Shown here: positions 1 to 47,561 of the stretch, piece after piece
Layout of the letters: each line of letters opens with the position of its first letter
Numbering within the stretch: the stretch's first letter is position 1
Source: Verrucomicrobiota bacterium
GTDB lineage: Bacteria; Verrucomicrobiota; Verrucomicrobiia; Opitutales; Opitutaceae
Direction of reading: 5' to 3'
DNA: 47,561 nucleotides
Assembly (NCBI GenBank): GCA_003402695.1
Contig: QQNC01000002.1
Location: forward strand, 1-47,561
Made by a program: the position numbers and the translations under genes
The notes under the pieces: generated by a model
Seen by the model: only the letters and a program-made list of their open reading frames with translations
Told to the model about the DNA's origin: nothing
Database searches by the model: none

Positions 1-108
1 GCCACGGTGTACCCGCCCGCGCGCCGTCACCCGGCGCTTCTTCATTTGACAGTCTAGGGGAAACAAATTGGCTTCAGGCCACTCCCGCCGCGGCGAAAGC
101 CTCGCATC

Positions 109-441
109 ATGACCAAAGCAAAAAACGACCTGGTCTACGGCACGCTCGACATGCTGATTTTGAAGTCGCTCCAGCATGAGCCCATGCATGGTTTGGGCAT
201 CGCCAGCCAAATCCAACTGATGTCCGACGAGGTGCTGCGCGTCGAACAGGGCTCCCTCTATCCCGCCCTCTACCGCCTCGAAGCGCAGGGCTGGATCGCC
301 GCCGAATGGGGCGTCTCGGAGAACAACCGCAAGGCGCGCTTCTACAAGCTGACCGCCGCGGGCCGTAAACAGCTGGCCGCCGAGACCGGACATTGGGCGC
401 GACTCACCACCGCCATTAATCGCGTGCTGACGAAGGCCTGA
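109..441 (+). CDS. PadR-family transcriptional regulator
   Basis: A 110-residue winged-helix regulator. The opening [15 protein letters not shown], the central [16 protein letters not shown] and the GRKQLAAE end are the standard PadR helix-turn-helix plus wing. The length and sequence match the short PadR group common in Acidobacteria and Verrucomicrobia. Members of that group often sit beside genes for membrane transporters they repress, and here a small membrane protein follows 25 nt downstream. The ligand and target are unknown. A TTGACA-like hexamer lies near 46-51, but I find no convincing -10 partner, so I do not call a promoter. Confidence 0.9.
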
Positions 442-466
442 GCTCCTCTCCTTCTCCTGACCGCCC

Positions 467-712
467 ATGACCCGCACGGAAGCCCAACTCGACGCCAGCC
501 GACCCATGGGCCCGCGGAGCGTCCGGCTTTTACTCTGGGACCTCCTTTGCCTTTTCGTGGGCGCTGCCATAGTCAGCCGCTACGGGGTCGATACCACCCT
601 CACGTTCGCCACCGGGCTGCTGATTGGGGCGACGGTGAATTCGTTGAGCGCGTGGAAAAGAAAGCGGGCATCAATCGTATGGGCCAGCATGGCCTTGGTG
701 GCCCTGCGCTGA
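467..712 (+). CDS. Small membrane protein of unknown function
   Basis: An 81-residue protein not assigned to a known family. A charged N-terminus is followed by two hydrophobic stretches, roughly residues 21-39 and 44-58, then a KRKR basic cluster and a short hydrophobic tail, suggesting two or three membrane segments. It starts 25 nt after the PadR gene on the same strand, so co-transcription and control by that regulator are plausible. PadR genes of this type often precede permease genes, and this small protein holds that position here. Function cannot be inferred. Confidence 0.6.
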   Translation: MTRTEAQLDASRPMGPRSVRLLLWDLLCLFVGAAIVSRYGVDTTLTFATGLLIGATVNSLSAWKRKRASIVWASMALVALR

Positions 713-740
713 ATCATCGCCCTCCGAATCATCGAGCAAA

Positions 741-1541
741 ATGAAGCCAATTAATCCAATCCCGGTCCTGCTCCTCAGCCGCGTACTCCTGGCCGTCGCC
801 GCCTTCGCCGGCCCCGCCGCGCGCGCCCAGGACCAGCTCGATGTCGGCGTGCGCTCCACGGTGGTGGACAAGCCCTTTGGCCGGGTGAAGTCGGCGCTGC
901 AGGCCGCCAAGCCCCACGGAAAAATCTACGGCATCGTGCTCGTGAAACAGGTCAAATCACAGGACAAACTGGTAAAGCCGGTGGATGAATCCGCCATTCT
1001 CCAGCTGCTCAGCACCGAGCTCAACACCCACGGCTATACGCTGGTGGCGCCCGGGCAGGACCCCGAGATCGTGCTCACCGTCTATTACGGCCGCGGTTTC
1101 CTGAGCAATCCCTACCAGGTTGAGGGTGGCCGCACGGAGACGACGGACGGGGCCTCCTCGGTCACCTCCAGCGGCGGCCAGACGCTGGGCGCCCCTTCGA
1201 TCGCCATCACCGGCATGCCCACCCAGCTCTTCAAGGAGAAGGGCAACGGCTACGAAGCCAAGTTACAGAAAGCCGGTTTCGAAAAACTCTACATCCGGGT
1301 CGCGGCGTGGGCCTACCCCTCCGACCCGAAGTCGCGGGCCCGGCAGCTCTGGAACACGACCATGGTCGTGGATGATCCCGATCACCGCGATCTGAACGGG
1401 GTCATGGAAAAAATGCTCAAGGCTGGCGGGGCGTATTTCGACCACGACATCACAGAGCCGGAAGTGGACGTCTACGAGGCGCTGCCCGAGGGCCACGTGA
1501 ACGTCGGCACCCCCGAAGTGGTGCCGGCCAAAAAATTCTGA
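741..1541 (+). CDS. Secreted protein of unknown function, paralogue 1
   Basis: A 266-residue protein with a Sec signal peptide, cleavage probably after ARA near residue 29. The mature part is one domain that recurs in the next gene. Shared blocks are VGVRSTVVDK just after the signal peptide, KLVKPVD near residue 80, LTVYYGRG, LQKAGFEKLYIRV, VVDDPDHRDLN, and the end block EGHVNVGTPEVVP. I do not recognise the family. No catalytic motif or lipobox is visible. It presumably acts in the periplasm or outside the cell, and it ends 67 nt before its paralogue. Confidence 0.8.
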   Translation: MKPINPIPVLLLSRVLLAVAAFAGPAARAQDQLDVGVRSTVVDKPFGRVKSALQAAKPHGKIYGIVLVKQVKSQDKLVKPVDESAILQLLSTELNTHGYTLVAPGQDPEIVLTVYYGRGFLSNPYQVEGGRTETTDGASSVTSSGGQTLGAPSIAITGMPTQLFKEKGNGYEAKLQKAGFEKLYIRVAAWAYPSDPKSRARQLWNTTMVVDDPDHRDLNGVMEKMLKAGGAYFDHDITEPEVDVYEALPEGHVNVGTPEVVPAKKF

Positions 1542-1608
1542 GCGGCGCGGCCCTCATCCCCCCGCCCGCCCGTTGCCTCACTCCGGCATCCCGGGCCTAC
1601 TTTCCTCT

Positions 1609-2397
1609 ATGAAAACCCTTCGCTCCCGCCTTGTGTCGTCCGCCCCGCGCCCCGCGCCGGCGCGAGCCTGGTTCCTGACGGCGGCGGTCCTGGCCCTGCT
1701 GGTTCCCGCCGGGCGCGCGCAGGACGTGGACATCGGGGTGCGGTCCACCGTCGTAGACAAGTCCCTCCAGTGGTCCCACCAGACCAGCGCGCCCGACGAG
1801 GGCGGCCACGGCAAGAGCTTCGCCCTCTTCGCCATTGATCTGGTGAAATCGGACCAGAAGCTCGTGAAGCCGGTGGATCAGGAGGCGATCCTGCGCCAGC
1901 TCTTGCACCAGCTGGAGCTGAACGGGTTTCACCCGTTCGCGAAGGGCACGAAGCCCGACATCCTCCTCACCGTGAGCTACGGCCGCGGCAGCATGAAGAA
2001 TCCGTACATCCGCGACCAGGGTGAGACGCCCACGATGGACGGCACGCCGGAGTCCAGGATCAGCGGGGCGTTTGCCCAGCAGATCATGGATGAGAAGACG
2101 CCCGGCTATGAGGCGAACCTGCAGAAGGCCAGTTTTGAGAAGCTCTTCATCCGCGTGACCGCTTGGGAGTACAACCCCGACCCCAAGGCGAAGGCGAAGA
2201 TGCTCTGGAAAACCGTCATCGTGGCCGATGACCCCGATCACCGCGACCTGAACGCCATTGCCGCGCAGATGATCGAGGTCGGGGCGCCGTACTTCGACAA
2301 ATCGCTCAAGAAGCCGGAGCTCGATTTCTACCGACCCATGCCCGAGGGTCACGTGAACGTCGGGACCCCGGAAGTGGTGCCACCACGGGCAAAATAG
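1609..2397 (+). CDS. Secreted protein of unknown function, paralogue 2
   Basis: A 262-residue protein starting at the ATG at 1609; an upstream in-frame TTG at 1573 would add 12 residues ahead of the signal peptide and is unlikely. The signal peptide ends near GRAQ, followed by the same VGVRSTVVDK block as the preceding gene. The two proteins align over nearly their whole length, including KLVKPVD, a LQKASFEKLFIRVTAW block, ADDPDHRDLN and EGHVNVGTPEVVP. This is a tandem duplication that has diverged mainly in the middle, where paralogue 1 has a Ser/Gly/Thr-rich stretch. Function is unknown. Confidence 0.8.
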   Translation: MKTLRSRLVSSAPRPAPARAWFLTAAVLALLVPAGRAQDVDIGVRSTVVDKSLQWSHQTSAPDEGGHGKSFALFAIDLVKSDQKLVKPVDQEAILRQLLHQLELNGFHPFAKGTKPDILLTVSYGRGSMKNPYIRDQGETPTMDGTPESRISGAFAQQIMDEKTPGYEANLQKASFEKLFIRVTAWEYNPDPKAKAKMLWKTVIVADDPDHRDLNAIAAQMIEVGAPYFDKSLKKPELDFYRPMPEGHVNVGTPEVVPPRAK

Positions 2398-2421
2398 CAG
2401 GTAGCGCAGGCGACGCTTTTG

Positions 2422-3558
2422 CTACTGCACAAAATTCAGGTCCAACGGCGCGAACACCTTCCGCCCGCTGCGCGACACAAGCGTCACCCCGCCCTTAGCC
2501 GGGACAATGCTCTTCACCGCATCGAAGCCGCGTGGGATCGCCGCCATCGCCATGATGTGCGCCACCCGCAGCGGCCGGTCGGGCCGGAGCTGCACCGCGG
2601 TCGGGCCGCCGGCGCGGGTGAGCCGGTTGGGTTTCGCCGACTCCGCCAGACCGAGATGGAAATACGCCGTCACGTCCTCGAGGCCGACGACATTGAGGTG
2701 CCGCCCGTTCCACGGTGGGTAATGGCGGCCGCCATTGGAGAACCACAGCACCGTCTCGCGCAGGACGCGCGGATTCTTCAGCGTGAAAAAAACCTGCCCC
2801 TCGCCTGGGAACGTCACGGCGTTCCACGCAAACGGCAGGCGCGCATCGCTGATCACCTCCACCAGCTCCTCAAACCCGCGGCGGGCCGGATAGCGCGTGA
2901 GGTCAATCGTGCCGCCCGCGGCCGCCGGCACGCGCTCGAGGGACGAGAACGGCGCGCCGAGCTTGAGCAGCGAGTAGCCCTTGGCCGCCGGCGTTTCCCA
3001 GGCGCCCGGCACCACAAAGCCTTTTTTAAACGCACTCATCGTGAGCGTACCGGCACCCGGCCGATCCGGGAATAGCAGCATCGGGTGCGTCCCGATCGTC
3101 ATCGGGCCGGTCATGCCGGAGAGCACATGCTCGGAATACACCGCGGCATGGCCGTCGCGCAGGATCAGCCGCTTGTCCACGCGCCCGCGGCGCACGCGAG
3201 TCTTCAGCGAGGTATGCAGGGTCGTGGTGCCGTCGGCACAGTCGAGCGACTCAAAGGTCCAGTCGCGGTTGGCGGTTTCACCGTGCGCCGGGTGCTGCTC
3301 CCCACGGTACGGCGCGGCATTGCCGCCAAAGGGCGCGCAGAAAAAGTCACCCCGGGCCACCCGCAGCATGGTCGGCATTTCGGCCGGCAGCAGCTCCTTT
3401 GCCCAGGGCGTGATGGAAAACGGCTGCACTGACTTGCGGCCCAGCTTGAACACCACCGGCGCAAGATGACCGCCCGTGCGGGTGAGAAAACCCTGCACGC
3501 GGTTGCTATTGAAACTCCAGCCGGCCTGGCCGGCCACGGACTTGATGGGGGATTTCAT
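2422..3558 (-). CDS. Aldose 1-epimerase-like (mutarotase fold) protein
   Basis: A 378-residue protein that looks like the galactose-mutarotase superfamily: a beta-rich protein with FCAPFGGNAA near the N-terminal quarter, a HGETANRDW segment, an IGTHPMLLFP strand and a late W-N-G-R-H block. I infer it acts on the sugar handled by the microcompartment operon, for example interconverting anomers of fucose or rhamnose. It is the last gene of the minus-strand cluster, 94 nt after the aldolase gene and separated from it by a large palindrome. There is no signal peptide, so it is cytoplasmic. Substrate and catalytic residues are not certain from sequence alone. Confidence 0.65.
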   Translation of the reverse strand: MKSPIKSVAGQAGWSFNSNRVQGFLTRTGGHLAPVVFKLGRKSVQPFSITPWAKELLPAEMPTMLRVARGDFFCAPFGGNAAPYRGEQHPAHGETANRDWTFESLDCADGTTTLHTSLKTRVRRGRVDKRLILRDGHAAVYSEHVLSGMTGPMTIGTHPMLLFPDRPGAGTLTMSAFKKGFVVPGAWETPAAKGYSLLKLGAPFSSLERVPAAAGGTIDLTRYPARRGFEELVEVISDARLPFAWNAVTFPGEGQVFFTLKNPRVLRETVLWFSNGGRHYPPWNGRHLNVVGLEDVTAYFHLGLAESAKPNRLTRAGGPTAVQLRPDRPLRVAHIMAMAAIPRGFDAVKSIVPAKGGVTLVSRSGRKVFAPLDLNFVQ

Positions 3559-3574
3559 GGGCAGTTTGATTGGT

Positions 3575-3651
3575 GGTAGAGCGGGACCGCTGGGCCCGCC
3601 ATGAAAATATTGCCCTTCCCGAACCGGCGGGCCCAGCGGTCCCGCCCTACC
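3575..3651. repeat. REP-like palindrome between aldolase and mutarotase genes
   Basis: Two 26-nt arms (3575-3600 and 3626-3651) match as an inverted repeat at 25 of 26 positions around a 25-nt loop. Each arm contains the core GGGACCGCTGGGCCCGCC or its complement. Related arms occur at 8952-9024 and 10072-10199 inside the same gene cluster. In the transcript it would fold into a very stable hairpin just after the aldolase stop codon. It could protect upstream mRNA or lower expression of the mutarotase gene. There is no U-tract, so it is not a classic terminator. Confidence 0.85.
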
Positions 3652-3652
3652 G

Positions 3653-4675
3653 TTACGTCTTCGGTGGCTGGCTCACCGGCGCGGCGCGGAAATCACCCGG
3701 GTCGCAGAGCTTACAGTCTTTCGTGCCGAGCCGCTGGTCGGACATTCCGAGTTTTTGGCGGATGGCGATCAGCTCCTTCAGCTTGTCCGCGCCAAACGAG
3801 TGCAGCGGGCTGCCGAGCTGCGAGGCGATCCAGACGGTGCGGCAGTAGGCGTCGATGTTCTCCATCTTCCAGTGCGCGTCCTCGACGTTGTCGCCCCATG
3901 TGATCACGCCGTGGTTCTGCATGAGGACCACCTGATGATTCACGCCCACCTCGCCGACCGCCTTGCCGTTGGCCGGCGTGCCCGGGGTTTGGTACTCCGC
4001 CATGCCAATCTCGCCCAAGAACACCTCCGCCTCGGGGATGAGACAGGAGGGCGGAATGACCGACGCCACCGCGAACGCCGTTGCGTGCACCGGGTGTGCA
4101 TGGATGCACGCGCGGGCCTTCGGCTGGCGTTTCATGATGCCGAGATGGGTCAGCGCCTCGCTCGTGCGCTTCTTCGTGCCGGCCATCTGGTTGCCGTCCA
4201 GGTCGATCAGGCACATGTCACAGGGCTTCATGAAGCCCTTCGAGATCAGCGTCGGCGTGCAGAGCACGAGGTTTTCGGCGACGCGCACGGTGATGTTGCC
4301 GCCGTTGCCGTCCACGTAGTCCTTCTCCCACATCCGCCGGCCGATGTCGCACATCTGGGCCTTGACCGCCTCAACCGCGGGGGAGGTGAAAAATTTCTGG
4401 ATCGCCGCCGGATTCTTTAGGTCGATCGACTGGCTGCAGTCGCAGGAGTGCGGAGCAGCAGAGGCGGCGGAATTCGCCGGCCTGCCGTCCGGCTTGTCCG
4501 CCATAGCCTTGGCGACAGCGGAAGCCTTGGCGAAGAAGGGCCGGGCGGGCAGCTTGCGGCTGCGCATGAGATCGCGGGCGGACGGGGTGATGATGGCGTC
4601 AGCTGGAATCGTGGCGAAGCTCTCGCCCGCACAGAGCATCCGTTCGACATCGGCGGCGGTGATGACCTTGCGCAT
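3653..4675 (-). CDS. Class II aldolase with EutQ/EutT-like N-terminal module (BMC-associated)
   Basis: A 340-residue protein. The core, about residues 95-310, is a class II aldolase/adducin domain of the fuculose/rhamnulose-phosphate type. It shows GNGGN at 123-127, the metal ligands H192 and H194 in HAHP, E215/E217, and H255 in QNHGV. Such enzymes split deoxyketose 1-phosphates into DHAP and lactaldehyde. Residues 1-45 form an extra module, VITAADVERML... then PADAIITPSARDLM, closely resembling the N-termini of EutQ and EutT and probably serving for shell attachment. The linker contains an in-frame dispersed repeat. Cys pairs flank the core (C78/C80 and C321/C324). It starts 4 nt after the last BMC-P gene. 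Confidence 0.88.
   Translation of the reverse strand: MRKVITAADVERMLCAGESFATIPADAIITPSARDLMRSRKLPARPFFAKASAVAKAMADKPDGRPANSAASAAPHSCDCSQSIDLKNPAAIQKFFTSPAVEAVKAQMCDIGRRMWEKDYVDGNGGNITVRVAENLVLCTPTLISKGFMKPCDMCLIDLDGNQMAGTKKRTSEALTHLGIMKRQPKARACIHAHPVHATAFAVASVIPPSCLIPEAEVFLGEIGMAEYQTPGTPANGKAVGEVGVNHQVVLMQNHGVITWGDNVEDAHWKMENIDAYCRTVWIASQLGSPLHSFGADKLKELIAIRQKLGMSDQRLGTKDCKLCDPGDFRAAPVSQPPKT
4493..4538. repeat. Dispersed repeat inside the aldolase reading frame
   Basis: On the coding strand this stretch holds two copies of a CTTCGCCAAGGCT-like core (one reads GTCGCCAAGGCT), followed by ATGGCGGACAAG. It encodes the Ala/Lys-rich linker at about residues 48-61 of the aldolase (FAKASAVAKAMADK). 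A related copy sits inside the BMC-P gene at 4863-4889. Its position exactly between the N-terminal module and the catalytic domain fits insertion of a repeat into a tolerant linker. Confidence 0.6.
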
Positions 4676-4679
4676 AAAT

Positions 4680-4982
4680 TTATTGGGGTGGCTGGTGGAA
4701 AATCTCGTCGGCGATGGCGGCGTTGTACGCGTCCACCGGCGTGGCCTCGGCGAATGGCTTGGAGGCCTCGGAGCCCTCGGTGAAACCGATCAGGTGGCCC
4801 AGCCCGGCGCCGAGGTTGTCGTAGACCACGAGGGTCGGGCCCGCGGTTTGGTTCTGGGACCTGCCCTCCGTAGCCTGGGCGAAGGAGGGCGCCCACGGGC
4901 GCACGAGCAGGAAACGGCCGCCCCGGTAGGACGGGTCCTGCCGGCTGAGGGTGACTTTGCCGATGACGTGGCCGAGGCGCAT
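4680..4982 (-). CDS. BMC-P shell vertex protein (EutN/CcmL family), copy 3
   Basis: A 100-residue pentameric-vertex protein. The start MRLGHVIGKVTLSRQDPSYRG and the later LVVYDNLGAGLGHLIGFTEG block are typical of the EutN/CcmL family, with the conserved D-x-L-G-A-G turn near residue 60. Such pentamers cap the corners of the microcompartment shell. I chose the ATG at 4982 because it lies 1 nt after the stop of the preceding BMC-P gene and gives family length. Residues about 31-38 (PSFAQATE) are encoded by a copy of the dispersed repeat also found in the aldolase linker, lengthening a surface loop. Confidence 0.9.
   Translation of the reverse strand: MRLGHVIGKVTLSRQDPSYRGGRFLLVRPWAPSFAQATEGRSQNQTAGPTLVVYDNLGAGLGHLIGFTEGSEASKPFAEATPVDAYNAAIADEIFHQPPQ
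4863..4889. repeat. Dispersed repeat inside a BMC-P reading frame
   Basis: On the coding strand the sequence CTTCGCCCAGGCTACGGAGG matches the core of the repeat at 4493-4538. It is read in frame and adds a PSFAQATEGR segment to the BMC-P protein. The two other BMC-P proteins of the cluster do not have this segment. Confidence 0.55.
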
Positions 4983-4983
4983 T

Positions 4984-5247
4984 TCAGGAGGAGGCGTCGA
5001 GGATCGCGATGATGGTGTTGCGGAGGGGCGATTTCGGATCGCCGACCTGGGCCCGGGCCGCCGCACCGTCGGTGGAAACCAGCACGCGCTGGTGCTGGCC
5101 GGCGCCGTGGGCATCGAGCGCGAGCACCGGCGTGCCCTCGGCGGCGCCGTGCTCGTTGAGCGGCTGGCAAATGACGGTCCGGCAGCCCCGCAAACTCGGG
5201 TGGCAAACGGTCGAAACCATCACTCCATCAACGCGGGCGAGGATCAT
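4984..5247 (-). CDS. BMC-P shell vertex protein (EutN/CcmL family), copy 2
   Basis: An 87-residue EutN/CcmL-family protein. It begins MILARVDGVMVSTVCHPSLRG, carries the LDAHGAGQHQRVLVSTDG turn expected at the pentamer interface, and ends with an NTIIAILD strand. Its length is exactly that of a single BMC-P domain. It lies between two other BMC-P genes, 6 nt after one and 1 nt before the next, so all three are translated together. Three different vertex proteins are usual for the Planctomycetes/Verrucomicrobia microcompartments. Confidence 0.9.
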   Translation of the reverse strand: MILARVDGVMVSTVCHPSLRGCRTVICQPLNEHGAAEGTPVLALDAHGAGQHQRVLVSTDGAAARAQVGDPKSPLRNTIIAILDASS

Positions 5248-5253
5248 GGGAGG

Positions 5254-5568
5254 TTATTTCGCAGCCTTGGGCTCGGGATAGATCGTGCGGTTGTTCACGT
5301 CCACGTTGTCCACGATGCCGGTGACGACGGCGTCGACGGGCACCGTGGCCATACCGGCGGCCTGGCGGGCGGAACTGCCTTGGCAGAACAGGACCGTCTC
5401 ACCTTGGCCGGCGCCGAGCGAATCGACGGCGACGATGGTGGACGGACCCGGACGAAACTGGCCGGCCTCGTCCACGAGGAGCGGGCGAAGCAGCAGGAGC
5501 TTCCGCCCCTGCAGGGCGTCGTCCTTCTGGGTCGAGACGACGGTGCCGATGACGCGTGCGAGGAGCAT
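5254..5568 (-). CDS. BMC-P shell vertex protein (EutN/CcmL family), copy 1
   Basis: A 104-residue EutN/CcmL-family pentamer protein. It begins MLLARVIGTVVSTQKDDALQG, has VDSLGAGQGETVLFCQGSSA in the middle, and finishes with VDAVVTGIVDNVDV. A short Lys-containing tail (YPEPKAAK) extends beyond the domain. It starts 4 nt downstream of the BMC-H gene stop. The paralogues differ clearly, especially around the central loop, so they may occupy different vertices or bind different partners; that is inference. Confidence 0.9.
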   Translation of the reverse strand: MLLARVIGTVVSTQKDDALQGRKLLLLRPLLVDEAGQFRPGPSTIVAVDSLGAGQGETVLFCQGSSARQAAGMATVPVDAVVTGIVDNVDVNNRTIYPEPKAAK

Positions 5569-5572
5569 GGGA

Positions 5573-5860
5573 TTATTTGGCCTTGCCGGATTTCGGCAGG
5601 ATGGATGCGACCTCGTCGTGGGGGCGCGGGATCACCTGCACGCTGACGACCTCGCCGACGGCGCGGGCCGCCTGGGCACCGGCGTCGGTGGCGGCCTTGA
5701 CCGCGGCGACGTCACCCACCACGACGGCGGAGACGAGGCCATGGCCGACCTGTTTCATGGGACCGGCGAGGGTGACGTTGGCTGACTTCAGCATGGCGTC
5801 CGTGCCAGCGACGAGGGCCGCGAGGCCCCGGGTTTCGAGCAGACCAATGGCTTTAGACAT
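5573..5860 (-). CDS. BMC-H shell hexamer protein, copy 1
   Basis: A 95-residue single BMC domain. [21 protein letters not shown] is the canonical first helix region, [21 protein letters not shown] the second half, and VIPRPHDEV the C-terminal edge. The pore loop reads QVGHG. I start at the ATG at 5860; an open frame continues upstream but would translate a polypyrimidine tract into a Ser/Pro/Leu run. No Shine-Dalgarno site precedes the ATG. Hexamers of this family tile the shell facets. Confidence 0.92.
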
Positions 5861-5987
5861 GGGAGGAAGGGATGAGGGAATACGGGAATGAGAGAGGGCG
5901 GAGGGAGGAGGGAGAGAGGATAGAGGAGGGAGAGAGGAAAGGTGCGGTAAAGTTGAGTGCGGTTGGCTCACAACAAGACCTCATCCC
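5861..5987 (-). promoter_or_regulatory. Polypyrimidine leader before a BMC-H gene
   Basis: Between two BMC-H genes the coding strand is almost pure C/T for about 80 nt, with repeats such as CTCTCTCC and TCCTCCC running directly up to the start codon. There is no Shine-Dalgarno site. A long unstructured pyrimidine tract could act as a translation enhancer or raise expression of this BMC-H relative to its neighbours. It could also simply be a low-complexity repeat. Function is not proven. Confidence 0.4.
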
Positions 5988-6281
5988 TTAGCCCTGCGCC
6001 GCAGCCCCAATCCATTTGCCGAGGCCGATGAGTTCGTCGTGGGGACGCGGGATGACCTGAACGCTGATGACCTCGCCGACCTTGGCCGCGGCCTCGGCGC
6101 CGGCGTCGATGGCGGCCTTCACGGCGGCGACATCGCCGCGGAAGAATGCGGTGACGTAGCCTGCGCCGATCGGCTCCCAGCCGGTCATGGTGACGCTGGC
6201 GGCCTTGAGGGCGGCGTCGGTGGCCTCGAGAAGGGCGCAGAGGCCCTTCGTTTCAATCATGCCGAGTGCTTCGTGGGACAT
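5988..6281 (-). CDS. BMC-H shell hexamer protein, copy 2
   Basis: A 97-residue single BMC domain beginning [28 protein letters not shown] in the family pattern, with pore-loop PIGAG, then [16 protein letters not shown] and [10 protein letters not shown] short tail ([10 protein letters not shown]) follows the domain. It differs from its neighbours at the pore (GAG against GHG and GGG) and after the pore strand (FFRG). This suggests hexamers with different pore chemistry. The leader is C/A-rich, built of CATCACC-like units, and has no clear Shine-Dalgarno site. Confidence 0.92.
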
Positions 6282-6322
6282 TGGAGTAATGGGTAAGAGG
6301 TGATGGGCGATGGGTGATGGGA

Positions 6323-6592
6323 TTACAGCCCGACCTGCTTGAGGAGCTCGGGGTGCGGACGGGCGATGACGTGGGAGCAGACGAGCTCGCCGACGCGCTG
6401 GGCGGCGTCGGCGCCGGCGTCGACCGCGGCCTTGACGCTGCCGACGTCGCCCTTGACGACGACGGTGACAAAGCCGCCGCCGATCTGGATCTGCCGGCTG
6501 AGGGTGACGTTGGCGGCCTTAACCATGGCGTCGGTCGCCTCGATGCTGCCGACGTAGCCGCGGGTTTCTACCATTCCGATGGATTCGTTCAT
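6323..6592 (-). CDS. BMC-H shell hexamer protein, copy 3
   Basis: An 89-residue single BMC domain. It starts [20 protein letters not shown], has pore-loop [25 protein letters not shown], and ends [13 protein letters not shown]. It lies 36 nt downstream of the tandem BMC protein and 41 nt upstream of BMC-H copy 2, so all belong to one transcript. The C-terminus is the shortest of the group. Confidence 0.92.
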
Positions 6593-6628
6593 GATGTTGA
6601 TGGGTTGATTGATGCTGGGTAAATGGAC

Positions 6629-7270
6629 TCAGAGGCGGGTGAGGATCTGGCCGACGCCCTCACTGGGGCGCGGGATGACATGGGCGGAGATGAGCTTGCC
6701 GACGGCCTCGGCGGCGGCGCGGCCGGCGGCAACGGCGGCGGTGACAGCGGCGACCTCGCCCTCGAAGATCACCGTGACATAGCCACCGCCGAGTTTTTCC
6801 TTGGCGATGACGCGCACACCGGCGGCCTTGCAGGCGGCGTCGGTGGCGGCGGTGACGGCGGTGAAGCCCTGCGTTTCAAGCAAGCCGATGGCCTCGGGAA
6901 CTTTGGATTTATCACTCATAGAAACTTTCGTGGGTTGGGGGATGAAAACGACTTCCTGCTCCAGCAGCGGCTGGTACTCCGGCGGACTCTCGATCACGGA
7001 CCATGCCTCCGCATCCGGCGCGTCGAGTGCTTTCGCGGTGAGCGCAACCTTCATTTCCGTGGTGATGGCCCGCGCCGTCTCGATCGCGATCCGCACCGAG
7101 GCGGAATCGCCCGAGAGCTTGAGAAACAGCCCGTAGTAATCGTTCAGCTCCGCCTGCAGCACACGCACGAGCGCGGCCTTCTCGATCCGGTCGAGCACCA
7201 CCAGCGCGGCCCCGAGCGAGTAAACCTCGAGGAGCGCGAGTGCAGGGGGTCTGAGCGTCGGGGCGGACAT
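6629..7270 (-). CDS. Tandem BMC-domain (BMC-T-like) shell protein
   Basis: A 213-residue protein with two BMC domains. The C-terminal one, from about residue 118, is canonical: AIGLLETQGFTAVTAATDAA, pore KLGGG, FEGEVAAVTAAVAAG, VIPRPSEG. The N-terminal one is divergent but follows the pattern: ALALLEVYSLGAALVVLDRI, then NDYYGLFLKLSGDSASVRIA at the pore position and an IETARAITTEM helix. Residues about 80-115 link them. Two-domain proteins form pseudohexameric trimers, often with larger gated pores. An internal ATG (M118, position 6919) could additionally give a separate single-domain protein. The gene begins 9 nt after the isomerase stop. Confidence 0.8.
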   Translation of the reverse strand: MSAPTLRPPALALLEVYSLGAALVVLDRIEKAALVRVLQAELNDYYGLFLKLSGDSASVRIAIETARAITTEMKVALTAKALDAPDAEAWSVIESPPEYQPLLEQEVVFIPQPTKVSMSDKSKVPEAIGLLETQGFTAVTAATDAACKAAGVRVIAKEKLGGGYVTVIFEGEVAAVTAAVAAGRAAAEAVGKLISAHVIPRPSEGVGQILTRL

Positions 7271-7279
7271 CGGGCATGA

Positions 7280-8125
7280 TCAGAGCTTCGCCGCCGTCTG
7301 GCGGATCAGGTCCCGGAGCTGAATGGTTTCGGAAATGGTGTCGCTCTCGTTGCAGTGCTCCCAGTCGATCCAGATGTACTCCACGCCGATCCAGCGCTTG
7401 TAGCCGGCCTTGGCCATCGCCGCGAGCATGCGGGGGTAATCAATGGTGTTCTGCTTCAGGTTGCACTGCAGCCGGCCGCGGCAGGCGCCGCGCATGTGGA
7501 AGTGGCTGGCATGCGGCACGAGGGGCTCGATGCTGCGGTCGGAAATGCCGGCGCGCGTGAAATGCGTGTAGTCGAGCGTCAGCGTCAGGCCGGGCACGCG
7601 CCGGATCAGGTCCGCGGTTTCCTCGGGAGTCGTGACGATGGAGCCGACATGCGCCTCCGTGCCGAAGATCAAGCCGGCCGCGCGGCTTTCCTCGACGCGC
7701 CAGCCGAGTTCATCGGCGGAGCGCGCCAGCGAGGCATCCCTCCCCTCCTCCGCAAACACCACGCCCGGCAGCGTGGTCACGTGCTCGCACCCCACGGCGT
7801 CGGCGTACTCCAGCGTGCGCAGGAACCAGTCCCGCGCCTTCCGGCGCCGGGCGGCGCTGGGCTGGTTGATCGCGTAGGGCGCGAAGTCCGGCATCATCTG
7901 CAGGAACACGTCGGCGGCGACGAGGCCGCGGTCGCCCAGGGCGCGCTTCAGCTTCCGCGCGCTGGCCTTGACGTTCTTGAACTCCTTGGACGGCCAGAGA
8001 TGTGAACGCTGGTCAAACAGGCCGATGTCGACGCCGGTGAAGCCGAGGTTGGCGATCAGATCCAGCGCGTGCGGATGGCTCAGCAGCGGAAAGGTGAAGT
8101 CGGCGCAGGCGAATTTTGCTTTCAT
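7280..8125 (-). CDS. Sugar phosphate isomerase/epimerase-like TIM-barrel protein
   Basis: A 281-residue protein of the xylose-isomerase-like TIM-barrel superfamily (AP endonuclease 2 family). Supporting segments are NLGFTGVDIGLF near the start, the EAHVGSIVTTPEET block with a likely metal-ligand Glu, LTLDYTHFT with Asp and His, SHFHMRGA, and WIGVEYIWIDWEHCNE near the C-terminus. These supply the expected Glu/Asp/His metal site. The genes around it suggest it isomerises or epimerises a keto-sugar or sugar acid of the deoxy-sugar route. The exact substrate cannot be read from the sequence. It starts 6 nt after the SDR gene. Confidence 0.8.
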   Translation of the reverse strand: MKAKFACADFTFPLLSHPHALDLIANLGFTGVDIGLFDQRSHLWPSKEFKNVKASARKLKRALGDRGLVAADVFLQMMPDFAPYAINQPSAARRRKARDWFLRTLEYADAVGCEHVTTLPGVVFAEEGRDASLARSADELGWRVEESRAAGLIFGTEAHVGSIVTTPEETADLIRRVPGLTLTLDYTHFTRAGISDRSIEPLVPHASHFHMRGACRGRLQCNLKQNTIDYPRMLAAMAKAGYKRWIGVEYIWIDWEHCNESDTISETIQLRDLIRQTAAKL

Positions 8126-8131
8126 GGGGTT

Positions 8132-9052
8132 TTAGACGTTCTCCTGGAACAAGGTCGGGCCGGTGCACTGCCACTCGGCCGCCGTAAGGTAGCCGCAGTC
8201 TATCGTGAGCGACGTGCCCGTTATGCCGGCGGAATCCTCGCAGCTGAAATACCGGATCGATTTCGCCACATCGAGCGGCGAGAGCGAGACGCCCATCGGC
8301 ACGCGCTGCAGGCGCTCGGCCAGCGCCGCCTTGGGATCGGGGCGGACGTTGAGGTGCTCCCACAGCATGGGCGTTTCCGTGATGCCCGGGCACACGCAAT
8401 TGCAGCGCACGCCGTGCGCTGCGTAGTCGAGCGCGATGGAGCGGGTGAGGCCGAGGATGGCGTGTTTCGTCGTCGTGTAGACGGGGGTGCGGGCCTGGCC
8501 GACAAAGCTGCTGATCGAGCCGACGTTGACGACGTAGCCGCGCTTCGCCTTCCGCAGGTGCGGGAAGGCGTGCTTGAAGGCGAAAAACATCGATTTGACG
8601 TTCACGCCCATCACGCGGTCCCACTGGGACTCGGTGTAGGTGTGCAGGTCGCCGATCTCCACCATGCCGGCGTTGTTGACCAGGATATCGAGCCGGCCAA
8701 AGCGCTTCACTGTCGCGGCGATGGAGGCCTTCACGTCGCTCTCCAGGCTCACGTCGCAGGCCAGGGCAATCGCGGCGCCGGGCGCCGTGCGGTTGATACG
8801 GTGGGCAATGGCCTGGCCGAGTTCGATCCGGCGGCCGACGATCGCCACCTTCGCGCCCTCGCGGGCAAACAATTCCGCCGCCGCCTCGCCAATGCCGGAG
8901 GTGGCGCCGCTGATCCAGGCGACGCGACCGGCCAGCCGGCCGGTCTGAGGGAGGGCGCGACCGCTGGACGCGCTTCCGGTACGTTTGACGGATGTTTTTG
9001 GCACGCCCAGCGGGCGCGCCCTACCCTTTAAAGCTGACATATACGCCTCCAT
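8132..9052 (-). CDS. Short-chain dehydrogenase/reductase, candidate sugar 1-dehydrogenase
   Basis: A 306-residue classical SDR. The cofactor motif GATSGIGE is at 49-56, NNAG at 126-129, catalytic Ser near 181, Tyr192 and Lys196 in YTTTK. The fold normally starts about ten residues before the glycine motif; here an extra segment of about 37 residues precedes it, encoded by a REP-like palindrome. No alternative ATG lies after the repeat, so the repeat appears to be translated. In this context an L-fucose or L-rhamnose dehydrogenase is plausible, which is inference. The start region overlaps the end of the upstream dehydrogenase gene by 25 nt. Confidence 0.85.
   Translation of the reverse strand: MEAYMSALKGRARPLGVPKTSVKRTGSASSGRALPQTGRLAGRVAWISGATSGIGEAAAELFAREGAKVAIVGRRIELGQAIAHRINRTAPGAAIALACDVSLESDVKASIAATVKRFGRLDILVNNAGMVEIGDLHTYTESQWDRVMGVNVKSMFFAFKHAFPHLRKAKRGYVVNVGSISSFVGQARTPVYTTTKHAILGLTRSIALDYAAHGVRCNCVCPGITETPMLWEHLNVRPDPKAALAERLQRVPMGVSLSPLDVAKSIRYFSCEDSAGITGTSLTIDCGYLTAAEWQCTGPTLFQENV
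8952..9024. repeat. REP-like palindrome inside the SDR reading frame
   Basis: An imperfect inverted repeat with arms at about 8952-8977 and 9000-9024. The right arm reads CCCAGCGGGCGCGCCCTAC, like the arms at 3575-3651 and 10072-10199. It is translated as residues about 9-34 of the SDR, giving GRARPLGVP and SSGRALP segments that are near mirror images. Confidence 0.75.
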
Positions 9053-10068
9053 TTCTCCTGGAACGACGGCTTGGCCAGCACGTCGGGGTTAACCAGACCG
9101 CGTGGTTTCTGGCCGAGCGACAGGTCGATCATCCCCTGGCAGGCCGTGCGGCCGATGTCGCGGAACAGCTCGTGCGTCCACGCGATGCAGTGCGGCGCGA
9201 GCAGGACATTGTCCAGGTCGGCAAACCGCGAGGGCGACGTGACTGGCTCCTGCGCAAAGCAATCCAGCGCGGCACCAGCGATGCGGTTGGATTTGAGCGC
9301 GGCGTAGAGTGCGTCCTCATCCACCAGCCCGCCCCGCGCCGTGTTGAGCAGGTAGGCGCCGGGTTTCATTAGTGCGAGTTGCGCAGGGCCGACCAGGCCG
9401 CGGGTCTGCTCGGTGAGCGGGCAGTGAATGGAGACAAAATCCGCTTCCCGCAACAGCTCGTCCAGGCTCACCTTGCGCGCGCCCGCCTTGGCGGCGCCGG
9501 CATCGTCGATGAACGGGTCAAACGCCAGCGGCGGCTTCATGCCCCAGTTTTCGAGAAGTTTGATCAGGTGGCGGGCAATGCCGCCGAGGCCGATCACGCC
9601 GAGCGTGCGGTCGCGCAATTCGCGGCCCATGAAACACGAACGCACCTCCCACTCCCCGGTGCGCACGAGGCGGTCCTTCGTCCGCATGTGGTGCGTAAGG
9701 GCGATCATCCAGCCGACCGCCGCCTCGGCCACCGGGCGGTCCACGGCTCCGCTCGTGATCAACACCGCGACGTCTGCCGCCGTGCAGGCCGGCACGTCCA
9801 CGGAATCGTAACCCACGCCGAAGCGACCGACGGCCAGTAAGTCATTCGCTGAGGAAACCGATTGGGCCGTCACCTTGGGCGTGAGCACGATCACGCCGTT
9901 GGCGCCCGCGAGCTGATCGGACGAAATCTCCGGGCTGTGCCCGGCAAACGGCGACTGCTGGATGTGGGGCGCAACCGACAGCACGGACAGGCCGATGTCC
10001 TGATACTTCGGCTTCCCGGCCGCATCGAAAAAGTCGGCGGTGAACTTGAGGTTAAAGGGCGAGGGCAT
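9028..10068 (-). CDS. D-isomer-specific 2-hydroxyacid dehydrogenase
   Basis: A 346-residue NAD-dependent dehydrogenase of the phosphoglycerate dehydrogenase superfamily. It has the Rossmann motif GVIGLGGIA at about 157-165 and the catalytic trio R245 (NTARGGLVDE), E274 (CFAQEPV) and H293 (LLAPHC). I start at the ATG at 10068; upstream codons lie in a palindromic repeat. It would reduce a 2-keto acid or oxidise a 2-hydroxy acid. In this operon that could mean lactate/pyruvate chemistry or oxidation of a sugar acid. It overlaps the SDR gene by 25 nt. Confidence 0.88.
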   Translation of the reverse strand: MPSPFNLKFTADFFDAAGKPKYQDIGLSVLSVAPHIQQSPFAGHSPEISSDQLAGANGVIVLTPKVTAQSVSSANDLLAVGRFGVGYDSVDVPACTAADVAVLITSGAVDRPVAEAAVGWMIALTHHMRTKDRLVRTGEWEVRSCFMGRELRDRTLGVIGLGGIARHLIKLLENWGMKPPLAFDPFIDDAGAAKAGARKVSLDELLREADFVSIHCPLTEQTRGLVGPAQLALMKPGAYLLNTARGGLVDEDALYAALKSNRIAGAALDCFAQEPVTSPSRFADLDNVLLAPHCIAWTHELFRDIGRTACQGMIDLSLGQKPRGLVNPDVLAKPSFQEKWRRICQL

Positions 10069-10071
10069 GGT

Positions 10072-10199
10072 GGTAGGGCGCGCCCGCTGGGCGCGCCGTT
10101 TTGTGTGGGTTGCGCGCTCGCGCGCAACGTTGCCCGCGAGCGGGCAACCCACATTGGCAATCCGGCATCCCGAAGCGCGCCCCGCGGTCGCGCCCTACC
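10072..10199. repeat. Composite nested palindrome between aldolase-cupin and dehydrogenase genes
   Basis: Outer arms at about 10072-10097 and 10172-10199 carry the GGTAGGGCG...CGCCCTACC family seen twice more in this cluster. Nested inside is a second palindrome, 10104-10152, reading GTGGGTTGC at one end and GCAACCCAC at the other, with a GCGCGCTCGCGCGC centre. The whole block fills the gap between the two genes. In the transcript it would form a long multi-branched hairpin. Confidence 0.85.
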
Positions 10200-10227
10200 T
10201 CGGAAATGCGATCGGTTTTCATGGTCT

Positions 10228-11898
10228 TCACGCGCTCGGCATCGCGACGTTGGACCCGGTGGCGCAGGTCTCATCCACCACGATGCGCTCGGGCATCGGG
10301 CCGGCGTAGAACCAGATCATGCCCATCGGCGCGGGCGTCTCGTTGATGAAATAATGCACCCGGCCGCGCGGCTGCAGCGCGGTCTCGAGGTTGCCCAGCG
10401 TGTAGCGCCGGCCTTCGACGAGGCAGGTCGCGGAGCCTTCGACGATGCTGATGGATTCGTCGAAGTCGTGCAGGTGCGCCGGCAGCCGCCCACCCTGCTG
10501 GAACAGCCCGTAGCCGCCGCTCATTTCGATTCCGGGCACGAGGTCGGAGTTGCAGAAATCCACGAACGCCGCGCCGTTGCCCGGGGCGTAGCGCTCGACC
10601 TTCTTCTGGTAAGTCACGCGTTCGCCGCCGGGACGCGTCGCTGTGGCCTCCGGCATGGTGTGCTTCGGAAAAAACGTGTCCACCAACTCGCGGTCCGGCT
10701 TGGCCGAGGCCAGCGCGATGTGGAACACCGCGGGATTCGTGCGGGAGAGATTGGTGACCTTGTGCGCGAGCCCGCGCGGAACGGTGACATTGTCGAGCGG
10801 GCCGACCTCATAGCAGCGGCCCTCCACGTCGATGACGGCGCGGCCGCGCAGCAGCGTGATGGATTCGCCAAACGTGTGGCGGTGACACGGCAGCACGGCG
10901 CCCGGGGCGAAGGTCACGTAGCCGGTGGTCAGATTGCGCGCCGTATTGTGTGCGCCCACGAGGCAGTCGAACTTCACGCCGGGAGTGATATCGTACTGCG
11001 GGCCGCGGCCGGGCTGGTTCATGACCTCATTGCGGTCCGGCTTCATTTCCGGCGGAGCGCAGCTTACCGGCGTTTCGGCGGCAAGGGCGGCGGCGTTGTT
11101 CTCGAGGGTGAAAGAGGCACGCATCTGACGGTCGCGGCCGGCGACGCCGAGGGTCGTATGCAGGCTCCGGATCAGCAGGCCGGCATCGAGCCCGAGCGCG
11201 ATCGCGGCGAAACCCTGTTCCTTGCGCTTGGTGAGATTGGCGTTGTCGGTGGCGACGACGCCGCAGTGCTTACCGGCGGCGCGGAGCGCGTCCTTGGCCG
11301 AGACGATCATGTCGCCAACACCGGGACCCTCCCACTGACCGGGGAAACCGGCGGTGGAGGACAGGTCGGCGGGGCCGAAGAAATAGAGTTCCGCGCCCTT
11401 CACGGTGGCGAGCTCGGCGATATTTTTCACCGCTTGCACCGTCTCGATGATGGGGATGACCATGACGTTCTGGTCGGCCTCGCCCGTATGCTCGATGAAG
11501 CACTGGCCCCAGCACGTGGCCCGCTCGGCGCCGATGCCCCGGATGCCGCGGGGCGGATACGTCGCCGCGGCGATGGCAGCCTCGAGTTGCAGGGCGGTCT
11601 CGATCCACGGGATGACCACGCCATCGGCGCCGACATCGAGGGCGCGCTTGATCAGCGCGGGGGAGTTTTCCGCCAGGCGAACGAACACCACGGTTTCGCT
11701 GCGGACCGCAGCGCGGACGTGCTCGACGATTTCCTTCCAGTCGAGGTGGCCGTGCTCGGCGTCAATCGTCACCCAGTCGAGTCCCAGCCCGACCGCCATC
11801 TCGCAGATGCTCGGCGATTCCAGCGTGATCCAGAGTCCATACACGGGCGTACCGGACTTCATTTTCGCGCGCAGGCGCTGCAAGGCGGGGACTTTCAT
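10228..11898 (-). CDS. HpcH/HpaI (RhmA-like) aldolase fused to two cupin domains
   Basis: A 556-residue fusion. Residues 1-260 are an HpcH/HpaI class II pyruvate aldolase: catalytic H49 in DAEHG, R74 in FVRLAE, metal ligands E152 and D178 (GPADLS), and GLDAG near 236-240. RhmA-type enzymes cleave 2-keto-3-deoxy-L-rhamnonate to pyruvate and L-lactaldehyde. Two cupin domains follow. The first has the H-x-H-x3-E motif at 339-345 and H379; the second has H475, H477, E481 and H515. Both look metal-binding. The start at 11898 faces the AraC-type gene. The upstream in-frame extension is Pro/Phe-rich and unlikely to be real. Confidence 0.85.
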   Translation of the reverse strand: MKVPALQRLRAKMKSGTPVYGLWITLESPSICEMAVGLGLDWVTIDAEHGHLDWKEIVEHVRAAVRSETVVFVRLAENSPALIKRALDVGADGVVIPWIETALQLEAAIAAATYPPRGIRGIGAERATCWGQCFIEHTGEADQNVMVIPIIETVQAVKNIAELATVKGAELYFFGPADLSSTAGFPGQWEGPGVGDMIVSAKDALRAAGKHCGVVATDNANLTKRKEQGFAAIALGLDAGLLIRSLHTTLGVAGRDRQMRASFTLENNAAALAAETPVSCAPPEMKPDRNEVMNQPGRGPQYDITPGVKFDCLVGAHNTARNLTTGYVTFAPGAVLPCHRHTFGESITLLRGRAVIDVEGRCYEVGPLDNVTVPRGLAHKVTNLSRTNPAVFHIALASAKPDRELVDTFFPKHTMPEATATRPGGERVTYQKKVERYAPGNGAAFVDFCNSDLVPGIEMSGGYGLFQQGGRLPAHLHDFDESISIVEGSATCLVEGRRYTLGNLETALQPRGRVHYFINETPAPMGMIWFYAGPMPERIVVDETCATGSNVAMPSA

Positions 11899-11976
11899 GA
11901 AAACAAAAAAGGGAAAGGGACAACGGACCGGGGCTGGAGGGCGGCCTGACACTAGCGGATTGCCAGCTTCGGTGAC
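11899..11976. promoter_or_regulatory. Divergent promoter region between regulator and microcompartment operon
   Basis: This 78-nt gap separates the start codons of the aldolase-cupin gene (minus strand) and the AraC-type regulator (plus strand). It must hold at least part of both promoters. An A/G-rich tract (AAAACAAAAAAGGGAAAGGG) lies next to the aldolase start. I cannot identify clear -35/-10 boxes or the paired half-sites an AraC-type protein would bind. The arrangement itself supports control of the operon by this regulator. Confidence 0.5.
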
Positions 11977-12927
11977 ATGGACAGTCTGAGCGTTTACCTA
12001 GGTTTTTTGAGCGCCCACCCCTTGAGCGACGCCCCCAAAAGTTTTCACCGCTACCTGCTGGTCGACTCGAAAGATCGCGACTGGGGCATCTATGCCACCT
12101 CGGCGGGCTACGTGGACATTGCGCCCGGTGCGCCCTACCCGCCCGAGGGCCACCCGAAGCAGTATACGTTCCGCTGGGAAGACGGCCGCAAGCTGGACGA
12201 GCTGCAGATCCACTTCATCACGCGCGGCGGCGGCGTGCTGGAATCGGGGAAAGAAGGCGGGCGTCGGCAGAAAATCACGGCGGGCAGCGCATTTTTACTG
12301 TTTCCGGGAGAGTGGCACCGCTACGCGCCGCAGAAGCAGACCGGCTGGTTTGAATATTGGATCGGATTGAAGGGCGAATACGTCGAGCGGCTCTTGGCGA
12401 GGCACTTTTTCACTCCGGGACACCCGGTGTTTGCACCGTCGGACAGCAGTGCGCTGCTGCGGCTGTTCACCGAGGCGGTGGGCTGTCTGCGTCACCATTC
12501 GACGGGCGCGTCCCGCGTGCTGGGATCGCTCGCGGGGCAAATTCTGGCCGAGTTATCCACGGGTGCCGTGGCCGCGCCCCCCGCCGCGACGCGCACAGAG
12601 CACCTCGTGCACGAGGCCAAGCTGATGCTCGGCCAGCATCTCGAGCAGGAGTTGGACCTGGAATTACTCTCCAAAAAAATCGGTGCGGGCTACCACTGGC
12701 TGCGGCGGGCGTTCAAGTCGGAGACGGGCCAGTCGCTCCACCAATACCGGCTGCAGGTCCGGCTCAGCCGGGCCAAGCTGCTACTGAAGAACTCGGATCT
12801 CCCCGTGGAGCAGGTGGCGCTGCAGACGGGTTTCCAGGATCCGTATTATTTCTCCCAGATCTTCAAGCAGAAGACCGGCGTGACCCCCACCAGCTGGCGC
12901 AAGGGGGATACGGCGCTGATGACCTAG
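11977..12927 (+). CDS. AraC-family transcriptional regulator
   Basis: A 316-residue regulator. The N-terminal half is a cupin-like sensor domain, with ITAGSAFLLFPGEWHRYAPQ forming the typical beta-barrel end and EYWIGLKG following. The C-terminal 100 residues hold two helix-turn-helix units: LELLSKKIGAGYHWLRRAFK, then VEQVALQTGFQDPYYFSQIF with the KTGVTPTSWRK end, the AraC signature. Its position opposite the microcompartment operon and before the fucosidase-like gene suggests it senses the sugar and activates both. The effector sugar is not visible in the sequence. Confidence 0.92.
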   Translation: MDSLSVYLGFLSAHPLSDAPKSFHRYLLVDSKDRDWGIYATSAGYVDIAPGAPYPPEGHPKQYTFRWEDGRKLDELQIHFITRGGGVLESGKEGGRRQKITAGSAFLLFPGEWHRYAPQKQTGWFEYWIGLKGEYVERLLARHFFTPGHPVFAPSDSSALLRLFTEAVGCLRHHSTGASRVLGSLAGQILAELSTGAVAAPPAATRTEHLVHEAKLMLGQHLEQELDLELLSKKIGAGYHWLRRAFKSETGQSLHQYRLQVRLSRAKLLLKNSDLPVEQVALQTGFQDPYYFSQIFKQKTGVTPTSWRKGDTALMT

Positions 12928-12930
12928 TGA

Positions 12931-12972
12931 TTGTCAGCGCGAGGACGGCGACTCCGGACCTCGCAATGACAA
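12931..12972. repeat. Inverted repeat after the AraC-type gene
   Basis: TTGTCA and GCGAGG on the left are mirrored by CCTCGC and TGACAA on the right, forming a hairpin 3 nt after the regulator stop codon. There is no T-run after it, so intrinsic termination is doubtful. It belongs to none of the other repeat families in the window. Confidence 0.75.
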
Positions 12973-13050
12973 ACGGCGGCATCAGCAATCCCGCGCTACA
13001 TTCACGGAAATTCGCGTGATTCACGGGCCGTCTCTGGTAAACAGGAGCCC

Positions 13051-14046
13051 GTGAGCACCCCTCCGGCCTCGACGCCTTGGAAGCGCGCCAACACCGATTG
13101 GCTCCATGACGCCCGCTGGGGGATGTTCGTCCACTACCTCGCCGACTCGGCCAGCAACCTGAAGCCGATCACGCTGACGGCCGACGACTGGAACCGGCGC
13201 ATCGACGCGTTCGACGTCGATGGGCTGGCCAAACAGCTGGCCTACGCCCGCGTGCCCTATTTCTGCATCACGCTCGGCCAGAATTCCGGGTTCTACCTCA
13301 GCCCCAACAGCACCTACGACACGATCGTCGGGCTCAAGCCGAGCAAGTGCTCGAAACGCGACCTGATCGCCGACCTCGCGTCGGCGTTCAAACCCTACGG
13401 CATCCGGCTGATGGTCTATCTCCCCGGCGGCGCGCCCGCCGCCGACGCCGTGGCGAAGGCCAGGCTGGAGGAGCCCGTGGACGGGCGGCTCTCGACGATC
13501 CAGGAGCACTGGGAAGCCGTCAGCCGCGAGTGGTCGCTACGCTGGGGCAAAAACGTGCACGGCTGGTGGATCGACGGTCCCTACAACAAGGAAGCCTACT
13601 CGCATCCCGACGCGCCCAACTACCGCAGCTTCGCGTCGGCGCTGAAGGCCGGCAACCCCGACTCCCTCGTGGCGTTCAACAACGGCCTGCGATTGCCGCT
13701 CTATTCGGTCACCGAGTGCGACGACTTCACCCCCGGCGAGATCGAGCGCGACCTGCCGGTGGCACCAGGCTGTCTGCCGGACTACTCGCTTCTTTCGAAT
13801 TTCGGCCGCTACCTCGACGGCGCGCAGTTGCACGTGCTCACGATCATGGGCGAGTGGTGGGGCAAGCACCCGAAGCGTTTCGACGACGAGCTCGTCATCG
13901 CCTACACAAAATATTTCAACCGCAAGGGCGGCGTGATCTCGTGGGACGCCCCGATCCAGGTGAGCGGGCTGATGGACGAAGCCTTCCGCCCGCAGATCGA
14001 GGCGCTCGGACATGCGATCAGGGCGGCAAAAGCCCAAGGTTACTGA
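13051..14046 (+). CDS. Alpha-L-fucosidase-like (GH29-type) protein
   Basis: A 331-residue protein resembling the catalytic barrel of GH29 alpha-L-fucosidases. The ARWGMFVHY motif near residue 21 corresponds to the family N-terminal signature. FCITLGQNSGFYLSPN and GIRLMVYLPGG are barrel strands, and GWWIDGPYN places D175 at the nucleophile position. The start is a GTG preceded by ACAGGAG, one of the few clear Shine-Dalgarno sites here. It lacks a signal peptide and any C-terminal beta domain, so it may act in the cytoplasm on imported fucosides. The acid/base residue is not identifiable. Other functions of the barrel are possible. Confidence 0.7.
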   Translation: MSTPPASTPWKRANTDWLHDARWGMFVHYLADSASNLKPITLTADDWNRRIDAFDVDGLAKQLAYARVPYFCITLGQNSGFYLSPNSTYDTIVGLKPSKCSKRDLIADLASAFKPYGIRLMVYLPGGAPAADAVAKARLEEPVDGRLSTIQEHWEAVSREWSLRWGKNVHGWWIDGPYNKEAYSHPDAPNYRSFASALKAGNPDSLVAFNNGLRLPLYSVTECDDFTPGEIERDLPVAPGCLPDYSLLSNFGRYLDGAQLHVLTIMGEWWGKHPKRFDDELVIAYTKYFNRKGGVISWDAPIQVSGLMDEAFRPQIEALGHAIRAAKAQGY

Positions 14047-14083
14047 CCCCAAGTGGAGCAGCAGTTATCACCCACCGCCTGCC

Positions 14084-14562
14084 ATGACCGCTGAGTCGGG
14101 AACCCGCACCATCGCCCGGGCCGAGCTGAGCGCCGCCCCCAGCCAGGCCCTCCTCGCCGCGCTGAATGCCGAGCTCAGCGCGATGTATCCGGAGCCGGGC
14201 GCCAATCACTTCGGCCTCAACCCGCCCAGGTGTCCGGTCAGAGCGGTGTATTTCTCGTTGCCTTACTCAACGGCACGCCGGTCGGTTGCGGCGCGGTGCG
14301 CGCTCATCCATGCGGAGACCGGCGAGTTCAAGCGGATGTACGTGGCGCCGTCCGGGCGCGGAAATGGATTTTCGAAGCGACTGGTGGCTGGCTCGAGGCG
14401 GAGGCGCGGGCGCTGGGCGCCAAGCGGCTCGGGCTCAAAACCGGCATCCGACAACTGGCGGCGCTGGCACTCTATCGCGGCGCGGGGCTTCAACCGATTC
14501 CGCTGTACGGCGAATACCTGGTCCCCCCCGTGACCAGTGGGTGCTTGGGGGAGGAGTTATAG
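14084..14562 (+). pseudogene. Broken GNAT acetyltransferase gene
   Basis: A GNAT-family protein can be followed only by switching frames three times. The ATG frame gives an N-terminus ending ANHFGLNP. A +1-type shift gives SGQSGVFLVALLNGTPVGCGAVRA. The first frame returns for IHAETGEFKRMYVAPSGRGNG, the acetyl-CoA-binding core. Then the second frame gives WLEAEARALGAKRLGLKTG and YRGAGLQPIPLYGEYLVPP. Together these make a normal acetyltransferase of about 155 residues. Three shifts within 180 nt suggest a decayed gene, although sequencing error is possible. Confidence 0.7.
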
Positions 14563-14646
14563 GTCGGGGTTTATCCCCGCTATCCGGGATTGAGGGTCGG
14601 GCGTCAGTCCGAATGAAAGGCATATCGGGCGTAAAGCCCGACCTAC
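14560..14646. repeat. Palindromic repeat, TAGGTCGGG/CCCGACCTA family
   Basis: TAGGTCGGGGTTTATCCCCG at the left and CGGGCGTAAAGCCCGACCTA at the right form the arms, with a further internal GTCGGGCGTCAGTCCGA hairpin. The same family recurs at 33735-33804. It follows the broken acetyltransferase gene. Confidence 0.8.
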
Positions 14647-14805
14647 GACGAACGCCGGCTTGGGTGGAGGGACGCGTCCCGGGCCCGCCATCGCCCTCCC
14701 AGAACCTAGCTGCGGGCACCGGAAAACACCGTCCCGCCCTTCTTTCGCCTCCCCCGGGCATCTCCGGAATTGACGTGGATTTTACCGTCCCGTTTCCTGT
14801 TCGGC

Positions 14806-15546
14806 ATGCACGCCCCCTCGACGGTTGATCCCCGGGTCAAATACAAGCGCATCATCCTGAAGCTCAGCGGCGAGGTCCTGCGCGGGGGCACGTCCGGTGA
14901 TCCCATCGATGCCGCGACCCTCGAGAAGATCGGTTTCCAGGTGAAGGAGATCCATGAACTCGGCGTCGAGGTCTGTGTCGTCATCGGCGGCGGCAACATC
15001 TTCCGCGGCCTGAACGGCGAAAAGCGCGGCGTGGACCGCACCACGGGCGACTACATGGGCATGCTCGCCACCGTTATCAACGGCCTCGCGCTGATGGACT
15101 GCCTCGAGAAAATGGACGTCCGCACCCGCGTGCAGAGCGCCATCCCGATGAACCAGATCGCCGAGCCGTTCATCCTCCGCCGGGCCATGCGCCACCTCGA
15201 GAAGCAGCGCGTCGTCATCTTCGTCGCCGGCACGGGCAATCCCTACTTCTCAACCGACACCACCGCCGCCCTCCGCGCGTCCGAGATGCACGCCGACATT
15301 ATCATGAAGGCCACGAAGGTGGACGGTATCTACAACAAGGACCCGAAGAAGCACCCCGACGCCGTCAAGTACGAGGAGCTCACCTTCATCGACGCGCTCA
15401 AGCAGCGGCTCAACGTCATGGACTCGACCGCGTTTTCCCTCTGCCTCGACAATAACGTGCCCATCCTCGTGTTCGATCTGGCCGATGAGCACGCCATCAA
15501 GCGGGCTGTCATGGGCGAAAAGGTCGGCACGCTGGTGAAGAACTGA
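14806..15546 (+). CDS. pyrH: UMP kinase
   Basis: A 246-residue bacterial UMP kinase that phosphorylates UMP to UDP in the cytoplasm. [12 protein letters not shown] is the N-terminal nucleotide-binding strand, [11 protein letters not shown] the conserved glycine loop, [18 protein letters not shown] the UMP-binding segment, and [11 protein letters not shown] plus [16 protein letters not shown] the C-terminal ATP-site half. I use the ATG at 14806; an in-frame TTG at 14770 would add 12 atypical residues. frr follows, the nearly universal bacterial order. tsf and rpsB, often upstream, are not here. Confidence 0.95.
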
Positions 15547-15560
15547 GCGGCGGACCGCGG

Positions 15561-15667
15561 GTTACGTTTTAAGTGTTAGGTTTTACGTTTCGGCCCCAGG
15601 CCGTTGGAATCCTCCCCGCTTATTTTCGCGTCGCGTTTGGCGAACCTAAAACTTAACACCTAAAACC
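15561..15667. repeat. AT-rich inverted repeat between pyrH and frr
   Basis: The left part has GTTTTAAGTGTTAGGTTTTACG and the right part has its near complement, AAACTTAACACCTAAAAC; the 18-nt cores match at 16 positions. The right arm ends 14 nt before the frr start codon. The low GC of the arms contrasts sharply with the flanking genes. Confidence 0.75.
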
Positions 15668-15681
15668 GAACACCCAAACCC

Positions 15682-16227
15682 ATGGCCCACCCCATTCTCA
15701 CCGACGCGCAGACCAAGATGAAAAAAACCGTGGATTACACGCTGCATGAGTTCAGCGCGATCCACACCGGCAAAGCCACGCCCGCCCTCGTCGAGGGCGT
15801 GATGGTCGAGGCCTATGGCTCCATGGTGCCGTTGAAATCCTGTGCGGCCATCAGCACGCCCGATCCGCGCATGATCCAGATCCAGCCGTGGGACGCCGGC
15901 CTGGCCAAGGCCATCGGCAAGGCGATCCAGGAGGCCAACCTCGGCTTCAATCCCATCGTGGACGGCAAGCTCATCCGCATTCCCCTCCCCGACATGAGCC
16001 GCGAGCGCCGGCTCGAATTCGTCAAGACCTGTCACAAGCTCGCCGAGGACGGCCGCGTACACGTCCGCAATGTCCGCCGCGACTCCCTCGAGTCCCTCAA
16101 GAAGGCGAAGCTGCCCGAGGACGAGGCCAAGCGCCTCGAGAAGGACATCCAGACCGCCACCGACAAGTCCATCAAGGACATCGGCGACCACCTCGCGCAC
16201 AAGGAGAAGGATCTGCTCACGGTGTGA
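15682..16227 (+). CDS. frr: Ribosome recycling factor
   Basis: A 181-residue ribosome recycling factor, which with EF-G splits the post-termination ribosome. The whole length matches the family: an N-terminal helix with FSAIHTGKATPALVEGVMVE, the small domain LKSCAAISTPDPRMIQIQPWD and IPLPDMSRERRLEFVK, and the long C-terminal helices with VHVRNVRRDSLESLKKAK and KSIKDIGDHLAHKEKDLL. The usual R-in-family position in HTGKATP carries K here. It is paired with pyrH across a 135-nt gap occupied by an AT-rich palindrome. Confidence 0.96.
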   Translation: MAHPILTDAQTKMKKTVDYTLHEFSAIHTGKATPALVEGVMVEAYGSMVPLKSCAAISTPDPRMIQIQPWDAGLAKAIGKAIQEANLGFNPIVDGKLIRIPLPDMSRERRLEFVKTCHKLAEDGRVHVRNVRRDSLESLKKAKLPEDEAKRLEKDIQTATDKSIKDIGDHLAHKEKDLLTV

Positions 16228-16240
16228 GCGTGCGGCGCAC

Positions 16241-16340
16241 GCTGGTCATTGGTCATGGGTTATAGGTCGTAGGCTGCTGACCATCCGCCTTCCCCAAGGC
16301 CATCATACCCATGACCTCTCACCCCTCACCCATGACCCGT
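16241..16340. repeat. CATGACC/GGTCATG inverted repeat overlapping the proB start
   Basis: The left side reads GGTCATTGGTCATGGG and the right side CCCATGACC, repeated twice with ACCTCTCACCCCTCACC between copies. Both candidate proB start codons fall inside the right-hand CATGACC units. The same word family appears at about 6282-6322 and 46321-46489. Confidence 0.7.
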
Positions 16341-17441
16341 TTGACGACCAGCCGCCCCCGGCGACTCGTCGTCAAACTCGGCACCGGCGTCCTCACGTCC
16401 GGCATTGGCGAGCTCAACACCGCGCGCATTGCCGCCGTCTGCGCCGGCATCGCCGCCCTGCGTGCCCGCGGCACCGAGGTTATCGTCGTGTCGTCCGGCG
16501 CCGTCGGCCTCGGCATGGGCCGGCTCCGCCTCGAGAAAAAGCCGAAGGAGATCGCCAAGAAGCAGGCCTGCGCTGCCATCGGCCAGTCCCTGCTCATGCA
16601 GACGTGGCAGGCCGGCTTCGCGCCGCACGGTCTCACCGTCGCGCAGGTGCTGCTCACCCACGACGATCTCCGCCTGCGCTCCCGCTACCTCGGGGTGCAG
16701 GAGACGCTCCGCCAGCTCATCCGCTACGGCACGATCCCGGTCATCAACGAGAACGACACTGTCAGCGCCGCCGAGATCAAGTTTGGCGACAACGACATGC
16801 TCTCCGCGATGGTCGCGAGCCTCACCGGCGCCGAGCACCTCATCATCCTTTCCACCGCGCCGGGCCTCATCGACCTGAAGGGCACGAAGGAGATCATCCC
16901 CGTCGTCGAGCGCATCACGCCCGAGATCGAGGCGATGGCCGGCGGCACCACGAGCGAGACTGCCACCGGCGGCATGGTGAGCAAAATCGCCGCGGCCCGG
17001 CTCGCCACCAAGTCCGGCTGCGGCGTCTTCATCGCCAGCGGCGCCGAGCCCGAGATCCTCGCCAAGCTGCTCTGCGGCCGGGGCCCGGGCACGTTCTTCG
17101 TCCCGAGCGGCCTCCCGCTCGTCGCGCGCAAACGCTGGCTCGCCTACTTCCAGCGCCCCGCCGGCACCCTCACCCTCAACGAGTGTGCCGTGCCCGTCCT
17201 GCGCGAGCAGGGCCGCAGCTTGCTCGCCGTCGGCGTGACCGGCTCCCGGGGCGAGTTCGCCGCCGGGGACATCGTCAATCTCGCCGGACCCGACGGCATC
17301 GTCTTCGCGCGCGGGCAAACCGCCTTCGGCAGCGACGAGATTCCCGCGCTCGCCGGCCTGCAGGGCCCCGCCGTCGCGGCGCTCTATCCCGCCCGCAAAC
17401 GCCTCGAGGTCATTCACCGCAACGACCTCGTGCTGCTTTGA
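16332..17441 (+). CDS. proB: Glutamate 5-kinase
   Basis: A 369-residue gamma-glutamyl kinase, the first step of proline synthesis. VVKLGTGVLTS near the N-terminus, SSGAVGLGMGRL, INENDTVSAAEIKFGDNDMLSAMVA and GTGGMVSKI-like ATGGMVSKIAAA are the amino-acid-kinase and glutamate-site motifs. The last 90 or so residues, from FQRPAGTLTLNECAV, form the PUA domain of full-length enzymes. An alternative ATG at 16311 would add seven residues; both starts lie within a palindromic repeat. proA is not in the window. The stop codon overlaps the next start by 1 nt. Confidence 0.95.
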   Translation: MTRLTTSRPRRLVVKLGTGVLTSGIGELNTARIAAVCAGIAALRARGTEVIVVSSGAVGLGMGRLRLEKKPKEIAKKQACAAIGQSLLMQTWQAGFAPHGLTVAQVLLTHDDLRLRSRYLGVQETLRQLIRYGTIPVINENDTVSAAEIKFGDNDMLSAMVASLTGAEHLIILSTAPGLIDLKGTKEIIPVVERITPEIEAMAGGTTSETATGGMVSKIAAARLATKSGCGVFIASGAEPEILAKLLCGRGPGTFFVPSGLPLVARKRWLAYFQRPAGTLTLNECAVPVLREQGRSLLAVGVTGSRGEFAAGDIVNLAGPDGIVFARGQTAFGSDEIPALAGLQGPAVAALYPARKRLEVIHRNDLVLL

Positions 17442-17887
17442 TGGACTTCACGGTGCGTCAGGCCGGGGCGGCCGACTGCAATTGGCTCTGGGCCACCAAG
17501 ACCCGGTGCCTCCGGGCCTACATTGAACAGACGTATGGCGCATGGGACGAGGACACCCAGCAGGCCCGCTTCGACGCCGGGTTCATCCCCGAGGAAATCC
17601 GGATCTTCGCCATCGGGGGCCGGGATGCCGCCTTCACGGCCGTCCGGTACGACGCCGACGTGATCCAGCTCTTCAATCTCATGGTGACGCCGGAATTCCA
17701 GAACCGCGGACTCGGCACCGTCATCCTGCGCCAGTTGCTGACGGACGCCCAGGCGCGCAACCTGCCGGTCCGTCTGCAGGTCATGAAGGTCAACCCGGCC
17801 CGCCAGCTCTACGCGCGGGTCGGTTTCAGGGAAATCCCCGCCGAGGAAATTCCCACGCACTACCGGATGATCTGGCGGCCGGTCTGA
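17441..17887 (+). CDS. GNAT-family N-acetyltransferase
   Basis: A 148-residue GNAT protein. FNLMVTPEFQNRGLGTVILRQLL is the acetyl-CoA-binding motif (Q-x-x-G-x-G), and VNPARQLYARVGFRE is the C-terminal motif B. It transfers an acetyl group from acetyl-CoA to an unknown amine. The ATG overlaps the proB TGA by one base, implying translational coupling. The proB link need not be functional, since GNAT substrates are not readable from sequence. Confidence 0.88.
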   Translation: MDFTVRQAGAADCNWLWATKTRCLRAYIEQTYGAWDEDTQQARFDAGFIPEEIRIFAIGGRDAAFTAVRYDADVIQLFNLMVTPEFQNRGLGTVILRQLLTDAQARNLPVRLQVMKVNPARQLYARVGFREIPAEEIPTHYRMIWRPV

Positions 17888-17933
17888 TTTTCGCTTTGCG
17901 CCTTCGCCGCTTTGCGCGAGCTTGGGGCGATTC

Positions 17934-19943
17934 ATGGAGATTTCCCTCGACGCCCCGCGCCCGCCCGACGGCATCCCGCCGATTGATTTCCGCGCGCAGC
18001 TGAACGACGAGCAGTTCAACGCCGTCACCGCCGCCCCCGGCCCGCTGCTCGTCCTGGCCGGCGCCGGCTCCGGCAAGACCCGCACCCTCACCTACCGCGT
18101 CGCCTACCTGCTCTCGCAGGGCGTGAAGCCCGGGGAGATCCTCCTCCTCACCTTCACCAACAAGGCCGCCAAGGAAATGCTGCACCGCGTGCAGGACCTC
18201 ACCGGCATCGAGCCGGCGCGCTTCTGGGGCGGCACCTTTCACTCACTCGGCCACCGCGCGCTCCGGATCTACGGCGAGGCGGTCGGGCTGCCGAAAAATT
18301 TCACCATCCTCGACGCCACCGAGTCCGAGTCCCTCCTCAAGCAGGCCGTCGAGGCCGAGGATAAGCTCTTCTTCAAGGACAAGACCAACCCCCGACCCGG
18401 CCCGCTCTTCAACGTCCTCTCCCTCGCGCGCAACACGCAGCTTCCCCTCGCCGAGACGGTCACCAGAAACTTTTCGCAATACGCCGACATCAGCCACCGG
18501 CTCCCGGCCTTCGACGCCGCCTACACCAAGAAGAAGCGCACGCAGAACGTCGTGGACTACGACGACCTGCTCGAGCTCTGGCTCAAGCTCCTGACCGACG
18601 CCCCCGAGGTCGCCGCGTATTTCGCCCACCGCTTCCGCCACGTGTTGGTGGACGAGTACCAGGACACCAACACCATCCAGGCGCAGATCGTGGACCGGCT
18701 CGCCGCGCACCACTGCGTCATGGCCGTGGGTGACGACGCGCAGTGCATCTACTCGTGGCGCGGCGCGGACTTCGAGAACATTATGACGTTCCCGGACCGC
18801 CACCCAGGCACCGTCATCCACCGCATCGAGACGAATTACCGCTCGACGCCCGAGATCCTCGCCCTCGCCAACGGCGTCCTGCTCGCCCAGCCCAAAGGCC
18901 GCCATTTCGACAAGGAACTCCGCGCCGCCCGCGGCCACGCGCAAAAGCCGTTCCTCGTGCAGACGATGGACGACCGCGAGCAGGCCGAATTCATCCTCAA
19001 GCGCATCCGCGCGCTGGTCGAGGACGAGGGCGTGGCCATGAACGAGATCGCCATCCTCTACCGCTCACACTTCCTCGCCCTCGAGGTGCAGGTCGCGCTC
19101 TCCCGCGCCGGCGTTCCCTATCACATCACCAGCGGCGTGAAGTTCTTCGAGCGCCAGCACATCCGCGACGCCGTCGCGCTGCTCCGGTTCGTGTACAACC
19201 CCTCCGACGTCACCGCCTGGTCGCGCGTCGCCGTGCTCCTGCCGAAGATTGGCGAGAAGGGCGCGCAAAAGATCTACGCCGCCGCGGCCGACCACGCGCG
19301 GCTGCTGCAGAAGGACTTTCTCGACGTGCTCCCCAGCGACGACGTGAAGAGCAAGGTCGCCAAGGATGCGCGCGAGGACTGGCAGAACTTCTGCGATTCG
19401 CTGAAGCAGGTCTCCGAGGTGATGCGCACCGGCAAGCCCAGCGAGGTGGTCGAGACCGCCGTGGACGGCTGGTATGGCGACTACCTCAAGGGGGCTTACG
19501 CCGACTACGTGGACCGGCTGGATGAATTGAAGGCGCTGGTCGGTTTCGCCGTCCGGTTCGAGGAGATGCAGGACTTTCTCGCTCAGATCATGCTGCTCAA
19601 CTCCGAGACCAGCGACCGCCAGGTGGATCCCGACGCCGAGGCAGTCAAGCTCACCACCGTGCATCAGGCCAAGGGCCTCGAGTACGACGTGGTCTTCCTG
19701 ATCGGCCTCGCCGACGGCCAGTTCCCCGGCCGCCGCTCCATCGAGGCCGGAGACGTCGAGGAGGAGCGCCGCCTGTTCTATGTCGCCGTCACGCGCGCCC
19801 GCAACGAACTCTACCTGAGCTACCCCAAAATCGCCTCGCGCGCCGGCCCCGGCGGGATGATGCTTACGCCCAGCCGTTTCATCCTCGAGCTCCCGACCGA
19901 CCTCTACGAACCGCTGAAAATCAAGCGCAGCTACGCCTGGTGA
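17934..19943 (+). CDS. UvrD/PcrA-family ATP-dependent DNA helicase
   Basis: A 669-residue superfamily 1A helicase. All motifs are present: Q motif LNDEQFNAV, Walker A GAGSGKTRTLTYR, motif Ia LLTFTNKAAKEM, Walker B DEYQDTN, motif III AVGDDAQCIYSWRGA, motif IV YRSTPEI, motif V TVHQAKGLEYDVVFL and motif VI EERRLFYVAVTRA. It unwinds DNA 3' to 5' during repair or replication. It is slightly shorter than typical UvrD/PcrA, lacking a long C-terminal tail. I start at the ATG at 17934. Its stop overlaps the next gene's GTG start. Confidence 0.94.
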   Translation: MEISLDAPRPPDGIPPIDFRAQLNDEQFNAVTAAPGPLLVLAGAGSGKTRTLTYRVAYLLSQGVKPGEILLLTFTNKAAKEMLHRVQDLTGIEPARFWGGTFHSLGHRALRIYGEAVGLPKNFTILDATESESLLKQAVEAEDKLFFKDKTNPRPGPLFNVLSLARNTQLPLAETVTRNFSQYADISHRLPAFDAAYTKKKRTQNVVDYDDLLELWLKLLTDAPEVAAYFAHRFRHVLVDEYQDTNTIQAQIVDRLAAHHCVMAVGDDAQCIYSWRGADFENIMTFPDRHPGTVIHRIETNYRSTPEILALANGVLLAQPKGRHFDKELRAARGHAQKPFLVQTMDDREQAEFILKRIRALVEDEGVAMNEIAILYRSHFLALEVQVALSRAGVPYHITSGVKFFERQHIRDAVALLRFVYNPSDVTAWSRVAVLLPKIGEKGAQKIYAAAADHARLLQKDFLDVLPSDDVKSKVAKDAREDWQNFCDSLKQVSEVMRTGKPSEVVETAVDGWYGDYLKGAYADYVDRLDELKALVGFAVRFEEMQDFLAQIMLLNSETSDRQVDPDAEAVKLTTVHQAKGLEYDVVFLIGLADGQFPGRRSIEAGDVEEERRLFYVAVTRARNELYLSYPKIASRAGPGGMMLTPSRFILELPTDLYEPLKIKRSYAW

Positions 19944-20929
19944 ACTCCGCCTCCCTTTGCCGTCGTTTCGCCCTGCTCGCCCTCGCGGCGGGCCTGGCGC
20001 CTTCGCCGGCCCGCGCGCAGGACGTCGCCGCCGACATGGCGATCAACGCGCCGAAACCCGCCAATGTCCGGATCTATCCTGACCTCGCCTATATCCAGGG
20101 CGGCAGCCCGCGGCAGAAGCTGGACCTTTACCTGCCTTCCCCGGTGCCCGCGGATCCGCTCCCGCTGATTGTCTACCTCCACGGCGGCGGGTGGAAAAAG
20201 GGCAGCAAGGCCGACGGCCGGCGGTTCGCCTTCCGCATGGTGGCCCAGGGTTACGCCGTCGCCTGCATCGGCTACCGGCTCAGTGACGAGGAGCTGTTTC
20301 CGGCGCAACTCGAGGACGGCAAGGCCGCCGTGCGCTGGTTGCGCGACCACGCCCCGCGCTACCGGATCGATCCCGAGCATATCGGCGTGACCGGCGTCTC
20401 CGCGGGAGGATTTCTGGCGATCATGATGGGCGTGACCCATTCCACGCAGCTGTTCGACATCGGCGAGCATCTCGGCCAGTCCAGCGGTGTGCAGGCGGTG
20501 TGCGATTTTTTCGGCCCCACCGACCTGGTCCAGCTGCACGAGTATTCCCGCGCAGCCCGGACGCCCCAGGCGGATGAAATCGTGAAACTGCTCGGCGGTG
20601 ATCCGCACCTCCAGAAAATCCAGGCCCGCAAATCCAACCCGCTCACCTATCTGGATGGGGTCGCCCCGCCCTTTCTCATTGTGCAGGGCGTCAACGACAC
20701 CGTGATCCCGCCCGCGCAAAGCCAGCTGCTCTACGCGGCACTCAAGAAGCAGGCCCTCCCCGTGCACCTGCACCTGATCCATGAGGCCGGGCACACCGGG
20801 CCGGCGTTTGTCGCGCCGGACATCAATGCGCTGGTGGACACTTTTTTCACCCGCACGCTCAAACCCGGCCGGCTGGAGCCGGAGAAGGTGCCAGCCTACA
20901 TCACCTACAGCACCGCGGCGAAAAATTAA
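19940..20929 (+). CDS. Secreted alpha/beta-hydrolase (esterase/lipase family)
   Basis: A 329-residue hydrolase with a Sec signal peptide ending near ARAQ. The BD-FAE/acetyl-esterase pattern is clear: YLHGGGW oxyanion-hole motif near residue 80, GVSAGG nucleophile elbow, QGVNDTVIPP with the acid, and HEAGHTG with the catalytic His. It probably removes acyl groups from sugars or other esters outside the cytoplasm. The GTG start forms a GTGA overlap with the helicase stop. Its stop codon overlaps the stop of the convergent dipeptidase gene. Confidence 0.85.
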   Translation: MNSASLCRRFALLALAAGLAPSPARAQDVAADMAINAPKPANVRIYPDLAYIQGGSPRQKLDLYLPSPVPADPLPLIVYLHGGGWKKGSKADGRRFAFRMVAQGYAVACIGYRLSDEELFPAQLEDGKAAVRWLRDHAPRYRIDPEHIGVTGVSAGGFLAIMMGVTHSTQLFDIGEHLGQSSGVQAVCDFFGPTDLVQLHEYSRAARTPQADEIVKLLGGDPHLQKIQARKSNPLTYLDGVAPPFLIVQGVNDTVIPPAQSQLLYAALKKQALPVHLHLIHEAGHTGPAFVAPDINALVDTFFTRTLKPGRLEPEKVPAYITYSTAAKN

Positions 20930-22068
20930 GCCTGGGCCGCGCGGTAGAGCCGGAGTGTGTTGCCGCCCCAGAGTTTCGCCAGGTCGCCCTCGGTCCACCC
21001 GCGGGCGAGCAGCGCCGACGTGAGGTTGGGATATTCGCCGACATCGTTCAGGCCCGTCACGCCGCCGCCGCCATCAAAGTCACAGCCGATGCCGACATGG
21101 TCGATGCCGGCCACTTTGACGGCATGTTCGATGTGCTTGATGTAATCATCGAGCGTTGCGGTCGGGTTGGCGTAGGTGGTCTCAATCCGGTGCCACTCCT
21201 GGCCCACCGCCGTCAGCACCTCGGGCGTGAGCACCGCGTCCGCGAGCGACAGCAGCATTGCCGACAGCGCGGCCGTGCGGCCGTCCTCCGGCGACGTCAC
21301 CACTGCGACCGGCAGCGCGTTGAGCTGGATGACGCCGCCCTGCGCCCCCAGCGCGCGCAGCAGGTCATTGCCGATGTTACGCGGGTGATCGCACACCGCC
21401 CGGCAGCCGGAGTGGGACAGAATCACCGGCGACTTGGACAAGCCGAGCAGGTCCGCCAGCGCCTCGTCCGATGCATGCGAGGCGTCGAGGAGGATGCCGA
21501 GCCGGTTGCATTCCGCGACAACCTCGCGGCCGAACGGACTCAACCCGCCCCACTCGCGGCCGCGCGGATCGGTGGACGAGTCCGCGAGGTCGTTGTTCAG
21601 CATGTGGGTGAGACCGAGCATGCGCACGCCGAGAGCATAAAACTTCCGGACATGGCCGAGGTCACGGCCCAGTGAGTAGCTGTTCTCGATACTCAAGTAG
21701 ATCGCGCGCCGGCCCTCGGCCTTGAGCCGCAGGCCGTCATCCGCCGTGAGCGCCAGCCCGCAGCGGCCGGCATTTTGCTGCAACACCTGGTGCGTCCGCG
21801 CGAAAACCTCGAGCGTCTGCCCGTGAATCGCCGCAAACCCGGCCGGGGTTCGCGCCGCTTGCGTGCTGTACACCGCGAACACCATCGCATCGATCCCGCC
21901 CGACTCCATCCGCGGCAAGTCGCACTGCGAACGGTCGGTGGCGTAGTCGTGCTTCGTGCCGAAGTCCCAGCCCGCGCGCGTGAGACTCGCCGTCGGCGTG
22001 TCGATGTGGGTATCGATAGTGAAGAGGCGGGACTGGAGCGCCCGGGGATCGGCTGGAGGGGGTATCAC
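20926..22068 (-). CDS. Membrane dipeptidase-like protein (peptidase M19)
   Basis: A 380-residue zinc dipeptidase of the renal-dipeptidase family. TIDTHIDTP gives the H-x-D metal ligands near residue 20, YLSIENSY the bridging Glu, LDASHASDEAL and ILSHSGCRAVCDHPRN the His ligands, and VGIGCDFDGGGGV the C-terminal Asp region. It has no signal peptide, so it is cytoplasmic here. It may hydrolyse dipeptides, including some with D-residues. It converges on the esterase gene, sharing 4 nt of stop codons. Confidence 0.9.
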   Translation of the reverse strand: MIPPPADPRALQSRLFTIDTHIDTPTASLTRAGWDFGTKHDYATDRSQCDLPRMESGGIDAMVFAVYSTQAARTPAGFAAIHGQTLEVFARTHQVLQQNAGRCGLALTADDGLRLKAEGRRAIYLSIENSYSLGRDLGHVRKFYALGVRMLGLTHMLNNDLADSSTDPRGREWGGLSPFGREVVAECNRLGILLDASHASDEALADLLGLSKSPVILSHSGCRAVCDHPRNIGNDLLRALGAQGGVIQLNALPVAVVTSPEDGRTAALSAMLLSLADAVLTPEVLTAVGQEWHRIETTYANPTATLDDYIKHIEHAVKVAGIDHVGIGCDFDGGGGVTGLNDVGEYPNLTSALLARGWTEGDLAKLWGGNTLRLYRAAQA

Positions 22069-22394
22069 GGAATAGAACGGATGAGTGCGGCGCAGCTAAA
22101 TCAAGGGAATGGCGGGTTGGGCGAAAGCCTGGAAAATTCCCGCCGGAGAGTACAGCCGCGGCACCCGGATAATTCAGCTTCAATCCCGCCCGGTACGAAT
22201 CCCCGGTCGATATCTGATCCGGGACCTTCGGCCCGCTCGTTGGCCCAAAGGTGGCCGCAAATCCGTGCATTTGCGGGCGGGAATTTCCGGAAGTCATTCC
22301 CGGTTGGCCCGTGTAAACGAAAAGTTAGAAATCTCCCCCGTTGGATTTGCACTTGGCGCAGCTCAACCCAACGTATTCAAACACAATCTCTCCT
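22069..22394. other. Intergenic region between dipeptidase and trxB, no gene seen
   Basis: This 326-nt region separates divergent genes and should hold both promoters. I see no convincing reading frame or RNA gene. It has short complementary words such as CCCGG...CCGGG around 22188-22235 and a GGCGGGAATTTCCGG stretch near 22275. A TTGCAC hexamer near 22347 lies 40-odd nt before trxB, without a clear -10 partner. Confidence 0.5.
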
Positions 22395-23339
22395 ATGTCC
22401 TCCACCGTTGAAAACGTCGTTATCATTGGCACCGGCTGCGCAGGCCTCACCGCGGCCATTTATAGCGCCCGGGCCAGCCTGAATCCGCTGGTGCTCGAGG
22501 GTCCGCTGCCGGGTGGGCAGCTGACCACCACGAGTGAGGTGGAAAACTTCCCCGGCTTTCCCCATGGCGTGGACGGCTACCAACTCACGCAGAACATGCG
22601 GGAGCAGGCCACGCGCTTCGGCACGCGCTTCGAGCAGGCCCTGGTGACGTCCGTCGACTTCACCACGATGCCGCGCAAGCTGGTCGTCGCGGAACGCACC
22701 ATCCTGGCCCGGACGGTCATCATCGCCACCGGCGCCTCGCCGCGCATGACCGGCATCCCCGGGGAAAAGGAACTTTACGGCGGCAAGGGCGTGACCACGT
22801 GCGCAACCTGCGACGGCGCCTTTTACCGCAAAATGGAAGTCGCCGTGATCGGCGGCGGCGACAGCGCGGCCGAGGAGGCTTTGTTTCTCACGCGTTTCGC
22901 GAGCAAGGTCTACCTGATTCACCGCCGCGACTCCCTGCGCGCCTCGAAGATCATGGCCGACCGCGCCACGTCGCATGAGAAGATCGTCCCCGTCTGGGAC
23001 AGCGTGCCCGTCGAGGTGCTCGGCGTGAAGGAAGGCTCGGTCAGCGGGCTGAAGGTCAAGAACCTCAAGACCCACGCCGAGACCGTGCTGCCCGTGAAGG
23101 GCGTCTTTATCGCGATTGGCCACATCCCGAACACCGGCCCGTTCGCGCCGCCGCTGGCGGTGGATGAGGGCGGCTATTTCAAGCCGCAGCCGGGCTCGCA
23201 GGTGCAGACCAACCTCCCCGGCATCTACGTGGCGGGCGACTGCTCAGATCACGTGTACCGCCAGGCCATCACGGCCGCGGGCATGGGCTGCGCCGCCGCG
23301 ATCGAGGCCGAGCGCTGGCTCGCCGAGCACCACGGTTGA
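22395..23339 (+). CDS. trxB: Thioredoxin-disulfide reductase
   Basis: A 314-residue low-molecular-weight thioredoxin reductase that passes electrons from NADPH through FAD to thioredoxin. The FAD-binding motif is [15 protein letters not shown] at the N-terminus, the redox-active pair is CATC within [12 protein letters not shown], and the NADPH-binding motif is [15 protein letters not shown] followed by [29 protein letters not shown].. near the end is the second FAD motif. The ATG at 22395 gives standard length; an upstream TTG at 22341 would add 18 residues. Confidence 0.95.
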
Positions 23340-23417
23340 CCGATTTTCATCGCGAGCAACCCGCCAGCCGGGAAGTCCCAGCGGGTAGAGCTGAACACCC
23401 TTTGCCTCCGTTAAGGC

Positions 23418-23452
23418 AAAAAAAACGCCGCCCACTTTCGTGGTGCGGCGTT
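23418..23452 (-). terminator. Rho-independent terminator for the DUF5069 gene
   Basis: On the minus strand AACGCCGC and GCGGCGTT pair, extended by a CCAC/GTGG inner stem around a GAAA loop, followed directly by eight T residues. It lies 20 nt after the stop codon of the minus-strand gene and close to the convergent end of trxB. Confidence 0.9.
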
Positions 23453-23472
23453 GAGGGGGATCCGGGCCGGAT

Positions 23473-23916
23473 TTACTTCAGCACGTCAGCGTGGAATTCC
23501 TGCCAGCTGTCGAGGTCGTTGAGGTGCACCGCGTCCTTCACGGCCGAAGCGTCGTCCGGCAGGTTGTTGTTCTTGAGGACACCCTGACGGGTGGCGTCGT
23601 CATGGTTGTACCCGAGCACGCTCGCGTTGTGTTTCGCGATCGTGGCCTGGTCGAGCTTCACGCCGGGCTGCTGCTTGACCCAAGCCTCGAGCTGCGGATA
23701 GGTCGGGCGGCTGTCCTTGATGAACTTCAGCGTCGCGTCCTTGTTCAGGCCAAGCGCGTTGAGGGTCATCATGTCGTAGCCACCGCCGCAGCCGGGATAG
23801 CGGGAGTCGAGCTTGCCGCGGGCCTCGAGCGAGGCTTTTTGCCAGAAACGGGGCAGGTGCAGCACGCCGAGCGGGCCGGCGGTGCCAGAGCTGATAAGGG
23901 GAATGAAGGTGCTCAT
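23473..23916 (-). CDS. DUF5069-family protein
   Basis: A 147-residue protein of the DUF5069 type, seen in Verrucomicrobia and relatives. It has the LPRFWQKASLEARGKLDSRYPGCGGGYD opening, a LNALGLNKDATLKFI middle, and a YPQLEAWVKQQPGV segment, with a final LNDLDSWQEFHADVL helix. No catalytic motif is evident and there is no signal peptide. It has its own terminator and an operator-like palindrome upstream, so it is a single-gene unit. Function is unknown. Confidence 0.8.
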   Translation of the reverse strand: MSTFIPLISSGTAGPLGVLHLPRFWQKASLEARGKLDSRYPGCGGGYDMMTLNALGLNKDATLKFIKDSRPTYPQLEAWVKQQPGVKLDQATIAKHNASVLGYNHDDATRQGVLKNNNLPDDASAVKDAVHLNDLDSWQEFHADVLK

Positions 23917-23944
23917 GTAATTGCGTGGGTTCGTATAGATCAGA

Positions 23945-23957
23945 GGTCAAAATGACC
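23945..23957. promoter_or_regulatory. Operator-like palindrome upstream of the DUF5069 gene
   Basis: GGTCA-AAA-TGACC is a perfect 5-3-5 palindrome 29 nt upstream of the DUF5069 start codon, in a relatively AT-rich stretch that also has a TATACG-like -10 on the minus strand. It could be a regulator binding site. No matching -35 box is visible, so the assignment is tentative. Confidence 0.3.
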
Positions 23958-24072
23958 GCCGTAGATAAAAATCGTAATGATCAGCCGGGGTTTGTCTAGG
24001 TCGCCGTGTAAAAATCGCCGGGGCCGCCGCGATGTCCTCGACCGGTCCCGGCGCGCGGACATACTGCCCGGC

Positions 24073-24603
24073 ATGGTCGCCGACTACCTGACCCGGATTC
24101 GCTCGATCCACCGCGCGCTCGGCCTCCCCGCCGGTTATCCGTCCCGGCGGCACCTGCCCATTCAGCGGGAGGCCCGCCGGCTGGTGGTCGCGGCACGGGC
24201 CGCCGACGACGGCCAACCCATCCGGCTGAGCCCGCGGGCCGCCGCCGCGTGGAAAAAAATGCACGCCGCCGCCGTCCGGGATGGGGTGAAGCTGCTTCCC
24301 TTGTCCGGCTTCCGGAGTGTCGCCCGGCAAACCGCGATCATCCGCCAGAAACTGGCCGAGGGCCAAGCGCTCGCGGCGATCCTGCGGCTGGTGGCCGCAC
24401 CCGGCTGTAGCGAACACCACACCGGCCGCGCGCTCGATCTGGGTGACTTGAATCATGTCGGTCTGGACGTCGAGTTCGCCAAAACCCCGGCGTTTCGCTG
24501 GCTGAAAAACCGGGCGGGTGAATTCGGCTTCCGCCTCTCCTATCCGCGAAAAAACCGCCATGGCATCGCCTACGAGCCCTGGCATTGGTTTTGGATTGAG
24601 TAA
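24073..24603 (+). CDS. D-alanyl-D-alanine carboxypeptidase-like protein (VanY/M15B family)
   Basis: A 176-residue zinc peptidase. PLSGFRSVARQ supplies the substrate-side Arg, CSEHHTGRALDLG the S-x-H-x6-D zinc motif, and YEPWHWFW the catalytic Glu and the last zinc His. This is the compact VanY/D-Ala-D-Ala carboxypeptidase domain that trims peptidoglycan stem peptides. I see no signal peptide from the ATG at 24073; starting at 23977 gives only an Arg-rich extension. Export may therefore use another route, or the true start may be missed. Confidence 0.88.
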   Translation: MVADYLTRIRSIHRALGLPAGYPSRRHLPIQREARRLVVAARAADDGQPIRLSPRAAAAWKKMHAAAVRDGVKLLPLSGFRSVARQTAIIRQKLAEGQALAAILRLVAAPGCSEHHTGRALDLGDLNHVGLDVEFAKTPAFRWLKNRAGEFGFRLSYPRKNRHGIAYEPWHWFWIE

Positions 24604-24699
24604 TTAACTAGCTCAAGGACATTAAGATACACTATAGTTTAGAATAGTTCTCATTCCCACTTGCTACTTAGAACCATTCCAATTTGTTCCCACTCCCAG
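24604..24699 (+). promoter_or_regulatory. AT-rich promoter region of the fur-suf cluster
   Basis: About 75 nt with unusually low GC. TATAGT at 24633-24638 is a good -10 candidate. AGAA-TAG-TTCT just downstream (24641-24651) is a small palindrome, and TTAGAA...CATTCC recurs twice. Because the first gene encodes a Fur-family protein, self-regulation through this palindrome is reasonable. It does not match the classical 19-nt Fur box. Confidence 0.4.
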
Positions 24700-25131
24700 A
24701 TGTCCACGATGACCACGGCTTCCCCCGACGCCCTCGCCCAACGCCTCGCTGACAGCGGGCTGCGCTCCACGCCCCAGCGCGAGGTCATCTACGACGTGAT
24801 TCTCCGGAAACGGGATCATCCGACCGCCGATGAGGTTTATGCCCGCGTGCGCGCTGACCTGCCCTCGATCTCCCTCGCGACGGTCTACAACTGCCTCGAA
24901 ACGCTCGTGCAGTGCGACTTGGTCCGCGCGGTCAATTTCGAGCGCGCCCCCACCCGCTACTGCCCGAATCTCCATCCGCACGCGCATTTTCACGACGAGC
25001 AAAGCGGCTCAATTCACGACATCCAGCTTCCCGCCGAACTGCTCGAGAAGATCAGCGCGGTCCTCCCGGCCGGCTACGACGCCAAGTCCCTCCAAATCAC
25101 CTTCCGCGGCAAGGCCCAGCCTGCCGCCTGA
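24700..25131 (+). CDS. Fur-family metal-responsive regulator
   Basis: A 143-residue Fur-type repressor. The winged helix is clear: [50 protein letters not shown]. The metal-binding region reads HPHAHFHDE, but the C-x-x-C zinc pairs of typical Fur and PerR are missing; only single Cys residues occur. It lies 18 nt before sufC, so it probably tunes Fe-S assembly to iron or oxidative stress. Fur, PerR or Irr-like roles are all possible. I start at 24700; an ATG at 24709 is an alternative. Confidence 0.88.
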
Positions 25132-25149
25132 CCACCTCCCTCACCCGTC

Positions 25150-25905
25150 ATGTCCCAGCTCGAAATCAAAGATCTCCACGTCTCCATCGGAGATAAATCC
25201 ATCGTCAAGGGCCTCTCGCTCACCGTTCGCAGCGGCGAGGTGCACGCGATCATGGGTCCAAACGGCACCGGCAAGTCCACGCTCGCCAAGGCCATCGCCG
25301 GCCACCCCAGCTACACCATCACCTCGGGTGACGTGCTCCTCGACGGCAAGTCCGTCCTGCCAATGCAGCCCGACGAGCGCGCCCGCGCCGGCCTCTTCCT
25401 CGCGTTCCAATACCCGAGCGAAATTCCCGGCGTCTCAATCGCCAACTTCCTCCGCGCCGCCATCCAGGCCCGCCTCGGCGAGGGCGAGGAACTCGACGCC
25501 ACCGGCTACTACAAGCGCCTCTACTCCAAGATGGACCTGCTCCAGATCGACCGGAAGTTCACCTCCCGCGCGATCAACGACGGCTTCTCCGGCGGCGAAA
25601 AAAAACGCTGCGAGATCCTCCAGATGGCCATGCTCGAGCCGAAGTTCGCGCTGATGGACGAGACCGATTCCGGCCTCGACATCGACGCCCTCCGCATCGT
25701 CGCCGACGGCGTCAACGCCCTTCGCTCCACCAACCTCGGCGTGCTCATGATCACCCATTACCAGCGCCTGCTGGGCTATATTGTCCCGGACCACGTGCAC
25801 GTCATGTGGGACGGCCGCATCGTGAAGAGCGGCGACAAATCCCTCGCCCTCGAACTCGAGGCCAAGGGCTACGACTGGGTCAAAAACGAACTCATCCCGG
25901 CCTGA
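25150..25905 (+). CDS. sufC: SUF system ATPase SufC
   Basis: A 251-residue ABC ATPase that forms the SufBC2D scaffold for Fe-S cluster assembly in the cytoplasm. Walker A is GPNGTGKST near residue 37, the signature is [14 protein letters not shown], Walker B is [12 protein letters not shown], and the switch His is in [22 protein letters not shown] is the family C-terminus. sufB follows after 20 nt. Confidence 0.96.
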
Positions 25906-25925
25906 ACCCCGAACCCTCCTGACCC

Positions 25926-27380
25926 ATGTCCGACGTCACCGATACCGAGTCCCTCTCCGCGCCGATTGCCGACACCGTCGACAATCCCGTCTCCGGCATT
26001 GACCAGACCGCCGGTAATTTCAGCTACAAGATGGACTACGAGTTCGACGCCGGCACCGGCCTGTCGGAAAAAACCGTCCGCTACATCAGTACGGTCAAGA
26101 AGGAGGCCCCGTGGATCCTCGACTTCCGCCTCGCCGCCCTGAAGCAGTTCTACGCGAAGCCCATGCCGACGCACTGGGCGACGAAGGACCTCGAGAACAT
26201 CAACTTCGACAAGATCCGGTACTACCTCTCGAGCGGCCAGAAGCCCAAGCGCACCTGGGACGAGGTGCCCGACGACATCAAGAAGACCTTCGAGCGCCTC
26301 GGCATCCCCGAGCACGAGCGCAAGTTCCTCGCCGGGGTCGAGGCCCAGTTCGACTCCGAGGCCGCCTACTCCAACATCAAGGACATCGTCTCCAAGCAGG
26401 GCGTCATCTTCGTCAACTCCACCGAGGGCCTGCGCGAGCACCCCGAGATCTTCCGCAAGTTCTTCGGCAAGGTCATCCCGACCGGCGACAACAAGTTCTC
26501 CGCCCTCAACAGCGCCGTGTTCTCCGGCGGCTCCTTCATCTACGTGCCGAAGGGCGTGAAGGTCGCGCAGCCGCTGCAGGCCTACTTCCGCATCAACGCC
26601 GAGAACTTCGGCCAGTTCGAGCGCACCCTCATCATCGCCGACGAGGGCGCTGAGGTGGTTTACATGGAGGGCTGCACCGCCCCGAAGTTCAGCACCTCGA
26701 CGCTGCACAGCGCCGTGGTCGAGCTCGTCGCGCTCAAGGGCGCGAAAATCCAGTACATCACCGTCCAGAACTGGGCCAACAACGTCTTCAACCTCGTCAC
26801 CAAGCGCGGCGTCGCCCACGAGGAGGCCGAGATCAAGTGGATCGATTGTAACATCGGCAGCCGCCTCACGATGAAGTATCCCGGCGTCATCCTCAAGGGC
26901 CGCAAGGCCCGCGGCGAGGTCATCTCCATCGCCCTCGCCAACGACGGCCAGCACCAGGACACCGGCGCCAAGATGATCCACGCCGCCGACGAGACGACCT
27001 CCAACATCGTCGCCAAGTCCATCTCCGTCGGCCAGGGCCGCAGCACCTACCGCGGCGTCGTCCACATCCCGAAGCACCTCAAGGGCTGTAAGAACAACAC
27101 CGAGTGCGACGCCCTGCTCATCAACTCGAACAGCCGCACCGACACCTACCCGGCCATCACCGTCCGCGGCGAGCGCAACTCCGTCCAGCACGAGGCCAGC
27201 GTCTCGAAGGTCAGCGAGGAGCAGATTTTCTACATGCAGCAGCGCGGCCTCACCGAGGGCCAGGCGATGAGCCTCTCCGTCAACGGTTTCATCAACGACC
27301 TCGCCCGCCAGTTCCCGATGGAATACTCCGTTGAACTCAAACGCCTCATCGACCTCGAGATGGAAGGCAGCGTCGGCTGA
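25926..27380 (+). CDS. sufB: Fe-S cluster scaffold protein SufB
   Basis: A 484-residue SufB, the scaffold subunit on which clusters are built. Characteristic parts are the N-terminal [85 protein letters not shown], and [20 protein letters not shown] with the conserved Cys. The [20 protein letters not shown] block closes the SufD-like core. The length is normal. sufD follows after 95 nt, taken up by a palindrome. Confidence 0.96.
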
Positions 27381-27388
27381 CGCCCAGC

Positions 27389-27478
27389 CATTTTCGAATT
27401 TCGTATTTCGATTTTCGACTGGCCGTCACCTCGCCGCAGAAATCCAAATCGAAAATCGAGCATCGAAATTCGAAAATG
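27389..27478. repeat. AT-rich palindrome between sufB and sufD, covering the sufD start
   Basis: Left arm 27389-27418 contains CATTTTCGAATTTCG; right arm 27449-27478 contains CGAAATTCGAAAATG. The 30-nt arms are nearly perfectly complementary across a 30-nt loop. The final ATG of the right arm is the sufD start codon. Folding of the mRNA would therefore pair the start codon. Confidence 0.88.
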
Positions 27479-28804
27479 TCCCAGCCCTCCTCCCCTCTCG
27501 CCACTTCCGCCACCGGCAGCTTCACCCCCGAACTGTTCGCCGCGCACCTCGCATCCGTCGCCCACCTGCCCGCCTGGTGGCTGGACCGGAAGCGCGCGGC
27601 CTGGGACCGCTTCACCGCGCTGCCGCTGCCCAAGCGCACGGATGAGTCATGGCGCTTCGCCACCCTCACCGGCCTCAAGCTCGACGGCTATACCCTGCCG
27701 CCCGCCGTCACGCCCGCGGAACTCGGCCACGCGCCCATCGGCATCGCCACGGCCGGCAAACTGGTCTTCGCCAACAACCGCCTGGTCGCCGCGGAACCCA
27801 TCTCGGCCGAACTCGCCCAACAGGGCGTCATCTTTGAGACCCTGCAAAACGCCCTGCTGAAGCACGGCGACCTGGTGAAGGCGCACCTGCTGGCCCAGCC
27901 CCCGAAACAGGGCTCCGAAAAGTTCTCCGCCCTCCACACCGCCCTGCTGGCGGACGGCGCGTTTGTCTACCTGCCCAAAGGCGTCGAGCTCGCCCTGCCG
28001 CTCGCGGTGTTTCACTACGCCGCCGGCCCCGGCGCCGCGGTTTTCCCGCACACGCTCGTTATTGCCGAGGAGGGCGCCAAGGCCACCGTCGTGGATTTCT
28101 TCCGCTCCGCCGACGCCGGCGCCCACTTCGCCTGCGGCCGCAACGACCTCTACGCCAGCCACAGCGCGCAACTGACCTACGTCGCCGCCCAGACCTGGTC
28201 GCGTGAATCCCTCTCCTTCCAGTCCAACTCCACCGTCGCCCGCCGCGACGCCCGGGTGCTTGCGCTCAACCTCCATCTCGGCGGCCGCCAGTCGCGGCAC
28301 GAGAGCCACAGCCAGCTCCAGGCCCCCGGCGCCCACAGCGAGATGCTCGCGCTCACCGTCGCGCACGGCACCCAGGAGTTCGACCAGCGGACGCTTCAGA
28401 TTCACCAGGCGCCGCACACCAGCTCGAACCTGCTCTACAAAAACGCGCTGCTCGCCTCGGCCAAGACCATCTTCTCCGGCCTGATCGTCGTGGATCCCGA
28501 CGCGCAGAAGACCGACGCCTACCAGAGCAACCGCAACCTGATGCTCAGCGACGACGCCGAGGCCAACTCCCTCCCCGGCCTCGAAATCCAGGCCAACGAC
28601 GTCCGCTGCACCCACGGCGCCACCTCCAGCCGCATTGACGCCGAGCAGGAGTTCTACCTCCAGGCCCGCGGCATCCCCAAGGCCGACGCGGACGAGCTGC
28701 TCACCTTTGGCTTCTTCGAGGAGGTCCTCAGCAAGCTCGACCACGCCCCGCTGCACGACGCCCTCATCGACCTGATCAAAATCAAATTCAATCCGCCGGT
28801 TTAG
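27476..28804 (+). CDS. sufD: Fe-S cluster assembly protein SufD
   Basis: A 442-residue SufD, partner of SufB and SufC. The N-terminal region has the WRFATLTGL motif, the middle has FSALHTALLADGAFVYLPKGVEL, and the C-terminal core has DQRTLQIHQAPHTSSNLLYKNAL, then RCTHGATSSRIDAEQEFYLQARGI with the conserved His. The LTFGFFEEVL helix ends the family. The ATG lies inside the right arm of a 90-nt palindrome, with no Shine-Dalgarno site. Confidence 0.95.
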   Translation: MSQPSSPLATSATGSFTPELFAAHLASVAHLPAWWLDRKRAAWDRFTALPLPKRTDESWRFATLTGLKLDGYTLPPAVTPAELGHAPIGIATAGKLVFANNRLVAAEPISAELAQQGVIFETLQNALLKHGDLVKAHLLAQPPKQGSEKFSALHTALLADGAFVYLPKGVELALPLAVFHYAAGPGAAVFPHTLVIAEEGAKATVVDFFRSADAGAHFACGRNDLYASHSAQLTYVAAQTWSRESLSFQSNSTVARRDARVLALNLHLGGRQSRHESHSQLQAPGAHSEMLALTVAHGTQEFDQRTLQIHQAPHTSSNLLYKNALLASAKTIFSGLIVVDPDAQKTDAYQSNRNLMLSDDAEANSLPGLEIQANDVRCTHGATSSRIDAEQEFYLQARGIPKADADELLTFGFFEEVLSKLDHAPLHDALIDLIKIKFNPPV

Positions 28805-28921
28805 GCGCGAGCAGGTTTAAGTTTTAAGGTTTAAGGCTAACCCACTCACGCCCGACCTCGTCCGACTCTCACCCGGCGCACGACTCCTCCCTTACAACTT
28901 ACCCCTACACCTTACAGCGCC
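28805..28921. repeat. TTTAAG-rich low-complexity repeat between sufD and sufT
   Basis: The left half reads GGTTTAAGTTTTAAGGTTTAAGG and the right half has CTTACAACTTACCCCTACACCTTACAG, a loose inverted counterpart. It resembles the AT-rich repeat before frr. The sufT start codon follows within 3 nt of the right half. Confidence 0.6.
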
Positions 28922-29467
28922 ATGCCCAATAACGACCGCCTCCTCTCCCGCGACGTCACCGCGACGCAGATTCCCTCCGGGGACAAGACCCCGCTGACCG
29001 CCGGCACGCGCATCACCATTTCCCAGACCCTCGGCGGCAACTTCACCGTCACGACGGACTTCGGCCTTTTCCGCATCGACGCCAAGGATGGCGACGCCCT
29101 CGGTGAGACCGTGGCCGCCACCACCGTGACCGCCACCACGCTCGCCAACGGCGCCCCCGATCCCGCCGCCGTCTGGGACCAGCTCCGCAAAGTCTACGAT
29201 CCCGAGATTCCCGTGAACATCGTCGACCTCGGCCTCGTTTACTCGATGGACATCTCGAAGCGCGACGACGGCGCCCACAAGGTGGACATCGCCATGACGC
29301 TTACCGCGCCCGGCTGCGGCATGGGCCCCGCCATCGCGGCGGACGCCAAGGACAAAGTTTTGCTCATCCCCGGCGTCTGCGACGCCGACGTCCGCATCAC
29401 CTGGGAGCCAGCCTGGAACCAGTCGATGATCAGCGAAGAGGGAAAGATGAAGCTCGGCCTGATCTAA
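28922..29467 (+). CDS. sufT: SufT-like Fe-S assembly factor (DUF59/MIP18 family)
   Basis: A 181-residue protein. The C-terminal 100 residues are a MIP18/DUF59 domain: VWDQLRKVYDPEIPVNIVDLGLVY, then MTLTAPGCGMGPAIAADAKDKV with the conserved Cys, and a VRITWEPAWNQSMISEEGKMKLGL end. The N-terminal 70 residues, with DVTATQIPSGDKTPL, match the SufT extension. SufT helps mature or transfer Fe-S clusters, and it closes the suf cluster here. SufS and SufE/SufU are not in the window. Confidence 0.93.
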   Translation: MPNNDRLLSRDVTATQIPSGDKTPLTAGTRITISQTLGGNFTVTTDFGLFRIDAKDGDALGETVAATTVTATTLANGAPDPAAVWDQLRKVYDPEIPVNIVDLGLVYSMDISKRDDGAHKVDIAMTLTAPGCGMGPAIAADAKDKVLLIPGVCDADVRITWEPAWNQSMISEEGKMKLGLI

Positions 29468-29483
29468 GGAAGGCCGCGCCGGC

Positions 29484-31112
29484 TCAGGGCGGGCTGCCCA
29501 CCGCGGGCGCATTACCTTCGCGGGGCTTCGGGCGCCAGACCCGCACCGGGCTGTGCCCGAAGTAGGTGTAATAATCGATCTGCTCTTCCTTGTCGTAGTT
29601 CTGCTTCAGGATCTCCTCGGAGCAGAAATACGGGGCATCAAACTCGCTCAGCACCAGGGCGTACTCCCGCGCCTTCACCTTGCGGGTCACCTCGGCGATC
29701 GTCGCATCATAGTTCTGGCCCAGCACCGCGATCTTGGGATCGCGGCCGGCGCCGTTGTCGGCAAAGGCAAAGCCGATGAACATCGTGTTGCCGTTGTGCA
29801 GCACCCGCCGGCCCGCGCGCTCAAAGATGTCGGTGGTGGACGCGATGCCGAGCACGTCACCCCGCGCGGAGAAGATCAATTGCTCGATCCGTCGGTACGG
29901 CGCGACCGAGTCCGGCACGGGCGGGATGGCAGGCCGTTCCAGCCAGTTGGTCGCGAAAATCGCCGCGATCAGATACCCCGCCAGCAGTACGCCAAACCCC
30001 AGGCGCAGCCACGGGCGGTTGAGCGCATAGGCGGCCAGTACAAACATCAGCGGGAACAGCAGGTGCAGGTGATAGGTGAAATAGGCGCCCGCGTTGCGCC
30101 CCATGAAAAAATACACGATCACGAGGAAGATCATGAAGACCAGGCCGAGCGCCACGAACCGCCGGTCCTCGGGCCGGTTCGGCGACTCTCCCCCGCGCCG
30201 GATGACCTGCCGCCGCCAGATCCAAGCCCCAAGGCCATAGAGCATCGCCAGCAGGAAGGGCCACCCACGCGTAAAGAGCATCGTCGTGTGCATGATCGAG
30301 ATCTCGTCGCTCGAGTTCAGCGCCGCCCCGCCGCGCTGCACGACCACGGTCTCGATGTAATAGTACGGGAAGATGATGCAGCAGGCGACGAACGACAGCC
30401 CGAGGAGCGCAAAAAACTTCGCCCCCAGCACGCAGGACGCCCACTTGTCGCGAACGATGAAGCTGCCCAGCAGCGTCGCACAGCCCGCCAGCGCAAAGTA
30501 AAACTTGGTGTGAAAGGCGATGAACGCGCAGACTAGGCCGAAGATCACGGACCCGCGGGTATAGTTGCGCTCCCACGGCACCAGGATGCCGAGCAGGAAG
30601 AACAGCCAGCCCAGCAGATCGGGCCGCGCCGTGATCATGATGTTGTCGAGACACATCCAGTGGTAAAACACCACGGTCAGCAGCGCGATGCCCAGCCCCG
30701 TCCCCGCCTTGAGCATCAGGCGCACCAGCACCGCCAGCGACAGCAGCAGCAGGACCAGGTTGACGAGGCGGTGCGAAGTGTAGTCGATCCCGATCAACGG
30801 CTTGAGCGCCAGCATCAGGTAATTGTAGAGGGGATCGAAGCAGTACGCCGCCCCGGGCAGCTCATTCGCGGTGTAGGGATTCCGGCCGTGATCCAGCAGC
30901 CAGGTCACATGCCAGATGGCCGGCTCATTGTACTCCTGCGGCCCCGGCTGGGTGATGATCTTGATGTGGGTGAAGAACAGCGGGAGAAACCAGCCCAGCG
31001 CGATCACCACGCCCGCGAGGTTCACCAGCTTGGCCGCCAGATCCAGCCACCGGCCCTGCCAGCGGGCGATGAACTGGTCACGCAACTGCAGCAGTTTTTC
31101 CGGCAGGGGCAT
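29484..31112 (-). CDS. Multi-pass membrane protein, glycosyltransferase-like (GT-C fold)
   Basis: A 542-residue protein with about ten membrane segments spread between residues 30 and 400, then a soluble C-terminal domain of about 130 residues. The first loop carries a D-x-G-R-NPY block (WLLDHGRNPYTANELPG), with EYNEPAIWHVTWLL just before it, and a later YHWMCLDNIMITARPDLLGW. This resembles lipid-linked sugar transferases of the ArnT/PMT type, but no family signature is decisive. It converges with sufT, 16 nt away. The donor and acceptor are unknown. Confidence 0.6.
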   Translation of the reverse strand: MPLPEKLLQLRDQFIARWQGRWLDLAAKLVNLAGVVIALGWFLPLFFTHIKIITQPGPQEYNEPAIWHVTWLLDHGRNPYTANELPGAAYCFDPLYNYLMLALKPLIGIDYTSHRLVNLVLLLLSLAVLVRLMLKAGTGLGIALLTVVFYHWMCLDNIMITARPDLLGWLFFLLGILVPWERNYTRGSVIFGLVCAFIAFHTKFYFALAGCATLLGSFIVRDKWASCVLGAKFFALLGLSFVACCIIFPYYYIETVVVQRGGAALNSSDEISIMHTTMLFTRGWPFLLAMLYGLGAWIWRRQVIRRGGESPNRPEDRRFVALGLVFMIFLVIVYFFMGRNAGAYFTYHLHLLFPLMFVLAAYALNRPWLRLGFGVLLAGYLIAAIFATNWLERPAIPPVPDSVAPYRRIEQLIFSARGDVLGIASTTDIFERAGRRVLHNGNTMFIGFAFADNGAGRDPKIAVLGQNYDATIAEVTRKVKAREYALVLSEFDAPYFCSEEILKQNYDKEEQIDYYTYFGHSPVRVWRPKPREGNAPAVGSPP

Positions 31113-31176
31113 CGCTCGGAAATGGCGCAGGAACCCACCGGCGTAAACCGAAAACCCCTTTCGGCCCTAGGGCCGT

Positions 31177-32811
31177 TCAGCCCTGCCGCGGCTGAAACGC
31201 CCACTGCGTCCCGGAGAACAACCCGCGGTCGCTGAGCTTCAAATCCGGGATGACCAGCAGCGCCATGAAGGAGAGCGTCATGAAGGGCGCATCCAGCCGC
31301 GAACCCAGCTGCTTCGCCCGCGCATCGAGCGCCGTGTAGCGCCGCGCCACCGTCCGGCCGTCGGCGTCGGACATCAGGCCCGCGATCGGCAGCGGCAGCA
31401 CCGCCTTCCGTCCCCCACCCACCACGCTGATCCCGCCCCGGTGCGCGATCACGAGGTTCACCGCGGCCGCCAGCGACTCGTCGTCCCCGCCGACCGCCAC
31501 GATGTTGTGCGAGTCGTGCGCCACCGACGAGGCCAGCGCGCCCGTCCTTAGCCCGAAGCCCCGGATAAAGCCCACCGCCACCGGTGCGGACCGCGCATAG
31601 CGGTTGATCACGGCGATCTTCAGGAGGTCCCGGGCGGGATCGGCCACGACCTGGCCGGCCATCACCCGGGCCCGCAGCCGCAACCGGCGCGTGATCAACT
31701 GGCCGTTGAGCGCCTGGATGACGTTGAGCCGGCCCTTTTCCGCCAGGACGGAAAAATCCGCCGCCCGCCGCGGCAACGCGCGGAATTGATTGACGATGCG
31801 CGCCGGCTGGCGGGGCAGCCGGCTGCGGCCGCCCGCGGCCACGAGCTGGCCGTCAAGCCAGGTGCGACGCACGCGGAAATTCCTCCAGCTCTCCACCTCG
31901 ATGAAATCCGCCGGGTCCCCGGCGCGCAGCAGGCCGACGGGGAGACCGTAATGCCGCACCGGGTTGACCGTCGCACAGGCAATCACGTCAAACCGGTCGG
32001 CCCCCAGCGCGAGCGCCCGGCGCACGTGCTCGTCGAGATGCCGCACCATGAGCAGGTCCGGATGCAGGTCGTCGCAGCAGAACATGCAATGCGCCGCGTC
32101 GGTCTTCAGCAGCGGCGCCAAGGCCGCGAAATTCCGCGCCGCCGAGCCTTCGCGGATGAGGATCTCCATTCCCGCGGCCCGCTTGTCCTTCGCCTCGCCC
32201 AGCGTGAAGCACTCGTGGTCCGTCGTGATGCCGGCCGCCGCGTACTGCGCGGCCAGTTTTCCGCGCAGCCCGGGCGCATGGCCGTCCACCGGCTTGCCGC
32301 GCTTTTTCGCCGCCGCGATCATCGCACGCAGCGACGGGTCACCGGCCAGGACCCCGGGGAAATTCATCACCTCGGCGAGAAACCTGACCTCGGGCCGCGC
32401 CAGCAGTTTCGCCACCGCGCGCGCATCCAGTCTCGCCCCGGCCGTCTCAAACGTCGTCGCCGGCACGCAGGGCGAGGCGCCAAAGAAGAACTTGAACGGC
32501 GAACGCCGCCCGTCCGCGATCATGTAGTCCACGCCGGCCACCCCGAGCACGTTCGCGATTTCGTGCGGATCCGACACCGTCGCCACCGTGCCATGCACCA
32601 CGGCATGGCGGGCAAACTCCGCCGGCGGCCGCATCGAGCTCTCGATGTGGATGTGCGCGTCCACCAGCCCGGGCAGCAGCAATCGCCGGCTCCGGACCCG
32701 GTCATCGCGCGTGATCCGGCGGATGACTCCGCCGGCCACCTCGATCGTGCCGGGGAACTCGGTCCGCCGGTGCACATCGACAATGCGGCCGGAGATGCGT
32801 TGGACGCTCAT
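31177..32811 (-). CDS. ade: Adenine deaminase
   Basis: A 544-residue adenine deaminase of the amidohydrolase superfamily, converting adenine to hypoxanthine in purine salvage. PGLVDAHIHIESSM provides the first two metal His, VSDPHEIANVLG follows, DGHAPGL and TTDHECF supply further ligands, and CCDDLHPDLL the catalytic Asp region. The C-terminal half has the VAHDSHNIVAVGGDD block specific to bacterial adenine deaminases. I start at 32811; the upstream in-frame extension is encoded by a poly-A-type repeat. Confidence 0.93.
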   Translation of the reverse strand: MSVQRISGRIVDVHRRTEFPGTIEVAGGVIRRITRDDRVRSRRLLLPGLVDAHIHIESSMRPPAEFARHAVVHGTVATVSDPHEIANVLGVAGVDYMIADGRRSPFKFFFGASPCVPATTFETAGARLDARAVAKLLARPEVRFLAEVMNFPGVLAGDPSLRAMIAAAKKRGKPVDGHAPGLRGKLAAQYAAAGITTDHECFTLGEAKDKRAAGMEILIREGSAARNFAALAPLLKTDAAHCMFCCDDLHPDLLMVRHLDEHVRRALALGADRFDVIACATVNPVRHYGLPVGLLRAGDPADFIEVESWRNFRVRRTWLDGQLVAAGGRSRLPRQPARIVNQFRALPRRAADFSVLAEKGRLNVIQALNGQLITRRLRLRARVMAGQVVADPARDLLKIAVINRYARSAPVAVGFIRGFGLRTGALASSVAHDSHNIVAVGGDDESLAAAVNLVIAHRGGISVVGGGRKAVLPLPIAGLMSDADGRTVARRYTALDARAKQLGSRLDAPFMTLSFMALLVIPDLKLSDRGLFSGTQWAFQPRQG

Positions 32812-32843
32812 GCGCGGCCAGAGTTGGGCGTAGCCCAGGCGAT

Positions 32844-32937
32844 GGCCACAAAAAGGCACAAGAAAGCACCAAAAAAGGGCTCTGCACCCCTCCATCTGCC
32901 TGGCTTTTTATTGCGCTTTTTTGGGCCTCTTCGTGGC
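32844..32937. repeat. GCCACAAAAAGGCACAAG inverted repeat upstream of clpP
   Basis: Left arm GCCACAAAAAGGCACAAGAA... and right arm ...GGGCCTCTTCGTGGC form an imperfect palindrome of about 94 nt between the divergent ade and clpP genes. It may carry promoters, but none is clear. It belongs to a separate repeat family from the others. Confidence 0.7.
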
Positions 32938-33005
32938 ATCTGCTTCCCCTGGGAACGGGCAAACCCACTTGCCAACCGCCCGAAGCCCGCCAACCTTCGC
33001 AACCT

Positions 33006-33662
33006 ATGCATTGCGACAATCTTCAACCCGCCCTGTCCGCCCCGCTCCCCCGTGCCGATGAGGACGAGGATGACGACGAGTTGGAAACCAAGGCGGCCAA
33101 AAAGGAAGGCGCCGGCCCGGTGGCCATACTGATCCAGAAGAAGTTTCTCGCGCAGCGGAAAATCTTCCTCTGGGGCGCCGTGACCGACGAGACCGCCAAG
33201 GACATCACCGAGAAGCTGCTTTACCTCGAGGCAATCGCCCCAGGCAAGGAGATCACCTTCTACATCAACACCCCCGGCGGCTCCATTACTGCCGGCATGG
33301 CGGTGTATGACACGATGAAGCTCATCACCTCGCCCATCACCGTAGTCGTCACGGGCATGGCCGCCTCGATGGGTTCCATCCTGCTGTCGGGCGCGCCCAA
33401 GGGCCGCCGGCTGCTCTACCCGCATTCGCGCGTGCTCATCCACCAGCCCCTCATCTCCGGCCGCATGGTCGGGCCGGCCACGGACATTAATATCCAGGCG
33501 AAGGAAATGGAAAAAATCCGCGCCGAGTTGAACCAGATCCTCGCCACCGCCTCGGGCCAGCCGCTCGAGCGCGTCAACCGCGACACCGACCGCGACTTCT
33601 ACCTCAATGCCGAGGAAGCCATCGCCTACGGCCTGGCTGACCGCATCGTGGACAAGGTCTGA
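33006..33662 (+). CDS. clpP: ATP-dependent Clp protease proteolytic subunit
   Basis: A 218-residue ClpP serine protease. The catalytic Ser lies in GMAASMGSILL, the His in PHSRVLIHQP, and the Asp in the following NRDTDRDFYL region. FYINTPGGSITAGMAVYDTM is the handle-side signature. The first 35 or so residues form an unusual acidic extension (ADEDEDDDELETKAAKKEG) before the core at about residue 38. A strong terminator follows 26 nt after the stop. No clpX is adjacent. Confidence 0.94.
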   Translation: MHCDNLQPALSAPLPRADEDEDDDELETKAAKKEGAGPVAILIQKKFLAQRKIFLWGAVTDETAKDITEKLLYLEAIAPGKEITFYINTPGGSITAGMAVYDTMKLITSPITVVVTGMAASMGSILLSGAPKGRRLLYPHSRVLIHQPLISGRMVGPATDINIQAKEMEKIRAELNQILATASGQPLERVNRDTDRDFYLNAEEAIAYGLADRIVDKV

Positions 33663-33688
33663 GCCGGTTTCTCCGTTCTCTTCCCCCT

Positions 33689-33720
33689 AGCGCGGCCCTC
33701 ACCGGCCGCGCTGTTTTTTT
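33689..33720 (+). terminator. Rho-independent terminator of clpP
   Basis: AGCGCGGCC and GGCCGCGCT form a perfect 9-nt stem with a 6-nt loop, followed after one G by seven T residues. It lies 26 nt after the clpP stop codon. Confidence 0.95.
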
Positions 33721-33734
33721 GGTTCATCCGCCAT

Positions 33735-33804
33735 CGTCGGCCGGGCTTTACACCCGACATCGGGATAATTTTCCAAACTGTCGGGCGTAATGCCCGACCT
33801 ACGG
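33735..33804. repeat. Palindromic repeat, GTCGGGC/GCCCGAC family, second copy
   Basis: Contains GTCGGCCGGGCTTTACACCCGAC and, downstream, TCGGGCGTAATGCCCGACCTACG. The latter closely matches the right part of the element at 14560-14646. It sits between the clpP terminator and the end of the convergent gene. Confidence 0.8.
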
Positions 33805-33823
33805 CAAACCGGCCCAAGAACAG

Positions 33824-35458
33824 TTATTTGCTTACCGCAGGCACGATCCGCTCCAGTTCCCGCGCCCATTCCAGGGACTGCTCCTGGTCGCCGGCGGATT
33901 GGGCCGCCGCACGGCCTTCGCGCAAACCCGGCTCCCGCAATTCGGCGGGCAGCGCCGGATCCTGCAGGAGATGGGCGTAGATCTTCCGCGCCTGGGCCGG
34001 CGCCTGGACGCGCTGCAACAATCTGGCCGCTTCGAGCGCGAGAGCCCAGTCGTCGGGTGGAAACTCGCTCAGCCGGCCGGCAAATTGCAGTGCGCGCGCC
34101 GCCCCGGCCGGGTCGCCCGCCTGCTCCCGTTCGCGGGCCAGGGTAAAGCCCAGTGCGAGGGTGGGCTCTGCGGCCAGGGCCGCGCGCGCGAGGGCGAGCG
34201 CCTCCGCCGGCTGATGCCTGGCTTCCAGCAAGTGAACTTCCCGGAGCGTGGCATAACCCGCCAGCCGGGCAGGCAACCCGGCCCGTCCCTGCCATTGCTC
34301 CGCCCACGACCGCGCGAAGGGCCGGTACAGCGGGTCGCCAATCGCGATCGCCTGCCAGCTCAGCACCGGTTCGGCAAAATACGCCGCATCCCCGAACGTC
34401 TCGCCCCGCGCCAGCGCCTGCAGGAGCAAATCCGGCCGGTGCAGAAAATTTAGGTAGGGTTCATAGACATTCCCCACCGTCGCTGTCACCCCGCGCGCCA
34501 CCAGCGGCCCGCACCAGCCGGCGGTGGCGGACCGCAGCGTGGCGGCGGAAAAGCTGTGGACATGCACCGCGATGGCGCCGGGCGGAAATTGAAACCCCGG
34601 CAGCGTGAACGGCCCGCTCAGGTCACCGGCGTACCAGCCGAAGTAGAGCACCGGCGCATCGCAGCGCGCCGTGACGGGAAAAGTGGCGGGCATCCGGTCC
34701 ACCTCGAGATCGAAGCCCAGCGCCGTGAGCTGCGCCGCCACCGACTCGAGCCAGCGGTCGCCGTCCGGGTGCTTGTTCGCCACGTCCACATAGGCGCGCC
34801 CAAACAGGCCCATGCGCTCCGCGAAGATGGCGCGGTCCACCAGCGCCAGGGCGTCCGCGGCGGTCGGCCCGTCGAGTCGCGCCACTTTCACGACCGCCGC
34901 CCGCTCCCACCCGGTCGGGGTATCATTGTGATACAGTGGGTTCGGCACGAAGCCGTTGACCGGGTAATTCGTCTGCGTCAGCAGGCTCAGCTCGGAATCG
35001 ACCGCGCTTTCATTGGTGCGCAGTTCGGCCCGGTCAAACGGTGGCGGCCGCGGTGCGGCCAGCTCGGGGGCATTCGCAATGCGCAGCGGCACGCCGCGGC
35101 AAATGACGAGATAGGAGATGCGGTGCCCGCCGATGGCGTATTTCTTTCGGCCCACCGCGTCCGTCAGCGTCATCGGGATCGCGTCGATCCACGAGCGCCG
35201 CACGAGTTCATCCTGCACCGGCTGCCAGATTGTCGCCACGAACTCCGGCCAGCTGATGGTCTCGGCCTGCGCCATGGCGAGGGCGAGGATGTTTTCCCGC
35301 GGCACGCCGCGGCGCGCGGCGTAGTGCTCCGCGATTCGCAGCGAGTCGGGATCGTCGCGGTTAGCCAGCAGGATGACGCGGGACGCCAGTGATCCGGCAC
35401 CCAGCCCGGGAGCCGCCAGCACGAGGGCCAGCCACAAGGGCGGGATGATTTTCCACAA
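33824..35458 (-). CDS. TIGR03790-family secreted protein
   Basis: About 544 residues. It has the TIGR03790 pattern: SLASRVILLANRDDPDSLRIAEHYAARRGVPRENIL near the start, YLVICRGVPLRI, and PFARSWAEQW towards the end of the core, then a helical C-terminal region with tetratricopeptide-like character (EARHQPAEALALARAALAAEP). No ATG fits; a TTG at 35458 gives a clean signal peptide, WKIIPPLWLALVLAAPGLGAG. An ATG further upstream (35701) would overlap crcB head to head. Function is unknown. Export to the periplasm is likely. Confidence 0.75.
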   Translation of the reverse strand: MWKIIPPLWLALVLAAPGLGAGSLASRVILLANRDDPDSLRIAEHYAARRGVPRENILALAMAQAETISWPEFVATIWQPVQDELVRRSWIDAIPMTLTDAVGRKKYAIGGHRISYLVICRGVPLRIANAPELAAPRPPPFDRAELRTNESAVDSELSLLTQTNYPVNGFVPNPLYHNDTPTGWERAAVVKVARLDGPTAADALALVDRAIFAERMGLFGRAYVDVANKHPDGDRWLESVAAQLTALGFDLEVDRMPATFPVTARCDAPVLYFGWYAGDLSGPFTLPGFQFPPGAIAVHVHSFSAATLRSATAGWCGPLVARGVTATVGNVYEPYLNFLHRPDLLLQALARGETFGDAAYFAEPVLSWQAIAIGDPLYRPFARSWAEQWQGRAGLPARLAGYATLREVHLLEARHQPAEALALARAALAAEPTLALGFTLAREREQAGDPAGAARALQFAGRLSEFPPDDWALALEAARLLQRVQAPAQARKIYAHLLQDPALPAELREPGLREGRAAAQSAGDQEQSLEWARELERIVPAVSK

Positions 35459-35555
35459 AACGCTCAAGCCCGGTGACTGTGTCCGGTTGACGCGCAATTT
35501 CGAGGCCGGATTCGCGCCGCTTGCCAAACCGGCTGCGAGCTCCTTTCCTCGGCGC

Positions 35556-35616
35556 GGCGATGGATTCCGCCTTCCCTTCCGGGTAAACCGTCCCGCCCCG
35601 CGGGACTGATAATTCC
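35556..35616 (+). ncRNA. Fluoride riboswitch (crcB motif) candidate
   Basis: GGCGATGGATTCCGCC gives the first stem GGCG/CGCC with loop ATGGATTC, as in crcB-motif RNAs. The TAAACC segment follows, then stem GTCCCG/CGGGAC, then CTGATAATTCC, whose AATTCC can pair with GGATT of the first loop as the pseudoknot, with one bulge. An extra small hairpin (CCCTTCCGGG) is inserted between the first stem and AAACC. It ends 28 nt before the crcB start codon. The match is by eye to the known motif. Confidence 0.65.
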
Positions 35617-35644
35617 GGCCAAACCCCAACCACCGGTTCTTGTC

Positions 35645-36040
35645 ATGTTCATCTACCTCCTCATCGCCCTCGGCGGCGCCCTCGGCAGCATCACGCGCCA
35701 CTGGCTGACCGAGTCGGTCGCCGCCCGCCTCGATGGCCCCTTCCCGTGGGGCACGTTTCTTGTGAACATCACCGGCTGCATCCTCATCGGCCTGTTCGCC
35801 ACCCTGCCCGCCGGCGGACGCCAGCTCAGCCCGACCGAGACCCGGGCCTTCCTGATGATCGGCATCTGCGGCGGCTACACCACGTTCTCCGCCTTCAGCC
35901 TGCAGACGCTCAACTTGATCCGCCTCGGCGACTGGACCCGCGCCAGTGCCTATGTGGCCGGCTCCGTGGTGCTCTGCGTCCTCGGCGTCTGGCTCGGCTC
36001 CCGGGCCGGTGCCGTGTTTTTCCCCGCGCCCTCGCCGTGA
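35645..36040 (+). CDS. crcB: Fluoride ion channel CrcB/FluC
   Basis: A 131-residue dual-topology fluoride channel exporting F- from the cell. Four membrane helices are visible. Signature pieces are GGALGSITRHWL near the N-terminus, WGTFLVNITGCILIGL with the conserved Asn, and GICGGYTTFSAFSLQT with the TTFS box. A fluoride-riboswitch candidate precedes it, matching the family's normal control. The stop codon overlaps the GTG of the following transporter gene. Confidence 0.95.
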   Translation: MFIYLLIALGGALGSITRHWLTESVAARLDGPFPWGTFLVNITGCILIGLFATLPAGGRQLSPTETRAFLMIGICGGYTTFSAFSLQTLNLIRLGDWTRASAYVAGSVVLCVLGVWLGSRAGAVFFPAPSP

Positions 36041-36462
36041 GCAATTCCTGGCTTTTCTGGTCGCTGCTCTCCGCGCTGTTCGCCGGCGCCACCGCCGTGC
36101 TCGCGAAAATCGGCGTCACCGGCGTGGACTCGAATCTCGCGACGGCTATCCGCACCACGGTGATCCTCGTGTTCGCCTGGGCGATTGCGCTGGTGACCGC
36201 CCGGCCCGGCGCCCTGGCCACGCTCGGCTCCCGCACCTGGGTGTTCCTCGCGCTATCGGGGATCGCGACCGGCTTTTCCTGGCTGTGCTATTTCCGGGCG
36301 TTGCAGCTCGGACCGGCGTCGCAGGTCGCGCCCATTGACAAGCTTAGCGTGATCTTCGTTCTGGCCTTCGCCGCGCTGTTTCTGCACGAGCCGCTCACCC
36401 TGCGCAGCGGCCTCGGCGGCCTGCTGATTGTCGCCGGCGCGGTCGTGCTGGCGTGGAAGTGA
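36037..36462 (+). CDS. Half-size EamA-family transporter
   Basis: A 141-residue membrane protein with one EamA domain, that is about five helices: SWLFWSLLSALFAGATAVLAKIG at the start, ALSGIATGFSWLCYFRALQLGP, and the conserved PIDKLSVIFVLAFAALFLHEP followed by LGGLLIVAGAVVLAWK. It would work as a dimer. The GTG start overlaps the crcB TGA (GTGA), so the two are translationally coupled. The substrate is unknown. Confidence 0.88.
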   Translation: MSNSWLFWSLLSALFAGATAVLAKIGVTGVDSNLATAIRTTVILVFAWAIALVTARPGALATLGSRTWVFLALSGIATGFSWLCYFRALQLGPASQVAPIDKLSVIFVLAFAALFLHEPLTLRSGLGGLLIVAGAVVLAWK

Positions 36463-36469
36463 AAATGCA

Positions 36470-36576
36470 GGGCGGAGTCTCCTGCCCCCGCCTGTGGTTT
36501 GTGTGCCTGCACGGAACGTTGCGCGACGAGCGCGCGACCCACGTCCAGCAAGGCGGGGTCGGGAGACCCCGCCCTT
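36470..36576. repeat. Composite palindrome with nested GTTGCGCG...CGCGCGACC element
   Basis: Outer arms GGGCGGAGTCTCC...CCCGCC and GGCGGGG...GACCCCGCCC are complementary at nearly all positions. Between them lies a second element with AACGTTGCGCGACGAGCGCG and GACCCACG, similar to the nested core at 10104-10152. The block sits between the convergent transporter and nuclease genes. Confidence 0.8.
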
Positions 36577-36579
36577 CAA

Positions 36580-37641
36580 TTATTTTCCCGCCGCGTGGCG
36601 CCTGAGCAGCTGCGCGCGCAAAAATTTGTCGGGTGGCGCGTTGCGCCACGCCGTGACCCAGACGGCACCGAGGGTTTCCCCACCGCGGAGCAACTGGTCC
36701 TGCAGGAAGGCCGAGCCCTCGGCGCTCACCGGCTCCGGGTCTTTGCCCTTGCCGTGCTCTTTCGCGAAGGTGTCGCCAAGCTTGCCGGCCTTCTCGAGCT
36801 GGTACACCGGCTCGACCAGTTTCAGCGTGCCCTGCAGGTAGGTCATCATCGCGACAAACATCGGGTCGCGGTCGTCGTCCTGGGGCAGGAGCACAATCGC
36901 CTGCGCGGACGTAACCCGGGGCACAAGGGTGGCGGTCCGGATCCCCGCCTTGGCGATGAGTCCGCCGTCAATCCACTGGTGGATGCCCGGCCACGTCGTG
37001 TAGCCGTTCGGATTGGCGCCCACCCAGCCGTTGTGGTGTTTCGTAGAGTGCAGGGGTTGCGCGCCGTCGCCGACATAGTGGCCCATCACGCCCATGGTGT
37101 AAATGATGTTGGCCTGCGCATTGGCGACTTCCTCGGGGGTGCCGAGTTCCTGGAAGGCCTTGAGATAGGAAAACTCGGACTGCAGCTTGCCGTACTGCTC
37201 AGCGATTGCCCACGGCGCGAAGCCGGGCCATTCGCGGGAGTGGTCGGCGTTTTTTTCCGGGTCGATCGCCGCAAAATTTTCCGGATGCGCGGCGCGACCG
37301 GCGGCAAATTGCTTGGCAAACTCATAGCGCAGCGAGGGCACCTTGCCGCCATCGAGCCCGGCGTCGGCCAGATCCTCGAGGTCCAGGTAGTGATCCACAC
37401 CGTTGACATGCTTCAGCGGTAGGACGGCAGAGTTGCGCCAGCGATCCGGCTCGCCGGCCAGGAACGCAATGCGCTCGGCCGCGGCGGGCTCGTGCACGAA
37501 CGCCGGGAAGTCCGCGGGCAGCGAGGCCAGCGCGAGCTGGTTGACGATGCGGTGGCCCTCGTAGTCCCAGGCCTGCAGCGCGGCGGCGGGCAGGAGCATC
37601 AGGGCGAGGGTCGCGAACACGGAGCGGAACATCGGTTTCAT
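36580..37641 (-). CDS. Secreted S1/P1-type nuclease-like protein
   Basis: A 353-residue exported protein. The signal peptide ends at LQAW, so Trp becomes the mature N-terminus, a zinc-ligand arrangement typical of P1 nuclease and phospholipase C. EGHRIVNQLA supplies an early His, HYLDLED the Asp region, MGVMGHYVGDGAQPLHSTKH the H-x3-D core, and WPGIHQWIDGGL a later His. It likely cleaves single-stranded nucleic acid, or phosphoesters, in the periplasm. The ATG overlaps the amidase stop by 4 nt. Confidence 0.83.
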   Translation of the reverse strand: MKPMFRSVFATLALMLLPAAALQAWDYEGHRIVNQLALASLPADFPAFVHEPAAAERIAFLAGEPDRWRNSAVLPLKHVNGVDHYLDLEDLADAGLDGGKVPSLRYEFAKQFAAGRAAHPENFAAIDPEKNADHSREWPGFAPWAIAEQYGKLQSEFSYLKAFQELGTPEEVANAQANIIYTMGVMGHYVGDGAQPLHSTKHHNGWVGANPNGYTTWPGIHQWIDGGLIAKAGIRTATLVPRVTSAQAIVLLPQDDDRDPMFVAMMTYLQGTLKLVEPVYQLEKAGKLGDTFAKEHGKGKDPEPVSAEGSAFLQDQLLRGGETLGAVWVTAWRNAPPDKFLRAQLLRRHAAGK

Positions 37642-38792
37642 GATTTGGAATTTTGGGGTAAGACGGCGGGATGCGCCGCGGGTGGCGGTGAAATTCTTTC
37701 CAGCTGGTCCGCGTAGGCGCCGATGCCACTGGCGAGGCCCTCGGCGATTTGCTGGAGATAAGCCGGGGTGGCGGCGCGCCGGGCCTCGGAGTCGTTCGAG
37801 AGGAAGACCGACTCCACCAGCACGGCCGGGCATTTCAACCCGCGGAGCACGATCGAGTGCATGGTCTTTTGCCCGCGGTCAAAGGTCTTGAGCGTGCCAA
37901 TCACCTCGCGGTGCATGCAGTGCGCCAGCAGCGCGCTCCAAGGATCAAAGCGGTTGACCTCCGATGGCGTGGTCTCGGCGTCGTCCTTTTCGATCGCGCC
38001 CCACGCGCGGTCCGAGCGCTGGCCGGCCCGGGTGAACGTGTACACCTCCGTGCCGCTCGTCTTGGTGTCCGGGTAGAGCGAGTTGAAATGGATGCTGATC
38101 AGGAGGTCCGCCTTCGCGCGGTTCGTGATATCGGCGCGGGCAAGAAAATCCGCCTGCTTGTCCGGCCCGAGTTGCCGGTCGTCCGTGCGGGTCAGCACCA
38201 CCTGGTAGCCGCGGGTCTCGAGCAGCCTTTTCAGCCGCTGCGCCACATCGAGGGTCAGCGCCTTTTCCTTCAGCTTCAGCGGCTTGTTTTCCATGCCGTT
38301 GTCCTGGCCGCCGTGACCCGGATCGAGGACGATGATCCGGGGCCGGCCGAGCAGCGGGCCCAGCAGCGCCGGGCGCAGCAGGGGTGCAAGGCAACGCTCC
38401 AGGTCCGTCTTGCTGATATAGAGCGCCCCACCGTGCTGCAGGATGGGATTGCCGAGGAAAACGCGCAGGCCGTTGACCGCGATCTCGCGGCTGCCGCCGG
38501 TCAATTCGATCCGGTTCGACGCATCCAGCAGCGTGAGCCGGCGGGTGGATTCGACCCAGGTGGACTTGAATCCGAGGAGGGCCGTCACGTCCCGCAGCGC
38601 GAAATACTCCAGGCCGATCAGGCGGAGGACGGGCAGCGACGAAGGCTTGCCCCTCGCCGCGGGCCCCTGGTTGGCCGCGACCGCGGTCAAGCCGGGGCGG
38701 GTCGGCGCCACGCGCGGGGCGGAATCCACGGCTAACAGCCTGACCGGAACCAAGGTCGCGACCAGCGCAAGGCGTAAGCCCGCCGGGAACAT
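37638..38792 (-). CDS. N-acetylmuramoyl-L-alanine amidase (Amidase_3)
   Basis: A 384-residue cell-wall amidase. The N-terminal third after a signal peptide (ending near LLAVDSA) is an AMIN/copper-amine-oxidase-like segment (LRLIGLEYFALRDVTALLG). The catalytic domain has IIVLDPGHGGQDNG with the first zinc His, EKALTLDVAQRLKRLLE with the Glu, LLISIHFNS with the second His, and VLVESVFLSND with the catalytic Glu. It cleaves stem peptides from glycan strands at division. It ends in the start codon of the nuclease gene. Confidence 0.92.
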   Translation of the reverse strand: MFPAGLRLALVATLVPVRLLAVDSAPRVAPTRPGLTAVAANQGPAARGKPSSLPVLRLIGLEYFALRDVTALLGFKSTWVESTRRLTLLDASNRIELTGGSREIAVNGLRVFLGNPILQHGGALYISKTDLERCLAPLLRPALLGPLLGRPRIIVLDPGHGGQDNGMENKPLKLKEKALTLDVAQRLKRLLETRGYQVVLTRTDDRQLGPDKQADFLARADITNRAKADLLISIHFNSLYPDTKTSGTEVYTFTRAGQRSDRAWGAIEKDDAETTPSEVNRFDPWSALLAHCMHREVIGTLKTFDRGQKTMHSIVLRGLKCPAVLVESVFLSNDSEARRAATPAYLQQIAEGLASGIGAYADQLERISPPPAAHPAVLPQNSKS

Positions 38793-38802
38793 GGGGCGTG
38801 AA

Positions 38803-39483
38803 TCAGCCCTCGGTCGAGTCGGCGTCACCCGGCGCGTCCGGCGCTTCGGGCTCGCCGTCATGCTCGGCCTGCTGGTCGTCCTTCACGTGCCACTTCAGCT
38901 TGCGCTTGTTCACCGGGAGCGGCGTGAGCATCACGTGGATGTTGCGGCCGATCAGCTTCGGGTCGGCATCGGGATGGCCCATACCGGCGAGCTCGCTCAC
39001 GGCGCGCTTCATCACGTCAAAGCCGATCTCGGTGTGGGCCATTTCGCGGCCGCGGAACTTCAGGCGGAGCTTCACCTTGTTGCCGTGGTCCAGGAACTCC
39101 TCGGCGTGGCGGAGCTTGGTGAAAAAGTCATTCTGCTCGATGCGCGCGCTGAACTCGATTTCCTTGATCTTGCTCGCGGTGGATTTCGAGTGGGAGGTCT
39201 TCTTCGACTCCTCGTACACATACTTGCCGAAATCCATGATGCGGCAGACCGGCGGCGTGGCGTTGGGCGCCACCTCGACGAGGTCGAGCCCGACCTCAAG
39301 CGCCAGGGTGACGGCCTTGGCGGTGTCAATCACGCCGAGCTGCTTGCCCTCGGGGGAGATCACGCGGACCTGGGGAACCTTGATGCGGTGGTTGCGGCGG
39401 ATGGCCGCAAACGGGTCGACATTGCGACGCTGATAAGAGCCGGGGCGGCTGCTGCCGCCGGCGGAAGGAAACGAAGTGGCCAT
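38803..39483 (-). CDS. infC: Translation initiation factor IF-3
   Basis: A 226-residue IF-3. The N-domain reads RRNHRIKVPQVRVISPEGKQLGVIDTAKA and the linker-adjacent VAPNATPPVCRIMDFGKYVYE is the family signature. The C-domain has KEIEFSARIEQNDFFTKLRHAEEFL and KLRLKFRGREMAH. A 20-residue acidic tail (EHDGEPEAPDAPGDADSTEG) extends the usual end. The start is ATG at 39483, preceded by TTG in frame. rpmI and rplT, the normal partners, are missing; an amidase gene follows 10 nt later. Confidence 0.96.
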   Translation of the reverse strand: MATSFPSAGGSSRPGSYQRRNVDPFAAIRRNHRIKVPQVRVISPEGKQLGVIDTAKAVTLALEVGLDLVEVAPNATPPVCRIMDFGKYVYEESKKTSHSKSTASKIKEIEFSARIEQNDFFTKLRHAEEFLDHGNKVKLRLKFRGREMAHTEIGFDVMKRAVSELAGMGHPDADPKLIGRNIHVMLTPLPVNKRKLKWHVKDDQQAEHDGEPEAPDAPGDADSTEG

Positions 39484-39589
39484 CAATAAGGTTTGGTCTG
39501 GGTGCTAGGCGGGGCGTTTTTTCGCCGGGAAGGGCCGGGATGACAACACCAATTTAGCTCTAAGGTTCCCGTTTCCGCCCATTTTGGGC

Positions 39590-39970
39590 TCAAACGCTGA
39601 AACTCTCGCCACAGGAGCAGCTCGCCTTGGCATTCGGGTTCGAGAACTTGAAGCCGCCCGCCACCAGCGCGCTGGAGTAGTCGAGCTGGGTGCCCTTGAG
39701 GTACAGCGCGCTCTTGCTGTCCACCACCACCGGCATGCCGGCCGTGCGGACCAGGATGTCGCCGCGCTTCGGCGCCGGCACGAACTTCAGCTTGTAGCTC
39801 AGGCCGTTGCAGCCGCCACCCGAGATCGCCACGCGCAGGAAGTCCCCCTGCCCTTCCCGGACCCGCAGGGTTGACGCCTTCGCCCCGGCGGCGGCGGTGA
39901 GTTGCACGAGTTGCTCGTTTCCCTCGCGGACCCCCTCGGGCAGGGCGGTAAGTGTGGCGGTTTCAGGCAT
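39590..39970 (-). CDS. A-type Fe-S cluster carrier (ErpA/IscA/SufA family)
   Basis: A 126-residue A-type carrier that inserts Fe-S clusters into target proteins. The three cluster Cys are present: GGGCNGLSYKL in the middle and CSCGES near the end. VVVDSKSALYLKGTQLDYSS is the family's central segment. It could receive clusters from the SUF system encoded at 25-29 kb. ErpA, IscA and SufA cannot be told apart by eye. pdxA lies 11 nt upstream in the same direction. Confidence 0.93.
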   Translation of the reverse strand: MPETATLTALPEGVREGNEQLVQLTAAAGAKASTLRVREGQGDFLRVAISGGGCNGLSYKLKFVPAPKRGDILVRTAGMPVVVDSKSALYLKGTQLDYSSALVAGGFKFSNPNAKASCSCGESFSV

Positions 39971-39981
39971 GGCGAGGGAAA

Positions 39982-40905
39982 CTATCGCGCGGCCCGGAAC
40001 TTTATCAAGCGCCGGGCGACATTCACGGCGTTGGTGAAACTCTGCGCGCTCGCCGTGCCCTGGCCCGCGATCCCAAAGGCCGTCCCATGGTCCGGGCTGG
40101 TCCGGACCAGCGGCAGGCCCAGCGTAACATTCACGGCCTCGTCAAAATCCACCGCCTTCAGCGGCGCGAGCCCCTGATCGTGATAGAGCGCCACCACCAC
40201 GTCGAATTCGCCGCGGAGCGCGCGCGCGAACAGCGTGTCGCCCGGCTCGCAGCGCGAGAGCCCGGGAAACTCCGGCCGCAGGTGATCGAGCGTGGGGTTG
40301 ATCAGCGCGGCCTCCTCGGAACCCAGCAGGCCGCCCTCCCCGGCGTGCGGATTGAGGCCGCACACGCCGATGCGCGGCCGGGCCACGCCGTCCGCCTGCG
40401 CGAGTTCATTCGCCGCGGCAATCGTCCGGCGGAGCAGGTGCGGGCCGAGCAGCCGCGAAACCTGGTCCAGCGGCACATGCCAGGTCGCCAGCGCCACCCG
40501 CAGGCGGCCGCCGCAAAACGCCATCACCGGGTCGCCGCCCCAGCGCGCCGCGAAAAATTCCGTCTGCCCGGGAAACGGATAGCCGATCCGCGCGAGCCAT
40601 TCCTTGCTGACCGGCCCGGTCACGACGCCCGCAAACTCGCCCGCCTTCGTCCCCTGGGCCGCCCGCTCCATCGCCGCCCACGCCACCAGCGCCCCATCGC
40701 CCGTGGGCGAGCCCGGCGTGGCGACAAAATCCTCCAGGCCCGCGGCGATTTTTTTCGCCGGCGTGTTCAGCGACGCGAGCCACCGCGCCGGCCCGATCAC
40801 GGCCACATCCTTCGCCTCGGCGGCGTGCGCCGCGAGCCAGGTGGCGATGATTTCTGGCCCAACCCCCGCCGGGTCGCCGCAGGTGATGGCAAGCTTAGCG
40901 GCCAT
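39982..40905 (-). CDS. pdxA: 4-hydroxythreonine-4-phosphate dehydrogenase
   Basis: A 307-residue PdxA, an enzyme of vitamin B6 synthesis. LAITCGDPAGVGPEII at the N-terminus, VTGPVSKEWLA, GLNPHAGEGGLLGSEE with metal His, and YHDQGLAPLKAVDFDEAVNVTLGLP followed by RTSPDHGTAFGIAGQG are the full set of family motifs. It is slightly shorter than the E. coli enzyme. It overlaps the end of lpxA by 11 nt. Confidence 0.95.
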   Translation of the reverse strand: MAAKLAITCGDPAGVGPEIIATWLAAHAAEAKDVAVIGPARWLASLNTPAKKIAAGLEDFVATPGSPTGDGALVAWAAMERAAQGTKAGEFAGVVTGPVSKEWLARIGYPFPGQTEFFAARWGGDPVMAFCGGRLRVALATWHVPLDQVSRLLGPHLLRRTIAAANELAQADGVARPRIGVCGLNPHAGEGGLLGSEEAALINPTLDHLRPEFPGLSRCEPGDTLFARALRGEFDVVVALYHDQGLAPLKAVDFDEAVNVTLGLPLVRTSPDHGTAFGIAGQGTASAQSFTNAVNVARRLIKFRAAR

Positions 40906-41656
40906 CGGGCTCTTCCACCGCGGCCCGCCGCGCGCGCGCGAAGCTGCGCTTGCCGTCCGCGAAGAACTGCAGGAAACGCCCGGCCTCGGGCGTCGTGAAT
41001 TTTCCGCCCGCCAGCACCGCGGCGGCCACCGTGCGGATGTTGCCGGGGGTGAAATACACCTCGTGGAAAACCTGCTTCAGCTCCGCGATCGCGGCGCGGC
41101 TCACCCCGCGGCGTTTCAGGCCCACGACGTTGAAGCCGATCACGTCGTCGCGCTCGGCGACGAGGGTGAAATGCGGCACATCGCGCGTGATCGCGGCGTG
41201 ACCGGCCACCATGACGCCCTCGCCGATGCGGCAATGCTGGTGCACCGCCGCCCCGCCGCCGAGAAAGGAGTGGTCGCCCACGCTCACATGGCCGGCCAGC
41301 AGCGCGGCATTCGCGAATACGACCAGGTTGCCCACGGCACAGTCGTGCGCCACGTGGCTTGCGGCCATCAGGAAGCAGTTTTCCCCCACGGTGGTGAAAT
41401 CCCCGGCGTGGATGGACCGGTTCACCGTCACGTGCTCGCGCAAAACCGTGCCGGCGCCAATGCGCACCCCTGAGGCGATTGTGCGGTCGAACTTCACGTA
41501 TTGCGGATCCCCGCCGATCACCGCGTAGGGATGCACGACCACGCGGTCGCCGAGCACGCAATGCCGCGTGACTATCGCGCCGGCCATGATTTCGCAGTCC
41601 GCCCCGAGCTGGGCGCCGGGTTCGACGAGGGCCGTGGGGTGAATGAGGGTGGGCAT
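40895..41656 (-). CDS. lpxA: UDP-N-acetylglucosamine O-acyltransferase
   Basis: A 253-residue LpxA, the first enzyme of lipid A synthesis, implying an outer membrane with lipopolysaccharide. The left-handed beta-helix of hexapeptide repeats is visible from IHPTALVEPGAQLGADCEI onward. The catalytic His is in ASHVAHDC, IGGDPQYVKFD is the substrate loop, and the C-terminal helical domain starts at GLKRRGVSRAAIAELKQVF. It overlaps pdxA. Confidence 0.95.
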   Translation of the reverse strand: MPTLIHPTALVEPGAQLGADCEIMAGAIVTRHCVLGDRVVVHPYAVIGGDPQYVKFDRTIASGVRIGAGTVLREHVTVNRSIHAGDFTTVGENCFLMAASHVAHDCAVGNLVVFANAALLAGHVSVGDHSFLGGGAAVHQHCRIGEGVMVAGHAAITRDVPHFTLVAERDDVIGFNVVGLKRRGVSRAAIAELKQVFHEVYFTPGNIRTVAAAVLAGGKFTTPEAGRFLQFFADGKRSFARARRAAVEEPDGR

Positions 41657-41662
41657 TGCGGG

Positions 41663-42295
41663 TCAGGCTTTGGGGCGACGCGCCGCGGACGCGCGGTCGG
41701 GAAACATGTCGAGCTGCGCGTCCTTCAGGAGGTCGTAGTTTTTCAGGATGCGCATGACCTGCAGCGTGTCGCTCTTGCTGTAGTTCTGGTTGATTTCGAT
41801 CTTGTCGAGGATGTCGAGGAGCATGGCGCGGAAGGAAATGATGGCGTCGATGCCATGGGCCTTGAGTAGCTCGACGCTCTGCGAGCGGAAGGGCTCGGCC
41901 GTCGGCAGGCTGGGCAGCACGAGGATCTTGGTGAGCGCCCCGCCGCCGTCATCCTCGGTCTCCGCCGGGAAGAAGCGCGTGACTTCCTTCAGCACGTTTT
42001 CCTCGAGGAACCGGAAGATCTCCGGGCTGCTCTTGAGCGTGGCCGGCGTGAACACGCCCGTGTGCCAGCCCTTGACCGCCACGATGGCCTTGTGGACTTG
42101 GGCAAGTTCGCTGGAAAACAGGAAAAAATCAGGCCGCCGCGAACCGCGCCGCCAGGCCGGGTTGTAGACCACGAGGTCGATTTCCTCGTCGCCGGTCTTC
42201 CGGCGCGCGGACACCTGGTATTTGCGCGCCTGACGGACGAGGAAGCCGTTCTGCTCGAAATACTCGCGGACAATGCCTTCGTCGATGGCGGACAT
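41663..42295 (-). CDS. Protein of unknown function, possible PD-(D/E)XK-like fold
   Basis: A 210-residue protein I cannot place in a named family. Its N-terminal half has IVREYFEQNGFLVRQARKY, then GDEEIDLVVYNP and AIVAVKGWHTGVF. Spacing of E-I-D and V-x-V-K recalls the PD-(D/E)XK nuclease core, though the usual Glu of E-x-K is Ala here. The second half is helical and ends with NYSKSDTLQVMRILKNYDLLKDAQLDMF. It is cytoplasmic and sits between aroB and lpxA, 6 nt before lpxA. Confidence 0.7.
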   Translation of the reverse strand: MSAIDEGIVREYFEQNGFLVRQARKYQVSARRKTGDEEIDLVVYNPAWRRGSRRPDFFLFSSELAQVHKAIVAVKGWHTGVFTPATLKSSPEIFRFLEENVLKEVTRFFPAETEDDGGGALTKILVLPSLPTAEPFRSQSVELLKAHGIDAIISFRAMLLDILDKIEINQNYSKSDTLQVMRILKNYDLLKDAQLDMFPDRASAARRPKA

Positions 42296-42327
42296 GGCGG
42301 GGACTTAACCCGGGGAAGACGCAAAAG

Positions 42328-43425
42328 TCACAGCGAATCCACCGCGCCGACGGCGCGGAAACACGCCTCGACCTGGATCGGCGTGATGCCGTCCGACCGG
42401 GTGACGGCCACGCCCAGTGTTTGGAGCACCACAAACCGCGGCAGTCCGGCACGGACCTTTTTGTCCCGCGCCATGACGGCCAGGAGGGCCGGGAGCGCCA
42501 GCGGCGCGCGCAGGCGGATGGGCAGCGCGTGGGCAGCCACCACCGCGTCGACCCGCGCGACGTCCGCGGCGGAGAGGGACCCGAGTTTCGCGGAAAGCCG
42601 CGCGGCCGCGCACAGGCCGATCGCCACCGCCTCACCGTGCAGGTAGGTGCCGTAGCCCGCGACCTGTTCGATGGCATGGCCAAACGTGTGGCCGAGATTC
42701 AGCAGCGCCCGGCCGCCGTCGGCGGCCAGTTCGCGCTCATCCGCCTCGACGATGCGCGCCTTCAGTTCACAGCTGCGGCGAATGACCGCCGCCAGGTTGT
42801 CACTCGTCATCGTGAGGGGCGCGCGCTCCAACTGCGCCAGCAACGCGGCATCACCCAGCAGGCCGTATTTAATGATCTCCGCCGCGCCCGCGGCAAATTC
42901 CCGCGGCGCCAGGGTCGCGAGGAACTGGGTATCAATGAACACGCCACGTGGTTGATGAAAGGCGCCCGCGAGGTTTTTTCCCGCGGTGAGATTGATGCCC
43001 GTCTTCCCGCCAATGGAGCTGTCCACCATGGCCAGCAAGGTGGTCGGCACTTGGATAAATTCGATGCCCCGCAGGTAGCTCGCGGCGGCAAACCCGCCAA
43101 GATCCCCGATCACACCTCCGCCCACGGTCACCAGCACGCCCGTGCGATCCAGACCCTGGGCGGCCAAAAACTCCAACACCCGGCCCAGTTCCGCAACCGA
43201 CTTCGTTTCCTCGCCGGCCGCGACCGCCAGCATGGGTGCGGCGCCGAACATCGCCTGCAGCGCCTCGGCCTGCCGCGCGGCAATCGTGCGATCCGTCAGC
43301 ACGGCGATTTTCCGACCAGCTTTCAGCAGGTCGGCGACCTGCGCCTGGATGGCACTGCGCAGATCCGATCCAATTGAGATCGAATAGCTCCGCTCACCCA
43401 AGTTCACCGTTAGCGATTCCGTCAT
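42328..43425 (-). CDS. aroB: 3-dehydroquinate synthase
   Basis: A 365-residue AroB, second step of the shikimate pathway. It shows TVGGGVIGDLGGFAAASYLRG, then VPTTLLAMVDSSIGGKTGINL, KYGLLGD, NLGHTFGHAIE and HGEAVAIGL, covering the NAD site and the zinc His residues. Length is normal. It precedes the unknown gene by 32 nt on the minus strand. Confidence 0.96.
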   Translation of the reverse strand: MTESLTVNLGERSYSISIGSDLRSAIQAQVADLLKAGRKIAVLTDRTIAARQAEALQAMFGAAPMLAVAAGEETKSVAELGRVLEFLAAQGLDRTGVLVTVGGGVIGDLGGFAAASYLRGIEFIQVPTTLLAMVDSSIGGKTGINLTAGKNLAGAFHQPRGVFIDTQFLATLAPREFAAGAAEIIKYGLLGDAALLAQLERAPLTMTSDNLAAVIRRSCELKARIVEADERELAADGGRALLNLGHTFGHAIEQVAGYGTYLHGEAVAIGLCAAARLSAKLGSLSAADVARVDAVVAAHALPIRLRAPLALPALLAVMARDKKVRAGLPRFVVLQTLGVAVTRSDGITPIQVEACFRAVGAVDSL

Positions 43426-43639
43426 GCGAACGTTAAAACTAATGCGATAACTCAGGTCAACGGAAGCATTTCCGAGGTGAATGAAACGCCGTGATATCCG
43501 GTTTCGGCCAGGGAGCTTCCCGCCTCGTCACTTTGCTGCGGCCGGCGGCGCCATCTGCGGCAACCCAAGCCGGCCGGCCAACGGTTCGCTGGACGGCACC
43601 GGGATTTTCTGCCGCATTCGTCCCACCCATCGGCCACCC

Positions 43640-44872
43640 ATGACTGTTCGCAAATCCATCTTCTGGCTGCATCTCGCCACCGGCCTGACCGTCGGCCTGG
43701 TCGTCGCCGTCATGTCCTTCACCGGCACCGCGCTGGCCTTCGAACATGACATCATCGCGCGCGTCGAGCGTGACGCCCTGCGCGTCACTCCTCCCCCGGC
43801 CAACGCCCCTCGCCTGCCGGTCAGCGAGCTGATCAAGCACGCGCGGATCGCGGAGCCCAACCGCCGGCCCACCGCGGTCACCGTGTCCTCCGATCCCGCG
43901 CAAGTCGTGCAGGTGGCCTTCGGCCGGGAGGCGACCCTTTACGTCGATCCTTACTCCGGCGCCGTTCGCGAGCAGGGATCAAAAAAATGGCGGGCATTTT
44001 TTCAACTGATGGAGGGTTGGCACCGCTTCCTCGGACGCAGCGGCGACCAGCGCGCCTTGGGCAAGGCCGTCACCGGCGCCTGCAACGCCGCCTTCCTTTT
44101 TCTGGCCCTCAGCGGCCTCGTTCTCTGGTGGCCGCGCAAGTGGCGGACGAAGGGCCTCAAGCGTTCGCTCTGGTTTCTGCGCGACGCCAGCGGTCGCGCC
44201 CGCGACTGGAACTGGCACAACGTCATCGGCTTTTGGTCCGCGCCCATCCTGATCATCCTCACCGCCACCGGCGTGGTGATGTCTTATCGTTGGGCCAACG
44301 ATCTGGTCTACCGGGCCACCGGCAGTCCCGTGCCCGCGCAACAAGGTCCGGGCAATCCCGGATCGCCCGCCCTCGCGGCGGCCAAAGCCCCGGCCACGGA
44401 AGGCCCGCTGGGCCCTGATGCCCTGCTGGCCGCAGCGCGGCAATTTTCACCCCGGTGGGAAGTCACCACGCTCCTTCTCGGTGGCCCGCGCGGCAAGGGC
44501 GGCGACCAACGTCCCGCGGGTGAGACCCGTCCATCCGCGGGTCAGACCGGTGCGGAACATCTGGTCACGCCACCGGCAGTCATCATGGTTCAGGAATCCG
44601 GCGCCGGGCCGCTCTTCGCCCGGACCTCCCTCACGCTCGACCCTTTTTCGGCCGAATTGCTCAAGCGTGACACCTACGCCGATGGCAGCCTCGGCCGCCG
44701 CGTGCGCACCTGGATCCGGTTTTTGCACACCGGCGAGGCCCTGGGTCCGGTGGGCCAACTCCTCGCCGCCCTCGCGTCGCTCGGCGCCGGCTTCCTCGTG
44801 TACACCGGCTTCGCCCTCTCGTGGCGGCGGTTCTTCCTGCAGAAGGAAGAAAAGCCGGCGGTGGTTTCCTAG
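43640..44872 (+). CDS. PepSY-associated membrane protein (PiuB-like)
   Basis: A 410-residue inner-membrane protein with four membrane segments: FWLHLATGLTVGLVVAVMSFTG at the start, LFLALSGLVLWWPRKW near residue 160, FWSAPILIILTATGVVMSY, and LLAALASLGAGFLVYTGFALSW at the end. PepSY-type periplasmic domains lie between them. Relatives are linked to iron or siderophore uptake, perhaps as ferric reductases; His residues near helices (WLHLATG, WHRFLG, WNWHNVIG, FLHTGEAL) suit heme binding. A low-complexity insert (residues about 290-312) comes from a short direct repeat at 44512-44548. Confidence 0.85.
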   Translation: MTVRKSIFWLHLATGLTVGLVVAVMSFTGTALAFEHDIIARVERDALRVTPPPANAPRLPVSELIKHARIAEPNRRPTAVTVSSDPAQVVQVAFGREATLYVDPYSGAVREQGSKKWRAFFQLMEGWHRFLGRSGDQRALGKAVTGACNAAFLFLALSGLVLWWPRKWRTKGLKRSLWFLRDASGRARDWNWHNVIGFWSAPILIILTATGVVMSYRWANDLVYRATGSPVPAQQGPGNPGSPALAAAKAPATEGPLGPDALLAAARQFSPRWEVTTLLLGGPRGKGGDQRPAGETRPSAGQTGAEHLVTPPAVIMVQESGAGPLFARTSLTLDPFSAELLKRDTYADGSLGRRVRTWIRFLHTGEALGPVGQLLAALASLGAGFLVYTGFALSWRRFFLQKEEKPAVVS

Positions 44873-44900
44873 GTGGGTGGAACGCTCGCGCGCCACCCAC
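44873..44900. repeat. Short palindrome after the PepSY gene
   Basis: GTGGGTGG and CCACCCAC pair around AACGCTCGCGCG directly after the stop codon. The core resembles the nested element at 10104-10152. It could weaken readthrough into xylA but has no T-run. Confidence 0.7.
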
Positions 44901-44962
44901 ATCTTGGCCGATATTTTTCCGCTGGTTCCGGCGCGGCGCGCTGTCTAGCTTCGCCGTCCCCC

Positions 44963-46291
44963 ATGAAAAAAGCCCGCGCCCACTTTCCCAAGATCAAGGC
45001 CATCGCCTACGAAGGCCCGAAATCCACCAACCCGCTCGCGTTCCACCACTACAACCCCGACGAAGTCATCGACGGGAAGACGCAATCCGCGCACCTGCGT
45101 TTCTCCATCGCGTACTGGCACTCGTTCCGCGGCGTGGGCTCCGATCCCTTCGGCCCCGGCACCATCGTCCGCCCGTGGGAAAAGGGCACCGACGCGATCT
45201 CGATCGCGAAGACCCGGCTCGACGCCGCCTTCGAGTTTTTCCAGAAAATCCGCGCGCCGTTCTACTGCTTCCACGACCGCGACATCGCGCCCGAGGGCAA
45301 GTCCCTCGCCGAGTCCAACCGCAACCTCGACCGCGTCGTGGCCCACGCGAAGGACCTGCAGAAAGCCACCGGCGTGAAGCTGCTGTGGGGCACGGCCAAC
45401 CTGTTTTCCAACCCGCGCTACATGTGCGGTGCGTCCACGAATCCCGACGCCCACGTCTTCGCCTACGCCGCGGCGCAGGTGAAGAAGGCCCTCGACGTCA
45501 CCAAGGCCCTCGGCGGCGAGAACTACGTTTTCTGGGGCGGTCGCGAGGGCTACGAGACCCTGCTCAACACCAACCTGAAGCGCGAGCAGGACCACCTCGC
45601 CACGTTCCTGCACCTGGCGGTGGATTACGCGAAGAGCATCGGCTTCAAGGGCCAGTTCCTCATCGAGCCCAAGCCGAAGGAGCCCACGAAGCACCAGTAC
45701 GATTTCGACGTCGCCAGCGGCATCGCCTTCCTCCGGACCTATGGCCTGGAGAAGCATTTCAAGTTCAACATCGAGACCAACCACGCCACCCTCGCCGGCC
45801 ACACGTTCCAGCATGAGATCGAGGTTGCTGCGGCCCAGGGCCTGCTCGGCTCAATCGACGCCAACGCCGGCGACGAGCTCCTCGGCTGGGACACCGACCA
45901 GTTCAACACCAACGTCAAGGAGCTCACGCTCGCGATGGTCTCCATCCTGCGGGCCGGCGGCCTCGGCCAGGGCGGCTTCAACTTCGACGCCAAGCTCCGC
46001 CGTCCCAGCATCGACCCGGAGGACCTCTTCCACGCGCACATCGGCGGCATGGATGCCTACGCCCTCGCCTTCAAACTCGCCCGCCGGATCCTCGCCGAGG
46101 GCAAGTTCACGCAATTCCTCAAGGACCGCTACGCCAGCTTCGACACCGGTTTCGGCCGCGACATCGAGAAGCGCCGCGTCGGTTTCCGCGACCTGAACAA
46201 ACTCGTCCTCGGCCAACTCGGCGAACCGAAGCCCCGCTCCGGCAAGCAGGAGTACCTCGAGAACCTGCTGAACAGCTACCTGCACGGCTGA
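44963..46291 (+). CDS. xylA: Xylose isomerase
   Basis: A 442-residue class II xylose isomerase interconverting D-xylose and D-xylulose. [15 protein letters not shown] holds the catalytic His and Asp, [17 protein letters not shown] the Trp/Glu region, [17 protein letters not shown] the Lys and metal Glu, [15 protein letters not shown] a further His/Glu set, and [17 protein letters not shown] the Asp metal ligands. I start at the ATG at 44963. No xylulokinase or xylose regulator is adjacent. It is unrelated to the TIM-barrel isomerase of the microcompartment cluster. Confidence 0.95.
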
Positions 46292-46320
46292 GGAAGGCGG
46301 CGCGGCCGTCTTCCGGTTAG

Positions 46321-46489
46321 AGGTCATGGGCGACAGGCCATGGGTCAGTATCGGCGCTATGTCGGTCGCGGACGCTTGCTTTCCGTCGTAGGCCGCGAGC
46401 CCGCTCGCGCTTAAAAAGCGCCTGCAAGCCGACAGCCTACCTCCGAGCCAGTCGGCCGCACCCATCGCCGATGACCCATCACCCTTCAC
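46321..46489. repeat. Nested GGTCATGGG and GCCGCGAGCCCGCTCGC repeats downstream of xylA
   Basis: AGGTCATGGGCGACAGG and CCATGGGTCAG at the left are matched by CCGATGACCCATCACCC at the right. Inside, 46385-46441 contains GTAGGCCGCGAGCCCGC and a CAAGCCGACAGCCTAC counterpart. It is another nested arrangement, like those at 10072-10199 and 36470-36576. Confidence 0.65.
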
Positions 46490-46694
46490 CTAGGCGCTCA
46501 GAACCTTTCTGAGCGCCGCATGCCACACCGCCATCTCCTCCGGCGAACCGATCGAGAGCCGGCATCACTCGGTCAGCGACGCAAAGGCCCGGACCACGAC
46601 TCGGCGCCGGCTTGGCGCGCAGGGCAATCCGGGGAGCCCGCGCGATGCCGGCGAATGCCGCGCCCGTGGCCTTCAGCCACAGGCGACGATTCAA
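46490..46694 (-). pseudogene. Remnant of an HisC-like aminotransferase with Tat-type leader
   Basis: On the minus strand, a TTG-started frame gives NRRLWLKATGAAFAGIA, a Tat-like leader ending near APRIALRAKPAP. After a jump of frame the last 23 codons read RLSIGSPEEMAVWHAALRKV and LSA, the normal C-terminus of histidinol-phosphate-type aminotransferases, ending in TAG at 46490. The whole catalytic part, about 300 residues, is missing. I interpret this as an internally deleted gene. The leader and tail assignments rest on sequence pattern only. Confidence 0.6.
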
Positions 46695-46825
46695 ATGGGT
46701 TGGGCGTGCATGGAGGGTGGGCGGCGAAACGGGTCCCTCGCCTGCCTGCTGCAGGAAAGATTCCAAGTCCCCGGGCGCCCGCGGTCCGGTCCGCTGCACC
46801 CGAGACCCACAGGCCAAAGATCCGG

Positions 46826-47353
46826 TCAGTTGGAATTTCTCTCCGTTGCGATCCGGACAACTTTCCCGTCCACAAACAGCACGTTAATCGTGTAGGAGGC
46901 CAGGTCCGCCGGCTCCATGGTGCCGCCCTGCGGTCCGCCCGTCCGGAAAGCAGTTTCCCCGGCCCTCGACATGCCAACCGGGGCTCCGTTCGACTGCAGG
47001 GTGGGACGCTGGGGCTGATACGCCGATTCCGTGGTGAAATTGGCGTAACGGAAACCGTGGACCGCATCCACATGGGGATAGAACCGACTGTAGGTCCACA
47101 GCTCGGCTTTGCCTTCAGGCAGTTCCGGAGTCGCGACCTTGTCCGGATGGCCCATGGCGATGTAAACCATGCCCGGCGTGAAACCCTGGGCGATCGAGCC
47201 CTGGGCGATGTACTTCTTTTGCCAGGGCTTCAGCGCCGCGTATTCGGCCGATTTTTCCTGGGCGCGGGTGGAGACGCCGCCATCGGTTTCGCAACCCGTC
47301 ACAATCAGGACCAGCCCGAGCGCTGCACTCACAGGAATGAAATTCACGTGCAT
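46826..47353 (-). CDS. Lipoprotein of unknown function
   Basis: A 175-residue lipoprotein. The signal ends in a lipobox (IVTGC) at about residue 20, so the Cys is lipidated. The mature part has KPWQKKYIAQGSIAQGFTPG, then MVYIAMGHPDKVATPELPEG and WTYSRFYP. The G-M-x3-A-M-G-x-P-D pattern resembles BamE/SmpA-like small outer-membrane lipoproteins, but I would not assign it there. The ATG at 47353 is preferred over an upstream frame that has no signal peptide. Confidence 0.78.
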   Translation of the reverse strand: MHVNFIPVSAALGLVLIVTGCETDGGVSTRAQEKSAEYAALKPWQKKYIAQGSIAQGFTPGMVYIAMGHPDKVATPELPEGKAELWTYSRFYPHVDAVHGFRYANFTTESAYQPQRPTLQSNGAPVGMSRAGETAFRTGGPQGGTMEPADLASYTINVLFVDGKVVRIATERNSN

Positions 47354-47498
47354 GATACCGGGGGTCGGGGATGAGCTGACCGGGAATAAAGACACCCTGC
47401 AGGCCGGGCGCAATGCCGGTTCGCCGGTCGCGCCGGGCCGCGGCGGTGCTTGCACGAACGAGTTGATAACTTTCCGGTTCAGGACACGTCTTGGGGTG

Positions 47499-47561
47499 AT
47501 GAAACTCGTCCTTTCGCTGCTCGCCCTCGGCGCCCTGCTCGCCGGCTGTTCGTCCCTCGAC
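47499..47561 (+). CDS. N-terminus of a lipoprotein, cut by the window end
   Basis: Only 21 codons are present, reading MKLVLSLLALGALLAGC then SSLD: a complete lipoprotein signal peptide with lipobox LAGC. Divergent from the neighbouring lipoprotein gene. Family cannot be determined. Confidence 0.7.
   Translation, partial: MKLVLSLLALGALLAGCSSLD

Follow-up and report, generated by a model that had tools for sequence, protein, structure and literature searches.

What does a protein that joins a pyruvate aldolase to two cupins do, and what do the genes around it say about its pathway? The question is raised by an open reading frame (ORF) in a 47,561-nucleotide stretch of Opitutaceae DNA, hereafter the window. 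The original prediction had placed a pyruvate aldolase and two cupins at 10228–11898; these coordinates are exact, and the Pfam calls agree. The genes considered here are, from the flanking plus-strand genes through the minus-strand gene run:

13051..14046, plus strand: alpha-L-fucosidase-like protein (Pfam 24.4 bits against a cut-off of 25.2, below cut-off)
11977..12927, plus strand: divergent AraC-family regulator (Pfam HTH_18, AraC_binding)
10228..11898, minus strand: the fusion, HpcH/HpaI pyruvate aldolase (~residues 1–265), linker and bicupin (~286–556), from Pfam, alignment and model
9028..10152, minus strand: D-isomer 2-hydroxyacid dehydrogenase, HADH (Pfam 2-Hacid_dh_C, 190.1 bits)
8132..9052, minus strand: SDR oxidoreductase (Pfam adh_short_C2, 193.3 bits)
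7280..8125, minus strand: AP_endonuc_2/xylose-isomerase-like TIM-barrel protein, SPI (Pfam, 94 bits)
6629..7270, minus strand: two-domain BMC shell protein, 213 aa (Pfam BMC, two stretches)
6323..6592, minus strand: BMC-H shell protein 3 (PF00936, 93.7 bits)
5988..6281, minus strand: BMC-H shell protein 2 (PF00936, 95.6 bits)
5573..5860, minus strand: BMC-H shell protein 1 (PF00936, 77.8 bits)
5254..5568, minus strand: BMC-P (EutN/CcmL-like) protein 3 (ORF with homologues in related loci, named by eye)
4984..5247, minus strand: BMC-P protein 2 (same basis)
4680..4991, minus strand: BMC-P protein 1 (same basis)
3653..4675, minus strand: class II aldolase (AldII), FucA-like, lacking a C-terminal EP-like tail (PF00596, 153.1 bits)
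2422..3558, minus strand: uncharacterised protein, 378 aa (ORF after the operon)

Architecture and distribution of the aldolase–bicupin fusion

The fusion gene runs from an ATG at 11898 to a stop codon ending at 10228 and encodes 556 residues. An alternative GTG start lies upstream at 11952; homology with relatives begins at the ATG, and some relatives use GTG at the position of the window's ATG (e.g., L046). Pfam assigns residues 38–262 of the longer ORF to HpcH_HpaI (PF03328, 114.1 bits against a cut-off of 25) and two further stretches to Cupin_2 (74.4 bits against 27.2). A 695-aa ORF overlapping the gene on the opposite, plus strand (9862–11949) is taken for a GC-rich shadow ORF. In the window's own genome, the fusion is the sole match at E 0.001 or better.

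The solved aldolases nearest to the N-terminal half are HpaI, GarL, and YfaU, and HpaI is also the nearest NCBIfam family. With these class II pyruvate aldolases (YfaU corresponding to RhmA), the fusion has in common the HpcH_HpaI domain, the aligned catalytic His and Arg, and the metal-binding Glu and Asp. Unlike HpaI, GarL, and RhmA, it bears a bicupin and falls short of all three equivalog cut-offs by a wide margin (HpaI 178.1 bits against 368.8, GarL 143.4 against 406.75, RhmA 122.3 against 441). In an alignment of 39 full-length fusion proteins, with a mean column identity of 74% and some rows that are near-copies, aldolase residues D46, E48, H49, R74, D88, E152, and D178 are identical in 39/39, as are H339/H341/E345/H379 of cupin 1 and H475/H477/E481/H515 of cupin 2. 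From the alignment with solved relatives, we take H49 and R74 to be the catalytic His and Arg and E152 and D178 to be the metal ligands. Both parts of the protein thus keep the catalytic and metal-binding residues, all eight cupin ligands included, that had been predicted to be intact.

A pattern scan of GTDB contigs, which detects close relatives only, returned 39 loci as a lower bound: 37 full-length fusions and two aldolase-only loci, all titled Verrucomicrobiota or Planctomycetota. The fusion is a real, conserved architecture present in two phyla, and its distribution is sporadic. Full-length fusions occur in 3/177 genomes of the order to which the window belongs (its own genome among them) and in 4/392 Planctomycetota genomes (centre genome counted; threshold E 1e-50, scoring limited to three candidates per genome), which bears out the expectation that the architecture is rare. 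One planctomycete order holds nine full-length matches in 45 genomes, a sample centred on a fusion-bearing genome, and four of the nine are two adjacent genes. A named strain, Aquisphaera insulae JC669 (L048), carries the fusion. An assembly error was considered and ruled out, since 37 of the 39 loci come from different species records, each with one open frame. The titles of two MAGs, L047 and L043 (Akkermansia muciniphila and Candidatus Kuenenia), look doubtful, because the L043 sequence barely differs from rows of Planctomycetaceae/Planctomycetales and the partner of L047 is L058, titled Verrucomicrobia. The literature searched on HpcH, cupins, 2-keto-3-deoxy-fuconate, and Verrucomicrobia or Opitutaceae microcompartments contains no description of an aldolase–cupin fusion, nor does it show one as a common element of well-described pathways.

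A conserved cassette with split and partial versions

Three enzyme genes follow the fusion. The solved relatives of HADH are phosphoglycerate dehydrogenase and glyoxylate reductase, and the alignment of its relatives suggests a start at an internal ATG near 10068. The N-terminal 38 residues of the SDR are poorly conserved and its start is uncertain, while the named relatives of SPI are all weak. Among 40 fused loci, some of which end at contig edges, 31 contain HADH, which in 30 is the gene next after the fusion; it was not seen in nine, one of them truncated by a contig end. Within the flanks covered, SDR was found in 22 of these loci and SPI in 20, and HADH, SDR, and SPI all lie within 5 kb of the fusion on the same strand in 18/40. 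Beside planctomycete fusions, PSD1/PSCyt, DUF1501, SMP-30 lactonase, and GntR-like genes (by eye) form neighbour clusters, each in at most seven loci, as delineated by a rough ORF method that includes shadow ORFs, with PSCyt scanned in one locus. In L034, PSD1/PSCyt and DUF1501 proteins adjoin the fusion (6460–9945 and 11948–13540), and DUF1501-like genes lie near seven loci.

The two halves also occur apart. In four planctomycete genomes (L114–L117), aldolase and bicupin are separate neighbouring genes with one in-frame stop between them, in the order ALD-BICUPIN-HADH-SDR-SPI; at the two junctions that were read, an ATG lies three bases past the stop. HADH-SDR-SPI accompany an aldolase with no bicupin in L057, L106, and L110. 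Conversely, a bicupin with no aldolase is found with HADH-SDR-SPI in L103 and with HADH in L105; L112, where the contig end cuts at the bicupin, is left out of this count. A diverged copy of the missing half lies elsewhere in four genomes (bicupin in G199 and G222, aldolase in G231 and G217), and a close bicupin is not among the listed matches in G215, G064, and G048, which have aldolase-only loci. A quick-method aldolase tree, with an unresolved base and very long outgroup branches, gathers the four adjacent-gene rows into one clade (98*) and groups the aldolase-only L106 and L058 with fused rows (99*), so the bicupin was likely lost in these two lineages. The halves being joined in some loci and split in others speaks for a single pathway served by both, rather than for a mutual need in every case.

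A predicted microcompartment operon with an apparently missing aldehyde-processing core

Downstream of the cassette, the shell genes and the class II aldolase continue on the same strand as one gene run in the window. Judged from this gene order, the cassette stands at the head of a predicted microcompartment operon that also encodes a class II aldolase. The original prediction did not include this context.

Fusion-bearing Opitutaceae display two layouts. In layout A, that of the window, the shell genes and class II aldolase lie in the cassette's gene run, and the whole block recurs in seven loci (the window, L025, L027, L030, L032, L033, and L078); L021 and L022, cut by contig ends, are placed in layout A from their remaining genes. 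In layout B, a canonical PVM (Planctomycetes/Verrucomicrobia) locus lies elsewhere, and the cassette (L023, L024, L028, L029, L031, and L041) retains the two-domain shell gene only, which stays with the cassette where the other shell genes are elsewhere. In genome G066 (L077), this canonical locus encodes PduL, acetate kinase, aldehyde dehydrogenase, lactate/malate dehydrogenase, and a DeoR regulator; the first three of these recur in 6/6 layout B loci. The two layouts are interleaved in the fusion tree. The 378-aa protein, which has no Pfam match, is present in the window, L025, L027, L032, and L033 (layout A) and in L023, L024, L031, and L041 (layout B), and absent at L028, L029, and L078. 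In four layout B loci (e.g., L023 14389–16236), its gene comes immediately after that of the two-domain shell protein, an arrangement that looks as if the block of three BMC-H genes, three BMC-P genes, and the class II aldolase had been excised or inserted there.

The co-occurrence of shell genes with the cassette was also considered. Shell genes are found in 31/32 genomes with a fusion or aldolase-only locus, a count dropped as evidence because 41/45 genomes of one planctomycete order have shell genes anyway. In the window's order, shell genes occur in 72/177 genomes and in 3/3 with the fusion, three being too few. In one genome with the fusion (G208, L026), searches for BMC, PduL, and a close match to the aldehyde dehydrogenase came back empty, and ten regions around two-domain shell genes outside Opitutaceae (L082–L091, from nine planctomycete genomes and G200) contained no cassette.

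The solved relatives of the window's class II aldolase are L-fuculose-phosphate aldolases. The seven layout A class II aldolases form one clade (100*), apart from six layout B enzymes and seven canonical ones hand-picked from other Opitutales. A C-terminal encapsulation-peptide-like tail, which we take to mark PVM aldolases, is, by eye, missing in 6/7 layout A enzymes, the window's included, and present in 13/13 canonical ones; L077, L093–L095, L126, and L127 can be compared in this respect with window 3653–4675. By a strict rule, three positions only separate the layout A enzymes from the rest, and the presumed active-site regions look alike across all class II aldolases compared, so a changed substrate is not indicated. 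The fusion, HADH, SDR, and SPI carry no tail, by eye, like that of the class II aldolase, which leaves encapsulation of the cassette enzymes unsupported.

The main difference between the layouts concerns the aldehyde-processing enzymes. PduL is part of the common core of catabolic microcompartments. It was detected (PF06130) in 6 of 16 genomes, comprising 6/6 of layout B and 0/9 of layout A. With the G066 aldehyde dehydrogenase as query, 72–100% matches were obtained in 6/6 layout B genomes, the query's own included, whereas matches outside layout B reached only 20–27% (21–24% in the window genome, G000), and the other eight layout A genomes had no close match to this BMC-type enzyme. The scan of window genes at the locus revealed neither a DeoR regulator nor an acetate kinase. 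The window genome, in 330 contigs, is rated 92% complete, and the others are mostly MAGs; in layout A genome G035, a single contig rated 100% complete, PduL and the BMC aldehyde dehydrogenase were likewise not found. As the fusion was the route by which all layout A genomes were identified, the association between cassette and missing core is no independent test of a link.

Axen 2014 (PMC4207490) describes catabolic microcompartments as having core chemistry in common, a core aldehyde dehydrogenase included. The layout A shell may be repurposed, or it may be in the course of being lost. An unlikely but more far-reaching reading is that layout A represents a separate type of microcompartment that has neither an acylating aldehyde dehydrogenase nor PduL, and in which the fusion cassette would take over the aldehyde chemistry. 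Here, lactaldehyde from the class II aldolase would be disposed of without acyl-CoA by the HpcH half (acting with pyruvate in one direction or the other), bicupin, SDR, and HADH. A shell locus that retains the signature aldolase, with neither the core aldehyde dehydrogenase nor PduL found in nine genomes, would put the dispensability of the core to the test.

Comparison with described systems places the window close to PVM microcompartments, with which it shares BMC-H and BMC-P-like proteins and a class II aldolase (PF00596) next to the shell genes. It differs from them in that the 92%-complete assembly shows no PduL or BMC-type aldehyde dehydrogenase, an AraC regulator rather than a DeoR regulator stands alongside, and the class II aldolase tail is absent. 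The ACI microcompartment of Acidobacteria, as presented in the main text of PMC8217296, likewise has a class II aldolase, a hydroxyacid dehydrogenase, and a BMC-P triplet; in contrast to the window, its aldehyde dehydrogenase is encoded at a satellite locus and its aldolase bears a C-terminal EP, and a word search of that main text finds no mention of a cupin. A complete 'PVM-like' locus is reported from an Opitutaceae-affiliated isolate in PMC12388122. The main texts of the microcompartment literature searched describe no PVM locus lacking aldehyde dehydrogenase, although the layout may be in the tables of the 2021 catalogue; neither such a locus nor the fusion appears in the portions covered of PMC8217296, PMC8857213, PMC4207490, PMC5615132, PMC13274419, PMC12388122, and PMC8636102. 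The system is a variant of known enzyme kinds, and its setting is more surprising than the original prediction stated.

Predicted chemistry and substrate of the cassette

An AlphaFold2 model of the bicupin half has a pLDDT of 93.5; the full-length model is weaker (pLDDT 84.0, pTM 0.55). The best structural match of the bicupin model is YxaG of B. subtilis (Z 25.9, rmsd 2.5, 250 aligned residues), followed by oxalate decarboxylases (Z 24.8–24.9), and the fold matches further include YlbA (DUF861) and BacB, the bacilysin enzyme. The predicted fold contains two 3-His-1-Glu sites, a motif that we take to be a signature of quercetinase and oxalate decarboxylase bicupins. The window bicupin resembles YxaG-type quercetin 2,3-dioxygenase and oxalate decarboxylase in having two cupins with HxH...E...H in each. 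It differs in sitting behind an aldolase and in being just 11–16% identical to its structural matches. As modelled, the fold by itself would accommodate a dioxygenase, decarboxylase, isomerase, or dehydratase.

Our preferred overall explanation, tentative and with somewhat less than an even chance of being right, is that the fusion is a bifunctional enzyme of a conserved cassette degrading a sugar or sugar acid. The N-terminal half would carry out metal-dependent cleavage of a 2-keto acid to pyruvate (or hydroxypyruvate) and a short aldehyde, perhaps lactaldehyde. The bicupin may catalyse a neighbouring step on an anionic keto acid, a weaker assignment than the aldolase step; most likely this would be an enolisation, such as an isomerisation or dehydration, that yields the substrate of the aldolase. 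SDR and HADH would provide the redox steps, and the two aldolases, the fusion half and the class II enzyme, probably serve one substrate family. The invariant residues, the gene order, HADH behind 30/40 fusions, and the adjacent unfused genes favour this explanation; the aldolase-only genomes G215, G064, and G048 and the nine of 40 fused loci with HADH missing count against it. An isomerase step is further disfavoured by the closest folds being dioxygenases and decarboxylases rather than isomerases.

These folds bring forward the alternative that the bicupin is an O2-using dioxygenase or decarboxylase of the quercetinase or oxalate decarboxylase kind, breaking a keto acid or enediol beside the aldolase step. 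Both metal sites are complete, YxaG, itself a bicupin dioxygenase, is the nearest fold ahead of oxalate decarboxylase, and a profile search also retrieves YxaG (E 9.5e-09, over one cupin only). We nevertheless regard this as rather unlikely: the cupin fold does not fix function, as YlbA and BacB among the matches illustrate, the identity is low, and the scanned loci contain no recurrent oxygen-dependent neighbour, with one PhyH gene (in L049). That the halves are operon neighbours joined by loss of a stop codon, in a pairing devoid of functional meaning, would fit the four genomes in which the two genes lie in frame across a single stop; the fused state in two phyla, and in 37/39 scan loci, makes this improbable. 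We give about as little weight, if anything slightly less, to the bicupin being a non-catalytic domain for sensing or assembly, through which the aldolase would be regulated or oligomerised. The aldolase-only loci L057, L106, and L110, which retain the rest of the cassette, would agree with such a role, but none of the eight metal ligands varies, nor do many other residues, and bicupins lacking an aldolase stay near cassette genes (HADH-SDR-SPI in L103, HADH in L105). Under the preferred reading of a bifunctional sugar-degrading enzyme, the fusion points to two enzymes probably acting in sequence, and hence to an uncharacterised pathway that is directly assayable.

A deoxy-sugar is a plausible best guess for the substrate on circumstantial sequence evidence, namely the FucA-like enzyme in the microcompartment, the fucosidase-like gene, and the AraC-type regulator. 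The product of 13051–14046 matches a solved alpha-L-fucosidase (9pnj, E 1.2e-13); its gene lies beyond the regulator and stands beside the fusion in the window and close relatives only. A link of PVM shells with fucose and rhamnose is described in PMC8217296, PMC4207490, and PMC5615132. Counting against a deoxy-sugar, few genomes of either layout have a typical fucose or rhamnose isomerase: L-fucose isomerase (PF07881) exceeds the cut-off in 0/16 genomes, with weak matches in five, and L-rhamnose isomerase (PF06134) in 1/16. The proposed cooperation of cupin and aldolase gains from the adjacent unfused genes in four genomes; its deoxy-sugar part remains circumstantial, and 2-keto-3-deoxy-rhamnonate and -fuconate are candidate substrates at most. 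No sugar-acid dehydratase is among the window genes scanned. In G035, a gene for an IlvD/Edd-family dehydratase adjoins the operon on the other strand (L078 7341–9149); this enzyme could supply a 2-keto-3-deoxy acid, or it could be unrelated.
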